Positions 1 to 64,000 of a DNA stretch of 64,000 nucleotides are shown here, piece after piece (positions within the stretch are counted from its first letter, which is position 1; every line of letters starts with the position of its first letter). Location: positions 17,347 to 81,346 of the IMG/VR virus record IMGVR_UViG_3300028007_000001; one strand, given 5' to 3'. The position numbers and the translations under genes were made by a program. Source of the DNA: a virus. The notes beneath the pieces are model-generated. The model was not told the origin of the DNA. It ran no database searches and saw only the letters and a list, made by a program, of their open reading frames with translations.

Positions 1-479
1 AGACCGAGACTGACCATCTTCTGCCACGTCTCGGTCGTGAACGTGTCCTTGGGGCTGACGGCTGGGGTGAGCAGACGCTTCCGAGCCATCTTTCGGAAAG
101 TGACAGGACGGATCTGGTAGAAGAGCGAGTACGCCCACTTCATGGCGTCATACTCCCCGACCGAGTTCCGACCGCACTGCACCATGTGGTATCGGAATGC
201 CTGGAAGAGATGCAGGAGGAATCGAGAGCGATCCCCCACGACGATCTCGGCCTGATCCTCGTCGGAGTAGGCGGGAGACCAATCCCACGCCGTGTACGCC
301 CCGCCGATGCGAACGACCGGCGCCGGGATCCCGTACGCCTTGGCCGCAACGTCACAGAACTCCTGACCCGCAACCTCTCGGTCTGCCGGGTCCATCCTGG
401 ACGGCTGAGAATCGGCCAGAGTACGAGCGGCCTCGACAACTGACTCTCGGATGTTTCGGAATGCGAGATGGAGCCGCAC
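1..479 (-). CDS. hypothetical protein, C-terminus beyond window
   Basis: An open leftward frame runs from a GTG at 479 off the left edge, giving at least 159 residues. The start is chosen because AAGGAG lies 8 nt upstream and a consensus promoter with operator sits at 519-547. The product is soluble with no signal peptide; I see W-D-W, a run of acidic residues and a later aromatic stretch (MKWAYSLFYQ) but recognise no family. It is the first gene of the unit driven by that promoter, downstream of the amidotransferase gene. Function unknown. Confidence 0.75.
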   Translation of the reverse strand, partial: MRLHLAFRNIRESVVEAARTLADSQPSRMDPADREVAGQEFCDVAAKAYGIPAPVVRIGGAYTAWDWSPAYSDEDQAEIVVGDRSRFLLHLFQAFRYHMVQCGRNSVGEYDAMKWAYSLFYQIRPVTFRKMARKRLLTPAVSPKDTFTTETWQKMVSLG

Positions 480-518
480 TTTCGGTTCTCCTTTTCAGTG
501 GAAGTTTCGGCTGGTATC

Positions 519-547
519 AGGATACCAGAAAGTTTCTGGTATGTCAA
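519..547 (-). promoter_or_regulatory. leftward promoter with 21-bp palindromic operator
   Basis: On the minus strand: TTGACA (547-542), a 17-nt spacer, TATCCT (524-519). Positions 522-542 form a perfect inverted repeat, ATACCAGAAA-G-TTTCTGGTAT, filling the spacer, so a bound repressor would occlude RNA polymerase. Its core GAAACTTTC recurs at other early promoters. It points at the gene starting at 479. Boxes and palindrome are seen directly; repressor control is inferred. Confidence 0.85.
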
Positions 548-566
548 GAGGAAATCTGGAAGGGGA

Positions 567-1667
567 CTAGCCGAGTGTGTCCCCTTCCAGAGAGGCAATG
601 AAGTCCTCGTATTCCTCCCGAGTAACGAGCATGTCTCCGATCCACATCATGTCTCCGCTGCTGTTTCCGTTCTGCTGAGCGGAAGAGCGTCGGTCTCGGA
701 TGCGGATGCCAGAACCGAGTTCGCCGTTCCGGGCTGCCTTGGCGGCACGCTGCCCGTAGTAGGCGCCCATCGTCAGGCTTACGTCCTTCGGAGTTTCGGA
801 ATCCTTCTTGCTCTTAGATCTGGGCTTGGGCTTCGGCTCTGCCTTGGAGACAGGAGTGCGATCGCCCATGATCAGTTGACGCTCCAAGACCTCCGAAGGA
901 GTCATTACCGGGTAACCCCTCGACTCGTACTCGAAATCCCAGGCCGGGATTTTGGACGTTCTCACCTTCGGTCGGAATCGGTAGCGATTCAGGATCCTCC
1001 CTTCTTTCACGACCAAGAGGCGGTTTTCCGAAACAACAGACACTGATTCGAACTCGATCTCGGGCTGCAAGTTCTCCAACGCCCGAGGGTTCGAAGCGAA
1101 CAGAAGGTTTCCTCTCTTCGTCCACCCGAGCGTGATCTGCCTGCCGTACGTTCTGGCGATGTGCAGAACGGCGGGGTTCGTGAGCCGGGTGTAGATGGTA
1201 ACCATCGACCCGTAGACCTTGCTCAACCCGCCAGTCGGACCCCACCTGTTGACGGCAGCGAAGATGGCCTCGCTGTCCACTTCGGTCTTCGGGTCGAACC
1301 GGCCTGTCTTCGCCAGGATCTCTTCGTGGTTGGAGATCACGCCGTTGTGAACGCCCACGATGTTCTGGTGAACGATCGGGTGGTTGTTCAGCATGTTCTG
1401 GGGAGAGCCGTGAGTGGCCCACCGAGTGTGGCCCACGACCCAACGAGGGTTCGTCTCAACCCCGGTGATCACGTTGTCGATCGCCTGGTCGGTGTCGGCT
1501 CGACCCCGGTGCTTTTCCACCGTCACGCCCTTGTCGGGCACGTACTGCATCCACCCGTAGGCGTGCGGGCCTTGGGCAACCGAGTCGATGAACATGAGAG
1601 CCATGATCTCGTACGTCGGAATGTCTTCCGGCTCGCCGCCGTAGCAGATCCCTAGAAGTCGACACAT
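567..1667 (-). CDS. class II glutamine amidotransferase (copy 1)
   Basis: A 366-residue N-terminal nucleophile (Ntn) glutaminase. It begins MCRLLGI, so Cys2 is the expected nucleophile once Met1 is removed. GHTRWATHG (about 108-116) and the following N-NHP and HNGVISN (about 143-149) match glutamine-binding and oxyanion motifs of the GATase_6/PurF-type fold. Such domains hydrolyse glutamine and hand ammonia to a partner. The partner is very probably the amidoligase encoded just upstream (stop 1687, 19-nt gap). The last roughly 120 residues are basic and low complexity and are absent from copy 2 (13137-13958). The substrate is unknown; it could act on cell wall, protein or a nucleotide. Confidence 0.88.
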   Translation of the reverse strand: MCRLLGICYGGEPEDIPTYEIMALMFIDSVAQGPHAYGWMQYVPDKGVTVEKHRGRADTDQAIDNVITGVETNPRWVVGHTRWATHGSPQNMLNNHPIVHQNIVGVHNGVISNHEEILAKTGRFDPKTEVDSEAIFAAVNRWGPTGGLSKVYGSMVTIYTRLTNPAVLHIARTYGRQITLGWTKRGNLLFASNPRALENLQPEIEFESVSVVSENRLLVVKEGRILNRYRFRPKVRTSKIPAWDFEYESRGYPVMTPSEVLERQLIMGDRTPVSKAEPKPKPRSKSKKDSETPKDVSLTMGAYYGQRAAKAARNGELGSGIRIRDRRSSAQQNGNSSGDMMWIGDMLVTREEYEDFIASLEGDTLG

Positions 1668-1686
1668 CTTTCGGATTCACCCCCTC

Positions 1687-2619
1687 TCAGAATGAGAACT
1701 GTGGAACGGAGCATCGCCAGCACACCTTCCTCAACAACTTCCAGTCCTCTTCGGACATGAGGATCTCGGTGTCCTGAACGTTTCCGTTTGGACCCCTCTT
1801 CTTGCTCTCCGTTCGGAGGATCTGCTGCAAGCGGAGGAAGACCGCCTTTTCGGAAACTGTACCCGCCCGCATGGAACCGAGCGGGTAGGAATTGGCAATC
1901 TTTCGGTAGTGGCCTCGCCGTGCGTCCTCCACGATGGCTACGCACAGAGCGATGTACGCCTGCACACGATCAGGGTTCACCGACGAGTTGAAATAGCGGA
2001 ACTCGATAGTGCCCCGGAAGAAGTACGAGTGGAGGTTGAGAGCCAGGTATCGAGAGACGCCGGGCTGGAAGACCCTCACGCCGTCTCGCATGTCGTGCCC
2101 ACCCTCCCACAACGAGAGGATGTCTGCCTCCGATTCGGCTGCTGCTGCCCTCTCGACAAGCCCCCGAGGAAGAGGCTGGGCGTACTGCCTTGCTCCGGGA
2201 CGGATTGTTTCCCATCCTGAAGAGGCAATGCGGTAGAGAGCGTCTTCGAACTTGTAGCAGAACCGCACGACCGACCCGAGTTGCCTCCCGGTGAAGTTCG
2301 TGCCGTTCTCGTTGCGAGCCTCCACGTGTACGTGGATACCGGCCGAGGCATGAGGACGGGCGCCTGCGTTCTGCAACGCAAGGACAGCCGTCGTCACTTG
2401 ATCTCGGTGGTCTGGGTGGTCGAAGAGTAGAGGCGGCGAGACCAGTTCTCCGCCACCCTCCACCGACCCGTCTCGCTTGACAGTCCAAGACGGAACGGAG
2501 GCTCCTGAGTCGTGACTGTGCGTGTGGTCGATCGTCTCCAGACCTGCGGCCCGGAGTGAAGCGATAACAGCGGAGAGATCACCTTGGAACTCGATCTCGA
2601 CGCCGAAACGTCTCGGCAT
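1687..2619 (-). CDS. amidoligase, glutamine-synthetase-like fold (copy 1)
   Basis: A 310-residue protein of the Amidoligase_2 type (COOH-NH2 ligase). It starts MPRRFGVEIEF, whose G-x-E-x-E is the metal/ATP-binding signature. SAGIHVHVEA (about 112-121), NLHSYFFRGTIEFR (about 196-209) and FNSSVNPDR follow. The predicted reaction is ATP-dependent amide bond formation, with ammonia from the amidotransferase next door. It starts at 2619 after the AAGGGGTAC leader, 41 nt from the promoter at 2660-2688. It resembles copy 2 (12209-13066) at roughly half of positions by eye but carries an insertion. Known comparative genomics (Iyer, Aravind and colleagues) links these two families; the phage substrate is unknown. 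Confidence 0.85.
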   Translation of the reverse strand: MPRRFGVEIEFQGDLSAVIASLRAAGLETIDHTHSHDSGASVPSWTVKRDGSVEGGGELVSPPLLFDHPDHRDQVTTAVLALQNAGARPHASAGIHVHVEARNENGTNFTGRQLGSVVRFCYKFEDALYRIASSGWETIRPGARQYAQPLPRGLVERAAAAESEADILSLWEGGHDMRDGVRVFQPGVSRYLALNLHSYFFRGTIEFRYFNSSVNPDRVQAYIALCVAIVEDARRGHYRKIANSYPLGSMRAGTVSEKAVFLRLQQILRTESKKRGPNGNVQDTEILMSEEDWKLLRKVCWRCSVPQFSF

Positions 2620-2659
2620 GATGTGTACCCCTTGTGCTTCCTACCTACCGATGCACGGC

Positions 2660-2688
2660 AGAATAGCAGAAACTTTCGGGTTTGTCAA
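2660..2688 (-). promoter_or_regulatory. leftward early promoter for amidoligase/amidotransferase unit
   Basis: Minus strand: TTGACA (2688-2683), 17-nt spacer, TATTCT (2665-2660). The spacer holds CCGAAAGTTTCTG, the same core as the operator at 522-542. It diverges from the promoter at 2748-2776, leaving a 60-bp control region between them. Confidence 0.85.
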
Positions 2689-2747
2689 GCCCGAAGTTCG
2701 GTGGCTGCCCGGCAGAGCGGGAGAAACCTAGCACGTGACCTGCGTAC

Positions 2748-2776
2748 TTGACAAATCAGAACGTTTCTGCTAAGGT
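2748..2776 (+). promoter_or_regulatory. rightward early promoter, probable leaderless transcript
   Basis: TTGACA (2748-2753), 17-nt spacer, TAAGGT (2771-2776). The spacer holds the near-palindrome CAGAACGTTTCTG. The next ATG is at 2783, about where transcription should begin, and no ribosome binding site precedes it, so the mRNA may be leaderless. Confidence 0.8.
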
Positions 2777-2782
2777 TCACGC

Positions 2783-2935
2783 ATGGCAGATTTCAAGGTG
2801 ACTCTGACCGTGGAAGTGGACGAGGATGTTGTGGACGATCCCAACACCAGCCTCGTAACCAACAAGATCCAGCAGGCTCTCGTTCTCTCTCTTCCGCACG
2901 GATGGAACTTCTTCGACTTGGAGGTCGAGCGGTGA
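2783..2935 (+). CDS. small acidic hypothetical protein
   Basis: A 50-residue protein beginning MADFKVTLTVEVDEDV. An alternating beta-like N-terminus is followed by a predicted helix and an HGWNFFDLEVE tail. It is the first gene after the promoter at 2748 and is probably translated from a leaderless mRNA. Its stop overlaps the GTG of the next gene (GTGA), which supports it as a real coupled gene. Family not recognised. Confidence 0.7.
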   Translation: MADFKVTLTVEVDEDVVDDPNTSLVTNKIQQALVLSLPHGWNFFDLEVER

Positions 2936-3084
2936 GCAAATGTCGTGACTGCGGCAAGCCCAAAGAGGTAGACGGCTACCGGCTCTGCGAAGAATGCTCC
3001 GAAGCCAGGTACGAGGCGCAGCGTGACTACCTGGCCGACCAGGAGTTCGAACTCCGTCGTGAGCGACGGGTCTTCGGAGACTGA
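2932..3084 (+). CDS. small zinc-ribbon protein
   Basis: A 50-residue protein (GTG start overlapping the previous stop) with two C-x2-C knuckles: CRDC near residues 4-7 and CEEC near 19-22. A charged helical tail follows. A treble-clef or rubredoxin-like zinc ribbon is likely. Many such mini zinc proteins occur in this window. The specific role is unknown. Confidence 0.7.
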   Translation: MSKCRDCGKPKEVDGYRLCEECSEARYEAQRDYLADQEFELRRERRVFGD

Positions 3085-3153
3085 GAACGATTCCTCACCC
3101 AAGATCTGAGCGGGGTAGCATTTCGTCGGAGCACCCTCCCGCCCAGTGCAAGC

Positions 3154-3195
3154 GGGGTCGGGACCAGGGAGTCGAATCCCTGGCATCCCGGCCCC
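3154..3195 (+). other. long stable stem-loop between genes
   Basis: GGGGTCGGG and CCAGGG (3154-3169) pair with CCCTGG and CCCGGCCCC (3178-3195) around the loop AGTCGAAT. That is 15 pairs with one G-U and a small internal loop. There is no T-run, so it is not a classical terminator. The loop resembles a tRNA T-loop, but no proper D, anticodon or acceptor stems exist. It may be a processing or mRNA-stability element. Confidence 0.6.
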
Positions 3196-3214
3196 GTTTC
3201 GCTATTCTCCGGCC

Positions 3215-3472
3215 ATGTCCGATCGGGCGATCTTCGGAGAGCATGTCTCGTCCCGAGAGTCCATTCCCTATTTCGGAAAGAATCGGGTCTGCTCTGCCGA
3301 AGGGTGCAACACGTCGCTGAGCCAATACAACCCCAGCGACAGATGCTCTCTGCATCGACGCTCGACCCTGACTCGGGGCGTCAAACTTCGGTCAACTTCC
3401 GGTCAGGGTCGGTCTCGATCTACGAACAGATCAGCCCGAACCAAGACCAAGGATTCCAAGAAACGTACGTAG
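3215..3472 (+). CDS. small zinc-finger-like basic protein
   Basis: 85 residues. CSAEGC and DRCSLH (about residues 26-47) form a possible C-x4-C...C-x2-H zinc site. The C-terminal 35 residues are Arg/Lys/Ser/Thr-rich, suggesting nucleic-acid binding. The start ATG lacks a clear ribosome binding site; TATTCT ends 6 nt before it, so a leaderless start is possible but its -35 is poor. Family unknown. Confidence 0.55.
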   Translation: MSDRAIFGEHVSSRESIPYFGKNRVCSAEGCNTSLSQYNPSDRCSLHRRSTLTRGVKLRSTSGQGRSRSTNRSARTKTKDSKKRT

Positions 3473-3592
3473 GTATCCGAAACCGAAAGTCCTGGTCAGA
3501 GGCTATTTCAGGTTTCGGAGTTTGACGAGAGTTCGACAGGTGGGGGTCCGTAGGTGCCTATCCTTGGGTGAACCGACCCAGGAGAGCCTGCG

Positions 3593-4240
3593 ATGCCGAA
3601 GGGCAAGACTCGATCCAGCCTGAGCCTTCGTGAGCGCCGAGAGCAGGCGTTCCGAATGTACGAGCAGGGCTACACGCCCACCGAGGTAGCCAAGGAACTC
3701 CGGGTGTCTCGGGCGACGGCCCACACGTACAAGAAGAAGTACGAAGAGTCGATCGAGGAAGAGGCTCGACTCCATCCCGGCCTCATGCGGGATGTGCTTG
3801 CCAACACGATCCGGAGCCTCCGGGAACTCGATCGCATCCGTGCTGACGCCTGGAAGCGGCTGAACGAGAAGAGGGTCCACAAGTACGTGGAGTGCCCGGA
3901 CTGCGGATCTGACTTCGACGTGGTGGTTCGTGAGCCTGCGAGCGACCAGAGCCGGGTGCAGTATCACAACGTTCTGATCCGAGCGCAGGAGCAGAGGGCC
4001 AAACTCTTCGGCGTCCTGGGGGTGAAGCAGGAAGTCTTCGTGATGATCACCCAGGTCAAGTTGGTGCAAGACCGGATCCTCAACTTCTTGCAGAACAACC
4101 TCTGCCCTCACGATCGAGAGAACCTAGAACGTTTCCTTCTTTCGGATCCTGAGATCGTGGCCTACATGGCGAGTCCGGGATACATCGACGCCGAGGTCGT
4201 AGGCGAGATCGCTGCGGAATCCGAATTCGGATCTGAGTAG
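3593..4240 (+). CDS. HTH protein, possible terminase small subunit
   Basis: 215 residues starting after a CAGGAG site. Residues about 13-45 (RREQAFRMYEQGYTPTEVAKEL and the following RVSRATAHTYKKKY) form a classic helix-turn-helix. A charged helical region follows, with C-x2-C at about 101-104 in ECPDCGSDF, then a helical C-terminus. N-terminal HTH plus helical oligomerisation region resembles small terminase subunits, although the large subunit lies 16 kb away. A transcription regulator is the alternative. The 3' end contains the palindrome ATCCGAATTCGGAT (4219-4232). Confidence 0.6.
   Translation: MPKGKTRSSLSLRERREQAFRMYEQGYTPTEVAKELRVSRATAHTYKKKYEESIEEEARLHPGLMRDVLANTIRSLRELDRIRADAWKRLNEKRVHKYVECPDCGSDFDVVVREPASDQSRVQYHNVLIRAQEQRAKLFGVLGVKQEVFVMITQVKLVQDRILNFLQNNLCPHDRENLERFLLSDPEIVAYMASPGYIDAEVVGEIAAESEFGSE
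4219..4232. repeat. genome-repeated palindrome ATCCGAATTCGGAT (coding copy)
   Basis: A member of the TCCGAATTCGGA palindrome family, here in the last codons of the HTH gene just before the bidirectional terminator. Further copies lie at 5372, 10991, 11028, 12037, 14029 and 49649 (core positions). Confidence 0.8.
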
Positions 4241-4252
4241 TGGGGTAAAGAA

Positions 4253-4290
4253 GAGACCCCTCCCGAGGTCGTGGGTTCGGGAGGGGTCTC
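4253..4290. terminator. bidirectional terminator hairpin
   Basis: GAGACCCCTCCCGA (4253-4266) pairs perfectly with TCGGGAGGGGTCTC (4277-4290): 14 bp with a 10-nt loop. It lies between the rightward HTH gene and the converging leftward unit ending at 4385. There is no long T-run on either side, but position and stability fit a terminator for both. Confidence 0.75.
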
Positions 4291-4384
4291 AGTGGTGGCG
4301 CCGTAGGAAGGTGGTGCGGAGAGGAAGGGGTACGCAACCTCACTTCCACCTTCCTTGCCGAACAGCCCCGAGTGACACCTTACA

Positions 4385-4621
4385 TCAATCGAGCGCCGAG
4401 GGAAGACCCTCGCCAGGAATTTCGGATTCTTCCACCATCCGACCGTAGTGGCGAGCGGCTCGCATCACTCGACGGCACAGCAGGACGAGCCAGAACGACC
4501 CCCACGCCACCGCCCCGAAGGTGTAGAGGGGATTGATCGAGAACGCCACCGCCAGGATGGCGATCCCCACGATCAGCCCGAAGACTGCTGCTACGCCCCC
4601 GGCTAGGGCTAGAACTCCCAT
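4385..4621 (-). CDS. small membrane protein with two TM helices
   Basis: 78 residues. Two hydrophobic segments (about 3-29 and 34-50) are separated by a short polar turn, and followed by RRVMRAARHYGR, which should lie in the cytoplasm. GGGAG precedes the ATG. It is the last gene of a leftward three-gene unit and abuts the upstream stop at 4623. Function unknown. Confidence 0.7.
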   Translation of the reverse strand: MGVLALAGGVAAVFGLIVGIAILAVAFSINPLYTFGAVAWGSFWLVLLCRRVMRAARHYGRMVEESEIPGEGLPSALD

Positions 4622-4622
4622 G

Positions 4623-4922
4623 TCACGCTCCCGTTTCCTCCATCTGGGTCAGGAAGTCGCACAGGGCATCCACTTCCGCCTGCACGCACTCCTTGACTCG
4701 CTCTTCGGACTGTCGGAACCTGCGGGCGGCGTCGTACGTACTTTCGGAAGACGCCTCCCGGTTGGCCCTCACTCGATGTAGTTCCAACTGCGCTCTCGCC
4801 ATCTCTTCGATGGCCTGAGACGTAGTGGTTCGGAGTTCCATCAACTGACGGGCGAACTGACCGCCCTCCGAGTCCAAGAACTCTTGGACGGACTGATCGA
4901 ACTCGTCGTCTTCCTCGGGCAT
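4623..4922 (-). CDS. coiled-coil hypothetical protein
   Basis: 99 residues, strongly acidic N-terminus (MPEEDDEFDQ), then a long amphipathic helix rich in Glu, Arg and Ala with two Cys near residues 79 and 87. The ATG follows GGGAGGGG. It is the middle gene of the leftward unit between an HTH protein and a membrane protein. No family recognised. Confidence 0.7.
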   Translation of the reverse strand: MPEEDDEFDQSVQEFLDSEGGQFARQLMELRTTTSQAIEEMARAQLELHRVRANREASSESTYDAARRFRQSEERVKECVQAEVDALCDFLTQMEETGA

Positions 4923-4960
4923 GGCAACCCCTCCCTGCGTAGTAGGTACGTAGGGAGAGG

Positions 4961-5227
4961 TTACCTGCGGGTGGTGGTCCGTCGTGAGGAACCCGAGCCG
5001 TTGTTCTGGGCCTGCTCTTCACGTACCTGACGGAGAATCTGCGACACCCGGATTTCCGAAAGTCCGGAGATGTCTGCGATCTCACGGTAGGTCAGCCCGG
5101 CGTTGAATGCCTTGAGCATCCCCTTGAAGAACTTGCGGCGACTTCTCTCGGCTCTGGCCTCGTCTCGGCTTCGAACTGCGCTGAGTTCGGTGAGACGCTG
5201 CCGAGCGGTCTCCTTGCGGTTCGGCAT
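4961..5227 (-). CDS. small HTH DNA-binding protein
   Basis: 88 residues starting at the ATG preceded by AGGGAG. An upstream in-frame start exists at 5278 but lacks such a site. A basic N-terminal helix precedes the helix-turn-helix LTYREIADISGLSEIRVSQI (about 45-64), resembling sigma region 4 or LuxR-type HTHs. The tail is Arg/Thr-rich. As first gene of the leftward unit, divergent from the structured region at 5471, it is a candidate regulator of the early operators. This role is inferred from position only. Confidence 0.75.
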   Translation of the reverse strand: MPNRKETARQRLTELSAVRSRDEARAERSRRKFFKGMLKAFNAGLTYREIADISGLSEIRVSQILRQVREEQAQNNGSGSSRRTTTRR

Positions 5228-5320
5228 CTGCGTGCTCCCTGATTGGCTGCTCGTCTTCAGTTTCTCACATCTCGTCATCCGGATCCAGTTGAAAGTAGAT
5301 CCGTAGAGAGGATGCTATGC

Positions 5321-5349
5321 ACCATACCAAACTATCGGAACTTTGTCAA
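5321..5349 (-). promoter_or_regulatory. leftward promoter for HTH/coiled-coil/membrane unit
   Basis: Minus strand: TTGACA (5349-5344), 17-nt spacer AAGTTCCGATAGTTTGG, TATGGT (5326-5321). It diverges from the promoter at 5437-5465. Confidence 0.85.
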
Positions 5350-5371
5350 GCGAGACTTTCCGAAACCGATT

Positions 5372-5383
5372 TCCGAATTCGGA
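5372..5383. repeat. genome-repeated palindrome TCCGAATTCGGA
   Basis: A perfect 12-bp palindrome between the divergent promoters at 5321-5349 and 5437-5465. Four more copies lie in promoter-rich gaps. Each arm is the genome-abundant word TTCGGA. Confidence 0.85.
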
Positions 5384-5436
5384 TATGGGTACGGGCGGGA
5401 GCGCCAGGTCCGAGTTTCCGAATGTCCGATTGCCTC

Positions 5437-5465
5437 TTGACACACGGAGAACATTCCTATATAGT
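5437..5465 (+). promoter_or_regulatory. consensus promoter upstream of the structured region
   Basis: TTGACA (5437-5442), exactly 17 nt, TATAGT (5460-5465): one of the best sigma-70-type matches in the window. Transcription should begin near 5472. The spacer lacks the AAACTTT palindrome found at the sister promoters, so it may escape the same repressor. Confidence 0.88.
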
Positions 5466-5470
5466 GAAGC

Positions 5471-5904
5471 CACTTGCTAGCCACGCCCCACCGAACCCTC
5501 TCTACTCCACTCGGGAGGGGAAGCCGGGAACACCGGGGAAGGGTGGAACGAAGCAGATCCTCTAGGTATCCGTGGCTCACTGCCGACAGAGGTCGGTGCA
5601 AGGGAGAGAGGCGCTGGACTCAAAAGCAGTCCAGTCCTCTCTCCCAGCACCGGGAACGTCGTTCGGGCGACGTAAAACAGGGGTTAGGCCCGAAGCGGTA
5701 TCCGAAAGGTTACGTCCCGAAAAACCGAACAAGGTGGCGTGGAGTGGGAGCGTCACCGAATCTCTGGCGGAATCCCACCCGGCAGAGAGAGAGTTCGGAA
5801 GCATCCTGCTAGGTCAGCCGGGCGGTCTAGCAGGTCAGGTTTATGTTCCGGCGAGGGAGTTGCCCGACCCCAGAAGAAAGGAGCGACGGCTCCATCGGGC
5901 ACTC
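5471..5904 (+). ncRNA. large structured RNA or long structured leader, family unknown
   Basis: About 430 nt without a convincing gene but with nested helices. AGCCACG 5479-5485/5571-5577 encloses CCCACC 5487-5492/5541-5546, a 7-bp hairpin 5496-5519 and CCGG 5524-5536. The strongest hairpin stacks CGGTGC 5594-5599/5647-5652, ten pairs 5602-5611/5636-5645 and seven pairs 5614-5620/5628-5634. Others: ACGTCG 5656-5673; GGTGGCGT 5733-5740/5750-5757; TCTCTG 5761-5766/5783-5788; CCTGCTAG 5805-5834; GAGT-GCCCGA 5857-5867/5895-5904 around GGAGC 5880-5893. Loop GTGGGA (5744-5749) complements loop TCCCAC (5773-5778), a likely kissing contact. No tmRNA features. It ends 22 nt before the next ATG, so it may be trans-acting or a cis leader. 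Confidence 0.7.
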
Positions 5905-5926
5905 AAAATTCCGAAAGGGGTACGGT

Positions 5927-6829
5927 ATGACTCGCACGGACGTTCACGCTCCGAGCAACTTCGATCCTGCTGACTACGAGTACGTCACGTGGTTCTACAA
6001 GGGCGAGTGCCCGCAGTTGATTGAGGGCGAACTTCGATTTTCGGATCGTCGTGAGCAGGCCGAGCGTCTGCTTTCCGAAAGTGCGTTCCGGGGCAACTAC
6101 GCCAACCGAGGGAACTGCGATCACTGCGGCGCCTACTTCCTCTGGGTCACGGTGTGGCGTCACCGCCCGACCAACCAGCACATCGCTGTGGGCGAGATCT
6201 GCGCCTCCGAACGTTTCTCTCTGCCTAGCCGGGTGGCTTTCGAGTTGAAGTACGCCCGAGACCGGGTGGCCGAGGCTCGTCAGCGGGAGCGCCGCTACTC
6301 CGAAGTGGTGGAGTGGATGCAGAACGAGTGCCCCGACCTGATCCCGATCCTCAGTCGAGAGAACATCGAGGATCACCCTGCTTTCGGAAATTCGTTCGTT
6401 GCTGACGTTCGTCGGCGGCTGTGGCAGTACGGCCCGCCTCTGACCGAGCGGCAGGTTGCGGCTCTTCGGAGTGCGAAGCAACGCTCCGAGTCTGTCCAGC
6501 AGGAGCGTGAGGAAGAGACATACGTCCCTACGCCTCTTGGCCGCACGACGTTCGAAGGGGTCGTGGTCAAGACCGATACCAAGGAAAGCGACTACGGCAT
6601 TCGGCACACGATGATCGTGAAGGTCGAGCAGGGCGAAGGCGTGTGGCTCTGCTACGTCACCATTCCGAACTCCATCCTTGGGGTGGGTCGTGGAGACCGT
6701 GTGCGTCTAACCGCCAAGATCGAGCGGGGTCGTGACGAACATTTCGGATTCGGAAAGCGACCGACCCAAGCCGTGGTCGTGGCCCGAGCAGAAGAGGAAC
6801 GAGCGGTTTCTGCTTCTGCACTTGACTAA
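5927..6829 (+). CDS. hypothetical protein, zinc knuckle plus beta-rich C-terminus
   Basis: 300 residues, started at the ATG after GAAAGGGGTACGGT. An upstream in-frame ATG at 5843 would overlap the structured RNA and is rejected. GNCDHCGAYF and GEICASERF (about 65-91) supply C-x2-C...C. A helical middle follows, and the last roughly 90 residues (from RTTFEGVVVKTDT) look like an OB-fold-type barrel. Zinc knuckle plus possible OB fold hints at nucleic-acid binding. It is the first gene after the structured RNA; its stop overlaps the promoter at 6822. Confidence 0.75.
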   Translation: MTRTDVHAPSNFDPADYEYVTWFYKGECPQLIEGELRFSDRREQAERLLSESAFRGNYANRGNCDHCGAYFLWVTVWRHRPTNQHIAVGEICASERFSLPSRVAFELKYARDRVAEARQRERRYSEVVEWMQNECPDLIPILSRENIEDHPAFGNSFVADVRRRLWQYGPPLTERQVAALRSAKQRSESVQQEREEETYVPTPLGRTTFEGVVVKTDTKESDYGIRHTMIVKVEQGEGVWLCYVTIPNSILGVGRGDRVRLTAKIERGRDEHFGFGKRPTQAVVVARAEEERAVSASALD

Positions 6830-6850
6830 TCACAAACTTTGTGATATAGT
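6822..6850 (+). promoter_or_regulatory. early promoter with 15-bp palindromic operator
   Basis: TTGACT (6822-6827), 17-nt spacer, TATAGT (6845-6850). The spacer contains the perfect palindrome TCACAAA-C-TTTGTGA (6830-6844), and the -10 is followed by ATAGTCTGCTATGG. The promoter overlaps the end of the preceding gene and serves the gene at 6879. Confidence 0.88.
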
Positions 6851-6878
6851 CTGCTATGGTCGTGAGAAAGGGGTACAC

Positions 6879-7232
6879 GTGAATCAGTACGAGGTTGGCG
6901 CCATCCTCCGGGTGAAGGCCAGGAGCGAGCAGGACGCTGTGGATACCGTTCATGGCGCCATCGACCGGGCCAGCCACCTTGACGACGGGACCGGACTTGT
7001 CGACGGTGTTGCGTACCGTCCGATTCCGGGTGCCAAGGTAATCGTGTTCCAGTGGAACACCGATCACGGCGAGTGCTACGAGTGCGGGCGCCCGGCTGCG
7101 TTCATGGTGGTCGACGCCGCCGCCCCTCGCCAGTACGACCCGTCATACCCCTACAACCTTCGCTGTGCCTTGTGTGCTGCCAACAACGCAGCAGACGGCG
7201 AGACCATCCGACGAATCCGGGAGGAAGCATGA
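6879..7232 (+). CDS. zinc-ribbon hypothetical protein
   Basis: 117 residues. The GTG start follows the GAAAGGGGTACAC leader. Residues about 68-71 (CYEC) and 105-108 (CALC) form a C-x2-C...C-x2-C site flanking a proline/tyrosine-rich stretch. The N-terminal half is alpha/beta. The stop overlaps the next start (ATGA), so it is translationally coupled. Function unknown. Confidence 0.75.
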   Translation: MNQYEVGAILRVKARSEQDAVDTVHGAIDRASHLDDGTGLVDGVAYRPIPGAKVIVFQWNTDHGECYECGRPAAFMVVDAAAPRQYDPSYPYNLRCALCAANNAADGETIRRIREEA

Positions 7233-7537
7233 CCGTAGTGTCCAGACGAGACGGCGAACTGACGGTCGAAGGCGGCACGGTCGAAGAGATCATTCAGAAG
7301 ATCGTCTTCGAAGAGGGGTGTTCAATCCTGATCACTCCCGTCACTCTCGCTGACGAGACCGTGACGATCTCGACCCGGATCTCGTACGGCGATCCCGAGC
7401 GGGACAACGTGGTCCGGGAAGCGTTCGACTATGCGGAGTGGGGCAACCATCCGGAGAGTTTCGAGCAGTCTCTCCGGTTCGCCGCTGGCAACCACTACGG
7501 AAGCCACGAAGACTTCGAAGACGACGAGGAAGGCTGA
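7229..7537 (+). CDS. hypothetical protein
   Basis: 102 residues with an acidic C-terminus (DFEDDEEG). It starts by ATGA overlap after GGAGGAAGC. Predicted as a small alpha/beta domain. Part of the unit driven from 6822. No family recognised. Confidence 0.7.
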   Translation: MTVVSRRDGELTVEGGTVEEIIQKIVFEEGCSILITPVTLADETVTISTRISYGDPERDNVVREAFDYAEWGNHPESFEQSLRFAAGNHYGSHEDFEDDEEG

Positions 7538-7538
7538 C

Positions 7539-7862
7539 ATGGCGTACGGCTGGATCATCAACCGAGATCACCTGAGCCAGCAGAACAAGTCGATCATCGG
7601 CCCGTCCGAACTCGACGGCACCGACGAAGGTCACGATCTCATTGAGCGGCTGACCAACGGCGAGGGCGCCGAATTCCGAATCTACGACGACGACGGGTAC
7701 CTCTACTACTCCGGTCGGTGCATCGTGGAGGGCGAGGACGGGGTGACGTTCAGCGGCGGATCCGAAGAGTGGTTCGGGCCGCTGTGGGATTTCGGAGAAC
7801 CGGGCGCCGGGGCAACCGAGATCCGATACAAGGACGAGCAGGGCGAGTGGAAGACGCTCTGA
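7539..7862 (+). CDS. small acidic hypothetical protein
   Basis: 107 residues (MAYGWIINRDHL...), one base after the previous stop. Residues 37-66 include EFRIYDDDGYLYYSGR, a beta-hairpin-like stretch; the C-terminus has several Trp and Gly residues. It resembles small proteins of unknown function common in actinophage early regions. Confidence 0.7.
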   Translation: MAYGWIINRDHLSQQNKSIIGPSELDGTDEGHDLIERLTNGEGAEFRIYDDDGYLYYSGRCIVEGEDGVTFSGGSEEWFGPLWDFGEPGAGATEIRYKDEQGEWKTL

Positions 7863-7875
7863 GGGAGGTCGTGAC

Positions 7876-8328
7876 GTGCAGATCTGGGGAGTGACCAAAG
7901 AGGAACTGGAATCCGTGATCCAGGACGTGGGCGACTTCTTCTACGGCGGAAACGTTCGCTTGGAGGGCTACGCCCCTCGCCCTGGGAACTCGGCCCTGTG
8001 GCACCTTCGTTACAACAAGCCTCGCAGCAAGGGCGGCAAGGGTGTTCGGATCGCTCGCAACGGCAAGACGGTTGGGTCGTGCTGGCACGTTCATCGAGAC
8101 GTGATGGCCGAGATCTTCCGCCGCTTTCCGAATGCACGCATCAAGTCTGCTCTGGCAGACTACCGGAGCAAGGAGGACTTCGAACAGAAGTTTTCGGATA
8201 CGTACGAGACGACGTACTACGGGATGGGTCCGTGGGGCACGACAGAGGAATTCGGAAATTCGTGCCTCTGCTCCGAGGAAGGCCCACGGCCTGCGTTCCT
8301 TCCGCTCAACTACTCGGAGGTTGTGTGA
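7876..8328 (+). CDS. hypothetical protein
   Basis: 150 residues from a GTG after GGGAGG. It is mostly alpha/beta, with a central basic segment (NKPRSKGGKGVRIARNGK, about 47-64) next to a conserved-looking CWHVHRDVMAEI. This layout is often seen in phage proteins of unknown function. Coupled to the hydrolase gene downstream. Confidence 0.7.
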   Translation: MQIWGVTKEELESVIQDVGDFFYGGNVRLEGYAPRPGNSALWHLRYNKPRSKGGKGVRIARNGKTVGSCWHVHRDVMAEIFRRFPNARIKSALADYRSKEDFEQKFSDTYETTYYGMGPWGTTEEFGNSCLCSEEGPRPAFLPLNYSEVV

Positions 8329-8329
8329 A

Positions 8330-8806
8330 GTGTCGCTGATCGACAGCAACATGAAGATCTATTTGGCGAGGGCGTTCGCCATCGCCCACCACGGCGATCA
8401 GGTCGACAAGTGCGGGATGCCTTACGTCGGCCACCTGGAAAGGGTGGCGACCTTCGTTGAGGGGTGGCTCTCTCCTGGGTTCTCGACAGAGGTCGTTGTC
8501 GCTGCTTGGCTTCACGACGTGGTGGAGGACACCGACACGACGGTCGGTGACGTAGAAGCGGCATTCGGAATGCGGGTCGGAGAACTGGTAGACCTGCTGA
8601 CTCGGCGCCCCCATCCCGAAGAGACCCACGCCGAATACATCGAGAGGGTCTGTGCCGATCCCGACGCCGTAATCATCAAGATCGCTGACGTGTTGGACAA
8701 CATGGATCCGAACCGCCGAAACTCCGAGGGCAACCGGCCCGACGAGTACGACGGGATGCTCACTCGCTACCACAAGGCGCTGGCTCGACTCGTTCGGGAA
8801 CTCTGA
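8330..8806 (+). CDS. HD-domain phosphohydrolase, SpoT/MESH1-like
   Basis: 158 residues, GTG start after GGAGG. Motifs of the (p)ppGpp hydrolase HD family are visible: an early His in IAHHGDQVD (about 16-24), HLERVATFV, the HD pair in AAWLHDVVEDTDTT (about 62-75) and KIADVLDNM (about 119-127). A manganese-dependent phosphohydrolase on a nucleotide substrate is likely. Small alarmone hydrolases could blunt host stress signalling, but another nucleotide substrate is equally possible. Confidence 0.82.
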   Translation: MSLIDSNMKIYLARAFAIAHHGDQVDKCGMPYVGHLERVATFVEGWLSPGFSTEVVVAAWLHDVVEDTDTTVGDVEAAFGMRVGELVDLLTRRPHPEETHAEYIERVCADPDAVIIKIADVLDNMDPNRRNSEGNRPDEYDGMLTRYHKALARLVREL

Positions 8807-8825
8807 GTTTCGGAAAGGAAGACAC

Positions 8826-9056
8826 GTGAAGTTGGTCTACCAGATCAAGTCCGGCGACCGGCTGACCAAGATCCTGCCAGGGATGGGCAATCCTCCCCAG
8901 CAGGTCTCGGTCAGCCTCACCGACCTTGTGGCCGGGATTCTTTCGGATTCTCGACACGTGGCGACGGTCACGGTCCAACTCACGAACGGTGACGAGATCA
9001 CCTACGCCCGCAACGAGGCGGGTGACAACGCAACCGAGAGGCTTCGGAACCGATGA
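8826..9056 (+). CDS. hypothetical protein
   Basis: 76 residues from a GTG preceded by GGAAAGGAAG. Beta-rich with a short helical centre (SLTDLVAGIL). Its stop overlaps the ATG of the next gene. No family recognised. Confidence 0.65.
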   Translation: MKLVYQIKSGDRLTKILPGMGNPPQQVSVSLTDLVAGILSDSRHVATVTVQLTNGDEITYARNEAGDNATERLRNR

Positions 9057-9223
9057 AGATGCTCTGCCCCTATCACCAGTACCAGTACGAGCAGGCGGCT
9101 TTCCTGTTCCAGTTCTCGGTGTTCCTTTTCGGAATCCAGAACACAGGCATGGCGGTAGCCAGTCTCGGGCAAGCCTTCTTCACCGCCGCAGACGCTCTCT
9201 CCTGTCACGGAATCGAGGGATGA
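9053..9223 (+). CDS. small hydrophobic protein
   Basis: 56 residues beginning MKMLCPYHQYQYEQ. A hydrophobic stretch (about 15-35, AAFLFQFSVFLFGIQ) could span a membrane once. ATGA overlaps on both sides with neighbours support it as coding. Unknown function. Confidence 0.6.
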   Translation: MKMLCPYHQYQYEQAAFLFQFSVFLFGIQNTGMAVASLGQAFFTAADALSCHGIEG

Positions 9224-9516
9224 TGGAACAGTCCGACGTTCAGAAACTACGAGACGCCAAGGAGCAGGTCGCCCGAGCGAAGGCTGAGTTGGTCTCTGCC
9301 GTGAACAATCTGGCCTCGGTGATCAAGGACGTAGCACCTGCCAATGTCAAGATTCGGGTTCCCGAACTTTCGGAAATCCACACTCACTGGATTCCTTCGG
9401 CGGATACCTCGACCGCTTCGTCGGTCGGTACCTGCGGCCTCCACAATCACACCCCCGAGGAATACGGTCGTGAGCATGACGACACGACGGGCCTCCCGAC
9501 AGATCGGCACCGATGA
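9220..9516 (+). CDS. coiled-coil hypothetical protein
   Basis: 98 residues. The N-terminal half is an amphipathic helix (QKLRDAKEQVARAKAELVSA); the C-terminal half contains several His residues and a single CGLHNH. It is coupled by overlap at both ends. Unknown function. Confidence 0.65.
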   Translation: MMEQSDVQKLRDAKEQVARAKAELVSAVNNLASVIKDVAPANVKIRVPELSEIHTHWIPSADTSTASSVGTCGLHNHTPEEYGREHDDTTGLPTDRHR

Positions 9517-9743
9517 TGTGGTGGCACGTGTATGCAGGCTCAATCCCTGGTGTCGGGGTCGTGACGGCCGTCAACAACTCTCTGACGCCTCCTGACGAGG
9601 CAGAAGAGTACGTCACGTTCCAGCAGTCAGTGCGGCTCGATCTCGTTCACTCGCTCGATCACAAGCCGTCTCCGGAAGAGTTGGTCGAGATCGTGGACGA
9701 GATGATGGAGAAGGCCAAGAACGGGTCTCCCGAGAACAACTGA
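9513..9743 (+). CDS. hypothetical protein
   Basis: 76 residues (MMWWHVYAGSIPGVG). The hydrophobic start is followed by a helical acidic C-terminus (SPEELVEIVDEMMEKA). ATGA overlap with the previous gene. Not recognised. Confidence 0.6.
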   Translation: MMWWHVYAGSIPGVGVVTAVNNSLTPPDEAEEYVTFQQSVRLDLVHSLDHKPSPEELVEIVDEMMEKAKNGSPENN

Positions 9744-9761
9744 GAAATCGGGGTTTCGGAA

Positions 9762-9941
9762 ATGCGATGCGAGATCTGCGAGGACTCGACGGCCTGCCCT
9801 GACTGCGCCGGAACGGGAGAGTGCCAGGACTGCACCCCCGAAGACGACGACTGCGATATTTGCGCCGGGACTCATTCGTGTGTGGAGTGCGACGGCGACG
9901 GTGAGTGCCACTACTGCCGAGATTCGGAAAGAGAGGGGTAG
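9762..9941 (+). CDS. cysteine-rich DnaJ-like zinc protein
   Basis: 59 residues with 13 cysteines, mostly in C-x2-C pairs, several in the form CxxCxGxGxC typical of DnaJ central domains (CPDCAGTGEC, CVECDGDGEC). It has no J domain. Probably folds around two or three zinc ions. The start is the ATG just after TTTCGGAA; the stop abuts the next GTG. Role unknown, possibly an accessory or redox/zinc-store protein. Confidence 0.7.
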   Translation: MRCEICEDSTACPDCAGTGECQDCTPEDDDCDICAGTHSCVECDGDGECHYCRDSEREG

Positions 9942-10178
9942 GTGAAACCCATCGAGGTCTACTGCTCTGAGTGCGGGGCAGAACCAGGCAAGAAGTGCAT
10001 CGACATGCGATACGCACGGAGGACCGGAACGTTCCCCACTAACCGCCCGCACCGAATCCGAATCTTCTACGCCAACAACCCCGACAAGTGCGGGTGCTGC
10101 CCATTCCCCGGTGTATTCGATGATCCGCACGCCGATAACTGCGCCTGTCACTACGAAGTTTCGGAAAGCGAGGGGTAG
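9942..10178 (+). CDS. zinc-ribbon protein
   Basis: 78 residues. CSECGAEPGKKC (about 8-19) and CGCC (about 50-53) plus later Cys/His give at least one zinc site. The first half resembles the zinc-binding segment often found in actinobacterial and phage proteins that begins C-x2-C-x6-C and is followed by H-x2-R. The GTG directly follows the previous TAG. Confidence 0.7.
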   Translation: MKPIEVYCSECGAEPGKKCIDMRYARRTGTFPTNRPHRIRIFYANNPDKCGCCPFPGVFDDPHADNCACHYEVSESEG

Positions 10179-10180
10179 CA

Positions 10181-10444
10181 ATGTACGGATGCAGATACTC
10201 AGACAACGACAGAGTGATGGAGCAACTGCGATCGACGGGGTATTCCGAACTGACCATACCCTTCTATCGTTTCTCCAAAGAGAGTGATGCCGTCAATGCC
10301 GCTCGCCAACGGGCCTATCGGTTGGCAAAGAAGATCGGGGTACGAGTTACGACAGCAGCAGGGTGGCATGTTTTGTACGTCTCGGTGCTGGACTCGAAAC
10401 TACCCTCGCTAGCATCGAGGAAGCGTTCACGTCCTGACTCGTAG
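10181..10444 (+). CDS. hypothetical basic protein
   Basis: 87 residues starting after GAGGGGTAGCA. Mixed alpha/beta with an Arg/Lys-rich C-terminal half. It is the last gene of the unit started at 6822 and faces a 700-bp gap. Unknown. Confidence 0.65.
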   Translation: MYGCRYSDNDRVMEQLRSTGYSELTIPFYRFSKESDAVNAARQRAYRLAKKIGVRVTTAAGWHVLYVSVLDSKLPSLASRKRSRPDS

Positions 10445-10526
10445 TACCGAATCCAACGTCAATAGATCCCCAAGTCAAACGAATTCAGAAAGATCGAGGG
10501 GTACAACACACCTACTATCTACATAC

Positions 10527-10667
10527 CTACTCAGTACCGAGCGCCACGTCCCCGCATTCGCACCAGTTTCGAATCGCCAAATCCCGATACGCCATATCTA
10601 TTCCCTCTTTCGGAAACTTCCATCCCATATCCGTGTCGTAGGTTTTGGTTCCGTTTCCCCTGGTCAT
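10527..10667 (-). CDS. possible small leftward gene
   Basis: 46 codons from an ATG preceded by GAGAGGAAGGC; the product ends NWCECGDVALGTE. No good promoter is visible upstream. It would be the only leftward gene here and converges with 10181-10444. Weak but plausible. Confidence 0.3.
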   Translation of the reverse strand: MTRGNGTKTYDTDMGWKFPKEGIDMAYRDLAIRNWCECGDVALGTE

Positions 10668-10989
10668 GCCTTCCTCTCCCATTGCCGCCCCCATCCTCCG
10701 GTGGAGTAGAGAACCTCCATGCGTAGAGGAAAGAATGCATAGGTATGTATAGGAATGTTGGGAATGTTCGGAAGCGTAGGGGATCTCGGGTAGAGGTACT
10801 GGGTAGTAGGGGGAAACCCCTCGTAGATTCGGAAAGATCACATACGTAGGTACATATGGTTTCCGGAATTCGGATATCCGTGAGGCGTAGGCGTAGCCCC
10901 CGGATTCGGGGATTCGGATATGCGTAGTGCGTAGGCGTAGGTGGGATCTCCGAAAGCCCGAAGCGTAGAGCGCCCCCTCCTTTCCGAAA

Positions 10990-11003
10990 ATCCGAATTCG
11001 GAT
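10990..11003. repeat. palindrome ATCCGAATTCGGAT
   Basis: A perfect 14-bp member of the TCCGAATTCGGA family, 80-90 bp upstream of the promoter at 11083 and 22 bp from the next copy. Confidence 0.85.
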
Positions 11004-11024
11004 ACGGCCCGGCCTCGGTCAGCG

Positions 11025-11042
11025 ATATCCGAATTCGGATAT
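11025..11042. repeat. palindrome ATATCCGAATTCGGATAT
   Basis: A perfect 18-bp palindrome, identical to the copy at 12034-12051; 41 bp upstream of the -35 at 11083. Confidence 0.88.
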
Positions 11043-11082
11043 AGGGAGGGGGTTGCACGGTATCCGAAAGCCCGATTGCCCA

Positions 11083-11112
11083 TTGACAACCTTTCCCATA
11101 GTCTGCTATGGT
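11083..11112 (+). promoter_or_regulatory. early promoter with CCATAG-N4-CTATGG operator
   Basis: TTGACA (11083-11088), 18-nt spacer, TATGGT (11107-11112). CCATAGTCTGCTATGG (11096-11111) overlaps the -10, and CTTT follows the -35. It drives the gene at 11141 through the GAAGGGGTAC leader. Confidence 0.87.
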
Positions 11113-11140
11113 AATGTTGCCATCGAGGAAGGGGTACGAC

Positions 11141-11362
11141 ATGCAAATCGCTGAGATTCAGGCCCAAGTGGAGATCGACCAACGTCACCATCCGGCTCCC
11201 CACGTTCCCTCTGGTCGTGTGATCGAGGTCGCCTGTCAGGGTGAGTACGTGATTGTCCGCACCAGAGGCACCACTCTCCTTCTCACCCCCAGCCAGGCCC
11301 GAGAGTTCGCTCGGGCACTCCGAAAGGCAGAACGCCAGGTTCGGAATGGAGAAACGGCTTGA
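11141..11362 (+). CDS. small hypothetical protein
   Basis: 73 residues, started at the ATG after GGAAGGGGTACGAC; an upstream in-frame ATG lies in the -10 box and is rejected. A beta-rich core (GRVIEVACQGEYVIVRTRGTT is the strand-rich segment) is followed by the helix SQAREFARALRKAERQ. The promoter of the next gene overlaps its stop. Unknown function. Confidence 0.72.
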   Translation: MQIAEIQAQVEIDQRHHPAPHVPSGRVIEVACQGEYVIVRTRGTTLLLTPSQAREFARALRKAERQVRNGETA

Positions 11363-11387
11363 CAAACTTTCCATAGTGTGCTATGGT
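11359..11387 (+). promoter_or_regulatory. early promoter with AAACTTT and CCATAG operators
   Basis: TTGACA (11359-11364), 17-nt spacer, TATGGT (11382-11387). AAACTTT directly follows TTGAC, and CCATAGTGTGCTATGG (11371-11386) spans the spacer and -10, nearly identical to the element at 11096. Confidence 0.88.
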
Positions 11388-11418
11388 GAGTGAGTCAGCC
11401 AAACACAAGGGGTACGTC

Positions 11419-11790
11419 ATGCAGACATTCGAAGAGCGCATGGTGGAGGCACTGGAAAGCGGGGCACTGAAGCCCAGCCAGGTCGGCCTCACGGAGATCG
11501 AAGTCCGGTACTACGCCGATCCCACGGCTGAGGTACCCGAGGACAAGGAAGAGAACACGTGCGATCTCGTCGCCGTCACCTACACGGACGACGGCAAGCG
11601 CACGGCGCCGCACTGCGACAACGCCTACACCGACGACAAGAGCGACACGATCGAAGGTGTCGGCGGGGAGTACGCAACCACCGGAGATCGACGGGAGACC
11701 TTCTCCTACATCTCCGACGACAAGGACTTGGTAGCCCGAGTGGCAGCGATTCTGGACGGCCCAGCAATCAGCGCCATCATCGGGCAGTAG
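11419..11790 (+). CDS. acidic hypothetical protein
   Basis: 123 residues, ATG after CAAGGGGTACGTC. Very acidic (EVPEDKEEN, DDKSD). A possible alpha/beta domain ends with a helix (DLVARVAAIL). It is a single-gene unit between its own promoter and a perfect terminator (11814-11851), which implies independent, probably strong, expression. Acidic, separately transcribed early proteins are sometimes DNA mimics or host-takeover factors, but nothing here proves that. Confidence 0.72.
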   Translation: MQTFEERMVEALESGALKPSQVGLTEIEVRYYADPTAEVPEDKEENTCDLVAVTYTDDGKRTAPHCDNAYTDDKSDTIEGVGGEYATTGDRRETFSYISDDKDLVARVAAILDGPAISAIIGQ

Positions 11791-11813
11791 GACTGGCGTA
11801 CCCCAACCCAGTA

Positions 11814-11851
11814 GGGAATCCCCCGGTTTTCGGATCGGGGGATTCCCTTTT
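11814..11851 (+). terminator. Rho-independent terminator
   Basis: GGGAATCCCCCG (11814-11825) pairs perfectly with CGGGGGATTCCC (11836-11847), followed by TTTT. It ends the single-gene unit 11419-11790. Confidence 0.9.
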
Positions 11852-12208
11852 GCGTAGCAACGTATGGGAATTCGGAGTTTCGGAAATCGTAGGCGTAGCA
11901 GCGTAGCACCCCGGAAATCCGAAGGTCCGAAGCGTAGGTGTGGCCGGTCTCCGAGGATCCGAAACTCCGGCCTTGTGCATGTGATCACATTCACAAACTT
12001 TCCCCATACGTGCATACGTATGCAGGTTTCCGAATATCCGAATTCGGATATCGGCGGGCGCCGATCGGGCGAGTCCGAATTTCCGAAACTCCGGGCGCAC
12101 GTGTGACTTTCGTCACATCGGGCAGAAAGTTTCCGAATTCCATAGGAACCTATGCTACGATGGCGCCGCAGGCGCCGAACGGCGGCGCCCAAGCGATAGG
12201 GGTACGCA
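11852..12208 (+). promoter_or_regulatory. control region of second amidoligase cassette
   Basis: 357 bp without a gene. Contents: five GCGTAG-type words (11851-11936); TTCACAAACTTTCC at 11990-12003, matching the promoter at 11359 except for the -35; the palindrome GCATACGTATGC (12012-12023); the 18-bp palindrome at 12034; TGTGAC-tttc-GTCACA near 12103-12118; CCATAGGAACCTATG with TACGAT (12141-12161) as probable -10; and three GGCGCC words before the GATAGGGGTACGCA leader. Which element initiates transcription is uncertain. Confidence 0.6.
12034..12051. repeat. palindrome ATATCCGAATTCGGATAT
   Basis: A perfect 18-bp palindrome identical to 11025-11042, upstream of the second amidoligase gene. 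Confidence 0.88.
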
Positions 12209-13066
12209 ATGGCACGCACGATCGGTATGGAAATTGAGACCGGATGCGATGACTGGGCGCCCGTTGTCGGTGGCATCCGTTCTCGTGGCGTCTACCTGGA
12301 AACGACCGACAACTACGCCACTGGCGAACGGGTCGACCAGTGGACGGCAAAGCCTGACGGGTCGGTCGATGGGATGGAAATCGTTTCTCCACCCTTCGAA
12401 TTCGCTTCGCCATTCTGGCGTGACGAACTCCGGAAGGTTTGCGAAGGCGCCCGCTCGGGCGGCGCCCGCCCGCACTCTTCGGCCGGTATCCATGTCCACG
12501 TGGACGTCTCCGACCTTCCCGCCCGGAACGTGGCGAGTATCGTCAAGTTCGTCCACAAGTTCGAAGACTTCCTGTACCGGATCGCTTCGGCAGGATGGCA
12601 AACGATCCGATCGGGCGCCGCTACCTACGCCAAGCCGATTCACCCGAACCTCGCCCATGCCATGTACCGGGTACGTTCGGCGGGCGACCTTGAGCGGGCA
12701 TGGTCGGGCGTCGACCGATACCACGCCGTGAACCTTCACTCGTACTTCTTCCGGGGAACGGTGGAGTTTCGGATTTTCAACTCATCGTTGAATCCGGATC
12801 GCATCGCATCCTTCGTGGCGTTGTGTCACGGCATCGTTGAGGATGCAACTCGCCACTCCCGTTCGCTTTCGTCCGTCTATCCGGTCGGAGGAATGGCGTC
12901 CGGTGCTACGGACGAACGGGCGCTACTGCTTCGTCTCCAACAAATCCTCACATGCTATGACCGCGACACTTCGGCGCCCATGCTTCACGCTGACTGGCAA
13001 ACCCTCCGCCGCACGTGCTGGCAAGAGTCTCGCCCGCAGGTCGCCGAATCACTCGCCCGGTGGTAA
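12209..13066 (+). CDS. amidoligase, glutamine-synthetase-like fold (copy 2)
   Basis: 285 residues beginning MARTIGMEIETG with the G-x-E-x-E signature. SSAGIHVHVDVSD (about 91-103), NLHSYFFRGTVEFR (about 176-189) and FNSSLNPDR are shared with copy 1 (1687-2619). It is shorter than copy 1. It starts after the GGGGTACGCA leader and is followed 70 nt later by its amidotransferase partner. Base use differs from neighbours: many GGCGCC and CGGGCG words and fewer TTTCGGA words, suggesting a separate, later origin. The reaction is inferred as ATP-dependent amidation of an unknown carboxylate. Confidence 0.85.
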   Translation: MARTIGMEIETGCDDWAPVVGGIRSRGVYLETTDNYATGERVDQWTAKPDGSVDGMEIVSPPFEFASPFWRDELRKVCEGARSGGARPHSSAGIHVHVDVSDLPARNVASIVKFVHKFEDFLYRIASAGWQTIRSGAATYAKPIHPNLAHAMYRVRSAGDLERAWSGVDRYHAVNLHSYFFRGTVEFRIFNSSLNPDRIASFVALCHGIVEDATRHSRSLSSVYPVGGMASGATDERALLLRLQQILTCYDRDTSAPMLHADWQTLRRTCWQESRPQVAESLARW

Positions 13067-13136
13067 CGGGCGCACAACTCCCCGGCGCCCGTCATACGGG
13101 CGGGCGCCCATCCTTCGAACAGAAAGGTTTCTGACA

Positions 13137-13958
13137 ATGTGCAGACTCTTCGGCATGTACCTTCCGAAGCAGGAACGGATTCCTGCTAACGAGATCGCTG
13201 CCATGCTGGCATACCGTCTAACGGACCTAGGTCCGGACGCCTACGGTGTCGCCACGTGGCAAGGCGGAAACGCAAAGGTTCGGCATTCAAACTACGTCGG
13301 CCGTGCTGACTCGCCCGCCGGTATCTGTACCATCCTGTCCACGGTGCCACGCCATGCACGGTGGGTTATCGGTCATACCCGGTACGCCACGCATGGGGAT
13401 CCGGAGCACGCCTACAACAATCACCCGATTCGTCACGGCCGAATCATCGGCGCCCACAATGGCGTTATCTGGAACTACGCCGACATTCTCCGGGTGACTG
13501 GGCGCCACGATCGGCGGGCGGAAGTGGATTCCGAAGCAATCTTCGCACTCGCCCACAAGTTCGGCGCCGACAACGTGGAAGAACTTTCCGAACTTTGCGG
13601 GAGCATCGCTGCTACGTATGTCGACATTCGGCGCCCGTCCACGTTGTATCTGCTTCGTGGTGCGGACTCGCCACTCATTGTCGGGCGAACGGAGAACGGC
13701 GGACTCATTTGGGCGAGCGAGCGCCAGGCACTCCACTCGCTTCGCCCGCTCGTGACCTACGTGGAAACAGTCGACATGCCAGAGGATCGGCTATACGTGG
13801 TGCGTGACGGGCGCATCGTGCAACGCCTGGACGTTCCTTTCTGGCATCCTCGCCCGGTTGTTCCTGCCAAGAAGAAGGGAGGAAAGTCAAAGGGTGCCAC
13901 TACCCCCGGCGCCCAGCACAAGGCTAGCAAGCGTGGCGAGATCATTTTCGGAAAGTGA
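13137..13958 (+). CDS. class II glutamine amidotransferase (copy 2)
   Basis: 273 residues starting MCRLFGMY (Cys2 nucleophile). GHTRYATHG (about 80-88), NNHPIRHG and HNGVIWNY (about 107-114) are the glutaminase motifs. The start is fixed by the need for Met-Cys at the N-terminus, with GAAAGG 8 nt upstream; a longer in-frame extension to 12837 lies inside the amidoligase and is rejected. The C-terminus is a short Lys-rich tail. Ammonia would pass to the amidoligase encoded upstream. A GGCGCC hairpin terminates the cassette. Confidence 0.87.
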   Translation: MCRLFGMYLPKQERIPANEIAAMLAYRLTDLGPDAYGVATWQGGNAKVRHSNYVGRADSPAGICTILSTVPRHARWVIGHTRYATHGDPEHAYNNHPIRHGRIIGAHNGVIWNYADILRVTGRHDRRAEVDSEAIFALAHKFGADNVEELSELCGSIAATYVDIRRPSTLYLLRGADSPLIVGRTENGGLIWASERQALHSLRPLVTYVETVDMPEDRLYVVRDGRIVQRLDVPFWHPRPVVPAKKKGGKSKGATTPGAQHKASKRGEIIFGK

Positions 13959-13987
13959 CGCCACGCACCTAACCTGACTTTCGGATT

Positions 13988-14010
13988 CGGGCGCCTACGG
14001 GCGCCCGTTT
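13988..14010 (+). terminator. terminator-like hairpin after the amidoligase cassette
   Basis: CGGGCGCC (13988-13995), loop TACG, GGCGCCCG (14000-14007), then TTT. A stable tetraloop hairpin 30 nt after the amidotransferase stop; the T-run is short. Confidence 0.65.
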
Positions 14011-14477
14011 CCATTGCATGGGCACGAATCCGAATTCGGATATTGGGATATAGACCTATGTGAAGTTTCCGAATATCCGAAAAGGAAAGCAGGTCGTCGT
14101 TTTTTGAGGTTGCGGTTGGAGGCTCAGGTAACCATACAGAGTTCGTTCAACATAAGTAGAATGTTTCTCTTTCCTATATAGAGGTATGTGATTCGTGATG
14201 CGTGGTTCGTGATGCGTGAACCAAGGAGGGGCCGAGGCGCAGATACATACAATATGATTCCAATATACATGTATCGGAAAGTTTCTGAAAAACGGCGAGC
14301 ACTGCGTGCTGAGAGAAGTCTTCGTCCAGCAACGGGGGACGTTCTTCCGGCTCGTTTTCCTGGCTCGTTCGAACGTCCGTCTGGTGAGGGGTACTGCGAT
14401 CGGATTTCTTGTCGGGGGTCGGCTCCGGTGTCGTATCAATAGACGTGAGCCAAATGCGGACTGACAAGGAGAGCGGG
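14011..14477 (+). other. AT-richer gap with palindrome and direct repeat
   Basis: About 470 bp lacking a convincing gene. It holds the ATCCGAATTCGGAT palindrome (14028-14041), a 13-bp direct repeat TTCGTGATGCGTG near 14192 and 14206, a TATATAG patch (14175-14181), several TATA-type words and GGAAAGTTTCTG. A 62-codon frame from ATG 14254 after AAGGAGG exists but the spacing is long and I do not call it. The composition drop fits a promoter or replication-control region. Confidence 0.5.
14028..14041. repeat. palindrome ATCCGAATTCGGAT
   Basis: A perfect 14-bp family member just downstream of the second amidoligase cassette, so that the cassette is bracketed by two such palindromes (12034 and 14028). 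Confidence 0.85.
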
Positions 14478-14588
14478 ATGGACGGGAAAGAGTTCGGTAC
14501 GGCGGTGTCGGCGTTGATGATCTTCTGTGCCGTGGCGGGTGCGTTGATCGGCGCTGGGACCGTGGTCGTCGTGTGGATGGCGATGTGA
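14478..14588 (+). CDS. small membrane protein
   Basis: 36 residues with one hydrophobic helix (about 10-33, rich in Ala, Val, Gly). AAGGAG precedes the ATG. Its stop overlaps the next ATG. First gene after the 470-bp gap. Confidence 0.65.
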   Translation: MDGKEFGTAVSALMIFCAVAGALIGAGTVVVVWMAM

Positions 14589-14752
14589 TGAACGGCGTGG
14601 TGCGGTTTCTGCTGACGTTGGCAGCCATGACGGCCATCGACTACGGGATGTTCGGCCTGGAGCCGACTGTGGGGCGTCTGCGCCGGTACTGCGCCGTGGG
14701 AGGCATTCTCTGCCTCGCCATCGTGATCTCGTCTGAGTACGGGTCTTCGTGA
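14588..14752 (+). CDS. small membrane protein
   Basis: 54 residues with two hydrophobic stretches (about 4-22 and 36-48) separated by a short basic loop (GRLRRY). It overlaps neighbours by one to four bases. Unknown function; may pair with the upstream membrane peptide. Confidence 0.6.
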   Translation: MNGVVRFLLTLAAMTAIDYGMFGLEPTVGRLRRYCAVGGILCLAIVISSEYGSS

Positions 14753-15114
14753 TGGCGAGGGCAATTCTGCTGTCGCCCCCGGAACGCTTCTTGCTCGATC
14801 AGTGGGCACGAACTCTCAGGGAGACCTTTGGGCAGCCGTATCTGGTCGGGTCTGTCGTGCGTACTCAAACCGAACGCAGGTATCGGGATGTGGACGTTCG
14901 GATTCTTCTGGAACGAGAGGCATGGCTGTCTCTGGTGTGGTGTGTCGACACTCTGAACGCTGCCATCTCCATCTGGGGTCAGAAGGCAACGGGACTGCCG
15001 ATCGACTTCCAGTTCCAGAGGGCGATCAGGGCGCCCAACGGGATTCGCATTCCTATCGGAATCATTCCTGACCGAAGAGAAGAAAGGGAGTCGGATGCCG
15101 AACTACAAGAGTGA
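14752..15114 (+). CDS. nucleotidyltransferase-like protein
   Basis: About 120 residues (GTG at 14749 or ATG at 14752). LVGSVVRTQTERRYRDVDVR (about 32-51) fits the minimal nucleotidyltransferase signature hG-S...D-x-D, and LPIDFQF (about 81-87) could supply the third carboxylate. Such domains transfer a nucleotide to proteins, small molecules or RNA; partners include HEPN proteins in MNT-HEPN toxin-antitoxin systems, but no HEPN gene is seen nearby. Function inferred from the motif only. Confidence 0.6.
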   Translation: MARAILLSPPERFLLDQWARTLRETFGQPYLVGSVVRTQTERRYRDVDVRILLEREAWLSLVWCVDTLNAAISIWGQKATGLPIDFQFQRAIRAPNGIRIPIGIIPDRREERESDAELQE

Positions 15115-15352
15115 TCTGGTCATGGGGGAAAAGTACCGTGACGCAACGACCGGACTGGAGGGCACTCTCGTCTCCGTCCACTTCTACGAGCACGCCTGCG
15201 AGCGAGCCACGCTTCGGTGGGTCAACGGGAATCGGGAAGTGGTCGAAGCGTCCTTCGATGCTCCCGAACTGATTCGGATCGAGACGGGTCGTGCGGCCCG
15301 TACGTCGAGGCCGGGTGGCCCTCGACGTTCCGAAGGCGGAAGGAACCAATGA
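15095..15352 (+). CDS. small hypothetical protein
   Basis: 85 residues, 20-nt overlap with the previous gene. An SH3-like beta-rich core (EKYRDATTGLEGTLVSVHFY) is followed by a basic Gly/Arg tail. AGAAAGGGAG precedes the ATG. Unknown. Confidence 0.65.
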   Translation: MPNYKSDLVMGEKYRDATTGLEGTLVSVHFYEHACERATLRWVNGNREVVEASFDAPELIRIETGRAARTSRPGGPRRSEGGRNQ

Positions 15353-15543
15353 GACTCTGCGAGAACTGCCTCATGTTCGGGGACGTACGAGAGACCCCGG
15401 TCGGGTACGCCAGCGGGTCACAGCGTGATCCTGTGCAGGCGAGGCTGGAACTGTGCGTGACCTGCCGAGACGCTCTGGTTTCGGGAGAACTCGGAACGTT
15501 TTCAGGAAGGTACACGTCAGAGCGCAACATCAAGCGCCCCTGA
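15349..15543 (+). CDS. small zinc-finger protein
   Basis: 64 residues with CENC (4-7) and CVTC (about 36-39) forming a C-x2-C...C-x2-C site. ATGA overlap with the previous gene. One of several mini zinc proteins of the early region. Confidence 0.68.
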   Translation: MRLCENCLMFGDVRETPVGYASGSQRDPVQARLELCVTCRDALVSGELGTFSGRYTSERNIKRP

Positions 15544-15558
15544 TCGAAAGGAAGAGCC

Positions 15559-15765
15559 ATGCCCACGTCGAACACGCTCTTGGACGGAGAGAGCGTCTTG
15601 AGGGTCGAGTTGCAGCGGCTTCGGACTACTTACTCCACGATCGTTCAGGAGATCGACTCTGTGAAGAGTGAGTTCGTGCGCCTCCAAGAGCAGAAGGGCG
15701 TGCTGGAGTCGAGCATCGCCAACTTGGAGCGTGATATCGAGCGTCTCAAGGAACAATCGCAATGA
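15559..15765 (+). CDS. coiled-coil protein
   Basis: 68 residues, almost entirely heptad-patterned (EFVRLQEQKGVLESSIANLE and onward). GAAAGGAAG precedes the ATG. Probably dimerises. Role unknown. Confidence 0.68.
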   Translation: MPTSNTLLDGESVLRVELQRLRTTYSTIVQEIDSVKSEFVRLQEQKGVLESSIANLERDIERLKEQSQ

Positions 15766-15911
15766 TTCTGGTGGGGGTGTGCCTCGGGGTGTCGACGTTG
15801 TGTGCTGTCGCCGCCATCTTCTACTTCTTCGATGGCGACAAGGGATCTGCCATGATCTCGTCGTACGTGGGTGCGTCGTGGCTCATGGTGGCGCTGGGAG
15901 TGAAGCGATGA
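15762..15911 (+). CDS. small membrane protein
   Basis: 49 residues with two hydrophobic segments (about 2-22 and 31-45) separated by FDGDKGS. ATGA overlaps at both ends. Unknown. Confidence 0.65.
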   Translation: MILVGVCLGVSTLCAVAAIFYFFDGDKGSAMISSYVGASWLMVALGVKR

Positions 15912-16357
15912 CGATGAACGGAAGTCTTCTGAAGCCGGAACTGGTGATGGTCTCGATGGGGCCTCTGCATCTCATGGCGGCGACCAACTCCACCTTTGGC
16001 GAGATGCTCCCCCAGGGAGACTGGCTTCGCCTCGACGTGAACACCGGAGTCCACCATCTTCCGCAGATGTACCGGGAGACGGAAGTGGTTCCGTTCGACA
16101 CTGTGCGTCTGGAAGACCACGGCTTCTGCCACGAATGCAGCGGGTTCGGGCTGACGAGGCTCTTCGCCATGTTCACCGTCGACACCGCCCTCGACGGCCA
16201 GCACGGCACTGTCTGCACCACGTGCAACGGCACCGGGCGCCCCGGAGTCAGGATCGAGACGGTTCGGTTCGGGGGCAAGACCGAAATCCGAATGAAGTGG
16301 AAGGAGCGCCTGAAGGTGCTCCCCTGCCATGACTGCGCCTCGTCGTTCGGCGGCTGA
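15908..16357 (+). CDS. DnaJ-type zinc-motif protein
   Basis: 149 residues. CHECSGFG (about 76-83), CTTCNGTG (about 102-109) and CHDC near residue 140 resemble DnaJ cysteine-rich repeats without a J domain. The N-terminal 70 residues are beta-rich (LVMVSMGPLHLMAATNSTF). It overlaps the WhiB start by 29 nt. Unknown. Confidence 0.68.
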   Translation: MTMNGSLLKPELVMVSMGPLHLMAATNSTFGEMLPQGDWLRLDVNTGVHHLPQMYRETEVVPFDTVRLEDHGFCHECSGFGLTRLFAMFTVDTALDGQHGTVCTTCNGTGRPGVRIETVRFGGKTEIRMKWKERLKVLPCHDCASSFGG

Positions 16358-16649
16358 CGTGGACTGGCTCGACCAGGCCGTCTGCAAGGGCAGAACGAGA
16401 CTCTTCTTTGCGCCTCCTGGCGAGGGCACGGTGATGAAGCGTCTCCGTGAAGACGCCGCTCGGAAAGTTTGCCAAACGTGTCCGGTGATGTTGACGTGCC
16501 GACAGCACGCACGAGACCACCAGGAGTACGGCTTCTGGGGAGGCGAGTCTGAGGACGAGCGGGCGCTGAACGGCTACCTGTCTTGGCAGGCGTTCACAGG
16601 CACGAAGCGTCGGAAGATGAAGAAGATCCTCCAAGGAGCCGAATCGTGA
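16329..16649 (+). CDS. whiB: WhiB-like iron-sulfur regulator (copy 1)
   Basis: 106 residues from ATG 16329 (a shorter GTG start at 16360 is possible). One Cys in QAVCKG (about 19), then CQTC (about 48-51) and a fourth Cys in LTCRQH give the 4Fe-4S ligand set; YGFWGG (about 67-72) is the family turn, followed by a basic C-terminus. WhiB proteins bind the host sigma factor SigA and alter transcription, and are confined to Actinobacteria and their phages. A second, different copy lies at 54101-54688. Confidence 0.88.
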   Translation: MTAPRRSAADVDWLDQAVCKGRTRLFFAPPGEGTVMKRLREDAARKVCQTCPVMLTCRQHARDHQEYGFWGGESEDERALNGYLSWQAFTGTKRRKMKKILQGAES

Positions 16650-17173
16650 GCGGAGAGACAACCCTGGTTGTGGCATACCTATGTATGTTGGTGATTCTTC
16701 CCATAGCCGGGTATGCAGTGGCGGTGTACCGCAGGAGAAAGTTTCGAAAGAAGATCCTCTCCGCAGGACGGATGATCGTCAACTCTGGACTGAGGCTTGC
16801 CTTTGCTGGTATCGGCGCCGCTGCCATCAAGGCGGCTCAGGAATTCGAAGAGGCTCTTGTGCGAGTCAGTAGGGAGTTGAGCGCCAAGCCCAGAGTCTTT
16901 CTGATTGCGTGCAACCACTTTGAGTTCTACGCCTGGTGCAGACATGTGGATCTCAACCCCAACGATGTGACGTGCCTGATCACGATGGAGCACGCCTTCC
17001 GGTACCAGTTCACACACATGGACGAGTTTTGGGAAACGCACCGGGCGTGGTTCCACAACCCCGACTACCACGACATCGTTGACAGAATCCGAATGTTCTC
17101 TCCTGACGCCAAGATCCATCGAAGGTTGGACGAGCGTGTCGAGGTCGAGGGTCCGCTGAAGGAGTTGTGGTGA
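16646..17173 (+). CDS. membrane-anchored hypothetical protein
   Basis: 175 residues from GTG 16646 after AAGGAG. One N-terminal transmembrane helix (about 5-27) is followed by a basic stop-transfer segment (YRRRKFRKK). The soluble part includes KPRVFLIACNHFEFYAWC, a strand-helix pattern, and HIDV-like acidic segments later. The start overlaps the WhiB stop. Unknown function. Confidence 0.7.
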   Translation: MSGETTLVVAYLCMLVILPIAGYAVAVYRRRKFRKKILSAGRMIVNSGLRLAFAGIGAAAIKAAQEFEEALVRVSRELSAKPRVFLIACNHFEFYAWCRHVDLNPNDVTCLITMEHAFRYQFTHMDEFWETHRAWFHNPDYHDIVDRIRMFSPDAKIHRRLDERVEVEGPLKELW

Positions 17174-17364
17174 ACGACGACGAGAGAGTGACCATCACGC
17201 TTTCTGTTCATCCGGGCGACATCCCCCGGATGAAGAAGTCGCTGGAGGCGTCAGCCCAAAAGGCGTTCGTCTACTACGCCAAGGGTCAGAAGCAGCGGTG
17301 GCTGAGCATCGCTACTCGATTCACCGACTACGTTCGTCAACTTTCCGATCAGGAGAGGTCGTGA
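17170..17364 (+). CDS. small hypothetical protein
   Basis: 64 residues from GTG 17170 (GTGA overlap). Beta-strand start (RVTITLSVHPGD) then a basic helix with aromatic residues. Coupled to the next gene. Unknown. Confidence 0.62.
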   Translation: MNDDERVTITLSVHPGDIPRMKKSLEASAQKAFVYYAKGQKQRWLSIATRFTDYVRQLSDQERS

Positions 17365-17528
17365 AGGAAATCATTCTGAAGTGGGCTGAGGCCATCGTCC
17401 GGAAGTTCAAGCCTCGTTCTGGCGAGGCGTGGACGTGTCCTCGATGCCGACACAACATCTCAGCGAAGGCCAACTATTGCCCGATTGACGGGACGAAGCG
17501 CCAGGAGAAGACGAATGACCAAGTGTGA
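17361..17528 (+). CDS. small zinc-ribbon protein
   Basis: 55 residues, GTG after AGGAGAGG. A basic helix precedes a ribbon: CPRC (about 27-30) and C in NYCPIDG near 41. Probably a nucleic-acid or protein-binding mini ribbon. Confidence 0.65.
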   Translation: MKEIILKWAEAIVRKFKPRSGEAWTCPRCRHNISAKANYCPIDGTKRQEKTNDQV

Positions 17529-17658
17529 GAACTGCCTCCACCCAGAGGCGCTGCACGACAAGGACGGCAAGTGCCTCGTCCTCCGAGACTCCTACTCTCG
17601 GAAACTTTGCGTTTGCATCGGCCTCAAGGTCGGCGCCCCCACCGGGAGGTCGACGTGA
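17515..17658 (+). CDS. small cysteine-containing protein
   Basis: 47 residues with CENC (4-7), one Cys near residue 20 and CVC (32-34). CCAGGAGAAG precedes the ATG. It overlaps both neighbours. Unknown. Confidence 0.6.
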   Translation: MTKCENCLHPEALHDKDGKCLVLRDSYSRKLCVCIGLKVGAPTGRST

Positions 17659-17927
17659 GTCTGTTCGGGAGGCAGTTCGCTCGCAGGGTCGAGCAGCACA
17701 CAGAACATGCGAGAGAGCGGTTCCCAGACAGCATCCACGAAGACCTTGCTCAGTGGATCTCGGCAATCACAGAGGAAGTTGGGAAACTCGCCAGAGCAAA
17801 CAACAAACTTCTGATCGCCCGAGACTTGGGAGTTCGTCAGCAGTGGACTGAAGAGGTTCGGCATCGCTGCCTTACCATTGCGTCCCTCGTCCGGAGACTC
17901 GCAGAACATGCGTCTCGGGTCGACTAA
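17655..17927 (+). CDS. MazG-like helical protein
   Basis: 90 residues from GTG 17655. Helical throughout; ITEEVGKLARANN (about 37-49) and WTEEVRHRCLTIASLVRRLAEH (from about 65) resemble the E-E-x-G-E and D/E-x2-D helices of all-alpha NTP pyrophosphohydrolases. The second metal-binding acidic residues are poorly preserved, so activity is doubtful. A clearer MazG-like gene lies at 61347-61718. Confidence 0.5.
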   Translation: MSLFGRQFARRVEQHTEHARERFPDSIHEDLAQWISAITEEVGKLARANNKLLIARDLGVRQQWTEEVRHRCLTIASLVRRLAEHASRVD

Positions 17928-17938
17928 CATAGGGAGGT

Positions 17939-18460
17939 ATGTCAGACGAAGAGATCTGGCAATACAGAGGGCTGGTCTACGCAGTAGCCCGCAAGATCAT
18001 TGCCAGCCATCGAGCGAACGTCGACTTCGATGATCTTCTCGATGAAGGGCAAGTGCTGCTGCTTGAGGTTGGGCGAAGGTGGGATCCCGACAGGGGGATC
18101 GACTTCACTCCGTACGTGATCTACCACCTTCGGTTCCGGATGATCGACTACATCCGAACCTTGACGGGCCGCAATAGAGAAAAGTTCCACTTGAGGCGCC
18201 CGAAGGCCACAGACCCTCACTACTACAAGTTCGAAAGACTCCGGTTCGAAGAGGGAGGCTTCTCTGAGATCGAAGAGAAGGACTTCGTTCGGAGTCTTTT
18301 CGAAAATCCCATCTTCGACCACCAAGAGCGCCACGTGATGCACTTGTTCATGGAGGGCATGAACCACCGGAGGGTGGGAGAGGCTCTGGGGGTATCGGAG
18401 TCGAGAGTCTCTCAGATCTTGAAGTCGATCAGACAGAAAGTTTCCTATATCCAGGCGTAG
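17939..18460 (+). CDS. RNA polymerase sigma factor
   Basis: 173 residues, ATG after ACATAGGGAGG. LVYAVARKI and VDFDDLLDEGQVLLLEVGRRWDP (about 12-50) match sigma region 2.1-2.2, with aromatic DFTPYVIYHLRFRMIDYIR as 2.3-2.4. The C-terminus NHRRVGEALGVSESRVSQIL is a region 4 helix-turn-helix. Compact two-domain sigma factors redirect host RNA polymerase. Its place at the end of the early region, before the virion genes, suits control of late transcription, perhaps through the TACGTA motifs upstream of late genes (inference). Confidence 0.85.
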   Translation: MSDEEIWQYRGLVYAVARKIIASHRANVDFDDLLDEGQVLLLEVGRRWDPDRGIDFTPYVIYHLRFRMIDYIRTLTGRNREKFHLRRPKATDPHYYKFERLRFEEGGFSEIEEKDFVRSLFENPIFDHQERHVMHLFMEGMNHRRVGEALGVSESRVSQILKSIRQKVSYIQA

Positions 18461-18478
18461 ATTCCAAGGAGAACGAAC

Positions 18479-19270
18479 ATGCCTGACATCGAGTTCCTGC
18501 TTCACCCGCATTGGTCCGGAGTGGCTCCCGAGCCTGAGCCAGCGGCCAAGTACCTCCCGTCTTGGTACCGGGAACTTGAGATGGAGTTCATGTCTGTCAA
18601 CGCAGACGGCGCTCCCATGCCTGACCGCACACTGAGGCGCTGTATGCCGTTCCTCGACGCTATGCAGATGGGATACGTGCTCAGACTCCCGTCGAGGGTC
18701 TACGTCCAGGCGACCGACAACACCGTCCAGTTCTCCTGGGGTTCCATTCGATGGGGTTTGGTCGACAAGCACGACGATCGCCAGTTCGAAGGATCCAACT
18801 GGGGAGATTTCGGAATCTTCAAGTGGGTCCAGCCTTGGTTCGTCAAGACTCCGCCTGGCTACTCAGTGGCCTTCCTGCCTTTGCTGAACCGCCATCCTTA
18901 CGACGCTCTCTACTACCCCGGCGCTCAGTCGGACTCGGGGGAGATCTCCAAGACGGCGCTGTTCGAATGCCTCGCAGGAGTGGTGGAGACGGACACGTAC
19001 CCGGCGATGGTGAACTTTCCGTTCCGGTGGTTGCGTCCGAACTGGTCCGGATGGATCAACCAGGGAGAGCCTCTGGTTCAGGTGTTCCCGTTCAGGCGTG
19101 AGGACTGGGGTATGTCGATCGGAGAGGCCACCCAAGACGACTTGAAGGCCGACTACATGGTCTCGGTAGGCGCACAAGCCACCGAGAACTACTACAAGGG
19201 CCAGTTCAGGCGTCGGAAGTCTTGGAATCGTCGCTCTCCAGAGGGTTCTGATCAAGGATCGGACGTATAA
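18479..19270 (+). CDS. phage protein of unknown function
   Basis: 263 residues, ATG after CCAAGGAG. It has an IEFLLHPHW start, AAKYLPSWYRELE (about 22-34) and several Trp/Pro-rich blocks; the pattern of an early P-A-x2-x-P-x-W-Y segment recalls phage proteins of unknown function found in diverse tailed phages. No catalytic motif is evident. Last gene of the early operon; the C-terminal 30 residues are basic and serine-rich. Confidence 0.65.
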   Translation: MPDIEFLLHPHWSGVAPEPEPAAKYLPSWYRELEMEFMSVNADGAPMPDRTLRRCMPFLDAMQMGYVLRLPSRVYVQATDNTVQFSWGSIRWGLVDKHDDRQFEGSNWGDFGIFKWVQPWFVKTPPGYSVAFLPLLNRHPYDALYYPGAQSDSGEISKTALFECLAGVVETDTYPAMVNFPFRWLRPNWSGWINQGEPLVQVFPFRREDWGMSIGEATQDDLKADYMVSVGAQATENYYKGQFRRRKSWNRRSPEGSDQGSDV

Positions 19271-19513
19271 TCCGGAAAATTTCCGATTTTAGAGCGGGAT
19301 TTCGGGAAAATTTCTGGTTTCAGAGGGGTTCTGTAGGGTCTGAGAGGGCCGCTATCGAGTCACTACCCCGTCGCTAGGGCGGTACTCGCTTACTTACTAG
19401 GGCGGTGCTCCCACTTTCACGATTCTGGGATGGCAAGCCTCTGACCTGCACCTTTGCGTCACTGGGCCTGTAAGAAGTCCCCAGAATCCGAAAAATCTTC
19501 CTGTGCTGAGCAC
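19271..19513 (+). other. intergenic gap, direct repeat CTAGGGCGGT
   Basis: About 240 bp without a gene. It has two CTAGGGCGGTNCTC copies (near 19373 and 19399), two AAAATTTC words with TTTCGG, and no clear hairpin terminator. Probably the boundary between early and structural transcription. Confidence 0.5.
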
Positions 19514-19542
19514 TTGGCTGCGGTCACACAAGGTGGTACCCT
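19514..19542 (+). promoter_or_regulatory. promoter of RHH regulator gene
   Basis: TTGGCT (19514-19519), 17-nt spacer, TACCCT (19537-19542). The ATG at 19550 lies 7 nt after the -10 with no ribosome binding site, so a leaderless mRNA is likely. Confidence 0.65.
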
Positions 19543-19549
19543 GTAACAC

Positions 19550-19804
19550 ATGCCAGACAGAAACCGAAACAACCGACACGTCAGCGTCCGAATGCCGGAA
19601 GACCTGTACGCCGCCATCAAGGAGGTAGCAGACGAGCACAAAGTTTCTGTTGGTTGGGCGATCCGGAGTGCTCTAGAGAACGCCTTCATGGGTAACAACA
19701 GGCCACGAAGAACCGAAAGGCCAGCGAGTACCCGGATCACCAACAGCGCAGATACCAGTGGCGCTGCAAACTTTCTGCAAGCGCATAACTCGGGAGGCAT
19801 GTGA
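19550..19804 (+). CDS. ribbon-helix-helix DNA-binding protein
   Basis: 84 residues. RHVSVRMPEDLYAAIKEVAD (about 9-28), then a turn and a helix (SVGWAIRSALENAF), is the MetJ/Arc/CopG fold: one beta strand for dimer and major-groove contact followed by two helices. The tail is basic and disordered. Such proteins bind short palindromes. It is a reasonable candidate for one of the repeated palindromic sites, by analogy only. Confidence 0.8.
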   Translation: MPDRNRNNRHVSVRMPEDLYAAIKEVADEHKVSVGWAIRSALENAFMGNNRPRRTERPASTRITNSADTSGAANFLQAHNSGGM

Positions 19805-19995
19805 TGGCAGTGACAGAAGTTTCCGCTTCGGAGGTCAGCGTGGGAGACAAGATCGTCTTCCCGTCGTCTCGCACTCCGAAGGAGGTCGAGTCTGTCGTCA
19901 TGTCGGACGACTCCACCGTCACTCTCGTATCGGACTCAGGACAGACACGGTGGAAGGTGCCCGCAGACTTCACCGTGAAGAAGGAGGAAGCGTGA
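19804..19995 (+). CDS. small hypothetical protein
   Basis: 63 residues from ATG 19804 (GTG 19801 also possible). SVGDKIVFPS and the alternating strands that follow look like a small SH3-like barrel. CGGGAGG precedes. Coupled to the next gene. Confidence 0.62.
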   Translation: MAVTEVSASEVSVGDKIVFPSSRTPKEVESVVMSDDSTVTLVSDSGQTRWKVPADFTVKKEEA

Positions 19996-20285
19996 CCACC
20001 AGCGACACTGACTTGATGGCGTGGGCCAGCGAGTGGGCCGACAAGTACGACCAGGGATGGGACGAACCCTCTCTGGAGAAGTTGACAGGCCAGACGGTCA
20101 GCGTCACCCATCCTGACAAGAGGCACGGCTACGAGATCAAGGTGGTGGGGTACGGCGCCATCACGATCCAGGTGGGCGAAAGCCCTGTGAAGCAATACTG
20201 CCTGGTCTCCGACGAGGGCCGGATGTACCCCATCATGGCTGGCGTCGAGATCGAAGTGGTTGCCAAGGAGGGCGACTCGGGTTAG
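19992..20285 (+). CDS. hypothetical protein
   Basis: 97 residues, GTG after AAGGAGGAAGC. A helical Trp-rich N-terminus (LMAWASEWADKY) precedes a beta-rich C-terminal domain. It precedes a terminator. Unknown. Confidence 0.65.
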   Translation: MTTSDTDLMAWASEWADKYDQGWDEPSLEKLTGQTVSVTHPDKRHGYEIKVVGYGAITIQVGESPVKQYCLVSDEGRMYPIMAGVEIEVVAKEGDSG

Positions 20286-20338
20286 AGTCGCCCTGCGTGT
20301 GCGACACCCCAAGTTGGCTGCTCGGGGAACGTGGCAGC

Positions 20339-20372
20339 GAGAAAGGCCCTGGCTTCGGTCGGGGCCTTTCTC
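20339..20372 (+). terminator. terminator hairpin before head genes
   Basis: GAGAAAGGCCC (20339-20349) pairs with GGGCCTTTCTC (20362-20372), 11 perfect pairs, 12-nt loop. A weaker stem GTCGC/GCGAC lies at 20287-20304. Separates the RHH unit from the head genes. Confidence 0.75.
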
Positions 20373-20405
20373 ATTCCTATCCTCTCGGTGTGCGTACCAT
20401 AGGTC

Positions 20406-20419
20406 TGTACGTACATAGG
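20406..20419 (+). promoter_or_regulatory. late TACGTA motif upstream of head genes
   Basis: TGTACGTACATAGG, one of several TACGTA/ACATAGG motifs at the starts of late gene blocks. Proposed as a late promoter element because it is first after the terminator; no sigma-70 consensus is visible here. Confidence 0.4.
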
Positions 20420-20428
20420 AGCGGTGCT

Positions 20429-20614
20429 GTGCGGTCTCCTGTCGAGAAGGTTCTCAGAGAACTTTGCGATTCGGTGGAAGAAAACGTTCCTCTCTCGGGT
20501 CGCAACGCCAAACTGGAAACTGCCATCGGCCAGGCCCGCAAGACGCTCTTGACTCTTCAGGAGGATCGGGATGGCCGTACTGGCGATCAACAAACTGGAA
20601 CTCGCCGGGGTTGA
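20429..20614 (+). CDS. small helical protein before head genes
   Basis: 61 residues from GTG 20429 after AGGAGCG. An amphipathic N-terminal helix is followed by a polar tail (DRDGRTGDQQTG). It overlaps the next start by 44 nt. Unknown; length and helicity would fit a small assembly factor. Confidence 0.5.
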   Translation: MRSPVEKVLRELCDSVEENVPLSGRNAKLETAIGQARKTLLTLQEDRDGRTGDQQTGTRRG

Positions 20615-20927
20615 CCCGGACGCCCTTCTGGTGGCAGCCGCCGCTGGAGGCGACACGGTTCCCAACCAGAACGATCGGGTCTTCGTTCTTGTCCGCAACG
20701 GCGGGGCTGGCCCCGTCACCGTGACGGTCAACGACGTGCGATCGAGCGGACCCGAAGGCGCTGCGGCCTTCAACCCGGACGTTCAGATCAGCGTCCCTGC
20801 TGGCGCCGACCGCTTCATCGGGGTCTTCGACCCCAACCGCTTCAACAACGACGTGGGCCACGTCGAGTTGACATACTCCGACGTGACCAGCGTGCAGGTC
20901 GCCGCTTTCGCTGCCACCCGTCGATAG
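20571..20927 (+). CDS. small beta-rich virion protein
   Basis: 118 residues, ATG after CAGGAGGATCGGG. Dense Val/Asn/Gly with beta patterning (NDRVFVLVRNGGAGPVTVTV) suggests an immunoglobulin-like or decoration domain. It directly precedes the terminase gene, where actinophages often place such proteins. Exact role unknown. Confidence 0.6.
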   Translation: MAVLAINKLELAGVDPDALLVAAAAGGDTVPNQNDRVFVLVRNGGAGPVTVTVNDVRSSGPEGAAAFNPDVQISVPAGADRFIGVFDPNRFNNDVGHVELTYSDVTSVQVAAFAATRR

Positions 20928-20939
20928 AGAACCAGAGCC

Positions 20940-22673
20940 GTGCCGACCGCATCACGTGCTCAACAGCCCAGTGGACCGGATGCCTTCCTCAGAGCCGTCC
21001 GGTCTGCTGGGCGTTCTCTGAAGGATCGCTACCGTGACGACCCAGTAGGTCTTGCAGAACGTTTGGGATTGAAACTCCCTCGCAAGCCGGTTCTCGTCAT
21101 GGAAGAACTGGGGATCTACGACCCTGAGAAGCACGGACCCATCACTCCAGGACTCCGTGAACTCGTAGAGGATGTATGCCTTCTCCGAGTCGAGTCTGCT
21201 GCCGCCGTAGCCAACCGAGGCGGCGGGAAGAGCCAGGGGGTCTCGTTCATCGAGTTCTTCCTCTGGATGCTCCGAGACTTCGACGCTCTGAACCTCGGTG
21301 GTTCGGAACTTCAGGCCGACAACGTTTACCAATACCTCCTTGGCTACCTCGACACCGACGCCGAGTGGCAGAGGCTCGTCAAGGGTGAGCCGATGAAGGA
21401 GAAGACGACCAGCGTCGAGCACGCATGGGTCCGAGTCCTCACCGCTTCTCAGAAGTCGGTTCGATCTCCCCACGCTGGAGGTTTCCGAAAGGGTAAGTGG
21501 CGTGGTGGCCTCCTTGTCATTGACGAGGAAGCAGAAACCGAAAAAGACATCGTTGAGGCGGCTCTGCCGACCATCAACACGGCTACGCCTTCGGTCAACG
21601 TTCGGTGCTCCACCTTCCACAACATCGAGGGGTCGTTCGCAGACCTCGTACGAGACCACGTGGAGATGGGATACAAACTTTACCAATGGGACATCTTCGA
21701 TGTCTGCGCTGGGTGCGAGTGTGGAGGCGGCGGTTGCGAGTCTCCAGAACCCTGCTTCCGTGAAGATCACTTCGAAGAGTACGTCGACCCGGACGACGGC
21801 GAGATCAAGAAGAGGCTTCTCCATCGTGCCTACTGCGGAGGCAGAGCGAAGTACGCCGAGGGATGGATCCCGATGGCGGAAATTGAGAAACTTTGGAAGA
21901 GGCTGAAGCGCAACCACGCCAAGTGGGAAGTCGAGGCGATGGGGCAGCGGCCCTCAACCAAGGGCCATGTCATCAAGGACTTGAAGAAATTTTCCGAAAA
22001 CATCACTCTCGACTCTGGCGATCAGTTGTACCTCCCTGGCGCCCCCATCTCGATCTGCGTCGACTGGGGGACTGCCGCTGCTGGAGTCGAGGTATGGCAG
22101 GAGCAGCCTGGAGACAAGCACGCCTTGATCTACTGCGAGCAGTTGGAAGAGGCGGGGCAGACAGAGATCATCGGCGAGATCGTCTCTCTCGCTAGTCGGT
22201 TCCGCAGAGAACTTTCGGAAATTGCAGCGGACATCGGTGGTGGTGGCAACTACCTCAACCCTCTTTTGCGTGACCACCACCGACTTCCGGTGCGTGACGT
22301 TGACTTCCAGACCGAGAAGGAAGCCGCCGTCGCCGCTTGGAACATTTTCAACGAGGCCGGGGCGACCCTCATTCCATCCGAGTTCCAACTGTTCAAAGAA
22401 CAGGTCGAGAACTGGAAGAGGAAGAACGGCAGGATCGCCAAGGGCAACGACCACCTGTGCGACACCGCCGTCTGCTACTTCTCAAAGTTTGCAGAACGTC
22501 TAGGCACGAACCACCTGAGAGTTCCTGCTCGGTCCTTCTCTTCTGGAAGGTCTGCGCCGGAACAGCCTCGATCCCCGACTGACCTTCGTCAGCCGTCCCA
22601 GCCCATCTCTCGACTCCCTGTAAGGGCGTCGATCAGGACTTTCGGAAACTCAAAGAAAAACCGGCGTCGCTAG
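20940..22673 (+). CDS. terL: terminase large subunit
   Basis: 577 residues from a GTG. The ATPase domain has an unusual P-loop ANRGGGKSQG (about 91-100) and Walker B GGLLVIDEEAE (about 190-200), with the coupling region after it. The RNase H-like nuclease shows SICVDWGTA (first Asp about residue 370), EIAADIGGG (second) and DHLCDTAVCY (third). It cuts and pumps DNA into the prohead through the portal encoded next. A cysteine-rich insertion (CAGCECGGGGC, about 258-268) between ATPase and nuclease domains may bind zinc. Confidence 0.9.
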   Translation: MPTASRAQQPSGPDAFLRAVRSAGRSLKDRYRDDPVGLAERLGLKLPRKPVLVMEELGIYDPEKHGPITPGLRELVEDVCLLRVESAAAVANRGGGKSQGVSFIEFFLWMLRDFDALNLGGSELQADNVYQYLLGYLDTDAEWQRLVKGEPMKEKTTSVEHAWVRVLTASQKSVRSPHAGGFRKGKWRGGLLVIDEEAETEKDIVEAALPTINTATPSVNVRCSTFHNIEGSFADLVRDHVEMGYKLYQWDIFDVCAGCECGGGGCESPEPCFREDHFEEYVDPDDGEIKKRLLHRAYCGGRAKYAEGWIPMAEIEKLWKRLKRNHAKWEVEAMGQRPSTKGHVIKDLKKFSENITLDSGDQLYLPGAPISICVDWGTAAAGVEVWQEQPGDKHALIYCEQLEEAGQTEIIGEIVSLASRFRRELSEIAADIGGGGNYLNPLLRDHHRLPVRDVDFQTEKEAAVAAWNIFNEAGATLIPSEFQLFKEQVENWKRKNGRIAKGNDHLCDTAVCYFSKFAERLGTNHLRVPARSFSSGRSAPEQPRSPTDLRQPSQPISRLPVRASIRTFGNSKKNRRR

Positions 22674-22676
22674 CGT

Positions 22677-22695
22677 TACGTACGTACGTAGGTAT
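22677..22695 (+). promoter_or_regulatory. TACGTA motif cluster upstream of portal gene
   Basis: TACGTACGTACGTAGGTAT between terL and the portal gene, the densest example of the TACGTA family that recurs before late genes. Confidence 0.4.
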
Positions 22696-22707
22696 GATGG
22701 AGGCACT

Positions 22708-24216
22708 ATGCCTGTCGAACCCGTCACCCTCTCCAACCGAGACGCACAGGTGCAGCAAGTGCGCTCTCTGCGGCACGCCGTGCGATCCCTCAAGGCCGGT
22801 AGAGCAACGCCTTCTGCCTTCATCGGAGACGAGAGGGCGAACTCCCGAGACCTGATCCGATCGGCGTTCCAGCAGTACGCCCCTCTGGCGTACCGACTTC
22901 CTTGGGAAGTTCTCGATCTGGTGGAACTTCTCTCGACGTTCAACCCCGACTACTCGCAGGCCGTCGAGAACCTCAAGATGCTCGCCAACAGCGGGCACAA
23001 GTTGGTGGTCGACGCCGACGTTGATCTCCAGCGTCGTCGCACCAGAGATCTCCTGGAAGAGAAGTCTCGGACTATCCAGGAGCAGCACGGCGGTATCGAC
23101 GGGGTGGTCGAGAAGTTGATGGATCAAGCCGCCGTGTACGGGGCGATGTGCGGTGAGTGGATCCTCAGCGACGACCTGACCGAAGTCGTGGACTTCGCAG
23201 ACATCAACCCAAAGAAGATCCGGTTCTTCTGGGACGAGGAAGAGCAGAGATACATTCCGTTTCAGAAGGTGACAGGAGCGCAACTCAAGGCGGCGAAGGA
23301 AGCAGGCCAGGAAACTCGGGGCCAGTGCGTCCGGCTCAACGAGATCACCTTCCGCTACTACGCCTTCGACGCTGCTCCAGGATCTCCGTACGGCACCCCT
23401 CCGTTCATCGCTGCATTGCAAAACATTGCGATTCAGCGAGACCTCGTTGGCAACATGGCCCAGATCGTCAAGAAGATCGGACTGCTTGCTCTGATCGACG
23501 TGACGATTGAGAGGCTCCAGCCTCAGCCCGGCGAGACTGACGCCCAGTTCATTGCTCGGGCGAGCGCCTACCTGGAGGACTACGCAGAAGCCGCTGAAGA
23601 GATGGTGAAGGACGGCGGCATGATCCACTTCGATGACGTGGAAGTGAAGCCCACCCAGATCGGCGGGAACGCTGCCGGGGCTACCAACATCCACAAGCAG
23701 AACGAGGAACTGATCTTCTCTGGCCTGAAGTCGATGCCCTCCGTCCAGGGTCGTTCGTACTCCACCACGGAGACCTACGCCGGGGTGGCCTACGACATCA
23801 TCATCCGAAACACTCTGAAGTATCAGCGTGGCGCCAAGAGGATGATCGAGTCCGGCTACTGGTTGATGGCCTCGCTGCAAGGTCTTCGCCCGACCGACAT
23901 CTCTGTGACGTTCCACAAGAACCGGACGCTCCAGAGGCTCCAAGAAGTCCAGGCTCAGTCCGTCGAGATTCGGAATGCTGCCCTCAAGTGGCTGCTCGGG
24001 ATCATCGACCAGCAACTCGTCGCTCAGGAACTCGGCTACGACGACCCTGTGCGTCCGATGTCTGAGCCTCCGCAAGATCTGGTCCGAATGCTGCCATCCC
24101 TCGACACAACGTACGTAGGTATGGATGATTTCGGGTCGGAGTCTGGAACCGAGGCCAGAATGGAGGAAGAAGATGACCGAGAACGAGACGACGAAGGATC
24201 AGAATCCGAAGTCTGA
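22708..24216 (+). CDS. portal protein
   Basis: 502 residues, ATG after TGGAGG. It follows terL. Features are MDQAAVYGAMCGEWIL (about 137-152), ISPKKIRF-like core strands, SPYGTPPFIAALQNI (about 228-242) and KYQRGAKRMIESGYWLM near residue 380, consistent with an SPP1/HK97-type portal wing, stem and crown. Forms the dodecameric ring for packaging and connector assembly. The last residues are very acidic and overlap the next gene. Confidence 0.85.
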   Translation: MPVEPVTLSNRDAQVQQVRSLRHAVRSLKAGRATPSAFIGDERANSRDLIRSAFQQYAPLAYRLPWEVLDLVELLSTFNPDYSQAVENLKMLANSGHKLVVDADVDLQRRRTRDLLEEKSRTIQEQHGGIDGVVEKLMDQAAVYGAMCGEWILSDDLTEVVDFADINPKKIRFFWDEEEQRYIPFQKVTGAQLKAAKEAGQETRGQCVRLNEITFRYYAFDAAPGSPYGTPPFIAALQNIAIQRDLVGNMAQIVKKIGLLALIDVTIERLQPQPGETDAQFIARASAYLEDYAEAAEEMVKDGGMIHFDDVEVKPTQIGGNAAGATNIHKQNEELIFSGLKSMPSVQGRSYSTTETYAGVAYDIIIRNTLKYQRGAKRMIESGYWLMASLQGLRPTDISVTFHKNRTLQRLQEVQAQSVEIRNAALKWLLGIIDQQLVAQELGYDDPVRPMSEPPQDLVRMLPSLDTTYVGMDDFGSESGTEARMEEEDDRERDDEGSESEV

Positions 24217-24316
24217 TCGACCCGGCGAAAACCCTCCCGAGGGCAAGGTCAAGCAGTCTGATCGAGACCGGGAACAGAAAACTTTCCAGCGTCCGGGCAC
24301 GGAGGTCCGCAAGTGA
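24173..24316 (+). CDS. small disordered protein overlapping portal end
   Basis: 47 residues, highly charged (KDQNPKSDRPGENPPEGK), ATG after GGAGGAAG. It overlaps the portal 3' end by 44 nt and the next start by 4. Predicted disordered. Unknown. Confidence 0.5.
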   Translation: MTENETTKDQNPKSDRPGENPPEGKVKQSDRDREQKTFQRPGTEVRK

Positions 24317-26184
24317 ACGAGAAGGTCGCCACCTTGCAGCGTCACCCCAAGAACAAGTCTCTCTCTGAGGCCGTTCAGGAGGACGCCCCGAAGTTCAAGG
24401 CCGTCTCCAAGAACGGCATCAACAAGCGGTCGACGCTGATCAAGGCTCCCGGTGACGAGGGTCAGGTCGGTGGGATCATGGAGCCGACTGCTGAGCAGTT
24501 GGAGAAGATCAACCAGTTCACTCGTCGCACCGTCTCGGCCGAAGAGGTCTGCGTCCTGCCCACCCTGTCGTGCAACGACTTGGTGGACCGGGACTACGAC
24601 CAGTTCGTCAAGCAGTGCGTCAAGGACTTCGCCGCAATGGAGCAGCCGTTCTCTCCGGTCGGCAAGTCCTTCATGGTCGATCACGCCTACTCGGTCGCCA
24701 ACGCCGTTGGACGGATCTTTGACGTGGGGACGAAGACGATCAACAACGCCTTCTTCCTCACCAACGACGTATACATTCCGAACACCGAGAAGAACTCGGA
24801 CTTCCTTGAAGATGTCGAGTTCGGAGTCAACTGGGCTGTCTCGGTTGGCGTGGTTCTCGGGAAGTCGGAGTGCTCCGTCTGCGGAGAGCGGTTCTCTTCG
24901 TGGGGATATTGGTGCATCAACGGCCACGACAAGGGCCTGCACTACACGAAGGACGCAGAAGAGGATTCTTTCGGATGGCCCATTCCGTGTGAGCCGTCCG
25001 AGAAGGGCGCCATCCTCTGCGTCCGGCAGTTCTCTGACCCGAGGGACTTCTACGAACTGTCTCAGGTCTTCCTGGGGGCGCAGTATTACGCCGCCCTGGA
25101 GCGTGACCCCGAGATGGACGGAATCCTCAAGGCTGCGAGCGCAGAAGGCATTCCTGTCATCGGCCTGTCGGAAGAGCAGGCCAAGGAGATTCCGTTCCGC
25201 CACGAACCGCCCAAGGTCACGGAGGCCCGACTCGCTGGTCTGGTTTCCGAAACCGAAGACGGTCTCGTCAAGTGGACGGACGAGCAGGGTTTCCTCTGGG
25301 TCTACAACCCGCAGGAACCTGAAGAGGGCGTGATGTCGCTCGGAAGGTCTTCGGAACACGAAGACGAAGATGTCGAAAACGACAAGGAGGCCAGCGATGG
25401 CAGTGAGGAACTGGACGAACATGCTTCGGGGAACGACGCAGCGGGAGACGAGCAACACGCTCAGCCCGACTCGTCGGGTCGGAAGCAGCATCGGTCGGAA
25501 GATCCGGGGTCGGAAGTCGGCTCAGTTCAACCGGGGTCGTCGGGCACGCTGACCGCAAGTGCCGACGAGGACGATTCCGAAGAGGAAGAGTCCGACCCGG
25601 ATGAAGTCGCTGGTGACGGCGACGAGTCGGAGGACGGCGGGGAAGAAGACGAGGCCGAGGAAGATTCGGAATCCGAGACGGTGGATGCGGTCGCCGCTGC
25701 TCGGAGAGCCGGTCTTCCTTCCGAACTGATTTCCTCGGTAGTTGGTTCGGGAACGGCGACGGTCGAGTCTCTCTTCTCCGCTGCCTCCGCAGAGATCAAG
25801 GCCCTCCGCAAGACGATCACGAATCTGGAGGCCAAGGGAGAGATCGCTGACAAGTACGTGGAGGAACTGCGTGCTGACGCCCTCTCCTGGTACATCAAGT
25901 CTCGCCAGGCCGGTGAGCAGCGACCCGTCAAGACCGAAACTTTCGAGAAGTTGCTCGATCGTTGCGGTGACGACGTGGAACTGATCAAGGCTCTGCGGGA
26001 CGAGCAGAAGGAAGCCGCCCACGCCAAGTTTCCCAAGTCGGTTCGGCGGTCGACCTTCCCTGGCGATCCGCACGAAGTCGAGCGGCCTCGTCTGTTCGGT
26101 GCGGACGATCGAACCGAGGAAGAGGAAGTTTCCGAAACCGTTGATTCGGCGGGAGACACGAAGGTCAGACGAATCCACGGCTAA
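24313..26184 (+). CDS. capsid maturation protease fused to scaffold
   Basis: 623 residues from GTG 24313. The N-terminal domain (about 60-340) contains FMVDHAYSVANAVGRIFDVG (about 120-139), where His and Ser are candidates for the protease active site, and a zinc-like CSVC...C cluster (about 194-210). Residues about 350-460 are an Asp/Glu/Ser low-complexity linker. The C-terminal 150 residues are helical, as in delta or scaffolding domains. Position between portal and capsid genes supports protease plus scaffold in one chain. Catalytic residues are inferred. Confidence 0.72.
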   Translation: MNEKVATLQRHPKNKSLSEAVQEDAPKFKAVSKNGINKRSTLIKAPGDEGQVGGIMEPTAEQLEKINQFTRRTVSAEEVCVLPTLSCNDLVDRDYDQFVKQCVKDFAAMEQPFSPVGKSFMVDHAYSVANAVGRIFDVGTKTINNAFFLTNDVYIPNTEKNSDFLEDVEFGVNWAVSVGVVLGKSECSVCGERFSSWGYWCINGHDKGLHYTKDAEEDSFGWPIPCEPSEKGAILCVRQFSDPRDFYELSQVFLGAQYYAALERDPEMDGILKAASAEGIPVIGLSEEQAKEIPFRHEPPKVTEARLAGLVSETEDGLVKWTDEQGFLWVYNPQEPEEGVMSLGRSSEHEDEDVENDKEASDGSEELDEHASGNDAAGDEQHAQPDSSGRKQHRSEDPGSEVGSVQPGSSGTLTASADEDDSEEEESDPDEVAGDGDESEDGGEEDEAEEDSESETVDAVAAARRAGLPSELISSVVGSGTATVESLFSAASAEIKALRKTITNLEAKGEIADKYVEELRADALSWYIKSRQAGEQRPVKTETFEKLLDRCGDDVELIKALRDEQKEAAHAKFPKSVRRSTFPGDPHEVERPRLFGADDRTEEEEVSETVDSAGDTKVRRIHG

Positions 26185-26251
26185 CCAGAATTCAATGGTT
26201 CTGGTTCAAGCCAAGCCATACTGACGTATAGAGATCCAAGGAGGATCAGAA

Positions 26252-26707
26252 ATGACGACCAAGGCGACTGGCGGCAAGATCACCGGACTTCTGGCCCTCA
26301 CGATGGAGGGGCAGGTCGCTCTCTCGGTGGGCGATCCGGTGATGGTCACTGGCGACTACGAGTGCGATCCCTACGACGGTACCTCTCCGTTCGTCGGCGT
26401 CGTCTCGGTCGCCAACGTGAAGCGGGATGCAGCCACCGGGAACTACCCGGTTGCCAACGCTCCTGGCGACTGCACCGTCGAGGTCCGTGGCCTCTTCGTT
26501 CGTCAGTGCGTTGCTGCTGGCGCAGTCACGGCGGGGAAGTACGTCGTGATCGACGGAACGAACCAGAAGTTCGCAGAACTCACGGAGCAGGGACTCGCTG
26601 AGGGCACTCCCAACACCTTCACCGGAGACCCCGACCGTGAGATCGTCGGCATCGCCCTCACGGCGGCTGCTGCCGAGGACGACCTGATCGACGTTCTCTT
26701 CATCTAG
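26252..26707 (+). CDS. head decoration protein
   Basis: 151 residues. A repetitive beta pattern with Gly/Val (ALSVGDPVMVTGDYECDPYD, AAGAVTAGKYVVIDG) resembles DUF2190-type capsid decoration proteins. It lies just before the major capsid gene, a typical place. CCAAGGAGG precedes the ATG. Confidence 0.75.
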   Translation: MTTKATGGKITGLLALTMEGQVALSVGDPVMVTGDYECDPYDGTSPFVGVVSVANVKRDAATGNYPVANAPGDCTVEVRGLFVRQCVAAGAVTAGKYVVIDGTNQKFAELTEQGLAEGTPNTFTGDPDREIVGIALTAAAAEDDLIDVLFI

Positions 26708-26767
26708 GGCGCCAGCCCAAGAAGCAGGAAGACCAACAACCGGCTCGGTAGGCCAGGAGGAAACCCG

Positions 26768-27898
26768 ATGGGACTCAGCGTGAGGGAAGTGGCGTCCAAG
26801 TGGAATGGATGCGCTGTCCGCAAGGACTCGCTCAACATGGAGCAACTCCACAAGGACATGCAGAGTTTGCGGAAGATGCGGAAGGACGTGTCTCTGAAGG
26901 GCTTCCTCCAGGACGCCTGGGGCGAGGACATGACCCCGGAACGTTTCTACCGGGAACTCGGCATCGACCTGTCGGAGATGACGGTCGGCAAGATGCTGAA
27001 CACGTCCGACCTGAACCGTTGGCTGTTTCCGGAAATCTTCCGTGACGCCATTCGGCGGGGTCTGGAATACACGCCCTTCCACTCGGCCCTCGTTGCCACG
27101 GAAGAGACGATCGACTCAACCGGCCTCACGATGCCGTTCATGGATCTCACGTCCACCGACATCGACCGGGACGAGTTCGCTCTTCGTGACGTGAACGAGG
27201 GTGCGACGATTCCCGAGGGCGAGATCCTGACCTGGAGCGAGAAGCAGGTCACGATCAAGAAGAAGGCTCGGGGTCTCAAGCAGACCTACGAGTCGATCAT
27301 GTTCACGCCGATCGACCTGGCTGCGATCTACTTCGAAGAACTCGGCACGAAGTTGGGTGCCGATCTCGACAAGGATCTGATCGACATCGCCGTCAACGGC
27401 GACCAGGCAGACGGCTCGGAGGCTGCTCCGGTCATCGGTGCGGCGGTGGCGAACACCCTCGCCTACACCGACCTGACTCGGGCGTGGATCCGGTTCCGTC
27501 GCATCGGCCGGAACTCGACGGTGATGCTCTGCAACGAGGCAGACGCCATCTCGATCCTCGACATGGACGAGTTCAACCTGACGATCACGTTGCCTGCGGC
27601 TCAGGAGTCGCCGGTCAACCTGAACGTCCGGACTCCGCTCCCCACGTCGCAGGACGTGTACGTCCACGACTCGGTGCCCGACAAGAACATCATCTTCGTG
27701 GACGTGGCTCGGGCCTTCGTCCAACTGACTGCCATGCCGCTCCTGATCGAGTCGGAGCGGATCGTGAGCCGTCAGTTGGAGGGCGAGTACGTGTCGATCA
27801 TCACCGGCTTCGCCAACATCTTCAAGGACGGCCGGATGATCCTCGACTACTCGACCGACCTGACCACCAACCCCGGCCCGACGCCGCCCGAGGCGTAG
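26768..27898 (+). CDS. major capsid protein, HK97 fold
   Basis: 376 residues. An N-terminal helical region (about 20-60) may be a scaffolding-like delta segment. The central part (STDIDRDEFALRDVNEGATI, about 125-150; ITWSEKQVTIKKKARGL) matches the E-loop/P-domain layout of HK97-fold capsids. FTPIDLAAIYFEELGTKLGADLDKDLI is the spine helix. Most abundant virion protein; CCAGGAGG precedes the ATG. Confidence 0.85.
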   Translation: MGLSVREVASKWNGCAVRKDSLNMEQLHKDMQSLRKMRKDVSLKGFLQDAWGEDMTPERFYRELGIDLSEMTVGKMLNTSDLNRWLFPEIFRDAIRRGLEYTPFHSALVATEETIDSTGLTMPFMDLTSTDIDRDEFALRDVNEGATIPEGEILTWSEKQVTIKKKARGLKQTYESIMFTPIDLAAIYFEELGTKLGADLDKDLIDIAVNGDQADGSEAAPVIGAAVANTLAYTDLTRAWIRFRRIGRNSTVMLCNEADAISILDMDEFNLTITLPAAQESPVNLNVRTPLPTSQDVYVHDSVPDKNIIFVDVARAFVQLTAMPLLIESERIVSRQLEGEYVSIITGFANIFKDGRMILDYSTDLTTNPGPTPPEA

Positions 27899-27957
27899 GC
27901 ATAGTCGCCTATACCTGCGGGTAGCACAGATCCCGACTGAGGACGAAGGGAGTCCAC

Positions 27958-28479
27958 ATGCCAAGCGATCCCAACTACGTGAGAATCACCAACCGGCTCA
28001 GTTTCGGCGTCGTTGCCGACATCGCCGGGGGAAGCCGCTGGTCGATCTCCGGAAACGACGTGAAGGAGTTTCCGAAGGACAAGACAGCCAAGCGGTTCGT
28101 CCGGAAGATGATCGCCAACGGTCGTCTGGAGCCTGCTTCGAAGAGCGAGTACGAGGAAGTTCAGGAGAACCGTCGCACGATGGCTGCTTCTGTTCCTCAG
28201 CGGAGTTCTTCTTCGGAAGAGCGCCACACTCCAATCCAGGAGCAGGCCATCCGAGACAAGGCTCGGGAACTGCGAGAGCAGGGATCGAAGTCGGAACCTT
28301 CGGAAGATTCCGAAAGTGACGACGAAGAGAGCGATGACGAGGATCGGTCCTACGAGGACATGAAGGTCGATGATCTTCGTCAAATGCTCTTGGAGCGGGG
28401 TCTTCCGACTACGGGCAAGAAGGACGAACTGATCGCTCGTCTGGAGGAAGACGACGAGGACGACGAGGACGACGAGTAG
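27958..28479 (+). CDS. SAP-domain protein after capsid gene
   Basis: 173 residues. A small N-terminal domain (about 1-60) is followed by a charged linker. The C-terminus (MKVDDLRQMLLERGLPTTGK, about 133-152) is a SAP/Rho-N-like helix-extended loop-helix, normally nucleic-acid binding, ending in an EDDEDDED tail. Proteins like this often follow the capsid gene; a head-tail connector or head-assembly role is likely but not shown. Confidence 0.68.
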   Translation: MPSDPNYVRITNRLSFGVVADIAGGSRWSISGNDVKEFPKDKTAKRFVRKMIANGRLEPASKSEYEEVQENRRTMAASVPQRSSSSEERHTPIQEQAIRDKARELREQGSKSEPSEDSESDDEESDDEDRSYEDMKVDDLRQMLLERGLPTTGKKDELIARLEEDDEDDEDDE

Positions 28480-28491
28480 CCAGGAGGAAGC

Positions 28492-29106
28492 GTGGGCTTG
28501 TCATCTGACGGTCAAGCGGCGCTTCTGACTGGTGGCCTGGGTGATCTGATCACCCACGTCTCGCTCCACACCGGCAATCCGGGGGGCACCGGCGCCAACG
28601 AGGTCGCTGGTGCCCCCTACTCACGTCAGCCGGTTTCCTGGACGGCGGCAGCCAACGGTCAGCGTGCCAACGATGCGGTGATCAACTTCGACGTTCCTTC
28701 CGGAACTACGGCGCTCTGGGTCGGGTACTGGAGCGCCCTGAATGGAGGCACGTTCTACGGATGCTCGCCCGTCAATGGGAATCTTTGGGGTTCGGGAGTA
28801 GCGAAGGCGTCTGACAACACGATCACTTCGTACGACCACGGTCTTGAGGTTGGAGACCGAATCGTCGTGTCGGCCATTGCTGCTGGAGTCCTCCCTGGAG
28901 GGATGTCGAGTGGAGATCTCTTCTGGGTGGTCGACGCTCCTTCTACGGCCACGTTCAAGGTGAGCACCGTCGAGGGAGGCGCCGTGTTCGATATCACGGC
29001 GAACTCCGAACTGTTCTTTCAGAAAGTTCTTCCAGAGTTCTTCTCGTCAATCGGCACTCTGAGTTTCCAGGCAGGCGATCTGGTGATCGACGCTCGGGCG
29101 CTTTGA
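28492..29106 (+). CDS. virion protein with tail-fibre-like N-terminus
   Basis: 204 residues from GTG 28492 after AGGAGGAAGC. THVSLHTGNPGGTGANEVAG (about 21-40) followed by PYSRQPVSW is a motif seen in many phage structural proteins. The C-terminal half is beta-rich (TITSYDHGLEVGDRIVVS). Position after the capsid genes suggests a head fibre or minor structural protein. Confidence 0.65.
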   Translation: MGLSSDGQAALLTGGLGDLITHVSLHTGNPGGTGANEVAGAPYSRQPVSWTAAANGQRANDAVINFDVPSGTTALWVGYWSALNGGTFYGCSPVNGNLWGSGVAKASDNTITSYDHGLEVGDRIVVSAIAAGVLPGGMSSGDLFWVVDAPSTATFKVSTVEGGAVFDITANSELFFQKVLPEFFSSIGTLSFQAGDLVIDARAL

Positions 29107-29115
29107 GAGCACGTA

Positions 29116-29130
29116 ACATACGTATGTAGG
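29116..29130 (+). promoter_or_regulatory. TACGTA motif ACATACGTATGTAGG
   Basis: The perfect palindrome ACATACGTATGT followed by AGG and then GGAGGAAG of the next gene. Best example of the late motif family. Confidence 0.45.
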
Positions 29131-29139
29131 GAGGAAGTC

Positions 29140-29406
29140 ATGCCGAAGCGAACCTTCGATCGCAGTGCCAAGGTGCTCGCCAACCAGGAGTTCGACGCCT
29201 TCTACGTGGACGGCGTTGTTCACGTCGTTCGGCGGTCCACTGGCGATGTCGTCGCTCAGGGGAATCCGAACGATCCCGAGGACGCCTCGATGGCGAACTT
29301 CCTCGCTTCGGCCTTCGCAGCGGCCCTCAATCGCACTCCCGACGTGGAGAACACGTCTCAAGATGTGGCAGAAGGTTCGGAAACTTCTGCTCAGGAGGAC
29401 AACTGA
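29140..29406 (+). CDS. small hypothetical protein in head region
   Basis: 88 residues. FDAFYVDGVVHVVRRSTGDV (about 18-37) is beta-patterned; a helical middle and acidic tail follow. ATG after GGGAGGAAG. Unknown structural or assembly role. Confidence 0.62.
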   Translation: MPKRTFDRSAKVLANQEFDAFYVDGVVHVVRRSTGDVVAQGNPNDPEDASMANFLASAFAAALNRTPDVENTSQDVAEGSETSAQEDN

Positions 29407-29407
29407 G

Positions 29408-30226
29408 ATGAACTTGCACACGATCGACTCTGGTCGGGGGACGACTCACGCCGCTCGGGAGGCATACCCCGATATGCGGGCCTACGATCAGGCTCGCCTC
29501 GATGCGATGTCGGTGTTCTCTATCCCCGAGAAGACAGCCGCTATGAAGCGAGTCCGTGACTGGTACTCGTCTCTTCCTTCGGCACGCTCGTCGCTCGACC
29601 GTCCGACTGAGGCAGACTTCGCTGCCGTGTTCGGTTCTTTCAACGTCCACCACGCCCTCAACGGTGGCCTGGTGGAGTGCGAGAACCCTCACGACCACTC
29701 TGGTCGTCCTCAGCGGTTCGTGCTTCGAAAGCGTCCGACTTTCGGAAACACCGAAACGATCGAGGAATACATCGCCGCTCAGGCCATGCTTGTCCAGGAA
29801 GAGCCTGTCCTCGTTCACGTGGGCAACGTCTTTCTGAACGAAGGCACGGAGGAACTCTGGAACCGGCTGACCGGCGTGGGAACGCTCGACGTTCTCTTCG
29901 ACAACTCCAACGCCCGGATCGGGGTCGGGTCTGACGGCGCTACCGCTGCCGTGCGTACTCAGACCGGCCTCCAGGGCGTTGACAAGTCGTACGCAGTCAT
30001 GGAGGCCGGATTCCCCACCGTGACGCCAGGAGACGGCGCTGGTGGCGCCATCGCCTCGTTCAAGGGCGTCTACGACGGCAACTCGGGGAACCACGATCAC
30101 AAGGAGTGGGTCGTGGACAACAAGGCCGCTGCCGGGACGATCACCATGAACAGGTTCGTCCAAGACTTCGGAACCAAGTTGCTTGGCGCCGTATGGACGT
30201 ACACCTTCCAACTTCGGATCAACTGA
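29408..30226 (+). CDS. structural protein
   Basis: 272 residues, ATG after AGGAGG. The N-terminal third is helical with many Arg; the C-terminal half is beta-rich with Gly/Asn (FDNSNARIGVGSDGATAAV) and ends TFQLRIN, a typical closing strand of virion proteins. Probably a capsid-associated or minor structural protein; family not identified. Confidence 0.6.
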   Translation: MNLHTIDSGRGTTHAAREAYPDMRAYDQARLDAMSVFSIPEKTAAMKRVRDWYSSLPSARSSLDRPTEADFAAVFGSFNVHHALNGGLVECENPHDHSGRPQRFVLRKRPTFGNTETIEEYIAAQAMLVQEEPVLVHVGNVFLNEGTEELWNRLTGVGTLDVLFDNSNARIGVGSDGATAAVRTQTGLQGVDKSYAVMEAGFPTVTPGDGAGGAIASFKGVYDGNSGNHDHKEWVVDNKAAAGTITMNRFVQDFGTKLLGAVWTYTFQLRIN

Positions 30227-30255
30227 CATAGGAATGATTCCGAAGGAGATGGCCT

Positions 30256-30468
30256 GTGCCTCGGGAGATCCATCACGGAGGATGCACTCACTTTCCTGAC
30301 GGGATCTGCGTGATCTCAGAAGGCGGCGACCCTTCGCACTTGTCTGACGAAGAGTTGGCGTCGATGTCGGACGAAGAGGCTTCGGAATATTTCACGTCCT
30401 TGATCGGATCCTCTGTCACGATTGAGAATGCTTCTGATCCTTCGATCAGGATCGTGAGGACGCCGTAA
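30256..30468 (+). CDS. small hypothetical protein
   Basis: 70 residues from GTG 30256 after AAGGAG. CTHFPDGICV at the N-terminus may bind metal; an acidic helical middle (LSDEELASMSDEEA) follows. Its stop touches the next start. Confidence 0.58.
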   Translation: MPREIHHGGCTHFPDGICVISEGGDPSHLSDEELASMSDEEASEYFTSLIGSSVTIENASDPSIRIVRTP

Positions 30469-32591
30469 TGGCACTCCTTGACTGGATCACGTGTGATCTG
30501 GAATCGACCGCTGAGTTCGACTCCACCCAGACATCGAGCAACGGGTCAATCTCCTTCACCACGTCTGATCTGTTTGCCGGGTACGCAGCCTTGCGGCTGA
30601 TCGGAGGCGGCGTTTCTCCGACCACCCAGGCCGTGATGAACTTCGCATCCGCCAGAACCGCACTCACGGTTCGGTTCTTCGTGGACGTTTCTGCAAGGTT
30701 TGGGATTGGTGGCGGCGGGGCGCACGATATCTTCTCCATCAACATCGACATCGGCGGATCTGCGGTTCTGGTTCGTCACGACTCGGACGCAGCGGACTGC
30801 TCTTTCTTCCTGGTTGACGGAAGCGGTACGAACTTCGGCTCCGTTCTCTCGTTCGCAGAGTTTGGCGCTGCTGCTCAGCGTTGGTTCTGCGTCGAAGTGA
30901 GCCTCGATGACACAGGAGGGTTGAACAAGTATCGGCTCAGAGTTTGGAAACTCGACCTCGACGGCTCTGGCACCCTCAAGGAAACCGAAGGAACATCTGC
31001 AAACGTTGCACAAGACTGGGTATCGGCTGGCCCCTACTACCAAGCCTCCCTCCCTGTTCGGTACCAGCACATCATCCTCGATGGCAACTACGGCGCTGAT
31101 CTAGGACCGCACTTGATGCTCCAGTGGGCACCGCCTGTCGCTGACATCACGACTGAGTGGGCTACGAACCCCGGTGGACAGCCCAACCATTACGGATTGC
31201 TGGACGAGCGGGTTCGGAATGATGCCGACTCGATCAACACGACCACCAACAACGCTTGGGAGCGGTACGAGGTACAAGATCCGAGCCTTCCAAACGGAAA
31301 GAATGTGAAGGCCATCTCTCTCGGGTGTGTCCACCAGGGCGGCGGGGCGCTCCATGACGAGCAGATTCACGGATACATCCTCGATCCTGCCAATGCGACG
31401 GTGGCGACTGCCTTCGTACGGCCTTCGGTGACAGTCAGGAACACGTCACGTGCTCTTGTGCGTCACATTGCAGACATTCCGAAGGCGACAGCCCAGGGAT
31501 ACCGGATGGGGTTCCGTCACCAGACGGTCGGTGGTGGTGGTGACATCAACAACATCTACCAAGCCTGGTTCGTCTACGTCATGGATACATCCGTCTCGTC
31601 CGTCGATACGGCCACTGGGGACGAAGACGTATCTGAGCACGGATCAATCGGTATTGATTCAGCGCAAGGGGCAGAGGACGCATTCCCTGATCGGATCCCT
31701 GTGCCCGACTCTGCACTGGGGTTTGAGACTCCCGAGATCAACTTCTACAAGGAGGGGGAGGATGCGGCAGGAGCCGAAGAGTCGATCTCGGTCGAGAGGG
31801 TCGACAACGATTCCGCTTCGGGAGAAGAGGTTCCTGAGTACCGTCTTGCTCGGGCTGGAGACGATGCGGCCGGTGGAGAAGACACTGCTGCTGTGCATCG
31901 TGTCGCATTCCCTGACGTTGCGGTCGGAGAGGGAGAGCAGGCAGAGGTCAACAGAGAGGGCGTTGATCAGGCATCCGGTGAGTCCTCTCTCAACTCGCTC
32001 AGCCGGATCGTTTCGGATTCTGCCGAGGGCGAGGAAGTGCCCGAGACGAGGTTGAGTCGAGACGGAGACGACGCCTCCGGTGGAGAAGAGGCCGCTGCCC
32101 TTGCCAGGTCTGAGATGGATTCGTCAGTCGGGGTTGACGAAGCAGCCCTACATGAGCGCACTGCCGAGGACGATGCAGTTGGGTCGGGCGACTACGAACT
32201 GACCCAGCAGGCACTCGACACTGCCACTGGTGCTGAGATCAGGGGAGAATCCGAAAGAATCGTGGAGGATTCAGCCCTAGGCCATGAGTATCAAATGGTG
32301 CTCGACGCCAGGGATTACCTCTTCACCAGGCAGGCTACGACTCGACTCCTGGCGGGGGCGTCTTCCGTCACTGCCTCTTCTGATCACGTTGGCAGTGCGT
32401 CATCAACTCTGGTTGTTGGAGCACTGCCAAGATTCCGAAAGAAGTCTACGGACAGGTCTCTGGAGGGAGAAGGCCGAGTGCTCTCTGGGGAATCGTCGGG
32501 GACTGTGAAGAAGGGTTCCAAAGCCAAGATCCAGCACGCCAGAGTCGGCATGAAGTTGCTCAAGGACTCTGCCGACGCTCAGGAAGTCTGA
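30468..32591 (+). CDS. large virion protein with Dx-A-x-G-E repeats
   Basis: 707 residues. The first 380 form two beta-rich domains resembling LamG/jelly-roll folds (YAALRLIGGGVSPTTQAVMN; HGYILDPANATVATAFVRPS). Residues about 385-620 contain eight to ten degenerate 20-25-residue repeats with a D-S-A-x-G-E-E type core (DSAQGAED, DDAAGGED, DSAEGEE). The C-terminus is basic. The repeat block is strongly acidic and might be a flexible or calcium-binding spacer. Position fits a head fibre or receptor-contact protein. Confidence 0.65.
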   Translation: MALLDWITCDLESTAEFDSTQTSSNGSISFTTSDLFAGYAALRLIGGGVSPTTQAVMNFASARTALTVRFFVDVSARFGIGGGGAHDIFSINIDIGGSAVLVRHDSDAADCSFFLVDGSGTNFGSVLSFAEFGAAAQRWFCVEVSLDDTGGLNKYRLRVWKLDLDGSGTLKETEGTSANVAQDWVSAGPYYQASLPVRYQHIILDGNYGADLGPHLMLQWAPPVADITTEWATNPGGQPNHYGLLDERVRNDADSINTTTNNAWERYEVQDPSLPNGKNVKAISLGCVHQGGGALHDEQIHGYILDPANATVATAFVRPSVTVRNTSRALVRHIADIPKATAQGYRMGFRHQTVGGGGDINNIYQAWFVYVMDTSVSSVDTATGDEDVSEHGSIGIDSAQGAEDAFPDRIPVPDSALGFETPEINFYKEGEDAAGAEESISVERVDNDSASGEEVPEYRLARAGDDAAGGEDTAAVHRVAFPDVAVGEGEQAEVNREGVDQASGESSLNSLSRIVSDSAEGEEVPETRLSRDGDDASGGEEAAALARSEMDSSVGVDEAALHERTAEDDAVGSGDYELTQQALDTATGAEIRGESERIVEDSALGHEYQMVLDARDYLFTRQATTRLLAGASSVTASSDHVGSASSTLVVGALPRFRKKSTDRSLEGEGRVLSGESSGTVKKGSKAKIQHARVGMKLLKDSADAQEV

Positions 32592-32600
32592 GGTACCCTC

Positions 32601-32620
32601 TACATAGGTACGTACTAGGG
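32601..32620 (+). promoter_or_regulatory. TACGTA motif upstream of connector genes
   Basis: TACATAGGTACGTACTAGGG directly upstream of the connector gene start; same family as 29116 and 22677. Confidence 0.4.
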
Positions 32621-32627
32621 AGACGAG

Positions 32628-33413
32628 ATGCCGCAGGACGACGTTCTGATCGTGAGGATGGAGGACACCCTCCCGATCCTCACCCTCCAACTCTTGGACG
32701 AGAGCGGTGCTGCCGTCTCTCTTGACAGTGGAACAGATGCCGCTCAACTGAAGGTTCAGTTGTCAGGAGCCGACCCCGACGATCCTCTGGTTGTCGATGC
32801 CGCCATGACCATCACGGACGGCGCTCAGGGCATCGTGACTTACCAGTGGGACTCGGCAGACACCGACACGAAGGGCGTCTACGACTTTTGGGTCGTTGTC
32901 ACCTTCGGAGACGGAACGATCCAGAGTTTCCCCCAAGGCGGAACCTTTACCCTTGTGGTTGAAGACGGAACGGTCATGTCAACCGACGTGATGCGTCTTC
33001 GTGCGAAGGCCGGGGACCGCTACGCAGACGTAGAGGTTCCGTTCTTCACCAACTACGAACTCCAGGCGATCTTGGATGAAGTGGGCGGTGATCTCGATCG
33101 AGCCGCCTACGAGTGCTGGTCGATCAAGACTGCCGCCTACTCGGAGTTCTACGACATCGAAGAGTCGGGGTCGGGCAGAAGGATTTCGCAAAAGTTCCGT
33201 CAGGCTCGGGAGATGCTCAGTGTCTACGAGAAGAAGGCATGGGATCGAGTCGCTGCTACGAGGGTTGTGGGCGTTCCTATGTCTCTTGACGAGTCGGGAG
33301 ACGATCCTCTCGACGGTGGATACATCTCACTTCCACGTGCGAGCGACTACATCCGGAGATACCCGCTCTACCGAATGAGGGCGATCTACGGCGGGGTGGT
33401 GCAGCAGACGTGA
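32628..33413 (+). CDS. BppU-like domain fused to head-tail connector
   Basis: 261 residues. Residues about 5-115 (DTLPILTLQLLDESGAAVSL at the start) look like the immunoglobulin-like BppU N-terminal domain. From about 125 the protein becomes helical (MRLRAKAGDRYADVEVPFFT, then DEVGGDLDRAAYECWSIKTA), the pattern of gp6-like head-tail adaptor proteins. A fusion of these two modules is unusual. Next in order are the stopper, HK97-gp10-like and tail-terminator genes. Confidence 0.68.
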   Translation: MPQDDVLIVRMEDTLPILTLQLLDESGAAVSLDSGTDAAQLKVQLSGADPDDPLVVDAAMTITDGAQGIVTYQWDSADTDTKGVYDFWVVVTFGDGTIQSFPQGGTFTLVVEDGTVMSTDVMRLRAKAGDRYADVEVPFFTNYELQAILDEVGGDLDRAAYECWSIKTAAYSEFYDIEESGSGRRISQKFRQAREMLSVYEKKAWDRVAATRVVGVPMSLDESGDDPLDGGYISLPRASDYIRRYPLYRMRAIYGGVVQQT

Positions 33414-33781
33414 ACAAGCAAATGCTCCGTGCTCTCCAGCAGGGCACGTCGACTCTGATCAACCAAGAGTCCGTCGACATCCAACTCACTCGTCAGCCTG
33501 CTTGGGAGCAGACCGAAGCGGGGGGCGTTCGGCGTTCTTCTGGCGCCGCAGACATCCTCGATTCCCAAAGTTTCTTCTTTGGGGAGGTCCGGTCTGACGC
33601 TGTTGAAGTACGAAGCGACCGTGGAGAGGCTGTTGTTCTTCGGCACGTCTTGATCGGTCCTGCCGACGCAGACGTGGAAGAAGGAGACTCCTTCTCGGTC
33701 GGAGGACGTTCGTTCAAGGTCGAATACATCAACCCGAACCGGGAGTACCAGACCAAGGCGTACGTGTCGGAGCGTGTGTGA
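33410..33781 (+). CDS. head closure (stopper) protein
   Basis: 123 residues from GTG 33410. Beta-rich with GEAVVLRHVLIGPADADVEE and GDSFSVGGRSFKVEYINPNR, typical of SPP1 gp16-like closure proteins. Gene order (connector, stopper, gp10-like, terminator) supports this. Confidence 0.68.
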   Translation: MNKQMLRALQQGTSTLINQESVDIQLTRQPAWEQTEAGGVRRSSGAADILDSQSFFFGEVRSDAVEVRSDRGEAVVLRHVLIGPADADVEEGDSFSVGGRSFKVEYINPNREYQTKAYVSERV

Positions 33782-34365
33782 TGCCTGCTGGTAGCGGATT
33801 CCGTGCAACTTCATCGGCCATCAACAAGGGAGCACGCATCCCTGGCGTGACCGGCCGGAAGCCTCCTGGAAATGGAAATCTTGGGTTTCGCAACTTCAAC
33901 ACCCGAGTTCCATTTATGAGCGGGTCTGGGGGAGTGACGGGCGCTTCCTTCTTTCGTGAGTCTCACCGCCAGATCATGCGAGACCGAAGAGGAAGGTTTG
34001 CTGGCGGGTGGGGCTTCGCATGGCAGGGGTTTGAGGCCACTCACGACGAGATCCATTCTCTCGGACTCAACCTGACCAGTGCGGGGAACCTCAAGGGCGC
34101 CGTCGAGCAACTTGCGAAGGACATGCTGGACTACGCCCAGCAGAACGCTCCGTGGCAGGACCGAACCGGGCTGGCCCGAGAGAGCCTTCAGTCCCGAGTC
34201 GTGTGGCACGACGAGACTTCTTTCTCAATCTTTCTGGGTCACGGTTCGGAGGTCTACTACGGCGTGTGGCTTGAGGTCCGGTGGGGAGGCAGGTACGCCA
34301 TCCTTCTTCCGACTCTTCTTCACTTCGCACCCCAGTTCCGATCCCGCATTGCGGGCGTTGTGTAG
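33781..34365 (+). CDS. HK97 gp10-like neck protein
   Basis: 194 residues. A Gly/Arg/Asn-rich N-terminal extension (about 1-70) precedes the gp10-like domain: LAKDMLDYAQQNAPWQDRTG (about 118-137) and VYYGVWLEVRWGGRYAIL (about 158-175). These are hallmark segments of the HK97 gp10 head-tail joining family. Confidence 0.75.
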   Translation: MPAGSGFRATSSAINKGARIPGVTGRKPPGNGNLGFRNFNTRVPFMSGSGGVTGASFFRESHRQIMRDRRGRFAGGWGFAWQGFEATHDEIHSLGLNLTSAGNLKGAVEQLAKDMLDYAQQNAPWQDRTGLARESLQSRVVWHDETSFSIFLGHGSEVYYGVWLEVRWGGRYAILLPTLLHFAPQFRSRIAGVV

Positions 34366-34373
34366 GAGACGAG

Positions 34374-34787
34374 ATGGAAAAGGTTCTGGTTCCAGCCATC
34401 AAGGCAGATCCCGACATCTCTGGTCTGGTCGCTGATCGTGTGTTCGCCCCAACCGCTTTGGGGGTTGGAAACATTCCTGCCGACCCTCAGAAGCCATATC
34501 TGACGTGGAACGAGATGCCTTCAGATCGGGTGGCGTCTGTTCGGGAGACCTCTCGGGCCACTCTTCGTCAGTACCAGTTCTTCGTCTACGACGAGGCTGG
34601 CGACACGTTGCGTGTCAACGAGATCCTGTCCCATCTCCGGAGAGTCGTTGAGGATCTTGCGCCCTACAACCAGGACGGAATCCGAATCAGCGAAGCCACC
34701 TGGCTTGGAGAGTCGCAGGTTTACAGCGACGACGAGATGGGCGCCGTGGTCAGGTACGGACTTGCTCAGTTCATGGTGAACGGGTAA
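34374..34787 (+). CDS. tail terminator protein
   Basis: 137 residues. DPDISGLVADRVFAPTA and LRQYQFFVYDEAGDTLRVNE fit the DUF3168/gpU-type tail completion fold, which caps the tail tube. ATG after GGAGACGAG; placed directly before the tail tube genes. Confidence 0.72.
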   Translation: MEKVLVPAIKADPDISGLVADRVFAPTALGVGNIPADPQKPYLTWNEMPSDRVASVRETSRATLRQYQFFVYDEAGDTLRVNEILSHLRRVVEDLAPYNQDGIRISEATWLGESQVYSDDEMGAVVRYGLAQFMVNG

Positions 34788-34867
34788 TCCGATTCCCACC
34801 CTACATACGTACGCACAGGTACCATAGTGATGTAGGTGATCACCTGACCGCACAGGAGGAAAATTCC

Positions 34868-35329
34868 GTGGCGCAGCAGACGACTGCCATCAAGTTCATG
34901 GGTCGTGTCGACCGCAGGGTCATCCCTGCCGGTGAGGACTGGGGCGGTCGTCTCCAGGATCCTCTGAGTCGTGATCTCGTCTGGGACAAGTCCAACAACT
35001 GGATCCTGGATGTTTCCGATCTTCCCGCAGAGGTCGTTGCTCTCGTCCTCGCAGAGCCAAACATGCGGGACGTGACCGGCCAGCGGATGGTTCCGCCGAA
35101 CGACTACCAGAAGGCGTACCTCCGGATGAAGGACGTGGAGATCCCGGCCTCTCCGTCCGACGAGGGCGCTCCGAGTGAGAACCCCGGCGAGCGTCCTCTT
35201 GAGGGCGGTGTCGAGGCGTCCTCGTCCGATCCTTCTTCGTCCGAGTCGACCCCGGAAGACAAGGCGGCTGCTGAGCCGACTGGGGAGGCCAAGACGGAGG
35301 GGAGCGACCGCAAGAGCCGTCGTTCGTGA
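34868..35329 (+). CDS. hypothetical tail-region protein
   Basis: 153 residues from a GTG after AGGAGG. The first 90 residues form a compact domain (KFMGRVDRRVIPAGEDWGG); the last 60 are Ser/Glu/Pro-rich and disordered. Unknown. The TACGTAC motif ACATACGTACGCAC lies about 60 bp upstream (from 34803). Confidence 0.62.
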   Translation: MAQQTTAIKFMGRVDRRVIPAGEDWGGRLQDPLSRDLVWDKSNNWILDVSDLPAEVVALVLAEPNMRDVTGQRMVPPNDYQKAYLRMKDVEIPASPSDEGAPSENPGERPLEGGVEASSSDPSSSESTPEDKAAAEPTGEAKTEGSDRKSRRS

Positions 35330-35541
35330 AGTTCCGATGCCCGTCTCGCATCCACGGAATCGTCGTGGAGAAAGGTCGCATGGAAGTGAAGTGCGGCTCC
35401 AAGCGATGCGGGGCGGGTAGCGGGATCGTCGTCCTGCACTACTTCAGCACCACCACCGGGGAGTTGTTGGAAACAAGAAAGTTTGCTGATCCGGCCAAGT
35501 CGGTCGGCAGCAAATCCAAATCACAGGAGGTAAAGGCATAA
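35326..35541 (+). CDS. small zinc-binding protein, Com-like
   Basis: 71 residues from a GTG. Cys near residue 5 and CGSKRCG (about 24-30) with a beta-rich core (IVVLHYFSTTTGEL) recall zinc-finger proteins of the Com type. Sits between tail genes, coupled to both neighbours. Role unknown. Confidence 0.58.
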   Translation: MKFRCPSRIHGIVVEKGRMEVKCGSKRCGAGSGIVVLHYFSTTTGELLETRKFADPAKSVGSKSKSQEVKA

Positions 35542-36077
35542 TGCCTCTCGACACTCCGCTTCCCTTCGGATTGCGGGACGTGAAGGTTCGTCCGTACGGC
35601 TCGGCTCAGTCCGAGAACGTCGACCTGCCGAACGCCCGCACGTTCACGTTCTCGGAGTCGGAAGACTTCGAAGAACTGCGAGGCGACGACGGTGTTGCGG
35701 CGGTCCACGGCAACGGTCCCACGGTTGACTGGGAACTGGAAGCCGGTGGTGTGCCGCTCGACGCCATCAAGACGATGTTCGGTGGAACTCTCACCGAGAC
35801 GGGTGTGACCCCGAACATCAAGATCACCTTCCAGAAGGCGGCGACGGACCAGCGTCCGTACTTCACCGTCGAGGGGCAGGCGATCTCCGACAGCGGCGGC
35901 GACTTCCACGTCACCCTCTTCCGCTGCCGGGCCACCGGGGAACTGTCTGGCGAGATGTCGGACGGCGCCTTCTGGCTCACCGGGGCGAGTGGTACGGCCC
36001 TCCGTGACGCCGACAACAACGATCTCGTCTACGAGTTCGTCCAGAACGAGAGCGAGACCGACATCGTGACCGTGTAG
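35541..36077 (+). CDS. major tail tube protein
   Basis: 178 residues, ATG after AGGAGG. All-beta, with acidic loops and hydrophobic strands (TVDWELEAGGVPLDAIKTMF; YFTVEGQAISDSGGDFHVTL), the usual size for a siphovirus tail tube subunit. The following gene pair with frameshift and the tape measure gene confirm position. Confidence 0.8.
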   Translation: MPLDTPLPFGLRDVKVRPYGSAQSENVDLPNARTFTFSESEDFEELRGDDGVAAVHGNGPTVDWELEAGGVPLDAIKTMFGGTLTETGVTPNIKITFQKAATDQRPYFTVEGQAISDSGGDFHVTLFRCRATGELSGEMSDGAFWLTGASGTALRDADNNDLVYEFVQNESETDIVTV

Positions 36078-36123
36078 TTCTTTCGGAACTACGCACAACC
36101 AAACCGAGAAGGAGAGCACGCAG

Positions 36124-36714
36124 ATGCCGGACTCGGAAGAAACCCAGATCGGACAACTGAGGCAAGAGTCGGAGCCGAAGCCCACTTCCGCTGCGGAGTG
36201 GAACAAGGGCCGAACCTACGGTGGGGAAGGTTTCGTGATCGAACTCCCCTCGGGCAACTTCGCCCGAGTGCGGCGTTCGCTCGACCTTCCTTCTCTTCTG
36301 CGTTCGGGAAAGATTCCGAATCCCCTGGGCGATGCCATCGGAGAGATGATGGTTCAGGGGAAGGAGGGTCTTCCCGACACGGAGTTCGATCGCACGATGC
36401 TGCTCCAGTTGATGGATCTTCTGGATCAGACGGCCTGCTCGATGATGGTCGAGCCTCGGGTCTCGATGCCTTCCGTTCGTCTCAACGAAGAGAGCGACGA
36501 GGCGTACTTCAAGAGGATCGAGGAATGGGAACCCGAAGAGGGCACCATCTCGATCTTCGACCTTGCGCTTGAGGACAAGTTGTTCCTCTTCTACGTCGGC
36601 CAGGGGGCGGCTGCCGACCTGGAACGGTTTCGTGAAGAATCGCAAACTTTCCTGGGCGGTGTACCAGCAGGCGAAGACGTGGGGGCAGAGGCCGAGTCAA
36701 CTCCTGGGGATTGA
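36124..36714 (+). CDS. tail assembly chaperone (short product)
   Basis: 196 residues. GFVIELPSGNFARVRRSLDL and FDRTMLLQLMDLLDQTACSM fit the gpG-type chaperone. It ends at 36714 in the zero frame; an overlapping frame supplies the longer product. Chaperones coat the tape measure protein during tail assembly. Confidence 0.8.
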   Translation: MPDSEETQIGQLRQESEPKPTSAAEWNKGRTYGGEGFVIELPSGNFARVRRSLDLPSLLRSGKIPNPLGDAIGEMMVQGKEGLPDTEFDRTMLLQLMDLLDQTACSMMVEPRVSMPSVRLNEESDEAYFKRIEEWEPEEGTISIFDLALEDKLFLFYVGQGAAADLERFREESQTFLGGVPAGEDVGAEAESTPGD

Positions 36715-36937
36715 TGACCCCTACACGGCTTTCTGCGTCGATGAAGCCGTGTGGATGTGGGGCAACCACGTCGAGTCAGAACTGAACAAGGCAACAGACG
36801 GAGCCAAGAACAAAGACCAAGCGAGATCGAGACTCGTAGCGGCTACTCGACGCCTGTTCACCGAGGAAGGCGAAGAGGGCGAGAAGAAAGGTTCCTTCAG
36901 AGATCCAGCCCTTATGCTCGGTGGAGGTAAGAAGTAG
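36124..36937 (+). CDS. tail assembly chaperone (frameshifted long product)
   Basis: The downstream frame (open through 36937, ending ALMLGGGKK) has no start of its own near the overlap and contains the sequence WAVYQQAKTWGQRPSQLLGI, typical of the gpT part. Relative to the upstream frame it requires a +1 or -2 shift, not the common -1. The overlap contains GGGGGCGG (36603-36610), similar to the -2 slippery site I recall for phage Mu. Exact fusion point not determined. Confidence 0.7.
36603..36610 (+). other. candidate -2 frameshift site GGGGGCGG
   Basis: Read as CAG-GGG-GCG-GCT in the chaperone frame. Slipping back two bases places the ribosome in the frame of the long product. It is the only G-run of five in the overlap before the zero-frame stop other than GTGGGGGCA near 36681. 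Confidence 0.5.
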
Positions 36938-39900
36938 TTGCCTGGGAACAGCACTGACAGACACAACCCTGGGATCCACATCGAAGCGACGGGCCGTACC
37001 GCTGGTGCGGTGCGTGCCCTCGCTCGATTGGAGCAGGCTGCTGCTCAGTCGTGGTGGGGTCTCCACAACCTGGGCCTCGCATTCGCAGCCCTTCCTGCCG
37101 CCGTAGGCGCCGGTACTGCTGCTGCCGTGAAATGGGCAGCGGAGTGGGAGAAGGGCATGAAGGGGGTCGCTCGGGCGGCTGACCTTCAGGGGAAGGCTCT
37201 GGACGACCTGGAGAACTCCCTCAAGAGCATTGCTCGGATCAAGCCGATCTCACCGGGCGAGATCCTTGGCGTTGCTCAGTTGGCAGGGCAGTTGGGCGTA
37301 GAGGGTGAGAGGGCCATCTCTCGCTTCACCAGTGTCGTCACTGACCTTGTGGCGATTTCGGAAGACCTGACCTTCGATCAGGCGGGGCGATCTATCGCTC
37401 GTATCGCCGCTTCTGCCGAGGTAGGAGCGGAAGGTTTCGACAACATCGCTTCTGCCATTGCCAAGGCCGGTATCGCAACTGCTGCATCGGAAGGCGAGAT
37501 CTCCAAACTCGCTACCGACCTGGCCGGTATCGGTGCAACTTTCGGATTCTCGGCAGACAAGATCATCGGTTGGGCAGCCGCTCTGCGTTCTGCGGGTGTT
37601 CCGGCAGAGCGTGCTCGTACGGCAGTGCTCAAGACTGCCTTCGACATCTCCACCGCTGTCGGTGAGGCTGGAGACGAGATCGAACTGTTCGCTGAAGTCG
37701 CCGGTATGTCCGTGTCGAAGTTTTCGGATTTGTTCCGGAGGGATGCCAGCGCCGCCATGACCCAGTTCGTTGTTGGGCTGGGAGACTTGCAGGACAGCGC
37801 ATCTGGCGCTGAGCAGGTTCTTGCTCAACTCGGCATCACTGAGGCACGTCAGTCTCAGACCCTTTTGCAGTTGGCGACCATGCAGGCTCAGAGCGCCAAC
37901 TCCAACGCCCAACTCACGTCGATCCTGGAGATGACAAACCAGGCGTACGTCGAAGGTCTGTTCCTTGGCGAGCAGACCGCCACGATGTACGGAACGCTTT
38001 CGGCTCGACTGCAAATGTTCCGAAACTTGGTGCATGAGGCGGGAGTGAGTTTCGGCCAAGCCTTCCTTCCTGCTCTGAAGCAGGCCGTCGAGTGGGCGTC
38101 GAGGTTCGTTCTCGGAATCATCAACCTCCCAGGACCGATGAAGTTGGTCATCGCCGCTCTGGGTGGCCTGGTGACGGTGTTCAGCGCCGCATTGGCAATC
38201 GTCACCCTCTTCGGCCCGAGAGTCGCCATTGCTACGGGAGCCTTGCTTCACCTGATCGGTGTGATGGGCGGCAGCGCCGCATCGGCCGAGAAGTTGAAGT
38301 CCAAGATGCACGAACTCGGGTTCTCGTTCGGAAAGGTTGACACCGAGGTTCGTCAGTCTGTTGGCGGAATGATGATGGCTCAGTCTCAGGCTGAGCAGAT
38401 CCAACATGCGCTACTTCGGCTCGCCAACGCCATCGACCGGGTGAGCAACAGTTTCGCAAACCTTACTCTTCGGGTTCGTACTGCATCTGCTGCGATGGGA
38501 GAGAAGATTCGTTCTGCTCTCGGCCTTGCACGTGCAGAGGACATCGTGGAGAAGGAAGTCAACGATGTCACCATTGCCATGCATCGTCAGCAGTCGGCTT
38601 CTGTGTCGTCCGGCACTGCTATCTCTGGTGCTGGTGCTGCCGCCGCTGGAGCCACATCTCTCTTTGCTCGATTCCGGGGCATCGTGGCGGGACTCGGAAA
38701 GACGTTCCTGTTCCTCCTTCCTCTCTTGCTTGCCTTCCAGCAGATCTGGAGCCGGGGAGGCGGCGAGCAGAAGCGAATCGAAGCCCAGCAGAAGTTGGGC
38801 GATACGACGAAGCAACTAGCGGCGTACCTAGCCAGAAGCAACGACCTGTCTCGGGAGCAGGCTCGTCTGTTCCTTCAGGGCAAGGTTAGGACGGAAGAAC
38901 TTTCCGAAAGCATGAAGAAGTACGGAGAGTTCTCTGGTAGCGCCGCCAAGAACATCCAGGCTGCTGCTGAGGCATTCGGTGTGAGCGCAGGCGCTCTCGC
39001 TAGCGCCGTGTTCGCTGACGCTCAGGCTGAGTTGGAAGCCATCGGAATTGGGTCAGAACGTGCCGCTCGGGGAACGATCGACCTGGGTGACTCGGCCGAA
39101 GAGACTGCACGGAAGGTTCGTGCTGAGAGAGATGCACTCCGTGAGTTGGCAAACCTTCTGGAGCAGATTGCTCAGGCCCACATCGACATCGTTGAGGCCG
39201 AGATCCGGCAGAGAGAAGCCGCTCTTGCCGTCGCTCAGGCGCAAGAGCGTTACAACGAGGCTCTGGCCGCAACGAAGGACCGCACCGAGGCCATCCGACG
39301 TGCAGAGCATGATCTTCAGCAGGCTCAGATGGCTCGGGAGCAGTCCATCCTTCGTTTGCAGGAGGCGCAGTATCAACTCTCGATCGCTCGCACTCTCGCA
39401 ACCGAGAGGGTTGCCGAGGCAGAGGATGCTCTGGCCGACTCTCAAGACAGGCTCCTTCGTTCGCAGCAGAATGTTTTGGATATCGAGCAGGAGATCGCTG
39501 AACTCCGTGCTGGCCCTACGATGGAAGAGATTCTTCGGGCCACCAATAAACTGCGTGACGCTCAACTCAGCCTTGTCCGGTCGACTCAAAGCGTTTCCGA
39601 TGCTCAGTGGTTGCTGAATCACCTTCGACAAGAGGGTGCGGGCGCCCGAGACATTCGTGAAGCCGAGATGAAGTTGGAAGAGGCTCGGCTTTCAGTTTCG
39701 GATTCTCAACTCGACTTGATCGAAAGCGAGAGGGAACTCGCAGAACTCCGTGACGAGACTCTTCGCCAGCAGAGGATCAACGAACTGGAGCGAGAACTCG
39801 CTGCTGCTCGTCGTGATGTGGACGAAGCCACCAGGGCGATCGCTAAGGCAGAGCGGGAACTCCAAATTGCTCGGGACCGTTTGAAGAATGATTCCGATTA

Positions 39901-42310
39901 CAAGGAGGCAGAACTCGCTCTTGGTCAGGCTCGCCTGAGTCTCAAGGATCAGACGAACGCAGTCAGGGACGCAGAGAACGCCCTGGCTAGGGCGAGGTCT
40001 GGGAATGACGCCGCTCGGGCTTTGGAAGAGGCCGAGATCGCTCTTGAGCGTGCATACCTCAACTCTGCCGAGGCGGCAGTCGAGGTACAGCGTCAGACAG
40101 CCCTCATGGCGGGCCAGAACTGGGACGCTGGAGACTCTGCTCGGGCACTCGCTCAGGAACTCGACAAGATCGGAGACTCGATCAACATCGAGCCTGTCCG
40201 AAAGAGGATCGAGGAAATCTCCGAGGCGTTGATGAACGCCCCCTCTGTCCCTGAAGTCCCCGAAGCCTTCTCTGACGCTGGCGAGGATGCCGCCGGAAAC
40301 TTTGCAGACTCGTTCGGGGACGAGATGGGGGATGCCATTCCTCTTGCTCTTGATGGCATTGGTCAGACCGCAGTTCAGAAACTTCTTGGAGATATGGAGA
40401 GTTCTGCCTCGGGAGGCGGCGGAAAGAAGAGCATCTGGGAACGACTCCTTGACCCTCAGCGGTTCATCGTTGGTGGCGGTGTCGGTAGTGCGGTGGGTGC
40501 CATCGTCGGAGCCATCGTGGGGGCGTTCGGTGGTCCCATTGGTATCGCTGCTGGCGCCTTCATCGGTCAGTGGGTCGGAAGCATCGTGGCGATCTTCTGG
40601 GAAGAGATCACCGCAGGTATCGGGTGGGTCGCCAAGAACATTCCGAAGCACGGAGGCAAGATCATTCAGGGCCTCTGGGACGGGATCGTTGAACTCGGAA
40701 AGGATCTGTTCTGGAATTGGCCGAAGAGGCTGATCGGGTGGATTGTAGACCCGCTCCTGAATACTTTCCGAATGAGGTCTCCGTCTCGGTTGATGGCCGA
40801 TATGGGCAAGAACATCATCCGAGGGCTTCTCAACGGCATCAAGGAAGTCGGCCGAGACGTTCTCCAGTGGTTCCGTGACCTGCCTGGAAAGATCGTCAGC
40901 GCCCTTGGTTCTTTCGCTAGCACGGTCTCTCGGTTCTTCCGTGAGAACAACCCGATCAAGATTCTGGGCGAGTTCCTGAGCGATCGTTGGAAGAGCGTCC
41001 GAGAGTGGCTGAAGGAACTTCCCGGAAAGATCACTGGTGCGATCGGTGATCTCGGCGGCGCTGTTGGAAAGGTTCTGAACCCGATCAAGAACGCATTCAA
41101 GAAGCCGTTCGAATGGGTCTGGGACAAGATCCTCAGTCCGTTCTTCGACGTGATTATGAAGATCGCTGACGTGATCCCCGACGTCGACTTCAAGAAGCCC
41201 GCCAAGCCGAAGTTCGGAACTGTCGAAGAGCACCACCGAGGCGGCGTCGCAGGCAAGGGCAAGAAGAAGCGCCGACTGGACTCTCTTCGTCCTGGCGAGG
41301 TTCCTGCCGTCCTCCAGTCCGGAGAGGGCATCATCTCCCGTCGAGGGATGCGGCTTCTCCCCGAGGGCTACCTCGACGCTCTCAACAAGGGGCGTGCTCC
41401 TGAGACGGGTGGACCCAGCCTGAAGGACGTTGCCAACGCTGTTGGAGGCGCTGGAGGGTGGATTCGGGATAGAGCGGGTGACGCTGTTTCGTTCGTGGTC
41501 GAGAAGTTCCGTGAGGCTGCTGCTTGGGGTCTGGAGCGTCTCGTCGGACCAATCAAGTCCGCAATCCAGAAGGCCGGAAGTCTTTTCGGATTCCCTGGAG
41601 AGATGCTCGCTGGCTTGATGACAACTCCTGTCGATCGAGCCATCGAGTGGATCCGTGGTGCCCAGAAGGACACCGAGGGGATGTTCAAGATCGGGTCCGG
41701 CCTGCACTACGGCATGGGGGCCAGCGCATCCGGTCCTCTGATCGACTTCCTGAAGTCGTCGGGGTTCAAGTACGGGCGGGACTTCCGAGTCACTTCCGTC
41801 TGGCGCCCCACCGATCTCGACAGCCTCCACTCCAAGAGGAAGGCCGTCGACTTCGGAAACCCTGGCGGTCCTGGAATTTTGACCCCAGGGCTGAAGAAGA
41901 TCTTCGACGCCTTTGCTCGGGTGAAGGATCAACTGTACGAGTTGATCTATGCAGGAGCGGACTGGAACATCCTGCGAGGAAGGGTCGTCCCGATCCACAA
42001 GGTCCGGCCCACCCTCCAGATGTCTCACCTGGATCACGTTCACGCTGCTCTGGCAGACCAAGGGCGAGTGATTCCTCCTGGCCTGTCGATGATCCTCAAC
42101 AAGACAGGACTCCCGGAGTACCTCCTTCCGAATGATTTGGTTCGGGGGATGATTATGAAGGACGACATGATGCGGATGCTTTCCGCTCTGGAGAGAGATC
42201 CGGTGGTCTCGGGTGGCGATACGTTCAACTTCAACATGATCCCTACTGCCACTGCTCACGAAGTCGTCCGAGAAGTGTTCTGGCAGAAGAAGATCACGTC
42301 GAGGGGGTGA
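36938..42310 (+). CDS. tape measure protein with C-terminal peptidase domain
   Basis: 1790 residues from a TTG directly after the chaperone stop, GGAGG 10 nt upstream. Ala-rich helices near 30-60 and hydrophobic stretches near 400-430 and 585-600 are followed by a long Glu/Arg/Leu heptad region (about 700-1080). A Gly/Ala hydrophobic patch (about 1180-1225) may cross a membrane. From about 1585, SVWRPTD, SLHSKRKAVDF and HLDHVHAAL match an M15-type zinc peptidase (H, D, H ligands), suggesting murein cutting during DNA entry. At about 1.5 A per residue the tail would be near 270 nm. Confidence 0.9.
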   Translation: MPGNSTDRHNPGIHIEATGRTAGAVRALARLEQAAAQSWWGLHNLGLAFAALPAAVGAGTAAAVKWAAEWEKGMKGVARAADLQGKALDDLENSLKSIARIKPISPGEILGVAQLAGQLGVEGERAISRFTSVVTDLVAISEDLTFDQAGRSIARIAASAEVGAEGFDNIASAIAKAGIATAASEGEISKLATDLAGIGATFGFSADKIIGWAAALRSAGVPAERARTAVLKTAFDISTAVGEAGDEIELFAEVAGMSVSKFSDLFRRDASAAMTQFVVGLGDLQDSASGAEQVLAQLGITEARQSQTLLQLATMQAQSANSNAQLTSILEMTNQAYVEGLFLGEQTATMYGTLSARLQMFRNLVHEAGVSFGQAFLPALKQAVEWASRFVLGIINLPGPMKLVIAALGGLVTVFSAALAIVTLFGPRVAIATGALLHLIGVMGGSAASAEKLKSKMHELGFSFGKVDTEVRQSVGGMMMAQSQAEQIQHALLRLANAIDRVSNSFANLTLRVRTASAAMGEKIRSALGLARAEDIVEKEVNDVTIAMHRQQSASVSSGTAISGAGAAAAGATSLFARFRGIVAGLGKTFLFLLPLLLAFQQIWSRGGGEQKRIEAQQKLGDTTKQLAAYLARSNDLSREQARLFLQGKVRTEELSESMKKYGEFSGSAAKNIQAAAEAFGVSAGALASAVFADAQAELEAIGIGSERAARGTIDLGDSAEETARKVRAERDALRELANLLEQIAQAHIDIVEAEIRQREAALAVAQAQERYNEALAATKDRTEAIRRAEHDLQQAQMAREQSILRLQEAQYQLSIARTLATERVAEAEDALADSQDRLLRSQQNVLDIEQEIAELRAGPTMEEILRATNKLRDAQLSLVRSTQSVSDAQWLLNHLRQEGAGARDIREAEMKLEEARLSVSDSQLDLIESERELAELRDETLRQQRINELERELAAARRDVDEATRAIAKAERELQIARDRLKNDSDYKEAELALGQARLSLKDQTNAVRDAENALARARSGNDAARALEEAEIALERAYLNSAEAAVEVQRQTALMAGQNWDAGDSARALAQELDKIGDSINIEPVRKRIEEISEALMNAPSVPEVPEAFSDAGEDAAGNFADSFGDEMGDAIPLALDGIGQTAVQKLLGDMESSASGGGGKKSIWERLLDPQRFIVGGGVGSAVGAIVGAIVGAFGGPIGIAAGAFIGQWVGSIVAIFWEEITAGIGWVAKNIPKHGGKIIQGLWDGIVELGKDLFWNWPKRLIGWIVDPLLNTFRMRSPSRLMADMGKNIIRGLLNGIKEVGRDVLQWFRDLPGKIVSALGSFASTVSRFFRENNPIKILGEFLSDRWKSVREWLKELPGKITGAIGDLGGAVGKVLNPIKNAFKKPFEWVWDKILSPFFDVIMKIADVIPDVDFKKPAKPKFGTVEEHHRGGVAGKGKKKRRLDSLRPGEVPAVLQSGEGIISRRGMRLLPEGYLDALNKGRAPETGGPSLKDVANAVGGAGGWIRDRAGDAVSFVVEKFREAAAWGLERLVGPIKSAIQKAGSLFGFPGEMLAGLMTTPVDRAIEWIRGAQKDTEGMFKIGSGLHYGMGASASGPLIDFLKSSGFKYGRDFRVTSVWRPTDLDSLHSKRKAVDFGNPGGPGILTPGLKKIFDAFARVKDQLYELIYAGADWNILRGRVVPIHKVRPTLQMSHLDHVHAALADQGRVIPPGLSMILNKTGLPEYLLPNDLVRGMIMKDDMMRMLSALERDPVVSGGDTFNFNMIPTATAHEVVREVFWQKKITSRG

Positions 42311-42313
42311 GTC

Positions 42314-43150
42314 ATGGCTGCTGGGGACTTGATCAACCGGAAGAAGCAGTACGAGTTCCGAAACCTTCTGATCGGATCCAACACGGTCTACGTGGTGGAG
42401 CAGGTAGACGGTTTGCACTCAATGCCCGAGATCGAGAGGACCGACACGGAGTACCAGTTCAAGCATGGCTCTGCTCCTGGCTTCGTTCGCATGGCAGAGC
42501 GAGAGATCGAGATCGAGATGAAGATCGACAGCAGCGTGGACGACATCGGATCCGCCCTTGCTGCCGTCAGGAGTGCTTTCCAACTACCACGACGTAGGTT
42601 CTCACGAACTCTGGAACCTTTCGTCTGGATGGATGACGACAACATCAAGAAGCGAGTGATGGCACGATGCCTTCGTAGAAACATTCCATCCGACTACGAA
42701 CTTGCCCTGGGGCTTGGTCAGGTGGATCTTCTCTTGGTAGCCCCCGACCCAATCATCCTCTCCAACACGCTCAGGAGCGCCCAGGTCAACCTTGGGGTGG
42801 GATCTACGAGCGGAAGCGTCGACATCGAGAACCTGGGCGACTTCGTAGACGGCTACGACCCGACCATCCAGATCCAGGGTCCGTTCGTGAATCCTCGGAT
42901 CACCAACGAAAACGACGACTTCCGCCAGATCAAGATCGACGTGGAAGGCGGGGCCGCAGACGTTCTGGAGATCAACGTCAAGAACAACACGGTCACTCTG
43001 AACGGAGTGGACGTGTTCGAAAAGGTTCGGACTGACAACCTCTGGTGGTCGGTTCTTCCGGGAACGAATCGGATTGTTTACGACCGTGATGGGTCAGAAG
43101 TCTCGGCCGCTTCCAGGCTGACGATCTTCTGGCGAGACACCTGGCAGTAG
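42314..43150 (+). CDS. distal tail (Dit-like) protein
   Basis: 278 residues following the tape measure gene. A beta-rich N-terminal half (YVVEQVDGLHSMPEIERTDT), then APDPIILSNT and a galectin-like C-terminal part (VGSTSGSVDIENLGDFVDGY) fit the siphovirus Dit family that forms the hub at the tail tip. Gene order supports it. Confidence 0.75.
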   Translation: MAAGDLINRKKQYEFRNLLIGSNTVYVVEQVDGLHSMPEIERTDTEYQFKHGSAPGFVRMAEREIEIEMKIDSSVDDIGSALAAVRSAFQLPRRRFSRTLEPFVWMDDDNIKKRVMARCLRRNIPSDYELALGLGQVDLLLVAPDPIILSNTLRSAQVNLGVGSTSGSVDIENLGDFVDGYDPTIQIQGPFVNPRITNENDDFRQIKIDVEGGAADVLEINVKNNTVTLNGVDVFEKVRTDNLWWSVLPGTNRIVYDRDGSEVSAASRLTIFWRDTWQ

Positions 43151-43159
43151 GGAGAAGTC

Positions 43160-43603
43160 ATGGCTTTCGTGTTCAACGTGGGGAAGGGGCGTGTGCGCCA
43201 ACTCGTCGCTGACGGAGCGACGATCAAGTGCCTGCTCTTGAAGACCGCAGAGGCAGATGCAGATCTCAAGGATCGTGACTCGATCCAAGACATTCTGGAT
43301 CAGGCTGGCAACGTCGAAGCGGACTTCACCAACTACGCCAGGCAGACCCTCGCCGGTCTCAGTATCACGGTGGACGACGTGACGAATCGAACCGTTGCAA
43401 AACATTCCGATGTCACGTGGGTCGGTGCTGGGGGCGCTGTCAACAACACCTTGGCAGTGGCGATCTTCTACCTCGATGTCGACGGCACCGATCCCAACGC
43501 CGTACCTCTTACCGGCCACCAGTACGTGGTGACGACAGACGGCACTGACCTTCTGCTCCGGTGTGCAGAGCAGGGGTTCTGGCGATCGCAAGACGGATCG
43601 TAG
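43160..43603 (+). CDS. minor tail protein
   Basis: 147 residues. KGRVRQLVADGATIKCLLLK and later beta strands (AVAIFYLDVDGTDPNAVPLT) resemble short structural proteins found beside Dit genes in actinophages. ATG after GGGAGAAG. Exact role unknown. Confidence 0.65.
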   Translation: MAFVFNVGKGRVRQLVADGATIKCLLLKTAEADADLKDRDSIQDILDQAGNVEADFTNYARQTLAGLSITVDDVTNRTVAKHSDVTWVGAGGAVNNTLAVAIFYLDVDGTDPNAVPLTGHQYVVTTDGTDLLLRCAEQGFWRSQDGS

Positions 43604-43621
43604 TTTCGGAAAGGCATAGGA

Positions 43622-44629
43622 ATGGCTCGACGGAGATTCAACTTCATCAAGGGGCAGACGAGCGACAGCCCTCTCTCTTCTGTGGCGCTGGCGTTCTCTT
43701 CTCCTGCTCTGGCGTCTCTTCCTGCCATCACGGCGCCGGATTACGTTGCCATCACCTTCGACCCCGATGGGAGCGCCCCGGAGATTGCGTGGATCACTGA
43801 CCACGTAGCCGGATCTCAGGTCGCCACCATCGTCCGAGAGAAGGAAGGCACTACCGCTGCCGAGTGGCCTCAGAACACGAAGTGGGTCCACGCCCCCACG
43901 AAGTACGACTGGGAAGAGGCTGCTTGGAGCATCGGTGATCTCCGGTGGTCTACTCGATCTGACCTGGGTCCGAACTGGGAGCAGGTCGATCTTCAAGAGG
44001 TCAGTCGTACCGACTATTCCGAACTTTTCGCAATCGTCGGAACTGCGTTCGGTGCAGGCGACGGACTCAACACCTTCAACCTCCCTGGTGCGTCAGGTCG
44101 TGTTCCTGTCGTGGTTGGTAGCGGCGCTGGTCTCACCGCTCGCAGCCTTGGAGATAGTGGCGGCGCCGAGACTGTGGTTCTGGGAACTCCGGAGATCCCG
44201 GCTCACGACCACGGCGCCGCTGGAACTCACTCGCACACGATCTCCACCAACGGTGGAGGAAGCCATAGCCACAACATTTCCACTAACGATTCAACGCACT
44301 CCCACAACACCGACAGTCATAGTCACTTCCACGACGTGGGGTACACGACTGACTTGGCAGGTGGTGGTGGCGGTCGTCAGGTCAACAACGCTGCTGGTGG
44401 TAACGCCGTAGCCTCAACGTCGAACGAGAGTCATTCTCACAACGTGAGCAACAGCACTCACTCACACTCCGGAAACACGAACACTGCGAGCAATCACACT
44501 CACACCGGCAATACAAATAACGTTTCTGATCACACCCACGCATCTGTCGGTGGAGGTCAGCCGCACCAAAACATGCCTCCCTACTTGGCCGTGGGGTACT
44601 TGCACATCAAGGTCAGAGACGACTTGTAG
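43622..44629 (+). CDS. tail fibre with collar domain and His-rich region
   Basis: 335 residues. Residues about 130-175 (YSELFAIVGTAFGAGDGLNT, then FNLPGASGRVPV) are the phage collar domain of receptor-binding fibres. The C-terminal 140 residues hold many H-S-H and H-x-H motifs in Gly/Asn/Ser-rich sequence (SHSHNISTNDSTHSHNTDSH), closing with QNMPPYLAVGYLHIKV. Histidine-rich fibre tips commonly bind iron or zinc ions along the fibre axis. Likely adsorption protein. Confidence 0.8.
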   Translation: MARRRFNFIKGQTSDSPLSSVALAFSSPALASLPAITAPDYVAITFDPDGSAPEIAWITDHVAGSQVATIVREKEGTTAAEWPQNTKWVHAPTKYDWEEAAWSIGDLRWSTRSDLGPNWEQVDLQEVSRTDYSELFAIVGTAFGAGDGLNTFNLPGASGRVPVVVGSGAGLTARSLGDSGGAETVVLGTPEIPAHDHGAAGTHSHTISTNGGGSHSHNISTNDSTHSHNTDSHSHFHDVGYTTDLAGGGGGRQVNNAAGGNAVASTSNESHSHNVSNSTHSHSGNTNTASNHTHTGNTNNVSDHTHASVGGGQPHQNMPPYLAVGYLHIKVRDDL

Positions 44630-44662
44630 AGGCTGGATCCCGATCGAGGACAGTAGAGACAC

Positions 44663-46717
44663 ATGCCTCTGGGACAGAACGTTTACGGAACTCAACCATA
44701 CGGAGGGGAGGCATTCCCCTCTATCATTGTCATCGACACTGCGGTCGAGGAAGAGTACGGCATCCTCGTGCTGGAGTCGGTCGGTGATGTTCCTCTGCCT
44801 GCCGTCGAGGAAGAACTTGAGTCGCCGGTTCTCGATCCTCGGTTCATCCTCGGGTCCGATGTCACGATGCTCGGCTTCACCGTCGACATCTACGTCGTGG
44901 ATAAGTTCGGAAATCGGCTTGCCCAACTTCCCAACGCCAAGGTGAACTCGATCTCAGACGTTCTGAACTCTCCTGACACGGCCTCGATCTCTGTCGACCC
45001 GCTCGATCCAGGGGTTCGTAACTTGAGCCTGGTCAACAAGGAAGTTCAGATCTGGATCGACGGAGATTTGAAGTTCTGGGGCCAGCCGTGGCGAGTAAAC
45101 GGAAACTTTCGAGAGATCACGTTCGAACTGGAAGATCCAATGGGGTCTTTCCGAAAGAGGATCATCGACCGTACCTCACTGATCTATACCAGCATCGAGC
45201 AGAGAGACATCGCCTGGGAGTTGCTCAACTACGCCCAGCAAGACACGATGGACGGCCAGACCAATCGTGACCTCAACATCACCAAGGGCGAGTGGAGCGG
45301 GGTGTCGAGACTTCGCTCTCGGCAGTATCTCCGAGAAGAGCACCCCAAGATCTATCAACTCCTGGAAGAGTTCCCTCTCTTGGACGGTGGGTTCGACTGG
45401 GATCTCGTATACAACCTCGATGCCGCCGTCTCGTACGAAGAAGAGGTACTGAAGCGCAACCCGATTGGGTACTGGATTCTTTCGGATTCAGACGACACCG
45501 ACACGGCGTTGGACAGTTCCGGGCAGGGGCGCCACGGAGTGATCATGGGGGATCCTCTGAGAGTCTCTGGGATGCTTCAGGACGATCCCTACGGCGCCTT
45601 GCACTTCACCGGGGTTGACGAGTACGTCGACATCGAGGACGACGTGTGGTTCGACGGTGGTGCCTTCACCGTCGCTGCGTGGGTGCAACTCCACTCCTAC
45701 GTCGACTACCAGAGGTTGATCGAGTTCGGAGCCGGTCAGGACAACAGCAACGTCGTCCTGTTCTTGTCTGCTGACGCCGCCAACTCTCGCAAGGTCGGTG
45801 CCTTTCAGTTCAACGGTGCGGTGCAGAGCAGCATCGTGTACGCCCCGTCGTCTCTCAACCTCGACACGATCTACTTCCTCGTCTTCGCCTACGACGGAAA
45901 CGGAAACCTCAAGATCTACAAGGACGGGGTTCTTTGGGCGACCCTTGCGTTCGGAGATCCTGACAACGTTCTCAGGACGACCAACTACATCGGAAAGTCG
46001 GAGTGGGGGCACATCGGACTCACTCAGGGCATCATCCAGCACGTCGCCATCTTCTCGGAAGAACTTTCGGATTCTGTCGTCCAGAGGCTCTACGACACAG
46101 GACAGGGGACGTTCGACACCCGAGTCGAGCGTCAGTGGCAGCCATACCACCCCCGCAAGGGGATCGCTCGCATCCGGGAGAAGTTGATTTGGAAGGCAGA
46201 CGAAGAAGGCAAGGAAGACCTCAGAAACATTTTGTCGTTCTCTTGGAGCGAGGACGCTGTTGGCATGGCGACGGAGGTATACGCCCTCGGAGGAACGTCG
46301 TCTGAAGGCATCCGGTTCGAAGGTATCCATGAGAACGTTTCCAAGAGCGCAGAGTATGGCGTTCTGCAAGAGGTCTGGTCAGAAGGCGACACACTCGACA
46401 CGACATGGCTCACCGACAGGGCGAAGCGAGAGGTTCTCGATCGAGAAGAGCCTGCCGTTGCAGTCAGCATCACAGGCGCTCAAGGCGTAGACCCAGACCT
46501 GGCGAGCACGATCGACGTTGGTGATTGGCTGCCGATCGTCATTGATCATGGGAGGATTCAGGTAGACGCCTACTATCGGGTGTCTACGAAGATCTGGAGG
46601 CCCGACAACACCTTCGATCTGGAGTTCGACCCTGAGTACCGGACAGAACTCGACTGGTACGACTACCGAGATCACTCTTGGCAGTCGTTGGAGAACAAGG
46701 CATGGAGTGACCTATGA
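44663..46717 (+). CDS. tail hub/minor tail protein with inserted LamG domain
   Basis: 684 residues. The flanks (about 70-240 and 520-684) are typical minor tail protein sequence (SISVDPLDPGVRNLSLVNKE; WLTDRAKREVLDREEPAVAV; ending in a Trp/Tyr-rich strand), as in Tal/gp27-type hub proteins. Between them, from NPIGYWILSDS to about residue 490, lies a concanavalin/LamG-like domain (SGQGRHGVIMGDPLRVSG; FTVAAWVQLHSYVDYQRLIE; LKIYKDGVLWATL). The insert probably binds host surface glycan. Confidence 0.78.
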   Translation: MPLGQNVYGTQPYGGEAFPSIIVIDTAVEEEYGILVLESVGDVPLPAVEEELESPVLDPRFILGSDVTMLGFTVDIYVVDKFGNRLAQLPNAKVNSISDVLNSPDTASISVDPLDPGVRNLSLVNKEVQIWIDGDLKFWGQPWRVNGNFREITFELEDPMGSFRKRIIDRTSLIYTSIEQRDIAWELLNYAQQDTMDGQTNRDLNITKGEWSGVSRLRSRQYLREEHPKIYQLLEEFPLLDGGFDWDLVYNLDAAVSYEEEVLKRNPIGYWILSDSDDTDTALDSSGQGRHGVIMGDPLRVSGMLQDDPYGALHFTGVDEYVDIEDDVWFDGGAFTVAAWVQLHSYVDYQRLIEFGAGQDNSNVVLFLSADAANSRKVGAFQFNGAVQSSIVYAPSSLNLDTIYFLVFAYDGNGNLKIYKDGVLWATLAFGDPDNVLRTTNYIGKSEWGHIGLTQGIIQHVAIFSEELSDSVVQRLYDTGQGTFDTRVERQWQPYHPRKGIARIREKLIWKADEEGKEDLRNILSFSWSEDAVGMATEVYALGGTSSEGIRFEGIHENVSKSAEYGVLQEVWSEGDTLDTTWLTDRAKREVLDREEPAVAVSITGAQGVDPDLASTIDVGDWLPIVIDHGRIQVDAYYRVSTKIWRPDNTFDLEFDPEYRTELDWYDYRDHSWQSLENKAWSDL

Positions 46718-47334
46718 CCCTCAACGGAGTCACCCGCAGCAAGACCGGCCTCTACATCCCTGACGTGACGGATACGTCCGTCCCGGAATCTCTGATCGCA
46801 ATGGGAGACGGTCTTGAGAGCCTCGATGACAAGATCGGAAAGGTTCTCATTGCCGAGGTCGAGTTGCTGGCAGACACCGCATCCTTCGACTTCCAGAGCA
46901 TCCCTGACGACTTCACCCACCTTCTGATCTGTGGATACGCCCGGAGCACCAGAGCATCCAGCAACGACTCCATCGTCCAGTCGTTCAATGGGGATACGAC
47001 AGACGCCAACTACAACCGCCAGTCCTTCCTCGCCAACTCCACGACCCTTTCGGGGGCGATCGCAAGCGACAGGGTGGCCGGACACATTCCAGGCAACAGT
47101 GCCACTGCGAACAGGTTCGGAGCCTTTGAGATTCTCATTCCGAACTACGCTCAGGCGACCAACAACAAGGCGACTCTTGCCCGGTCGTGGTATACGAGCA
47201 CAGGCGCAGTTGCTCTAGCCTTCTACGGAACTCAGTGGGCCAACAACGCCGCCATCAACCGAGTGGTCTTGTCGCTCGGGACGGGACCGAATTTCCTTGC
47301 TGGCTCTCTGGCAAGCCTCTACGGACTGGGGTAG
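46714..47334 (+). CDS. minor tail protein
   Basis: 206 residues, ATG overlapping the hub stop. A short N-terminal helix precedes a beta-sandwich-like domain (FTHLLICGYARSTRASSNDS; FGAFEILIPNYAQATNNKAT) seen in actinophage minor tail proteins. Possible receptor-binding component. Confidence 0.68.
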   Translation: MTLNGVTRSKTGLYIPDVTDTSVPESLIAMGDGLESLDDKIGKVLIAEVELLADTASFDFQSIPDDFTHLLICGYARSTRASSNDSIVQSFNGDTTDANYNRQSFLANSTTLSGAIASDRVAGHIPGNSATANRFGAFEILIPNYAQATNNKATLARSWYTSTGAVALAFYGTQWANNAAINRVVLSLGTGPNFLAGSLASLYGLG

Positions 47335-47337
47335 GTC

Positions 47338-47568
47338 ATGGATGAACTTTCGGAAATTGTAACAGTCGACTGCTCCACAGGAAAGGTGACTCGACGCCCT
47401 CCCACAGAGCAGGAGATCGAAGAGCACGAACTCCAGGTCGCCAAGACAGCCGCAGACGAGTTCTTGCGAGGCGCCCTGGCCGCTCAAGCCATCGAAGACC
47501 TTCGAAGCCTCGCTCCGTCCGAAGAGTTTGCTGACCACGTTCTTCGGATGATCGGCTGGATCCCGTAG
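47338..47568 (+). CDS. small tail-region protein
   Basis: 76 residues, acidic helix (PPTEQEIEEHELQVAKTAAD) ending LRMIGWIP. Resembles short proteins next to tail fibre genes that may act as fibre chaperones. ATG follows GGGGTAGGTC. Confidence 0.58.
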   Translation: MDELSEIVTVDCSTGKVTRRPPTEQEIEEHELQVAKTAADEFLRGALAAQAIEDLRSLAPSEEFADHVLRMIGWIP

Positions 47569-47588
47569 AGATCAAGGACGTATGAGCC

Positions 47589-48173
47589 GTGCCTGGTGGA
47601 AACGTTAGCAAAGATTCTGATCCCGCATCGGTACTTCTCGACTTGATCCATCGAGTAGAGAAGTTGGAGCGTCGTGCCATCCCTACTGGCACGATCGGAG
47701 AGTTTCATCTGAGTTCAGAATTCCTTGCAAACATTCTCAAGGGAAACTGGGATTTCAGTGTGCTTTCTACCACCGATCCCTCGGCCGTTGGAGTTATCAC
47801 CGACTGGGGCGACCCTGTTACGGAGTGGATCGAGTTCGATGACTACCCGGAGGGCAAGACTATCCAGGTATTCGCAATGATTGTGGGAAGCGCCAACGCT
47901 CTTACGACTTCCGAAGTCAACCGAGGGTGGATGCGATCAGGGGTCTCTATCGACGGAGGATCCTCGTATTCCTGGGGTAACGCACAGTACGTCTTCTCAG
48001 GAGGGGCGACCAACACCCGATTGATGGGAGGCGTAGGGATTGCCACAGTCGTTGGAGTGCCAACTGGAATCATTCGGGTTGGCGCTCAATGCGAGCACGA
48101 TTCGGGACCAACCAATGGCAACTACCGCTTCCAAGGAGGGAACCTCTTTGGCATGTGGAGTGTCGTCGCCTGA
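47589..48173 (+). CDS. tail fibre-like structural protein
   Basis: 194 residues from a GTG. A short helix (SVLLDLIHRVEKLERRAI) typical of trimer leaders is followed by TIGEFHLSS and a beta-rich Gly/Ser C-terminal domain ending FGMWSVVA. Likely a trimeric tail or receptor protein. Confidence 0.65.
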   Translation: MPGGNVSKDSDPASVLLDLIHRVEKLERRAIPTGTIGEFHLSSEFLANILKGNWDFSVLSTTDPSAVGVITDWGDPVTEWIEFDDYPEGKTIQVFAMIVGSANALTTSEVNRGWMRSGVSIDGGSSYSWGNAQYVFSGGATNTRLMGGVGIATVVGVPTGIIRVGAQCEHDSGPTNGNYRFQGGNLFGMWSVVA

Positions 48174-48187
48174 GAAGTAACGGTCAA

Positions 48188-48202
48188 CCTACGTATGTAT
48201 GG
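48188..48202 (+). promoter_or_regulatory. TACGTA motif upstream of protease/lysis genes
   Basis: CCTACGTATGTATGG, followed by ACAAT and AGGTGG just before the protease start. Late motif family; could mark a lysis-gene promoter. Confidence 0.4.
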
Positions 48203-48214
48203 CACAATAGGTGG

Positions 48215-48943
48215 GTGCCCGAACTGCGTGATGGATCAACTGCCGAGGACGTGAGACTCGACCGCCTCGTTCTTTTCGATGAACGAAGCAGAGAGTTTCC
48301 GATCAGCACTGTCGTTGAAGGACTACCTCTCAGGTCTCGGTCCTGGTGGTGTCCCCCGCACCTTGATCAAGGCCGTGAGGGTGCTTGCGTAGGCTTTGCC
48401 TGGGCGCACGAACTCTGCGCTGTGCCCAAGATGCACGGAGTGACGGCCGACTTCGCACGCACCCAGATCTACTGGGAGGCTCAGAAGATCGACCCTTGGG
48501 ATGGAGGCGCCTACCCCGGCGCCTCTCCCTTCTACGAGGGGACGGCTGTTCTCGCAGGAGTCAAGGTTCTGCAAAAGCAGAATCTTTACGAAGGCTACCG
48601 ATGGGCCTTCAACATCGAGGACGCCATGAGGGCTATCGCATACGAAGGCCCAGTCGTCATGGGACTTCCCTGGTACGAGTCGATGTACGACACTGATCGT
48701 GACGGTTGGCTTTGGGTGGACCGCTCTTCTCGCCAGGTCGGAGGTCACGCCATCCTCGCCCGAGGCGTTCTTCTCAAGTCACCACTCGGAGAAGTGATCA
48801 GATTCCGAAACTCTTGGGGCAAGTCCTGGGGGGTCAACGGGGACTGCTTCATCCGGGTCGAAGACGTGGAGTGGTTGCTCAAGAACCAGGGAGAAGTTTG
48901 CGTTCCCTACGGCCGCAAGAACAGGAGGACCGCAAATGGGTGA
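48215..48943 (+). CDS. papain-like (C1A) cysteine protease
   Basis: 242 residues from GTG 48215; a longer frame to 48089 overlaps the fibre gene and is rejected. DQGREGACVGFAWAH (about 52-66) holds the oxyanion Gln and catalytic Cys; VGGHAILARGV (about 180-190) the catalytic His; RNSWGKSWGVNGDCF (about 203-217) the Asn-Ser-Trp-Gly motif. All C1A landmarks are present with no signal peptide or pro-domain. Gene order between tail fibres and endolysin suggests cleavage of virion or cell-surface protein, or host protein at lysis. Papain-type enzymes are uncommon in bacteriophages. Confidence 0.85.
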   Translation: MPELRDGSTAEDVRLDRLVLFDERSREFPISTVVEGLPLRSRSWWCPPHLDQGREGACVGFAWAHELCAVPKMHGVTADFARTQIYWEAQKIDPWDGGAYPGASPFYEGTAVLAGVKVLQKQNLYEGYRWAFNIEDAMRAIAYEGPVVMGLPWYESMYDTDRDGWLWVDRSSRQVGGHAILARGVLLKSPLGEVIRFRNSWGKSWGVNGDCFIRVEDVEWLLKNQGEVCVPYGRKNRRTANG

Positions 48944-49049
48944 CGAGGACATCGTTCACGAAGACGAAGAGGTCGACGCCGAACCTCAATTCCTGAGCGA
49001 AGAAGAGATGGCCTTCCGCCAGGACGAACCCGACATCCACAAGGACTGA
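48936..49049 (+). CDS. small acidic protein
   Basis: 37 residues, 15 of them Asp or Glu (for example DIVHEDEEVDAEP). The ATG follows AGGAGGACCGCAA and overlaps the protease stop; it ends 3 nt before the endolysin start. Possibly a protease- or lysin-modulating peptide (inference). Confidence 0.6.
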   Translation: MGDEDIVHEDEEVDAEPQFLSEEEMAFRQDEPDIHKD

Positions 49050-49052
49050 CCG

Positions 49053-49997
49053 ATGGCAACGATCGTGATCCAGATGGGACACGTTCCCCGGACTCGGGGA
49101 GCGACAGGTACTCACCGAGAGCAGGAGTTCAACAGGGCTGTCGCCCCTCGCATCGAGGCGAGGCTCAGATCGCTTGGGCATACGGTCCATGTGATCGGCG
49201 CAGACATCCGCCCTCCCTCCAGCGACGTGTTCGTGTCGCTGCATTGCGATGGCAGCACGAACCGTGCTCGCCACGGCGCCTCGGTAGGCTACGTGCCAGG
49301 AGATGCCACTGACCAGCGACTCGCTCACGCTTGGAAGCGAGCGCACCAGCGGCACGGATACAGGTGGGGGTTCCTTCCTGACAACTACACCAGGAATCTT
49401 TCCGGTTACTACGCATGGAACTCTCGGGACTCTCGGAGTACGAGAGCGACCTACAAGTTCCTCGCTGAGCACGGCCACACGACGAATCCCGAAGAGGAAG
49501 CGTGGCTCTTTAGCAACCTGGATCAGTGCGCTCAGGCGCACGTGGATGCGATTGGAGAAGTCGTGGGACACCCGAACACCTACGCCCGCCCGGCCGGACT
49601 TCCCGCCCGAGACAAGATCGTGACGGGAGTCGTCGTTCCGAAGACCTCTCCGAATTCGGAAGGTTTCTATCCGACGTGGATTCTCGATGTGTCAGGAGGG
49701 GTCTTCACCCTGCATCGGGCGAAGTTCTACGGATCGGTTCCCGGACTCGGCATCGACCTGCCGAGGGCGGGGCTTCGGGCCACAGACATCGTGCCCACTC
49801 CCACCGGGAAGGGCTACTACGTGCTCGACTCCGGGGGTGGGGTCTACACCTTCGGTGATGCCAAGTACGAGGGCGCCGTGCCCGGCCTGAAGGACGCTCC
49901 TGCGTACCAGAGAGGGCGCTCGTACGTCGGCCTGTCGATCACCCCAGGCGGGTACACGCTCGTCGGTGACGACGGATTCGAAGTGGCATTCGCATAG
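49053..49997 (+). CDS. lysA: endolysin, N-acetylmuramoyl-L-alanine amidase
   Basis: 314 residues. The Amidase_3 zinc domain spans about 1-175: GHVPRTRGATGTHREQEFNR (first His/Glu region), SDVFVSLHCDGS (second His) and a later acidic residue. From about 205, two similar 45-residue repeats (WILDVSGGVFTLHRAKFYGS; YYVLDSGGGVYTFGDAKYEG) resemble actinobacterial cell-wall or esterase-associated repeats and probably bind the envelope. It cleaves the peptide from glycan at lysis. Near 49649 it contains TCCGAATTCGGA. Confidence 0.87.
   Translation: MATIVIQMGHVPRTRGATGTHREQEFNRAVAPRIEARLRSLGHTVHVIGADIRPPSSDVFVSLHCDGSTNRARHGASVGYVPGDATDQRLAHAWKRAHQRHGYRWGFLPDNYTRNLSGYYAWNSRDSRSTRATYKFLAEHGHTTNPEEEAWLFSNLDQCAQAHVDAIGEVVGHPNTYARPAGLPARDKIVTGVVVPKTSPNSEGFYPTWILDVSGGVFTLHRAKFYGSVPGLGIDLPRAGLRATDIVPTPTGKGYYVLDSGGGVYTFGDAKYEGAVPGLKDAPAYQRGRSYVGLSITPGGYTLVGDDGFEVAFA
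49649..49660. repeat. palindrome TCCGAATTCGGA (coding copy)
   Basis: A perfect 12-bp family member inside the endolysin gene, at the linker between amidase and repeat domains. Confidence 0.8.
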
Positions 49998-50066
49998 CCA
50001 CATACGTTTAGGGAGGTAATCAGTCCGTAGTCCGGTTTAGGACTCCTGGCCCTGGCGGGTACAACA

Positions 50067-50294
50067 GTGGGTGAACCAAACTCAGTGCTAGAGATCCTTG
50101 ACGCTGCTGGAACCATCGGTCTCTTGGTCGTCATCGTGTTCGGTGCGCTCAAGGGCTGGTGGGTTCCCGGATGGGCGTACAAGAACGCCTTGCGGGAGAT
50201 CGAGCAGTGGAAGGATCTCGCCTTGACAGGGACAGAGATTGCTGAACGGTTGGTGAGGCGTGATGTTGGGGGTCGTCGTGCATCGGACTCGTGA
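50067..50294 (+). CDS. putative holin (single TM, charged tail)
   Basis: 75 residues from a GTG. One hydrophobic helix (about 9-28, AAGTIGLLVVIVFGALKG) is followed by WWVPGWAYKNALREIEQW and a charged helix. This layout is common among actinophage lysis-module membrane proteins. The late motif CATACGTTTAGGGAGG lies 50 bp upstream. Confidence 0.65.
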   Translation: MGEPNSVLEILDAAGTIGLLVVIVFGALKGWWVPGWAYKNALREIEQWKDLALTGTEIAERLVRRDVGGRRASDS

Positions 50295-50538
50295 GCAGAT
50301 CGAGAGTCCCGCTGACCTGCGGACGGTTCTCTCTGCGTTGGCGACCGATTGCCGTACTCAGGATCTCCCTGAGATCGACCGCACTCCCCACATGGAGATC
50401 ACTGCCGAGAACCTCCGGATCCGGCAAGCACTGATTCTTTCGGAATTTCCTACGGAGGAACTGGAAGAAATCAGGAACAACGGCTCGACCAAGCACTCCA
50501 AGATGCTTGTTGCCGAGATCGTTCGACGGATGCTCTGA
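50263..50538 (+). CDS. hypothetical lysis-region protein
   Basis: 91 residues, overlapping the upstream gene by 32 nt (ATG 50263; GTG 50278 also possible). Soluble helical protein (LRTVLSALATDC; EELEEIRNNGSTKH). Unknown. Confidence 0.55.
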   Translation: MLGVVVHRTREQIESPADLRTVLSALATDCRTQDLPEIDRTPHMEITAENLRIRQALILSEFPTEELEEIRNNGSTKHSKMLVAEIVRRML

Positions 50539-50560
50539 ACCCTGTCAAGGAGGTAGGCAA

Positions 50561-50908
50561 GTGGAGTTCGTTCCGATGGCGGCAGTCGCCGCACTGACCA
50601 AGAAGGTCATCGACTTCCTGAAGTACGTCCAGAACCGAGACTGGAACGGTGTCGTGACTCAGGCGATCGTCTGGGGCGCCGGGGTTCTCGTCATCTGGCT
50701 CGTATCAGGGACGGCGTGGGCCACCGGAATCACGGTGGGGAACTTCAACCTTTCCGATCTGAACGCCGAGAGCATCGTGTTCGTCGGACTCACCCTGTCG
50801 TCTCTGAGTTCGGTCGTGCTTCACGACGTTCCTCAGCAGTTGGACCCGACCGTGAAGACGACCCACCAGAAGTTGACCCGCTTGAGAGGGTCGGGAGAAT
50901 CCGAATAG
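50561..50908 (+). CDS. putative holin with two TM helices
   Basis: 115 residues, GTG after AAGGAGG. Two hydrophobic helices (about 24-42, VTQAIVWGAGVLVIWLV, and about 60-76, SIVFVGLTLSSLSSVVL) with an amphipathic N-terminus and charged C-terminus. Last gene of the rightward late block, just before a strong terminator; typical holin position. Confidence 0.72.
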   Translation: MEFVPMAAVAALTKKVIDFLKYVQNRDWNGVVTQAIVWGAGVLVIWLVSGTAWATGITVGNFNLSDLNAESIVFVGLTLSSLSSVVLHDVPQQLDPTVKTTHQKLTRLRGSGESE

Positions 50909-50938
50909 TCCTGCGGTTACCCCCCGCTCGGAAGGTGG

Positions 50939-50967
50939 AGGCCCCTTCGGGGGCCTTCATCTTTTTT
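50939..50967 (+). terminator. Rho-independent terminator of late operon
   Basis: AGGCCCC (50939-50945), loop TTCG, GGGGCCT (50950-50956), then TCATCTTTTTT. Ends rightward structural/lysis transcription; the converging leftward gene ends at 50957 inside it. Confidence 0.92.
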
Positions 50968-51073
50968 CGGATTCCGGGAGGTACCGCCACCAACGCTTGT
51001 AGTAGTCGTGCCACGCCAGGGCAGTGATCGAGATCAGTGCCAAGTCGACCAGCGTCAGGGCGAACTTGATCAC
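50957..51073 (-). CDS. small membrane protein
   Basis: 38 residues from GTG 51073 (overlapping the upstream stop). One hydrophobic helix (about 3-22, FALTLVDLALISITALAW) then YYKRWWRY. Its 3' end forms part of the terminator. Probably real by overlap and composition. Confidence 0.55.
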   Translation of the reverse strand: MIKFALTLVDLALISITALAWHDYYKRWWRYLPESEKR

Positions 51074-51357
51074 GACTCCACCCCGGCGCTCTTCTTCAGC
51101 GCCCAAGAGAGGCGCTCAGCGGCTTCCTGAGCGTCTGCCCAGGCGATGTCACGCTGATCCTGCTCCGACACGCCGAGGTAGTCATTCAGGGCGATCCGGA
51201 GGCAGCACTTCCATCGGTACGCCTCTGCGGTGGACGACGTGGGGAATCGGTTCACCAGATCTGCGTAAAGTTTCTCAACAGCGTCCTTGGAGTTGCCTCT
51301 GCTGGTGCGAGCGGCAAACGCCTCAAGATGCTGAACAAGGGTCCGTCTCGGAGCCAC
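51070..51357 (-). CDS. helical hypothetical protein
   Basis: 95 residues. Helical throughout with Ala/Arg/Asp; CCLRIALNDYLGVSEQDQRD is a notable segment. Last soluble gene of the leftward operon. Unknown. Confidence 0.65.
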   Translation of the reverse strand: MAPRRTLVQHLEAFAARTSRGNSKDAVEKLYADLVNRFPTSSTAEAYRWKCCLRIALNDYLGVSEQDQRDIAWADAQEAAERLSWALKKSAGVES

Positions 51358-51364
51358 GGTCGTA

Positions 51365-51736
51365 CTACTTCCTCAGTTTCGATCCACAGACAGTGCAGGC
51401 GAGGGCACGACGGCCTCCTGTCGTCACTCCCTCTGCCCAGTCATGCTCGGCGTCACCGACCAAGCACGGAGGGGCGTTCGCAAAGTCGTATCCTTCCATA
51501 GCCTCTTCGGCCAGGTCTTCGATTTCTTGGTCTGTGAGAATCTTTCCGGTCTTCGTGACGTAGAGATCTCCCTCAGAACGAGACGCTTCGATAGCATCTT
51601 GCTCTGCCATCACGGCTACGTGCATGTCACGGATGGCCTTGTCGTCCGTCTCGCAACTAGGACAGATCCCGATGCTTTCAGCAGCATCTCGGGTAATGAA
51701 CACCCCGCAGATGTCGCATCGAGGTTGGGCGCTCAC
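51365..51736 (-). CDS. zinc-ribbon protein
   Basis: 123 residues with CDIC (about 7-10), CPSC (about 25-28) and CTVC (about 114-117). Two ribbons flank a helical acidic middle. Overlaps the upstream stop by 4 nt. Function unknown. Confidence 0.68.
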   Translation of the reverse strand: MSAQPRCDICGVFITRDAAESIGICPSCETDDKAIRDMHVAVMAEQDAIEASRSEGDLYVTKTGKILTDQEIEDLAEEAMEGYDFANAPPCLVGDAEHDWAEGVTTGGRRALACTVCGSKLRK

Positions 51737-51987
51737 TCCTTTCCTCCCAATAGAGCGGGCGAGTGAAGTCCGCAGTTACGAACTCGCCACGACACGGCCA
51801 ACTCGATTCCCTGTCGCCACCCATTGATGATGCGGCGACCGCTGAGCAACTCGACGCCGTGATGCCTGCGTCGGGCCGTCCAGATGTAGAAGTGGCGAGA
51901 TCTCCAGCATCGTCCGTCTCGATGCGTAATCCCCTTACGGAGCGGAGGAAGTGCGATCGAGCGACGGCGAATTCGTAAGCAGATCAT
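51733..51987 (-). CDS. basic hypothetical protein
   Basis: 84 residues, ATG after AGGAGACACGGA with ATGA overlap. Very Arg/His-rich (CLRIRRRSIALPPLRKGITH), ending LLGGKE. Possibly nucleic-acid binding. A longer frame upstream is a shadow of the next gene. Confidence 0.55.
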   Translation of the reverse strand: MICLRIRRRSIALPPLRKGITHRDGRCWRSRHFYIWTARRRHHGVELLSGRRIINGWRQGIELAVSWRVRNCGLHSPALLGGKE

Positions 51988-52277
51988 TCCGTGTCTCCTG
52001 GACTTTCCGAAAGAGGCTTCTCGCCTCTCCGAATCCAAACCAGAGCGTTTCTCTTTCGACTCACGATGATGCGGTATTGAGACTTGATCCCCTTCTTGTC
52101 CCACTCTTCGATCAGCGTGCGGAGGCTGTACGTCGATGCCTTCTTCGACCACATACGCCAGTATGTGCGGCGCCTCACCGCATCCCAGAGACCCGCCAGG
52201 AAGAGCAAGATCCTCAGAAGCACGAAGGGAGCAAGCATTCCCGAGACAAAGATGACGGCGACCTTCACGGCGCTCAC
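51984..52277 (-). CDS. membrane-anchored basic protein
   Basis: 97 residues from GTG 52277 after AGGAGGAAGG. An N-terminal hydrophobic helix (about 5-30) is followed by a basic soluble part (RRRTYWRMWSKKAS; IIVSRKRNALVWIRRGEK). Unknown. Confidence 0.65.
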   Translation of the reverse strand: MSAVKVAVIFVSGMLAPFVLLRILLFLAGLWDAVRRRTYWRMWSKKASTYSLRTLIEEWDKKGIKSQYRIIVSRKRNALVWIRRGEKPLSESPGDTE

Positions 52278-52984
52278 TTCCCTTCCTCCTGGTAGAGCGA
52301 AAGGAATCCCAAGGCGATATTTCGCACATCGTCTGGAGTGAGGGATTCGGCGTTGTCGTGGAGCACCCGCAGGACTTCTTTGGCCTTACCTAGAAGGTTT
52401 CCGCAATGAGGGCAGATAGCGGCGTTGTGGTGGTTGTCTCCGAGTGGGGCGAATCGAGCCAAGGAGATCTCTCTCTCGATCCTGCTCAGTTCCTTCTGTG
52501 CCTCTTCCAAGTGCCCGTCAGCCTCTTCAGCACGTGCGGTGAGATCGCTCAACTGCTGCACCATGCTTGTCTCGGCCAACTGGTAAGAGGTCAGATTGTT
52601 TCTCATTTCTTGCAAGGCGCCAGCGAGACGAGGAAGAAGATCTCGCACTTGAACTACGAAGTCAGCCAGTTCCAGGCCCGCTGGAGTGTCCATGCGCTCA
52701 CGGAGGCGCCTCGCTTCTTCCACCAGTCCCGCCACGTCGTCGGCCCCGACCTGGGGCGCAGACGAACCGGCGCTGCACGACTTGGGGAACCGGCAGCAGC
52801 GAGGGTCGTAGAGGAACGATTCGCATTCGGGCCACCGTTCGACGCATTCGGGTTTGCGGGGGTCGTCGGCCCCGACCTGAGCGGGGTGATGTGCTTCGGG
52901 AACGTCGGCCTGCCCCATGTTGTGGCCGTCAGGCAACGTACAAACGAAGCCATGACTGGTGTGCCCGCAGATCGACTCGTTCAC
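52274..52984 (-). CDS. coiled-coil zinc protein
   Basis: 236 residues. N-terminal Cys/His-rich region (about 1-75, CGHTSHGFVC; CCRFPKSC), a coiled coil (about 85-180), then CPHCGNLL (about 190-197) and a helical tail. Possibly a regulator or nucleic-acid-binding protein; no family recognised. Confidence 0.65.
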   Translation of the reverse strand: MNESICGHTSHGFVCTLPDGHNMGQADVPEAHHPAQVGADDPRKPECVERWPECESFLYDPRCCRFPKSCSAGSSAPQVGADDVAGLVEEARRLRERMDTPAGLELADFVVQVRDLLPRLAGALQEMRNNLTSYQLAETSMVQQLSDLTARAEEADGHLEEAQKELSRIEREISLARFAPLGDNHHNAAICPHCGNLLGKAKEVLRVLHDNAESLTPDDVRNIALGFLSLYQEEGK

Positions 52985-53367
52985 TGTTCTTGTCCTTCAC
53001 GCTCTAGAACACGGCGCAACTTTCTCCAGTCGGAGACGTGCCGAGTCCCTTCAGGATGTGGCTGACGAAGGCATCTCTCGCCCTTCTTGTTTCGAACCTC
53101 ACATCGTGGAGCAGGAAGACGTTCGGAAAGTTGCTTCTGGTAAACCTTCTTGTATTGCTGCGGAGAAGCAACCCGAAACTTCTTGAACATGGAGTGCTCG
53201 GGAGACTTGCGATTGGCCTCGGTCATCTTGAGCATCTGCTTGGCAGCAGATTCGGAGCGAGCCATGTAGACGCCCTGCCACGTTCCGGTGCGGCGGTGCT
53301 TCCCTACGACCCACCACCAGTTTCCGGGGTACTGCCCTCGCTTTCCCTTCCGAGTCTTGCTACCCAC
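52981..53367 (-). CDS. basic DNA-binding-like protein
   Basis: 128 residues from GTG 53367 after GGAGGAAAGGG. Basic throughout; WWWVVGKHRRTGTWQGVYMA at the N-terminus resembles a beta-rich nucleic-acid-binding element. CEVRNKKGERC (about 93-103) with later His could bind zinc. Overlaps the MerR-like gene start region. Unknown. Confidence 0.55.
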   Translation of the reverse strand: MGSKTRKGKRGQYPGNWWWVVGKHRRTGTWQGVYMARSESAAKQMLKMTEANRKSPEHSMFKKFRVASPQQYKKVYQKQLSERLPAPRCEVRNKKGERCLRQPHPEGTRHVSDWRKLRRVLEREGQEQ

Positions 53368-53738
53368 ACGAATCCCTTTCCTCCAAGGAGGGATGCTGAG
53401 AGGTCGCTCTCGCATACCTCGTCTGAGACGATCTTGACTCCTTCTGTTGATACGACAATCCAACCCACGAAGGAATCCAGGTCTACCGTTCCGAGTTCAT
53501 CGAAGACACTCCGGATCTTCCGAAGACCGAACCCGGAGTCCATCATCTGCTTGAGCAGAACTACCTTCCGGAGATCGCCTTCGGAATACATCCGATAGCG
53601 TCCAGACCCCGAAGGGTCGTTGATGGATGGAACGATTAGACGTGTTCGTACCCAGTAGTCGATCTGCCGGTACGAAACGTTTGCGATTCTGCACACGTCG
53701 CTCGACGTGTAGGCGCCTTCAGGAACGTCAGCAGGCAT
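53304..53738 (-). CDS. MerR-like regulator
   Basis: 144 residues, ATG after AAGGAGGGTGAC. Winged HTH: YTSSDVCRIANVSYRQIDYW (about 10-29), then RLIVPSINDPSGSGRYRMYSEGDLRK (wing and helix, about 33-58) and a helical LLKQMMDSGFGLRKIRSVF. The C-terminal effector part is short. Could control the leftward operon or act as an excisionase-like DNA-binding protein. Confidence 0.75.
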   Translation of the reverse strand: MPADVPEGAYTSSDVCRIANVSYRQIDYWVRTRLIVPSINDPSGSGRYRMYSEGDLRKVVLLKQMMDSGFGLRKIRSVFDELGTVDLDSFVGWIVVSTEGVKIVSDEVCESDLSASLLGGKGFVWVARLGRESEGSTPETGGGS

Positions 53739-53739
53739 G

Positions 53740-54246
53740 TCACCCTCCTTGAACTACCTCATTGTAGTTTCTCTGCGCCCACCGTGCAAGGTGGTAGGCG
53801 TCAGCCACGTCGTGGATAGGAGGGCACTCTGCCCACTCGGCCTGAGCCGCCTCTACCATTTCGGATTTTGAGGCAGCGCCGTTCCCTGTGGCCTCCTTCT
53901 TGAGAGACCTGGGAGGCAGAGTCGTGTAGGGAGCAGACACCCGGAACAGTCGGTTCTTGATGATGCCGTGGATCTCTGCGTTGATCCGAGAGCCGGGGTA
54001 GTTGTTGGCGAACGAGTAGTCCTCGATCACCGTCAGGGCAGGAAGATGCGACATCCACATCCCACGGATGTTGGAAACAATCCAGTCGATCCGCTCGTCG
54101 TTAGTTCCCCGGAACTTTCCGGATGGGAGCAGACCGCACTCCTGCTCGTCCTTGGCTACCTCTGTTGGCAGATGCCGCCACTCGGACACCTTGGCGCCCT
54201 GCACCACCACGATTCCCGTTCCGGTTAGCGACAGATCTAGCCCCAT
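53740..54246 (-). CDS. RuvC-like Holliday junction resolvase
   Basis: 168 residues starting MGLDLSLTGTG at 54246. Catalytic acids: Asp in MGLDLS, Glu in LTVIEDYSF (about 66-74) and Asp in HDVADAYHL near the end, matching the RNase H-like RuvC fold. Longer in-frame starts up to 54342 exist but overlap the WhiB gene more. Role: resolving branched DNA before packaging. Confidence 0.78.
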   Translation of the reverse strand: MGLDLSLTGTGIVVVQGAKVSEWRHLPTEVAKDEQECGLLPSGKFRGTNDERIDWIVSNIRGMWMSHLPALTVIEDYSFANNYPGSRINAEIHGIIKNRLFRVSAPYTTLPPRSLKKEATGNGAASKSEMVEAAQAEWAECPPIHDVADAYHLARWAQRNYNEVVQGG

Positions 54247-54688
54247 GAATGGGAATGACCTTGCGCCCCTTCTTCCGGTTTCGGAACTTTTCGAGGACTT
54301 CCTTGAACTCTTCGCCCTCTGGGACTTCACGGTACCCGGCATTCCGCAGCCACTTTCTGAACTGTCGACGTTCGGGCTGGTTCATGCCTCCCCAGATTCC
54401 GAACTTTTCGTTGGTCGACACCGCCCACTGCAAGCACTCCCACTTGATCTCGCAGTTCAGGCAGATCGCTTGGCACTTCTCTTCCCGCTCTTCCCGCTTG
54501 GCTTTCGCTTCTTCCCGGAGGTCGACTTCTTCCCCGTAGAAGAGGTCGGTCGCTCCTTTGCACTTGGCGAGTTCGTAGAGCGACCTGTCTTCCCACCAAC
54601 TCGGAGTCCTTTCCGAACGGTGCGTGGACGCTTGGGGTACGACTCTGGGTTGAAGTCTGGATCGAGTGCTGATCTGGTGCGCTTCCAC
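54101..54688 (-). CDS. whiB: WhiB-like iron-sulfur regulator (copy 2)
   Basis: 195 residues, probably from GTG 54688. WWEDRSLYELAKCKGATDLF (first Cys about 43), CQAICLNCEIKWEC (next three Cys, 71-84) and FGIWGG (about 95-100) complete the 4Fe-4S WhiB core. A basic Gly/Arg tail (to 195) follows. The gene overlaps the upstream gene by 183 nt and RuvC by 146 nt in different frames, unusually long overlaps. Probably a host SigA-interacting regulator. Confidence 0.75.
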   Translation of the reverse strand: MEAHQISTRSRLQPRVVPQASTHRSERTPSWWEDRSLYELAKCKGATDLFYGEEVDLREEAKAKREEREEKCQAICLNCEIKWECLQWAVSTNEKFGIWGGMNQPERRQFRKWLRNAGYREVPEGEEFKEVLEKFRNRKKGRKVIPIHGARSVANRNGNRGGAGRQGVRVAASANRGSQGRAGVRSAPIRKVPGN

Positions 54689-54870
54689 TGTCGATGAATC
54701 CTCCCGAGAGATTTCCGAATGTGCTCTTGTTGGAATGCCCCTTCCTCCGTGAACACGTCATCGACTACTGCGAACATCTCGCAGAGGGGCACCAGTGCAG
54801 GCTCGATCTCTACATACCTTTGTATACGGTCTGCCTTGCGTTGTGCAACCTTTTCGTTACGCTGAGGCAC
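54457..54870 (-). CDS. hypothetical protein with Lys/Ser/Arg tail
   Basis: 137 residues from GTG 54870 after GAAGGAAACG (a TTG at 54906 would extend it). A helical N-terminal half (LCEMFAVVDDVFTEEG; IRKSLGRIHRQWKRT) precedes a histone-tail-like C-terminus (STGKKSTSGKKRKPSGKSGK). The tail region is also read in another frame as the WhiB core. Either that overlap is real or this gene ends earlier by error. Confidence 0.5.
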   Translation of the reverse strand: MPQRNEKVAQRKADRIQRYVEIEPALVPLCEMFAVVDDVFTEEGAFQQEHIRKSLGRIHRQWKRTRSALDPDFNPESYPKRPRTVRKGLRVGGKTGRSTNSPSAKERPTSSTGKKSTSGKKRKPSGKSGKRSAKRSA

Positions 54871-55747
54871 GGATCGCCTCGTTTCCTTCTTCCCAAATCT
54901 GCTCAACGCCTGGGAAGTTCACGTAGACCTCTTGCATCTTCCTGCGGCCCGACTCCGACCAGCACATGCTCCTGTATACGCACCTGTCATACAGAAAGTT
55001 TCCATGATCGCAGTCGCTAGCCATCGGGGGGATCTCATGGTTGTGCATCTTCATGGCGACGTTCTCGCACCACTGCACGACCTCACGCCACTGCTTCTGG
55101 TCGAAGTCGACGTAGAAGGGGTAGAAGCGAGCGTCGTCTCGGCACTCGTACAGAATGATTCCTCTTCGGATCTTCTTCGCCTTCATGTACGGGTACAACT
55201 GCTTGACGTGCGCCTCCTTCGGCTCACGCTTCTGATACACCCAATCGAACCCACGCCGGTTGATGGTCTTGATGTCGACCACGAACTTGATCCACTTGCC
55301 GTCGATCTTGATGGCGATGATCACGTCGAGGGTTCCCGAGACGTAGAGATCCTCGATCTCGATCCTCTGCTCGATGTGCAAGCACCGGAAGCGGTTCCGA
55401 CCCAGGACTGCCTCCATGTCGGTGAACATCCACTGCCACTTGTGGTGGTGCCAGTTCCCTGACTCCATCGTGAGTTCGCCCTCGGGGTCCGTTCTCTTCC
55501 GGCCCTCAACGCCCATGAAGGAGAACGCTGCCTGTCTCTCGCACCCGCAGATCTTCGACGGAGAGAAGCGACCGGGTGGCCTCGGAGCGGGAAGGGGAGG
55601 GATCAGATATTCAGAAACCCTCCTTCCTCTGAACCTCGGCAGGTCTCTCTTGATCAGGTATTCCTCGACCAGAGGCGTCAGGGGGTCTTCTCCCTTGGCC
55701 TTCATGTGCTTCACCAGCGAGGCGAGGATCCGAGAGTCGGTACTCAC
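54857..55747 (-). CDS. Cas4-family exonuclease
   Basis: 296 residues. PD-(D/E)XK nuclease core: LYVSGTLDVIIAIK (about 135-148) and KFVVDIKTINRR (about 154-165), giving the D...D-x-K acids. Cysteines in KICGCERQAAF (about 65-75) and DRCVYRSMCW (about 260-269) fit the four-Cys Fe-S cluster of Cas4/AddB-type enzymes. Phage Cas4-like nucleases process DNA ends for recombination; RecA and RuvC are encoded nearby. No CRISPR array or other cas gene is present. Confidence 0.82.
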   Translation of the reverse strand: MSTDSRILASLVKHMKAKGEDPLTPLVEEYLIKRDLPRFRGRRVSEYLIPPLPAPRPPGRFSPSKICGCERQAAFSFMGVEGRKRTDPEGELTMESGNWHHHKWQWMFTDMEAVLGRNRFRCLHIEQRIEIEDLYVSGTLDVIIAIKIDGKWIKFVVDIKTINRRGFDWVYQKREPKEAHVKQLYPYMKAKKIRRGIILYECRDDARFYPFYVDFDQKQWREVVQWCENVAMKMHNHEIPPMASDCDHGNFLYDRCVYRSMCWSESGRRKMQEVYVNFPGVEQIWEEGNEAIRASA

Positions 55748-55977
55748 GACTTCACCTTCTTTCGGATTCTCCGAGGCGTACGCTGCTCGACCTTCTGGAT
55801 CGTCTTGTTGAGGCTCTTGCCTTCCTCGATGATCACGTTGCTGTCAGAGACCTCGACGGTCACACGCCAGAAGGGCTTGCCCTTGTGTTGCGAGGGCAGG
55901 CAGAGAGGACGGAGGTAGACGTAGTACCCCGCCCTAGCCCACTGGGCCAGAATCTTTCTGGCGTCTGAGTCGATCAC
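55744..55977 (-). CDS. small hypothetical protein
   Basis: 77 residues from a GTG. VYLRPLCLPSQHKGKPFWRV then a basic C-terminus. Coupled by overlap to both neighbours. Unknown. Confidence 0.6.
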   Translation of the reverse strand: MIDSDARKILAQWARAGYYVYLRPLCLPSQHKGKPFWRVTVEVSDSNVIIEEGKSLNKTIQKVEQRTPRRIRKKVKS

Positions 55978-56192
55978 AGTCTCTTGAGATCCCGGAGGAA
56001 GTCGGGGTCGGAGTTCAGTTCCTCTCCATCGAGAGAGGCGTGGACGATGTTGTGTGTCAGGTACAGCGCCTTGAGGATGGAGTAGGCGCTCTGCTGTACG
56101 TGCTCTTCTTTCCCGAAGACAGAGCAGTTGAGGACGAGGGTGAACTCCCGAAGATCCTCAAGACGCTCCGGAGGGGTGATCACCGTGAGCAC
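55974..56192 (-). CDS. small alpha/beta protein
   Basis: 72 residues from GTG 56192 (GTG 56183 also possible). FTLVLNCSVFGKEEHVQQSA is the strand-helix centre. Overlaps the nuclease gene by 35 nt. A longer frame to 56585 exists but is antisense-like low complexity there and is rejected. Confidence 0.52.
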   Translation of the reverse strand: MLTVITPPERLEDLREFTLVLNCSVFGKEEHVQQSAYSILKALYLTHNIVHASLDGEELNSDPDFLRDLKRL

Positions 56193-56502
56193 TCTCTCGG
56201 GTGACGTAGAGGGTGATTCCGAAACTTTCGAACTCGATGACGAGTCGAGGCTCACGCCCGGACTGGAAGGCGTCTCGCTCGATCTTCCGCCATTCATCGA
56301 CGGAAATTCGGAAACCACTCCCGTCTGTGTATTTGAGTTGGTCGAGGAAATCCGGTCCCCGTACGTCTTGAGGCGCCCGCCAACTGCTTCCCGAACCCGG
56401 CTGAACCTTCCCGCCGACCGACTTTGCATGTTTCTTCTCCTGTTCCCTTGAGCGTCGGTTTCTGTCGTTCCCTGTGCGGTCGAACCAGGGAGGTAGTGCC
56501 AT
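56158..56502 (-). CDS. PD-(D/E)XK nuclease, Holliday-junction-resolvase-like
   Basis: 114 residues starting MALPPWF just after recA. GGKVQPGSGSSWRAPQDVRG (about 29-48), DFLDQLKYTDGSGFRIS (about 50-66), DEWRKIERDAFQSGREPRLV (about 69-88) follow the pattern of small Hjc-like phage nucleases: G-S-G-S, a D-x2-G, then Q-L-K as E-x-K variant. Predicted to cut branched or damaged DNA. The expected Glu in the E-x-K position is replaced by Gln, which needs checking. Confidence 0.65.
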   Translation of the reverse strand: MALPPWFDRTGNDRNRRSREQEKKHAKSVGGKVQPGSGSSWRAPQDVRGPDFLDQLKYTDGSGFRISVDEWRKIERDAFQSGREPRLVIEFESFGITLYVTRESAHGDHPSGAS

Positions 56503-56503
56503 C

Positions 56504-57568
56504 TCAGTCGCCGTCCTCGGGTTCTTCGCCGTTGAGGATCCACTCCCGCAGTTCGTCGGCAATGGCCCGGTTCTTTTTTAGCCACTTCTTGAACCGAGTA
56601 CGGCCGTGCTGTCGCTCTTCCTGGTAGCCGTCAACCCACCAGTGGTCTCCCCGCTTGTGGACGAGGTTGGTGACACGGCCCAGGTAGATCAGATCCTCGA
56701 TCGAGTCGATCCCGGCCTGCTCGTAGTCGAACACGAACGTCGTCTGTTCGTAAGGCTTGGCGCCGCCCGTCTTGTTCTTCTCGATCCGAGCAAGGATCCG
56801 GTGCCCGGTCACGGTGTCGGCTTCCCGAAGGTTTCCCTTTGAGGGGTCGATCGCCTTCGCCTTCTTCTTGATGTTCTCGGTCTTCACCATCTCGATACGA
56901 ACACCGGAGTAGTGCCCGAGAGCACGGCCTCCTGACGTGATCGTCCTCTTGGCGAAGACAGACCCTCCGATGTTGTCTCGGACTTGGTTGATGAAGACGA
57001 CGACGGTCTTGCGGTTCCCTGCGGTGATCTTCCGGAGGGCGTACGACATGAGTTTGGCTTGCTGAGTTCCGAAAGTTCCGTCCTGAGCGGAGGCTTCATA
57101 CTCCTGCTTCGGCAGTAGAGCAGCCACCGAGTCCATGACGATCACGTCGTAGGCGCCCGACCGGACCATCGTCTCCATCACGTCGACCAGTTGGTTGCCG
57201 TGAACCTCTTGCTCTTCGTATCCGAGTTCGTCCAGGTCGACACCGATGGACGCCGCCCACTCCGGATCGAAGGTCCGCTCGACATCGACAAAGGCGCAGG
57301 AGTGTCCGAAACTTTGCGCTGTGGCGATGTGCTTGAGAGCGACGTAGGTCTTCCCCACGGAGGCGTTGCCGTACAACTCGACGTACCGATTGCGGGGGAA
57401 CCCTCCACGAAGGAGGTAGTCGAGCGAGAGGATGCCGGTGGGAATCCTCTCGATCACCAAAGACGGGTCAGAAGCCCGCCGTAGCGTCCCGGTTCCGAAA
57501 CGATCGTTGATCAACTTCTCAACGTCGTCTCTCGTCATGTCTTCTGCTACTGCCTTGCGTCGAGCCAT
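56504..57568 (-). CDS. recA: RecA-like recombinase
   Basis: 354 residues. Walker A GNASVGKTYVAL (about 67-78), Walker B DVIVMDSVAALLP (about 141-153), FINQVRDNIGG (L1/L2 region, about 194-204) and MAWbox-like KRTITSGGRALGHYSG. It differs from host RecA in the P-loop (GNASVGKT) and the C-terminal domain. Supports strand exchange in phage replication, with Cas4-like nuclease and resolvases in the same operon. Confidence 0.9.
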   Translation of the reverse strand: MARRKAVAEDMTRDDVEKLINDRFGTGTLRRASDPSLVIERIPTGILSLDYLLRGGFPRNRYVELYGNASVGKTYVALKHIATAQSFGHSCAFVDVERTFDPEWAASIGVDLDELGYEEQEVHGNQLVDVMETMVRSGAYDVIVMDSVAALLPKQEYEASAQDGTFGTQQAKLMSYALRKITAGNRKTVVVFINQVRDNIGGSVFAKRTITSGGRALGHYSGVRIEMVKTENIKKKAKAIDPSKGNLREADTVTGHRILARIEKNKTGGAKPYEQTTFVFDYEQAGIDSIEDLIYLGRVTNLVHKRGDHWWVDGYQEERQHGRTRFKKWLKKNRAIADELREWILNGEEPEDGD

Positions 57569-57574
57569 GATTCC

Positions 57575-57868
57575 TCACCGACCAGGGTTTGCGTTGGAGT
57601 TCCGGAGTCCCAGACGGCGCTTCGCCTCTTCCTCGCCATACCTGGCTACGTCCGTGCAGTAGCACCCCGAGATCTGAAGGCGACAATCGTCACAGTGGAT
57701 GATGACCTTGTTCTTGCAGGCCGAGCACCTGCGGATCCTCTTCTGGCCTCGCCTCCGGTTGGAGCAGTTCTTTGCCGCCACGTCAGACGTGACCTTTTCG
57801 AAGTCGCCCTCGGGAGTCCCGTCGCCGGGAACCTCCTTGTATCCACCAGGCGTCCAGAGTCTCGTCAC
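57575..57868 (-). CDS. zinc-ribbon protein between recA and dnaE
   Basis: 97 residues from a GTG. CSACKNK (about 48-54), HCDDC (about 58-62) and GCYCTD (about 68-73) form a cysteine cluster; the C-terminus is basic. Possibly a replication accessory protein; unknown. Confidence 0.65.
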   Translation of the reverse strand: MTRLWTPGGYKEVPGDGTPEGDFEKVTSDVAAKNCSNRRRGQKRIRRCSACKNKVIIHCDDCRLQISGCYCTDVARYGEEEAKRRLGLRNSNANPGR

Positions 57869-57911
57869 CGCTGCCTCGCTTCGTCGTTGCCGTCAGACAT
57901 TGATACGACAG

Positions 57912-60900
57912 TCACCGTGAGTTCACGACGGCATCTGCGGTGGAGCCTCGGATCTCCTTGATCACCCGGACCTGCTCGTCACTGCTGCTGACTCCGACGT
58001 TCTTCCACTGGTCCGACCAGCGGCCCACGACACGCACGATCGAGCCACGCTTGAGATCCCACAGGTCGCAGGCGTCTTCCCAGAGCGTGATCGTGTATTC
58101 CTCTCCGGGGGCGTACCGGATCGTCCAGACCACGAAGTCCCTTTTGTCCTTGCGGGTCTTGCGGCGCTCGATCTTCACGATCTCGCCGTACAACTTCACG
58201 GTCCCGTTGTCAGAACGGGGACGCTTCATCCTCTTCTCGTAAACCTTTCGGAATTCCTCCATCTGGTCGTGGAACTGCCACTCCATCCGGTCTTCCAAAG
58301 CCTGCTGGGTGGTCTCGATTCCGAAACATTCGAAAGCACCCGCCTCGGTGAGAGCATCGAGCACGGCCTTGTTGCCGATCAGCGACCGGGCCTCTTCGAT
58401 CGAGCGGTACCCCTTCTTGGGGCGGTTCGCCACGATCTTCGGTCCCTGCTTCTCACCGATGCCCTTCACGTCTACGAACCCGAGCCGGATGCTGTCCTCG
58501 CCCTCGGGGATGGCGTATGCGTCCGACTTGTTGACGTGGGGAGGGAGGATCTTGATGCCAAGCATCGTGGCTTCGCTCAGGTAGTTCTGACGCTTCTGCT
58601 TGTCGTTGGCGCTCTTCCCTTCGACCGTCCTCAGCAGAGCCGTGATGTATTCCCTGGGGTACAGGTACTTGAGCCGAGCCGTCTGGTACGTGAGGTACGA
58701 GTAGGCAACGGCGTGAGATCTGTTGAAGAGGTAGGACGCCTGGCTCTGGATCATGTTCCAGAGTTCGTTCGCCACGAACTCCGTCATTCCAGAAACGTTC
58801 TGGAATCCCTCGATGGCCTTGTCCTTGAGCGCCGCCATCTTCTCGGCGTTCTTCTTGGTCATGGCCGTCTTGGCGTCGTCAACCTCGGCCCAGGAGAAAC
58901 CAGCGCACGTGTGGAGGATCTCAAACATCTGCTCCTGGTAGATCATCTCTCCCCAGGTGGCGCTCAGGATCGGCTCCAGCGATTCGTGGATGACCTCTAC
59001 CTTCTTGGCCTTCCTGTTGGCGAGGAACCGATCAGGGGCGCCAGCGATCATCGGTCCAGCACGGTAGAGAGACGTACAGGAAACAATGTCTTCGAACCGA
59101 GTGGGCTTGATCGCCTGGATCCCTCGGAAGTTCGTACCGCCCTCCATCTGGAAGACGCCGTGGCACCGGCCTTGTGCGAGCATCCGGTAGACCTTGGAGT
59201 CGCCAGGCTCTTCGTCTGGGGTCCAGTCGTCCGGCTCGATGTCGACTCCGTGGGCCTTCTTGATCAGCCGGACTGCCTCGGCAATGGTCGCCAGGTTCCG
59301 GAGGCCCAGGAAGTCCTGCTTGAGTAGCAAGAGCCACTCCACTGCGCTCAGGTCGTACTGCCCTACCAACTTCTTCGGGTTGGGCAACCACATGAGGGGG
59401 ATGTAGTTCTTGATCGGGTCAGAATCCGAAAGAATCAGAACCCCGGCAGGGTGGCTGCTGAAGGCGCTCTTGACCCCGGTGAGTTTGTCGAGTTGGTCGA
59501 TCAGGTCGGGGTAGTTGTCGTGAACCTCCTGGGGGAGAACCACCGCTCCGTCCTCGTCCTCCACGATCAGGTTGGAGAGACGCATCCGGTCTTGGAACGA
59601 GATCCCATGTGCGCTGGCGAGGAAGTGGAAGGCAGCCCTGGTCTTCATCGTCTGGAAGGCAGCCACGTGGACGATGTTCTCTGCCCCGAACTTCTCTCTG
59701 ACGTATTCGAACATTTCCTCTCTGCGTGAGGGTTCGAAGTCGGAGTCGATGTCCGGCATCTTGGGGCGCTCAGGGTTGAGGAACCGCTCAAACAGAAGGT
59801 CGTAGCGCACGGAGTCGATCTTGTGGATCCCGATCAGGTAGCCGACGAGGGTTCCACACACCGACCCTCGGCCGGGTCCAACTCGGATTCCCTTCTTCTT
59901 GGCGTGCTCGATCACGTCCTGGGTGATCAAGAGGAAGTCAGACATGCCCGTCCTCTTGAACTCCCGCAGTTCCTTCTTCACTCGGGAGACGTACCGCTCG
60001 TCGTTCTCCAGTCCCCGACTGCGAAGCCCCTTGAGGGCCATCTTCTTGAGCGTGCGGTAGGAGTCATCCACTCCTGGAAACTTTGGGATGTGCCAAGAGC
60101 GTGTCTCAAACTCGGGGATCCGAACCATGCAGTTGCGTGCGACACGCAGCGTGTTCTTGACCCCTTCCTTCCGCACTTCCTCCGGGTACCGAGCAAACGC
60201 TCTCCGCATCTCCACGGCGGATCGAAGGTGATAGCCCGTTCCGTCAAAGCGAAAGCGGTTCGGATCGTCCAGGTCGCTGCCAGTCTGAACAGCGAGAAGA
60301 GCGTCGTGATACTCACACTGATCCTCGGTGACGTAGTGGGGGTCGTTGGTGAGAACGATCGGAACATTTCTCTCTCTGGCGATCCTGATCAGCCTCTTGT
60401 TGAGACGGTGATCGAACGCCGTGTCGTGGTTCTGGAGTTCCATGTAGAAGTTTCCGAAGTGGAAGATGTCCATCCACCACTTCGCCTCCGTCATGGCCTC
60501 TTCGAACTTTCCGTTCAGGCACTTCCGAGAGAGGGGACTGTTGGCGCAGCCAGAGAGAGCGACAAGGTGCTGAGCGTCGTCTCCCAAGTTCTCCAGCAGA
60601 GATCTCTCCAAGAGGGGCTTGTAGTAGAAGTTCCTGTGGGACTCGGAAGAAAGTTCCGAAAGAACCTGGAACCCCTTCGCACCCACAGCCAGGAGCACGA
60701 CGTGAGATCGGTCGGAGTCCTTCTCTTCCTTGGCGGTCTCCACGTCGTCCACGAAGTAGAACTCTTCGCCCAAGACCGGCTCGATTCCAGCCTCTCGGCA
60801 CTCTCGGTAGAAGGACGGAGCGCCGCAGACGTTTCCGTGGTCGGTCAGAGCCAAGGCGGGCATCCCCAACTTCTTCGCTCGCTCGACGTATCCCTCGACC

Positions 60901-60971
60901 GTCCCCATGCCGTCGAGCATGGAGAAGTCAGAGTGGACGTGAAGATGGACAAACTTTCCGGTCTTCTTCAT
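57912..60971 (-). CDS. dnaE: DNA polymerase III alpha subunit
   Basis: 1019 residues, C-family polymerase. PHP domain at the start (FVHLHVHSDFSMLDGMGTVE; ALTDHGNVCGAPSFYREC). Palm: GPGRGSVCGTLVGYLIGI (about 372-389) and catalytic PDIDSDFEP (about 410-418). SRSHAVAYSYLTYQTARLKY-type fingers, then HhH (LGFVDVKGIGEKQGP) and an OB-like C-terminal domain. Shorter than most host DnaE proteins. The phage therefore copies its DNA with its own polymerase. Confidence 0.92.
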   Translation of the reverse strand: MKKTGKFVHLHVHSDFSMLDGMGTVEGYVERAKKLGMPALALTDHGNVCGAPSFYRECREAGIEPVLGEEFYFVDDVETAKEEKDSDRSHVVLLAVGAKGFQVLSELSSESHRNFYYKPLLERSLLENLGDDAQHLVALSGCANSPLSRKCLNGKFEEAMTEAKWWMDIFHFGNFYMELQNHDTAFDHRLNKRLIRIARERNVPIVLTNDPHYVTEDQCEYHDALLAVQTGSDLDDPNRFRFDGTGYHLRSAVEMRRAFARYPEEVRKEGVKNTLRVARNCMVRIPEFETRSWHIPKFPGVDDSYRTLKKMALKGLRSRGLENDERYVSRVKKELREFKRTGMSDFLLITQDVIEHAKKKGIRVGPGRGSVCGTLVGYLIGIHKIDSVRYDLLFERFLNPERPKMPDIDSDFEPSRREEMFEYVREKFGAENIVHVAAFQTMKTRAAFHFLASAHGISFQDRMRLSNLIVEDEDGAVVLPQEVHDNYPDLIDQLDKLTGVKSAFSSHPAGVLILSDSDPIKNYIPLMWLPNPKKLVGQYDLSAVEWLLLLKQDFLGLRNLATIAEAVRLIKKAHGVDIEPDDWTPDEEPGDSKVYRMLAQGRCHGVFQMEGGTNFRGIQAIKPTRFEDIVSCTSLYRAGPMIAGAPDRFLANRKAKKVEVIHESLEPILSATWGEMIYQEQMFEILHTCAGFSWAEVDDAKTAMTKKNAEKMAALKDKAIEGFQNVSGMTEFVANELWNMIQSQASYLFNRSHAVAYSYLTYQTARLKYLYPREYITALLRTVEGKSANDKQKRQNYLSEATMLGIKILPPHVNKSDAYAIPEGEDSIRLGFVDVKGIGEKQGPKIVANRPKKGYRSIEEARSLIGNKAVLDALTEAGAFECFGIETTQQALEDRMEWQFHDQMEEFRKVYEKRMKRPRSDNGTVKLYGEIVKIERRKTRKDKRDFVVWTIRYAPGEEYTITLWEDACDLWDLKRGSIVRVVGRWSDQWKNVGVSSSDEQVRVIKEIRGSTADAVVNSR

Positions 60972-61130
60972 TTACAGGCTCCAGGCGAGTTGAACCAGAC
61001 GAAGAGCGGCTGGGATTGCTGCCGCCATGACGCAGAGGACGATGAAGAGTCCCCACAGGAAAAACACTGCCGCCCCGACTGTCTGCCAGGCGCTAGGCCC
61101 GCTCTTCACATGACTTCCGTTGGTGGTCAT
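60972..61130 (-). CDS. small membrane protein
   Basis: 52 residues. One long hydrophobic helix (about 15-41, AAVFFLWGLFIVLCVMAAAI is its core). The stop abuts the dnaE ATG. Unknown; possibly a membrane anchor. Confidence 0.62.
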   Translation of the reverse strand: MTTNGSHVKSGPSAWQTVGAAVFFLWGLFIVLCVMAAAIPAALRLVQLAWSL

Positions 61131-61345
61131 CACTCACTCCCTTCTTCCAAACTTTCCACGTGCCAGTCATCGAGGTTCGTGAATCGGTGACTGATCTCCA
61201 TGCAGTTGACTACGGGCTTCTCCACCGAGCACCGCTCCACCTTGACCCTCTCCATCGAGCCTTGGCAGTTCGGGCACACGACCTGATCAGGAACCTCGGG
61301 ATCGAGGTACCCACACTCACGGCAGAGAGTTCCGATCTGGCTCAC
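61130..61345 (-). CDS. small zinc-ribbon protein
   Basis: 71 residues from a GTG with CREC (8-11) and CPNC (24-27), a rubredoxin-like knuckle pair, then a beta-rich acidic C-terminus. Overlaps the next gene. Unknown. Confidence 0.68.
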   Translation of the reverse strand: MSQIGTLCRECGYLDPEVPDQVVCPNCQGSMERVKVERCSVEKPVVNCMEISHRFTNLDDWHVESLEEGSE

Positions 61346-61346
61346 G

Positions 61347-61718
61347 TCACTCCCTCTCTGGGAACGTTGACTCGGAAAGAATCCGAAATACCTCTCGGAC
61401 CACGTTATCGACCTCGCTCAAAGCAAGACCGAAGTCCCTCGCCCGGCCCGACTGGACGATCTGCTTTGTGATCAGTTGGGCCACACCCTCAGCGTGAACC
61501 TCTTGGGCTGAGATCATGCTCCGAAGGTAGACCGCCAGATCTAGAGCCTCTTCGTAGGCGTCTCTGAGCGTGTCTCGACCGTTGAACGGCTGGAGTGGAG
61601 TGCCGTACCTCTCGATCCCCACCTTGATCCGCTCTTCGATGTCAGCGATGACCTGTTGCTGAACGAAGGGCAGACCGTTCTGTTCGGGAAGTTGCTGATC
61701 TCCTGGTCTCTGCTTCAT
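61347..61718 (-). CDS. MazG-like nucleotide pyrophosphohydrolase
   Basis: 123 residues. QQQVIADIEERIKVGIERYG (about 19-38), NGRDTLRDAYEEALDLAVYL (about 45-64) match the all-alpha NTP-PPase/MazG-like pattern with E-x2-D helix. It is next to thyX in the operon, suiting nucleotide-pool control. ATG chosen over an upstream frame that overlaps thyX. Confidence 0.75.
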   Translation of the reverse strand: MKQRPGDQQLPEQNGLPFVQQQVIADIEERIKVGIERYGTPLQPFNGRDTLRDAYEEALDLAVYLRSMISAQEVHAEGVAQLITKQIVQSGRARDFGLALSEVDNVVREVFRILSESTFPERE

Positions 61719-61720
61719 GG

Positions 61721-62554
61721 TCACACCTTCACGTTGTCGAAGAGAACCTCTCCGTTTTCGTTCCAAAACATGTCTTGGGAGAGAGCGGGGCACTCTTCTC
61801 GCATGATCGCTGCGACGGCTTGGAAGACCGTGCGAATCTCTTCTTCCGCACCGAGCGCAGTACGCATCTCGATCACGTGGCGAAGAGTGCGGACGTTGGC
61901 CGACCACCCGATCGTCGTGCTGAGTCCGATGGGCGCCAGACGGCGCAGTGCCGACGTGACTTCCTTCTTGTAGTGGAACGGCACTCCCTCGTCGTCAAGC
62001 CCGAAAGCGTGTGCGGCCTGCTTCTGGAAATCTTCCAGAGTTTCCACGATGCTGACGATGGCGTCACGCATCGGGATTGTGTCTGCTTCTCCATCGCCCC
62101 CCGCCATGACGAGATCCGGACCTTCAGCGAGGATTGGCGGAATCCGAAAGCCGATGTCGGTCAACCTCACGTACCGGAGGGACTCTTGCGAGATCGCCAC
62201 CCCTGCCCGATGACGGACGAGTTCGTGCGTGAACACCCGACTCACGTTGTGAAACACGAAGGAGTATTGGGCGTGTTCCAGGACCGATCCATGCCCTGAC
62301 TCCAGAATGTTTCCAAGGTATTCGAAGGAGTCCTCACGAACCTTGGTCACGTTGGGGTTGAGTCCGGGCTTCCACGACCGATAGCAGTTGCGTCCCATGA
62401 ACTCGACCAGAGCCTCTCCGTGGCTGAGTTCGTTGGCGTTGGCGATGCGCTCGTACCACTCGGCCCCATCGACCGCATCGAGGTACGCACGCATACCCTC
62501 GGCGTTGATCTGAGGACGAGCCACCAAGTAGACCTTGGGGTGGGTTGAAAACAT
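61721..62554 (-). CDS. thyX: flavin-dependent thymidylate synthase
   Basis: 277 residues, ATG after AAGGAG. The ThyX signature RHRAGVAISQESLRY (about 115-129, R-H-R-x7-S) with HGSVLEHAQYSFVF upstream identifies the flavoprotein that makes dTMP from dUMP with methylene-tetrahydrofolate and NAD(P)H. It supplies thymidylate for phage DNA synthesis. Confidence 0.93.
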   Translation of the reverse strand: MFSTHPKVYLVARPQINAEGMRAYLDAVDGAEWYERIANANELSHGEALVEFMGRNCYRSWKPGLNPNVTKVREDSFEYLGNILESGHGSVLEHAQYSFVFHNVSRVFTHELVRHRAGVAISQESLRYVRLTDIGFRIPPILAEGPDLVMAGGDGEADTIPMRDAIVSIVETLEDFQKQAAHAFGLDDEGVPFHYKKEVTSALRRLAPIGLSTTIGWSANVRTLRHVIEMRTALGAEEEIRTVFQAVAAIMREECPALSQDMFWNENGEVLFDNVKV

Positions 62555-62575
62555 TCCAATTCTCCTTGTGATGAA

Positions 62576-62606
62576 GAGACCCCCGGCACGACGCACCGGG
62601 GGTCTC
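62576..62606. terminator. intercistronic terminator-like hairpin
   Basis: GAGACCCCCGG (62576-62586) pairs with CCGGGGGTCTC (62596-62606), 11 bp, 9-nt loop. On the minus strand it follows the lipoprotein stop (62628) by 21 nt and precedes thyX by 21 nt; leftward read-through must be partial for thyX to be expressed. No T-run. Confidence 0.7.
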
Positions 62607-62627
62607 AACCGTTCGACCAAGACCCTG

Positions 62628-63215
62628 CTAGTTGTTCAGAGCCTTCTGAACCTCGGGGTTGTCGATCGTCGTAAACCCGAGAGGTTCTGCTTCGACCGGA
62701 ATCGGCTCGCTGAAGAGCAGGTAGTTGAGGCTGCCACCGATCGACCACTCGACGTAGGCGCCGGTGGTGGCGTCGATCCCGAAATACTGGTTGCACTGCC
62801 CGCCCGAGTAGTAGACGCCATCCACGCCGGGGGCACTGACGATCGCCTCTCCCCTGTCAGCACCAAGGTCGAGATCCACCTTGTCGTAGTTCGGAGTCAG
62901 AGCAGCGCAGTACGAGACAGGAAGACCCTTCAGCACGTAGTAGCCGACGATCTGCCCGTTGCCCGCCATGAGGTACACGAAGGAAAGTTTCCCTTCTGTG
63001 CCCCAGGTGTCGATCCAGAAGTTGATCGTCTCCCTGGACGGCGAATACTTCATGGTCTTCGCAGGCTGTGCGCTGACGAGTTGCTCGTAACTCGACTGAC
63101 GGGCCTTGCTCTCGCTCTTCTGAGCACCTGAATCTTCGGATGTGTTGCCCAATTCGCAGGCAGACGCACCGAAGGCGAGAATCAGAATGATTGGGATCAA
63201 CATCAAACGGCGCAT
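62628..63215 (-). CDS. secreted lipoprotein
   Basis: 195 residues. Signal peptide with lipobox: LMLIPIILILAFGASACELG, Cys at residue 20 as lipidation site. The mature part is beta-rich (INFWIDTWGTEGKLSFVYLM; DGVYYSGGQCNQYFGIDATT). Phage-encoded surface lipoproteins often mediate superinfection exclusion; that role is inferred. Overlaps the downstream-neighbour membrane gene by 13 nt. Confidence 0.78.
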   Translation of the reverse strand: MRRLMLIPIILILAFGASACELGNTSEDSGAQKSESKARQSSYEQLVSAQPAKTMKYSPSRETINFWIDTWGTEGKLSFVYLMAGNGQIVGYYVLKGLPVSYCAALTPNYDKVDLDLGADRGEAIVSAPGVDGVYYSGGQCNQYFGIDATTGAYVEWSIGGSLNYLLFSEPIPVEAEPLGFTTIDNPEVQKALNN

Positions 63216-63643
63216 GACGTGTTCTCCTGGTTGGGGTTGAGCCGGTAAGGAAGGTCCGAGTCTCGGAACTGCCCGACCGTGTAGTCTCTGGCAGCGTCGG
63301 CGTTGTACCGCTGGATCTTCTCGATCCGGGAAGAACGCACGGCAGTCAGAGATGCCTGAACCTGCGTCTCACGCCTTGACCCCGGCTCCACAAGAGCGAG
63401 TTCCTCGGAGAGAGCGGAGATACGCCCTTCGTCGGCTTGAACCGCAGAGCACAGGTTGAAGAAGTGGTCGTAGGCAGCAATCCGAAAGTCTCCTGACTGG
63501 ATCTCCTTGCGAGCCTCCAGCCGTCCTTTCGGTTCTGCGAGCCACCACTCCAGGGCGTATCCGGTCCAGAACACAGCCAGGCCGATCAAGATCAGACCAA
63601 TGATCGCTGCGACACCGGCTCCGATACCTCGGATGATTTGCAT
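63203..63643 (-). CDS. membrane protein, possible lipoprotein partner
   Basis: 146 residues with one N-terminal transmembrane helix (about 5-35), then WWLAEPKGRLEARKEIQSGD and a helical extracellular or cytoplasmic part ending NADAARDYTVGQFRDSDLPY. Closely similar proteins occur beside lipoprotein genes in actinophages. The pair may form a superinfection-exclusion complex (inference). Confidence 0.7.
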   Translation of the reverse strand: MQIIRGIGAGVAAIIGLILIGLAVFWTGYALEWWLAEPKGRLEARKEIQSGDFRIAAYDHFFNLCSAVQADEGRISALSEELALVEPGSRRETQVQASLTAVRSSRIEKIQRYNADAARDYTVGQFRDSDLPYRLNPNQENTSCAV

Positions 63644-63659
63644 TGTTTCTCCTTCGAAC

Positions 63660-63694
63660 GAGGGGGAGGCTCCGGCGATCAGAGCCTCCCCCTC
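63660..63694. terminator. strong terminator hairpin
   Basis: GAGGGGGAGGCTC (63660-63672) pairs with GAGCCTCCCCCTC (63682-63694): 13 perfect pairs, 9-nt loop. On the minus strand it follows the stop at 63719 by about 25 nt. T-run is absent, but stability is high. Confidence 0.8.
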
Positions 63695-63718
63695 TCGTCA
63701 GTAGCCAGAGGCGCTTGG

Positions 63719-64000
63719 CTACTTCTTCTTGCCGCCCTTCTTGGCAGCCGACTTCTTGGTGGTCGACTTCTTGGCAGCGGTCTTCTTGGTGGTCGACTTC
63801 TTGGACGACTTCTTCGGCTTCTCTTCCTCTTCTTCCTCGTCTTCGTCGTCGTCTTCGTCCTCGTCGTCGTCTTCGTCCTCGTCGTCGTCGTCGTCTTCGT
63901 CGTCCTCGTCGTCTTCGTCTTCCTCCCAATCGTCCTCGTCCTCGTCGTCGTCCTCGTCGTCGTCCTCGTCGTCCTCGTCGTCATCCCAGTCGTCGTCGTC
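63719..64000 (-). CDS. acidic/lysine-rich protein, N-terminus beyond window
   Basis: At least 93 residues, start off the right edge. The visible part is first almost pure Asp/Glu (runs such as DDDEDEDDDEDED, with two Trp), then EEEEEE and a Lys/Ser/Thr/Ala tail of repeated KSTTKK, TAAKK, KSAAKKGGKKK units like histone H1 or HU tails. Such proteins may compact or handle DNA. The GAC/GAG codon run is very repetitive at DNA level. Confidence 0.75.
   Translation of the reverse strand, partial: DDDDWDDDEDDEDDDEDDDEDEDDWEEDEDDEDDEDDDDDEDEDDDEDEDDDEDEEEEEEKPKKSSKKSTTKKTAAKKSTTKKSAAKKGGKKK

Follow-up and report, generated by a model that had tools for sequence, protein, structure and literature searches.

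At the centre of the leader that precedes the gene at 5927 in a 64-kb stretch of viral DNA (here called the window, and part of an 81-kb IMG/VR record) lies a complete pistol ribozyme that, judging from its sequence, is predicted to cleave its own RNA. The full model of the family (RF02679, model positions 1–68) covers 5656–5719 on the plus strand (Rfam match 5657–5719) at 48.5 bits, against a gathering threshold of 34.5, with an E value of 8.9e-6 in 64 kb. It is the sole Rfam family matched in the window, and the record holds a single copy. The original prediction for this region had assigned the RNA to no named family; the Rfam run, which that prediction had itself asked for, brought out the ribozyme that it had missed.

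Stem P1 comprises six pairs (5656–5661/5668–5673) around the 6-nt loop UUCGGG, in line with the class, for which about 5 pairs and a 6-nt loop are expected, and this loop (5662–5667) forms a pseudoknot of six Watson–Crick pairs with CCCGAA in the P2–P3 junction (5689–5694). The covariance-model alignment places P2 at 5681–5683/5716–5718 (GGG/CCC) and P3 at 5698–5703/5708–5713, with five pairs, one U·U mismatch and a GAAA loop. The predicted cleavage site, G5714–U5715, is aligned to the G53–U54 site of the env25 pistol (PMC6154101). The conserved core, checked in the Rfam alignment and by comparison with about 100 phage pistols, is present: AAAnA, UUAgGC, AGCG, the equivalents of env25 G40 and G42, and the G–U dinucleotide at the site of cleavage. 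G5719, which follows P2, was considered as a possible aberrant base and rejected, since a G stands there in 13 of 61 comparable pistols. The short P3 with its U·U mismatch is the weakest in the comparable set, so that the activity of this copy may be low. When the isolated ribozyme region is folded with pseudoknots disallowed, a different pairing is favoured.

The segment from 5472 to the ATG at 5927, about 455 nt, appears from its signals to be the mRNA leader of gene 5927. A promoter of TTGACA (5437–5442), a 17-bp spacer and TATAGT (5460–5465) on the plus strand agrees with the consensus at 11 of 12 bases, as originally proposed, and transcription is expected to start near 5472; the pattern TTGAC-(16..18)-TAnnnT occurs at seven sites in the window, this promoter being one of them. 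At the other end, a Shine–Dalgarno sequence, AAAGGGG (5914–5920), is followed by a 6-nt spacer (the two together spanning 5914–5926). No terminator was found between leader and gene; for this reason a self-processing mRNA leader describes the region better than an ornate RNA standing by itself. The nine open reading frames tested across 5471–5904, on either strand, all have negative codon-usage scores (between −0.06 and −0.34 bits per codon, where true genes of this phage score 0.17 to 0.56), and none of the six compared with Pfam gave a match; the claim that this interval holds no plausible gene was thus borne out, and the noncoding stretch of about 430 nt is confirmed as a genuine feature. 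Folding of 5470–5926 falls 3.8 standard deviations below that of shuffled sequences, and 5601–5800 on the plus strand ranks third by folding z-score among 1278 windows on both strands.

Piecewise folding against shuffles showed this structure to be uneven along the leader. The first 121 nt (5472–5592, plus strand) fold no more stably than expected by chance (z +0.38, 200 shuffles). Next comes a long composite hairpin at 5594–5652 (+), which ends only 3 nt upstream of P1 of the ribozyme; it has 6 + 10 + 8 = 24 pairs, one more than first counted, with −44.9 kcal/mol, z −9.1 (folded as 5593–5653) and pair probabilities of 0.89–1.0. It may serve as an RNase III site or as a folding insulator. Matches of the leader region to microRNA families in Rfam lie far under the cut-offs and merely reflect this hairpin. 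The bases at 5611–5625, once likened to a Leu tRNA anticodon arm, also belong to it, and ARAGORN found neither tRNA nor tmRNA genes; Rfam likewise gave no tRNA or tmRNA match, and the earlier exclusion of a tmRNA holds. Starting 10 nt 3′ of the predicted cut, a three-way junction (5725–5798, +) is closed by the stem 5725–5730/5793–5798; the segment 5720–5799 folds at −35.0 kcal/mol (z −4.0; equalled by 0 of 200 shuffles). The fold contains two plus-strand hairpins, at 5733–5740/5750–5757 and, with one internal mismatch, at 5761–5770/5779–5788, whose loops are linked by a kissing interaction between the exact complements GTGGGA (5744–5749) and TCCCAC (5773–5778). Six contiguous Watson–Crick pairs between random loops of this size have a chance of 0.3% (P about 0.003), which upholds the kissing contact proposed at the outset. 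Further downstream on the same strand are an 11-pair hairpin, CCTGCTAGGTC/GGTCTAGCAGG (5805–5834), for which 5799–5845 gives a marginal z of −2.1, and a stem, 5862–5867/5895–5900, around a hairpin at 5880–5893 (5862–5900 overall; a weak z of −2.0 for 5856–5926). In these folding models the long hairpin and the three-way junction are clearly beyond chance and the two 3′ hairpins marginal, so that the original count of at least ten helices was an overstatement, given the 5′ segment and the 3′ hairpins.

The pistol probably cuts the leader of the gene 5927 mRNA and in this way brings about self-processing, stabilization or insulation of the message, and this is the reading that we favour. During transcription the ribozyme would cleave its own RNA between G5714 and U5715, releasing a 243-nt 5′ RNA with a 2′,3′-cyclic phosphate end; the remaining mRNA would have a 5′-OH end and a 212-nt leader starting UCCCGAAAAA, followed by the compact junction domain. 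A 5′-OH and a folded 5′ end slow 5′-dependent decay, and an mRNA of this kind would be a poor substrate for it. Translation of gene 5927 would be uncoupled from whatever stands upstream, and the upstream hairpin would keep 5′ sequence from pairing with the ribozyme. An mRNA-processing role fits the usual site of phage pistols, between genes on the same strand and close to the next start codon. Cleavage for processing and for stabilization or insulation is favoured by these properties of the new 5′ end, by the strong structure on both sides of the ribozyme, seen in the leader pistol only among 56 comparable phage pistols, and by the effect of RiboJ, an insulator that shares the layout of a 5′-UTR ribozyme followed by a stable structure before the ribosome-binding site and that in Escherichia coli increased the amount of transcript about twofold and that of protein two- to tenfold (PMC6206723). 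RiboJ, however, is engineered and combines a hammerhead with a single hairpin, whereas the present leader is natural and combines a pistol with a kissing-loop three-way junction over >200 nt.

A more ambitious version, which we advance tentatively and consider rather unlikely, is that the pistol and the junction form a natural composite processing cassette, in which the junction would cap the new 5′ end as an undescribed mRNA-stabilizing or ligand-sensing element and possibly, along with the upstream hairpin, gate the ribozyme. It is also conceivable, if unlikely, that the true product is the upstream fragment, with the ribozyme acting as the 3′-end maker for a trans-acting, structured small RNA of 243 nt (5472–5714) and the mRNA as a by-product. 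A pistol cut would give such an RNA a defined 3′ end right after a very stable hairpin and would make a terminator unnecessary. Against this, its first 121 nt are those that show no structure beyond chance, and searches for homologues of this 5′ part in phages, capsid-related records and pistol loci were negative.

In purine riboswitches, as in the kissing-loop junction of the leader, a three-way junction is combined with loop–loop pairing of two hairpins, and the 74-nt domain described here, which resembles them in architecture, could be read as a ligand-binding, riboswitch-like element that controls the ribozyme or the translation of gene 5927. Its junction sequence is unrelated to that of purine riboswitches, however, and no Rfam riboswitch model matches 5300–6000 even at E ≤ 5; the junction moreover lies outside the ribozyme and has no helix in common with it, and the searches gave no homologues that would reveal conserved junction bases. 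We therefore regard ligand control as quite improbable. Of the earlier suggestion of an ornate phage RNA or riboswitch-like leader, what survives is a structured, promoter-driven RNA that runs into gene 5927; no Rfam riboswitch family was matched, and a free-standing RNA is the less apt description.

As far as seen in the records searched, the leader appears to be lineage-specific. The capsid protein as a query gave eight related records, while TerL, the protein at 24313–26184, and the downstream protein alone gave no relatives. All eight capsid-related records lack a pistol in this search, which detects the window's own copy; several of the records examined are fragments, so that absence from them is not proof. 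DNA resembling the leader is absent from the capsid-related records, from the pistol loci and from 50,697 phages, the junction-loop pattern has no match in IMG/VR, and a plasmid match to the leader proved to be a chance match only. In G001, the closest relative with the same gene order, the downstream gene directly follows its promoter and the leader is almost absent. The downstream gene (5927–6829, +; 300 aa, phrog_4265) has homologues in 14 IMG/VR contigs and in Microbacterium and Arthrobacter phages; in the 14 contigs the upstream gaps are mostly 20–140 nt, and no pistol was found near these homologues or elsewhere in 13 of their records (G001 being covered with the capsid relatives). Gene 5927 can thus do without a pistol, given these pistol-free relatives and their mostly short leaders. 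The same absence, together with the weak P3 and the single copy, might suggest a functionless pistol, recently acquired or decaying, in an inconsequential leader. Yet nothing is missing from the core bases, P1, P2 or the 6-bp pseudoknot, all of which an unselected 60-nt motif would soon lose, and the flanking elements are highly significant; such a relic seems to us a poor candidate. A hidden protein gene within 5471–5904 is scarcely credible, as the open reading frames of 112 and 133 codons found there are, like all others, clearly non-coding in codon usage, the six frames compared with Pfam gave no match, and no homologue was found in which synonymous substitutions preserve a frame.

Divergently from the leader, a gene with its own promoter (5349–5321, −) encodes a small sigma-70-region-4-like HTH protein (4961–5278, −). 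Three TTTCCGAA sites (5357, 5370 and 5415) lie between that promoter and the leader promoter, and this 8-mer occurs 51 times in the window, where 2.3 are expected. The shorter TTCCGAA has 110 occurrences in the window and 185 in G001, where it often lies between −35 and −10 boxes (L130–L133, L142 and L143), compared with 5–6 in each of two other related records, G005 and G007. Because the HTH protein is present in G001 and was not found in G005 or G007, it is a candidate binder of an operator- or stoperator-like network. The next gene downstream, with a GTG start at 6882, has a short leader and its own promoter, TTGACT-17-TATAGT (6822–6850), with the inverted repeat ATCACAAACTTTGTGAT in the spacer. 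Elsewhere in the window, a pair of genes for an amidoligase and a class-II glutamine amidotransferase-like protein occurs twice (570–2619 and 12209–13955), the first copy being assigned by Pfam and the second amidoligase matching the same loci.

Pistol ribozymes are common in phages, and for the elaborate setting described here our sequence searches found no relative. A pistol-core pattern retrieved >100 further stretches from IMG/VR, the majority with a correct P1 and pseudoknot, and a stricter pattern gave 39 in IMG/VR, compared with 3 in bacterial and archaeal genomes totalling 257 billion bases; control loci also exceeded the Rfam cut-off that was used for the leader pistol. The pistol of Tenacibaculum phage Gundel_1 lies between two annotated genes and is only weakly similar to the ribozyme of the window. 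The copy in the leader shares P1, the pseudoknot, P2, P3, the core and the G–U site with the class (RF02679) as described by Harris et al. (2015; PMC4604425), and likewise lies near phage genes. Most of the described members of that class come from firmicutes and environmental DNA, whereas the leader copy is found in a GC-rich phage record whose genes have relatives partly in actinobacterial phages; it is also promoter-proximal, with a short, U·U-mismatched P3, stands between two unusually stable elements and departs from the usual site in that its leader belongs to a divergent unit with a single promoter. The theta (HDV-like) ribozymes of gut phages (PMC10879173) are self-cleaving and process phage RNA, as is proposed here for the pistol; they are nevertheless of another class and process tRNAs, whereas the leader contains no tRNA.

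In some phage contigs pistols form arrays a few hundred bases apart, with three within about 630 nt (L150, 1375–2006), four in L108 (2399–4650) and two in L089 (5381–5966), which suggests that polycistronic phage mRNA may be cut into pieces. A subclass of 15 loci mostly carries a large insert of about 77–128 nt in P3 and, behind it, a conserved hairpin, CTGTGAAGG(N)ACACAG (L022, L074, L151, L154, L019, L032, L065, L067, L087, L115, L144, L145, L152, L158 and L166; the insert is 19 nt in L145 and L152). The insert of L074 folds as a tRNA-like cloverleaf with the T-arm sequence GGTTCGATTCC and with P3 as acceptor stem, though ARAGORN calls no tRNA there, and L149 has a similar T-arm-like insert at the end of the stored stretch. 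Loci of this kind could give rise to tRNA-like RNAs that the ribozyme processes.

According to a 2017 review, self-cleaving ribozymes have many roles that were still to be investigated (PMC6154101). Most phage pistols are intergenic; a leader with a single promoter and two well-defined flanking domains would allow a clean measurement of what cleavage does to one mRNA. If its layout does stabilize the message, phages would have reached the RiboJ design ahead of engineers.

Follow-up and report, generated by a model that had tools for sequence, protein, structure and literature searches.

A xylellain-type C1A cysteine peptidase gene between the tail and endolysin genes of a tailed phage, and the changing neighbourhoods of its relatives

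The window analysed here is a stretch of 64,000 nucleotides and constitutes part of an 81,346-bp IMG/VR virus record (IMGVR_UViG_3300028007_000001). The protease gene is an ORF for 242 residues on the + strand at 48215..48943, with a GTG start at 48215 and a stop codon ending at 48943. It is preceded by genes for a tape measure protein (36938-42310), Dit (42314-43150), a tail fibre/collar protein (43622..44629, +, with matches to PF07484 and tail PHROGs) and a tail protein with a Laminin_G_3/ConA-like domain (44663..46717, +, PF13385, E=1.7e-16), and then by three ORFs at 46714-47334, 47338-47568 and 47589..48173 (+), the last of which is directly upstream and encodes 194 aa with no family match. 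Downstream are located a 37-aa acidic ORF (48936..49049, +), an endolysin gene (49053..49997, +) whose product has an Amidase_3 N-terminus and C-terminal repeats (PF01520, E=6e-14, and the endolysin family phrog_435), and genes for small membrane proteins. Two of these, one of 75 aa with a single predicted transmembrane segment (50067..50294, +) and one of 133 aa with two (50507..50908, +), are candidate holins by hydropathy only and have no Pfam match. A scan for promoters and terminators around the protease gene gave nothing above shuffled sequence, and no such site separates these genes. The protease gene, between the tail genes and the Amidase_3 endolysin, is apparently part of a late operon. 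The first-pass annotation had placed the gene between fibre and lysin genes, and the Pfam and PHROG matches on both sides agree with this. Its location is that of a lysis cassette in that it adjoins the endolysin gene, the holins being candidate transmembrane genes only.

There are no tRNA genes in the window. A pattern scan of IMG/VR with the endolysin, Dit and the Laminin_G tail protein found no relatives of any of the three, and the phage is therefore far from all relatives sampled in that collection. Between the portal and capsid genes the ORF at 24313-26184 encodes 623 aa, with a prohead-protease-like N-terminal domain and a long acidic scaffold-like part, both assigned by inspection only; its only match is phrog_16951 of unknown function, and BLASTP shows no homology to the candidate prohead protease of locus L070.

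An alternative in-frame ATG at 48089 would extend the protease to 284 aa and overlap the preceding ORF at 47589-48173. The Shine-Dalgarno sequence of the GTG at 48215 is poor, and this codon is nevertheless the best-supported putative start, since the N-termini of the relatives, which begin with MILRDGT or MIQLRGG, align to (M)PELRDG in the window. The acidic ORF, with a calculated pI of 4.1, has its start overlapping the protease stop. A perfect AGGAGG lies 7 nt upstream of the ATG, and the ORF is for that reason probably translated. The suggestion that this peptide might be an inhibitor of the protease found no support: no counterpart is present beside the protease in the relatives examined, tblastn with the peptide gave no match among 50,697 phage records, and a role as a conserved protease inhibitor was accordingly rejected.

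The catalytic set of the protease, Gln52 (48368-48370), Cys58 (48386-48388), His178 (48746-48748) and Asn199 (48809-48811), has the order and spacing of papain. The stretch from the oxyanion Gln52 to the nucleophile Cys58 (QGREGAC, 48368..48388, +) is spaced as Q19-C25 in papain, His178 stands in a GGH motif (48746..48748, +), and Asn199 opens an Asn-Ser-Trp-Gly motif (48809..48820, +). Q52, C58 and H178 are invariant in an alignment of 23 relatives and, together with D22, in an alignment of 47. The larger collection of 98 diverse relatives came from a scan seeded on the Gln-Cys motif, and only its His and Asn counts are independent; His is retained in 98/98, and the third catalytic position is Asn or Gln in 98/98, with Asn in most and Gln in 6/98 (locus L065 has GDH and locus L066 has NNW). 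The correct placement of the active-site Cys and His, on which the first reading depended, is thus confirmed by alignment.

PHROG 16701 ("peptidase") matches over its full length (E=2.4e-57, residues 14-234 against positions 4-232 of 234 in the profile). As a single sequence the protease scores 20.3 bits against Pfam PF00112, just short of the cut-off (20.7, E=6.5e-4). The matches of a profile built from the 47 relatives include xylellain (3OIS, 8e-15) and cathepsin B (about 1e-12). The AlphaFold (AF2) model has a mean pLDDT of 91.8 and a pTM of 0.88 and shows a two-domain papain fold; xylellain 3OIS is the top PDB match in Foldseek (TM 0.67), and of the 261 PDB matches at E<=0.001 the 50 listed are all C1A enzymes. 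A chance resemblance to papain-type peptidases is excluded by the PHROG match, the 47-relative profile, the pLDDT of the model and the Foldseek match to 3OIS taken together. The earlier claim of an intact C1A enzyme holds in that the residues are in papain register and family, fold and profile agree, and the product is an intact papain-fold C1A-type peptidase that is predicted to be catalytically competent. Proteolysis should be the selected activity, since the catalytic set is kept across highly divergent relatives. The C1A peptidase is the sole domain found, with no known wall-degrading or wall-binding domain; as a single-domain prokaryotic C1A protein that has no long pro-domain and is nearest to xylellain, it belongs to the xylellain type. 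The gene is a new member of an already known phage family and ordinary in kind.

Ahead of the papain-equivalent mature start there are about 33 residues (1-33) with a conserved FDxRS motif, which is FDERSREF in the window. The segment FDERSREFPI (residues 21-30, 48275..48304, +) lies 5' of the papain-equivalent catalytic domain and is modelled at pLDDT 87, with good confidence from residue 21 on; in the 47 relatives D22 is invariant, and the conservation of S25 is 90% or more. The enzyme had been described as lacking a pro-domain, which is right for a classical long pro-domain but passes over this short conserved segment, which may be a short pro-segment holding the enzyme latent. No signal peptide or hydrophobic N-terminus is present in any of the 98 relatives, and the enzyme is therefore probably cytosolic, unless the opening of the holin releases it. 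A host surface protein, one of the targets proposed in the first-pass annotation, is accordingly unlikely before lysis. Locus L017 (2815-3825) encodes a fusion in which the protease, predicted to be inside the cell, is continued at its C-terminus by a membrane segment and an Excalibur-like tail.

By tblastn the protease matches 54 GenBank phage records, none of them over 60% identity, from phages with Streptomyces, Gordonia, Mycobacterium, Arthrobacter, Xanthomonas and Stenotrophomonas as hosts, and also 25 Streptomyces/Kitasatospora plasmid records. At least 411 loci in IMG/VR were found with a single alignment-derived pattern. A single-protein search of genome contigs gave three matching MAG contigs; the neighbours of L110 and L111, two of these that were scanned together, include phage-type genes. 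A survey of the papain family had already described xylellain-type C1A peptidases as acquired by Myoviridae and Siphoviridae and present in Caudoviricetes (PMC10380794). The statement that phage C1A proteases are rare was thus rejected on these counts, PHROG 16701 and the earlier report; hundreds of tailed phages carry an intact protease of this kind.

In a tree of 98 sequences the window protease groups with that of locus L030 (100/90) and stands well apart from the Gordonia/Arthrobacter branch. Four settings recur among the relatives, namely lysis cassettes, a position after nrdA-nrdB, a position at terminase or portal genes, and a position inside or against tRNA arrays. The neighbourhoods change widely across the tree, which suggests that the protease gene is an exchangeable accessory and not a structural or core gene.

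The reading we favour, at a probability of roughly 0.47, is that the gene encodes a cytosolic xylellain-type C1A endopeptidase, an exchangeable accessory that is expressed late in this phage and cleaves host protein(s). Since it apparently sits in one operon with the tail genes and the endolysin/holin block, the protease gene would be read through from the former and coupled to the latter, and its product would be made late. The enzyme, possibly kept latent at first by the short N-terminal segment, would then act inside the cell on one or more host proteins, and candidate effects are host shut-off, inactivation of a protein of defence or stress response, or the clearing of host protein before lysis. 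Two features of the window count against this, the lack of tRNA genes and the position of the protease gene beside lysis genes, and the second favours a role in lysis. As the window and the whole actinophage branch place the protease in a lysis block, lysis is the main rival.

A lysis accessory would cleave envelope proteins or holin/endolysin-associated proteins after the holin has opened, or would set the timing of lysis. In the window the protease gene stands immediately before the endolysin and the holin-like genes, and lysis cassettes are also the setting in Gordonia phages, Arthrobacter phage Mufasa8, Streptomyces phage ZL12 with a related phage-plasmid, and locus L041. The cassette of the Gordonia phages BlueNGold, Lilbeanie, Cafasso and GMA2 begins with LysA-C39 and continues with LysA-amidase or GH, a gene of about 123 aa, the C1A protease with an overlapping start, and the holin. 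In Mufasa8 the protease follows lysin A and a membrane gene, in ZL12 and the related Streptomyces phage-plasmid the order is tail gene, protease, endolysin, and in L041 the protease is located directly after an Amidase_2 endolysin. The GMA2 authors list Orf38, the homologue there, as a possible lysin (PMC4524720), and those of Xanthomonas phage XacN1 list ORF382 among possible lytic enzymes (PMC5852040). Against this, lysis genes are distant from the protease in most relatives, and outside the actinophage clade the adjacency is near chance: in a scan of 46 relatives' contigs, which covered the two endolysin families PF01510 and PF01520, only 3/46 had one of them within about 2 kb of the protease (the window, L041 and L077). 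A family-wide linkage to lysis was therefore rejected, and the linkage is instead a property of the actinophage clade. The protease family also lacks a signal peptide, as noted above for the 98 relatives, and we regard an accessory role in lysis as possible but tentative.

The gene of about 123 aa, present in every one of the Gordonia lysis cassettes (L018:4591-4959, L020:4615-4986, L023:4594-4977 and L025:4606-4977), belongs to no Pfam family, its stop overlaps the start of the C1A protease, and it encodes a possible partner protein.

A different setting is found in one phage clade, where the C1A protease comes directly after nrdA-nrdB and before a tRNA array beginning with tRNA-Asn (L078, L081, L084, L089, L090, L095, L096, L098 and related loci). 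The loci linked to ribonucleotide reductase all belong to a single clade within an 18-row group, so that this linkage is due to inheritance, and repeated recruitment of the protease beside these genes was rejected.

Proximity to tRNA genes is wider and recurs in several lineages. In L030, the nearest sister of the window protease, the gene is separated from the preceding tRNA-Phe by 18 nt and from the following tRNA-Ile by 2 nt, in the middle of an array of 38 tRNA/tmRNA-type genes called by ARAGORN (L030:1093-14407) that covers nearly all amino acids. With one representative per clade, hand-picked from the tree, a tRNA gene lies within 250 nt of the protease in 8/22 tRNA-bearing contigs against an expectation of at most 2.2 (P about 5e-4), and within 500 nt in 9/22 against 3.0, the random-placement expectation being a conservative upper bound. 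The sample is biased, as the relatives were chosen by similarity to the window and the test covers the protease family alone; a few relatives fetched later have no tRNA genes near the protease. The association may be no more than the effect of a hotspot at which accessory genes in general accumulate. Neighbours of the protease also include KptA/Tpt1, RNA ligase and HNH genes, and such a neighbourhood is a typical host-interaction region. In L031 and L034 a gene for a KptA/Tpt1-type RNA 2'-phosphotransferase adjoins the protease. A phage tRNA array in L074 contains a tRNA-Pyl/suppressor-like gene (4349-4424, anticodon CTA, ARAGORN call).

The association with tRNA arrays and RNA-repair neighbours leads to a special case of the favoured reading, a counter-defence protease whose target would be an antiphage protein of the host or one directed at tRNA. 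The tRNAs of phages and the homing endonucleases linked to them help in escaping defences that cleave tRNA (PMC13096335), which is consistent with such a role. A hotspot effect would however produce the same tRNA pattern, and this phage carries no tRNAs, so we consider the special case unlikely for the protease of the window. In a broader form, the xylellain-type C1A peptidases would be a widespread class for counter-defence or host takeover, repeatedly recruited into tRNA arrays and RNA-repair islands and acting in the cytosol to eliminate a host protein that targets translation or tRNA, with the window copy having moved to a late lysis operon; this we hold to be doubtful, if a little less so.

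The remaining alternatives have fared worse. A virion component, or a protease of head or tail maturation, would fit a gene that follows tail genes, and copies following the portal gene are found in L070 and L091. Most relatives lie outside structural modules, though, and in the proteomics of XacN1 virions the enzymes reported as packed are a chitinase, a lipase and one M23 peptidase, with the C1 peptidase not among them (PMC5852040), which disfavours a virion role. The gene is about 20 kb downstream of the capsid gene and has a C1A fold, unlike what is expected of a head maturation protease, and the candidate prohead protease-scaffold at 24313-26184, recognised by inspection only, would leave no need for a second head protease; such a role is very improbable. 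Least probable of all is a peptidoglycan peptide hydrolase, a second endolysin with a papain fold like those of CHAP, NlpC/P60 and C39, to which weak Foldseek matches to phage proteins named N-acetylmuramidase, "peptidoglycan binding-like" and Lysin A and the name given by the GMA2 authors (PMC4524720) point, against top sequence and fold matches that are protein-cleaving C1A enzymes with the C1A-type Asn-Ser-Trp, the missing wall-binding domain and a canonical amidase endolysin next to the protease.

Cleavage of host protein(s) by a cytosolic accessory endopeptidase thus stays the preferred reading, and the placements in tRNA arrays and in lysis cassettes give two testable hypotheses, counter-defence or lysis. 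Cultured relatives exist, with Gordonia terrae 3612, Arthrobacter sp. ATCC 21022 and Streptomyces, all standard in the laboratory, as hosts. If a defence protein is the target, the protease would represent a new and very common anti-defence family.

Among known systems xylellain of Xylella fastidiosa (3OIS) is the closest in profile (8e-15) and fold (TM 0.67) and shares the Q-C-H-N site and the DQGxxGxC motif, but the identity is 19%, it is a bacterial enzyme studied as a plant-associated factor, and the FDxRS and WYxxM motifs are the phage branch's own. PHROG 16701 matches over the full length and differs by sequence divergence alone. Gordonia phage GMA2 Orf38 and the "cysteine protease" of Lilbeanie, BlueNGold and Cafasso are homologues in a lysis module after tail genes, as in the window, but show about 29-33% identity and belong to a distant clade, with the gene of about 123 aa before and a holin after the protease, where the window has the 37-aa acidic ORF and the amidase after it. 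Streptomyces phage ZL12 (46c) and related phage-plasmids share the order of tail gene, protease and endolysin with the window, whereas ZL12 shows 28% identity and has a 132-aa gene between the protease and the endolysin. The peptidase of the Streptomyces phages BillNye, Muntaha and Wakanda (Stanwilliamsviridae) is 43-45% identical and likewise has no signal peptide, but its gene is located after the terminase and before a tRNA array, away from lysis genes. ORF382 of XacN1, a C1 family peptidase that its authors count among possible lytic enzymes, is homologous, but is encoded by an isolated gene near metallophosphoesterase and ribonucleotide reductase genes.
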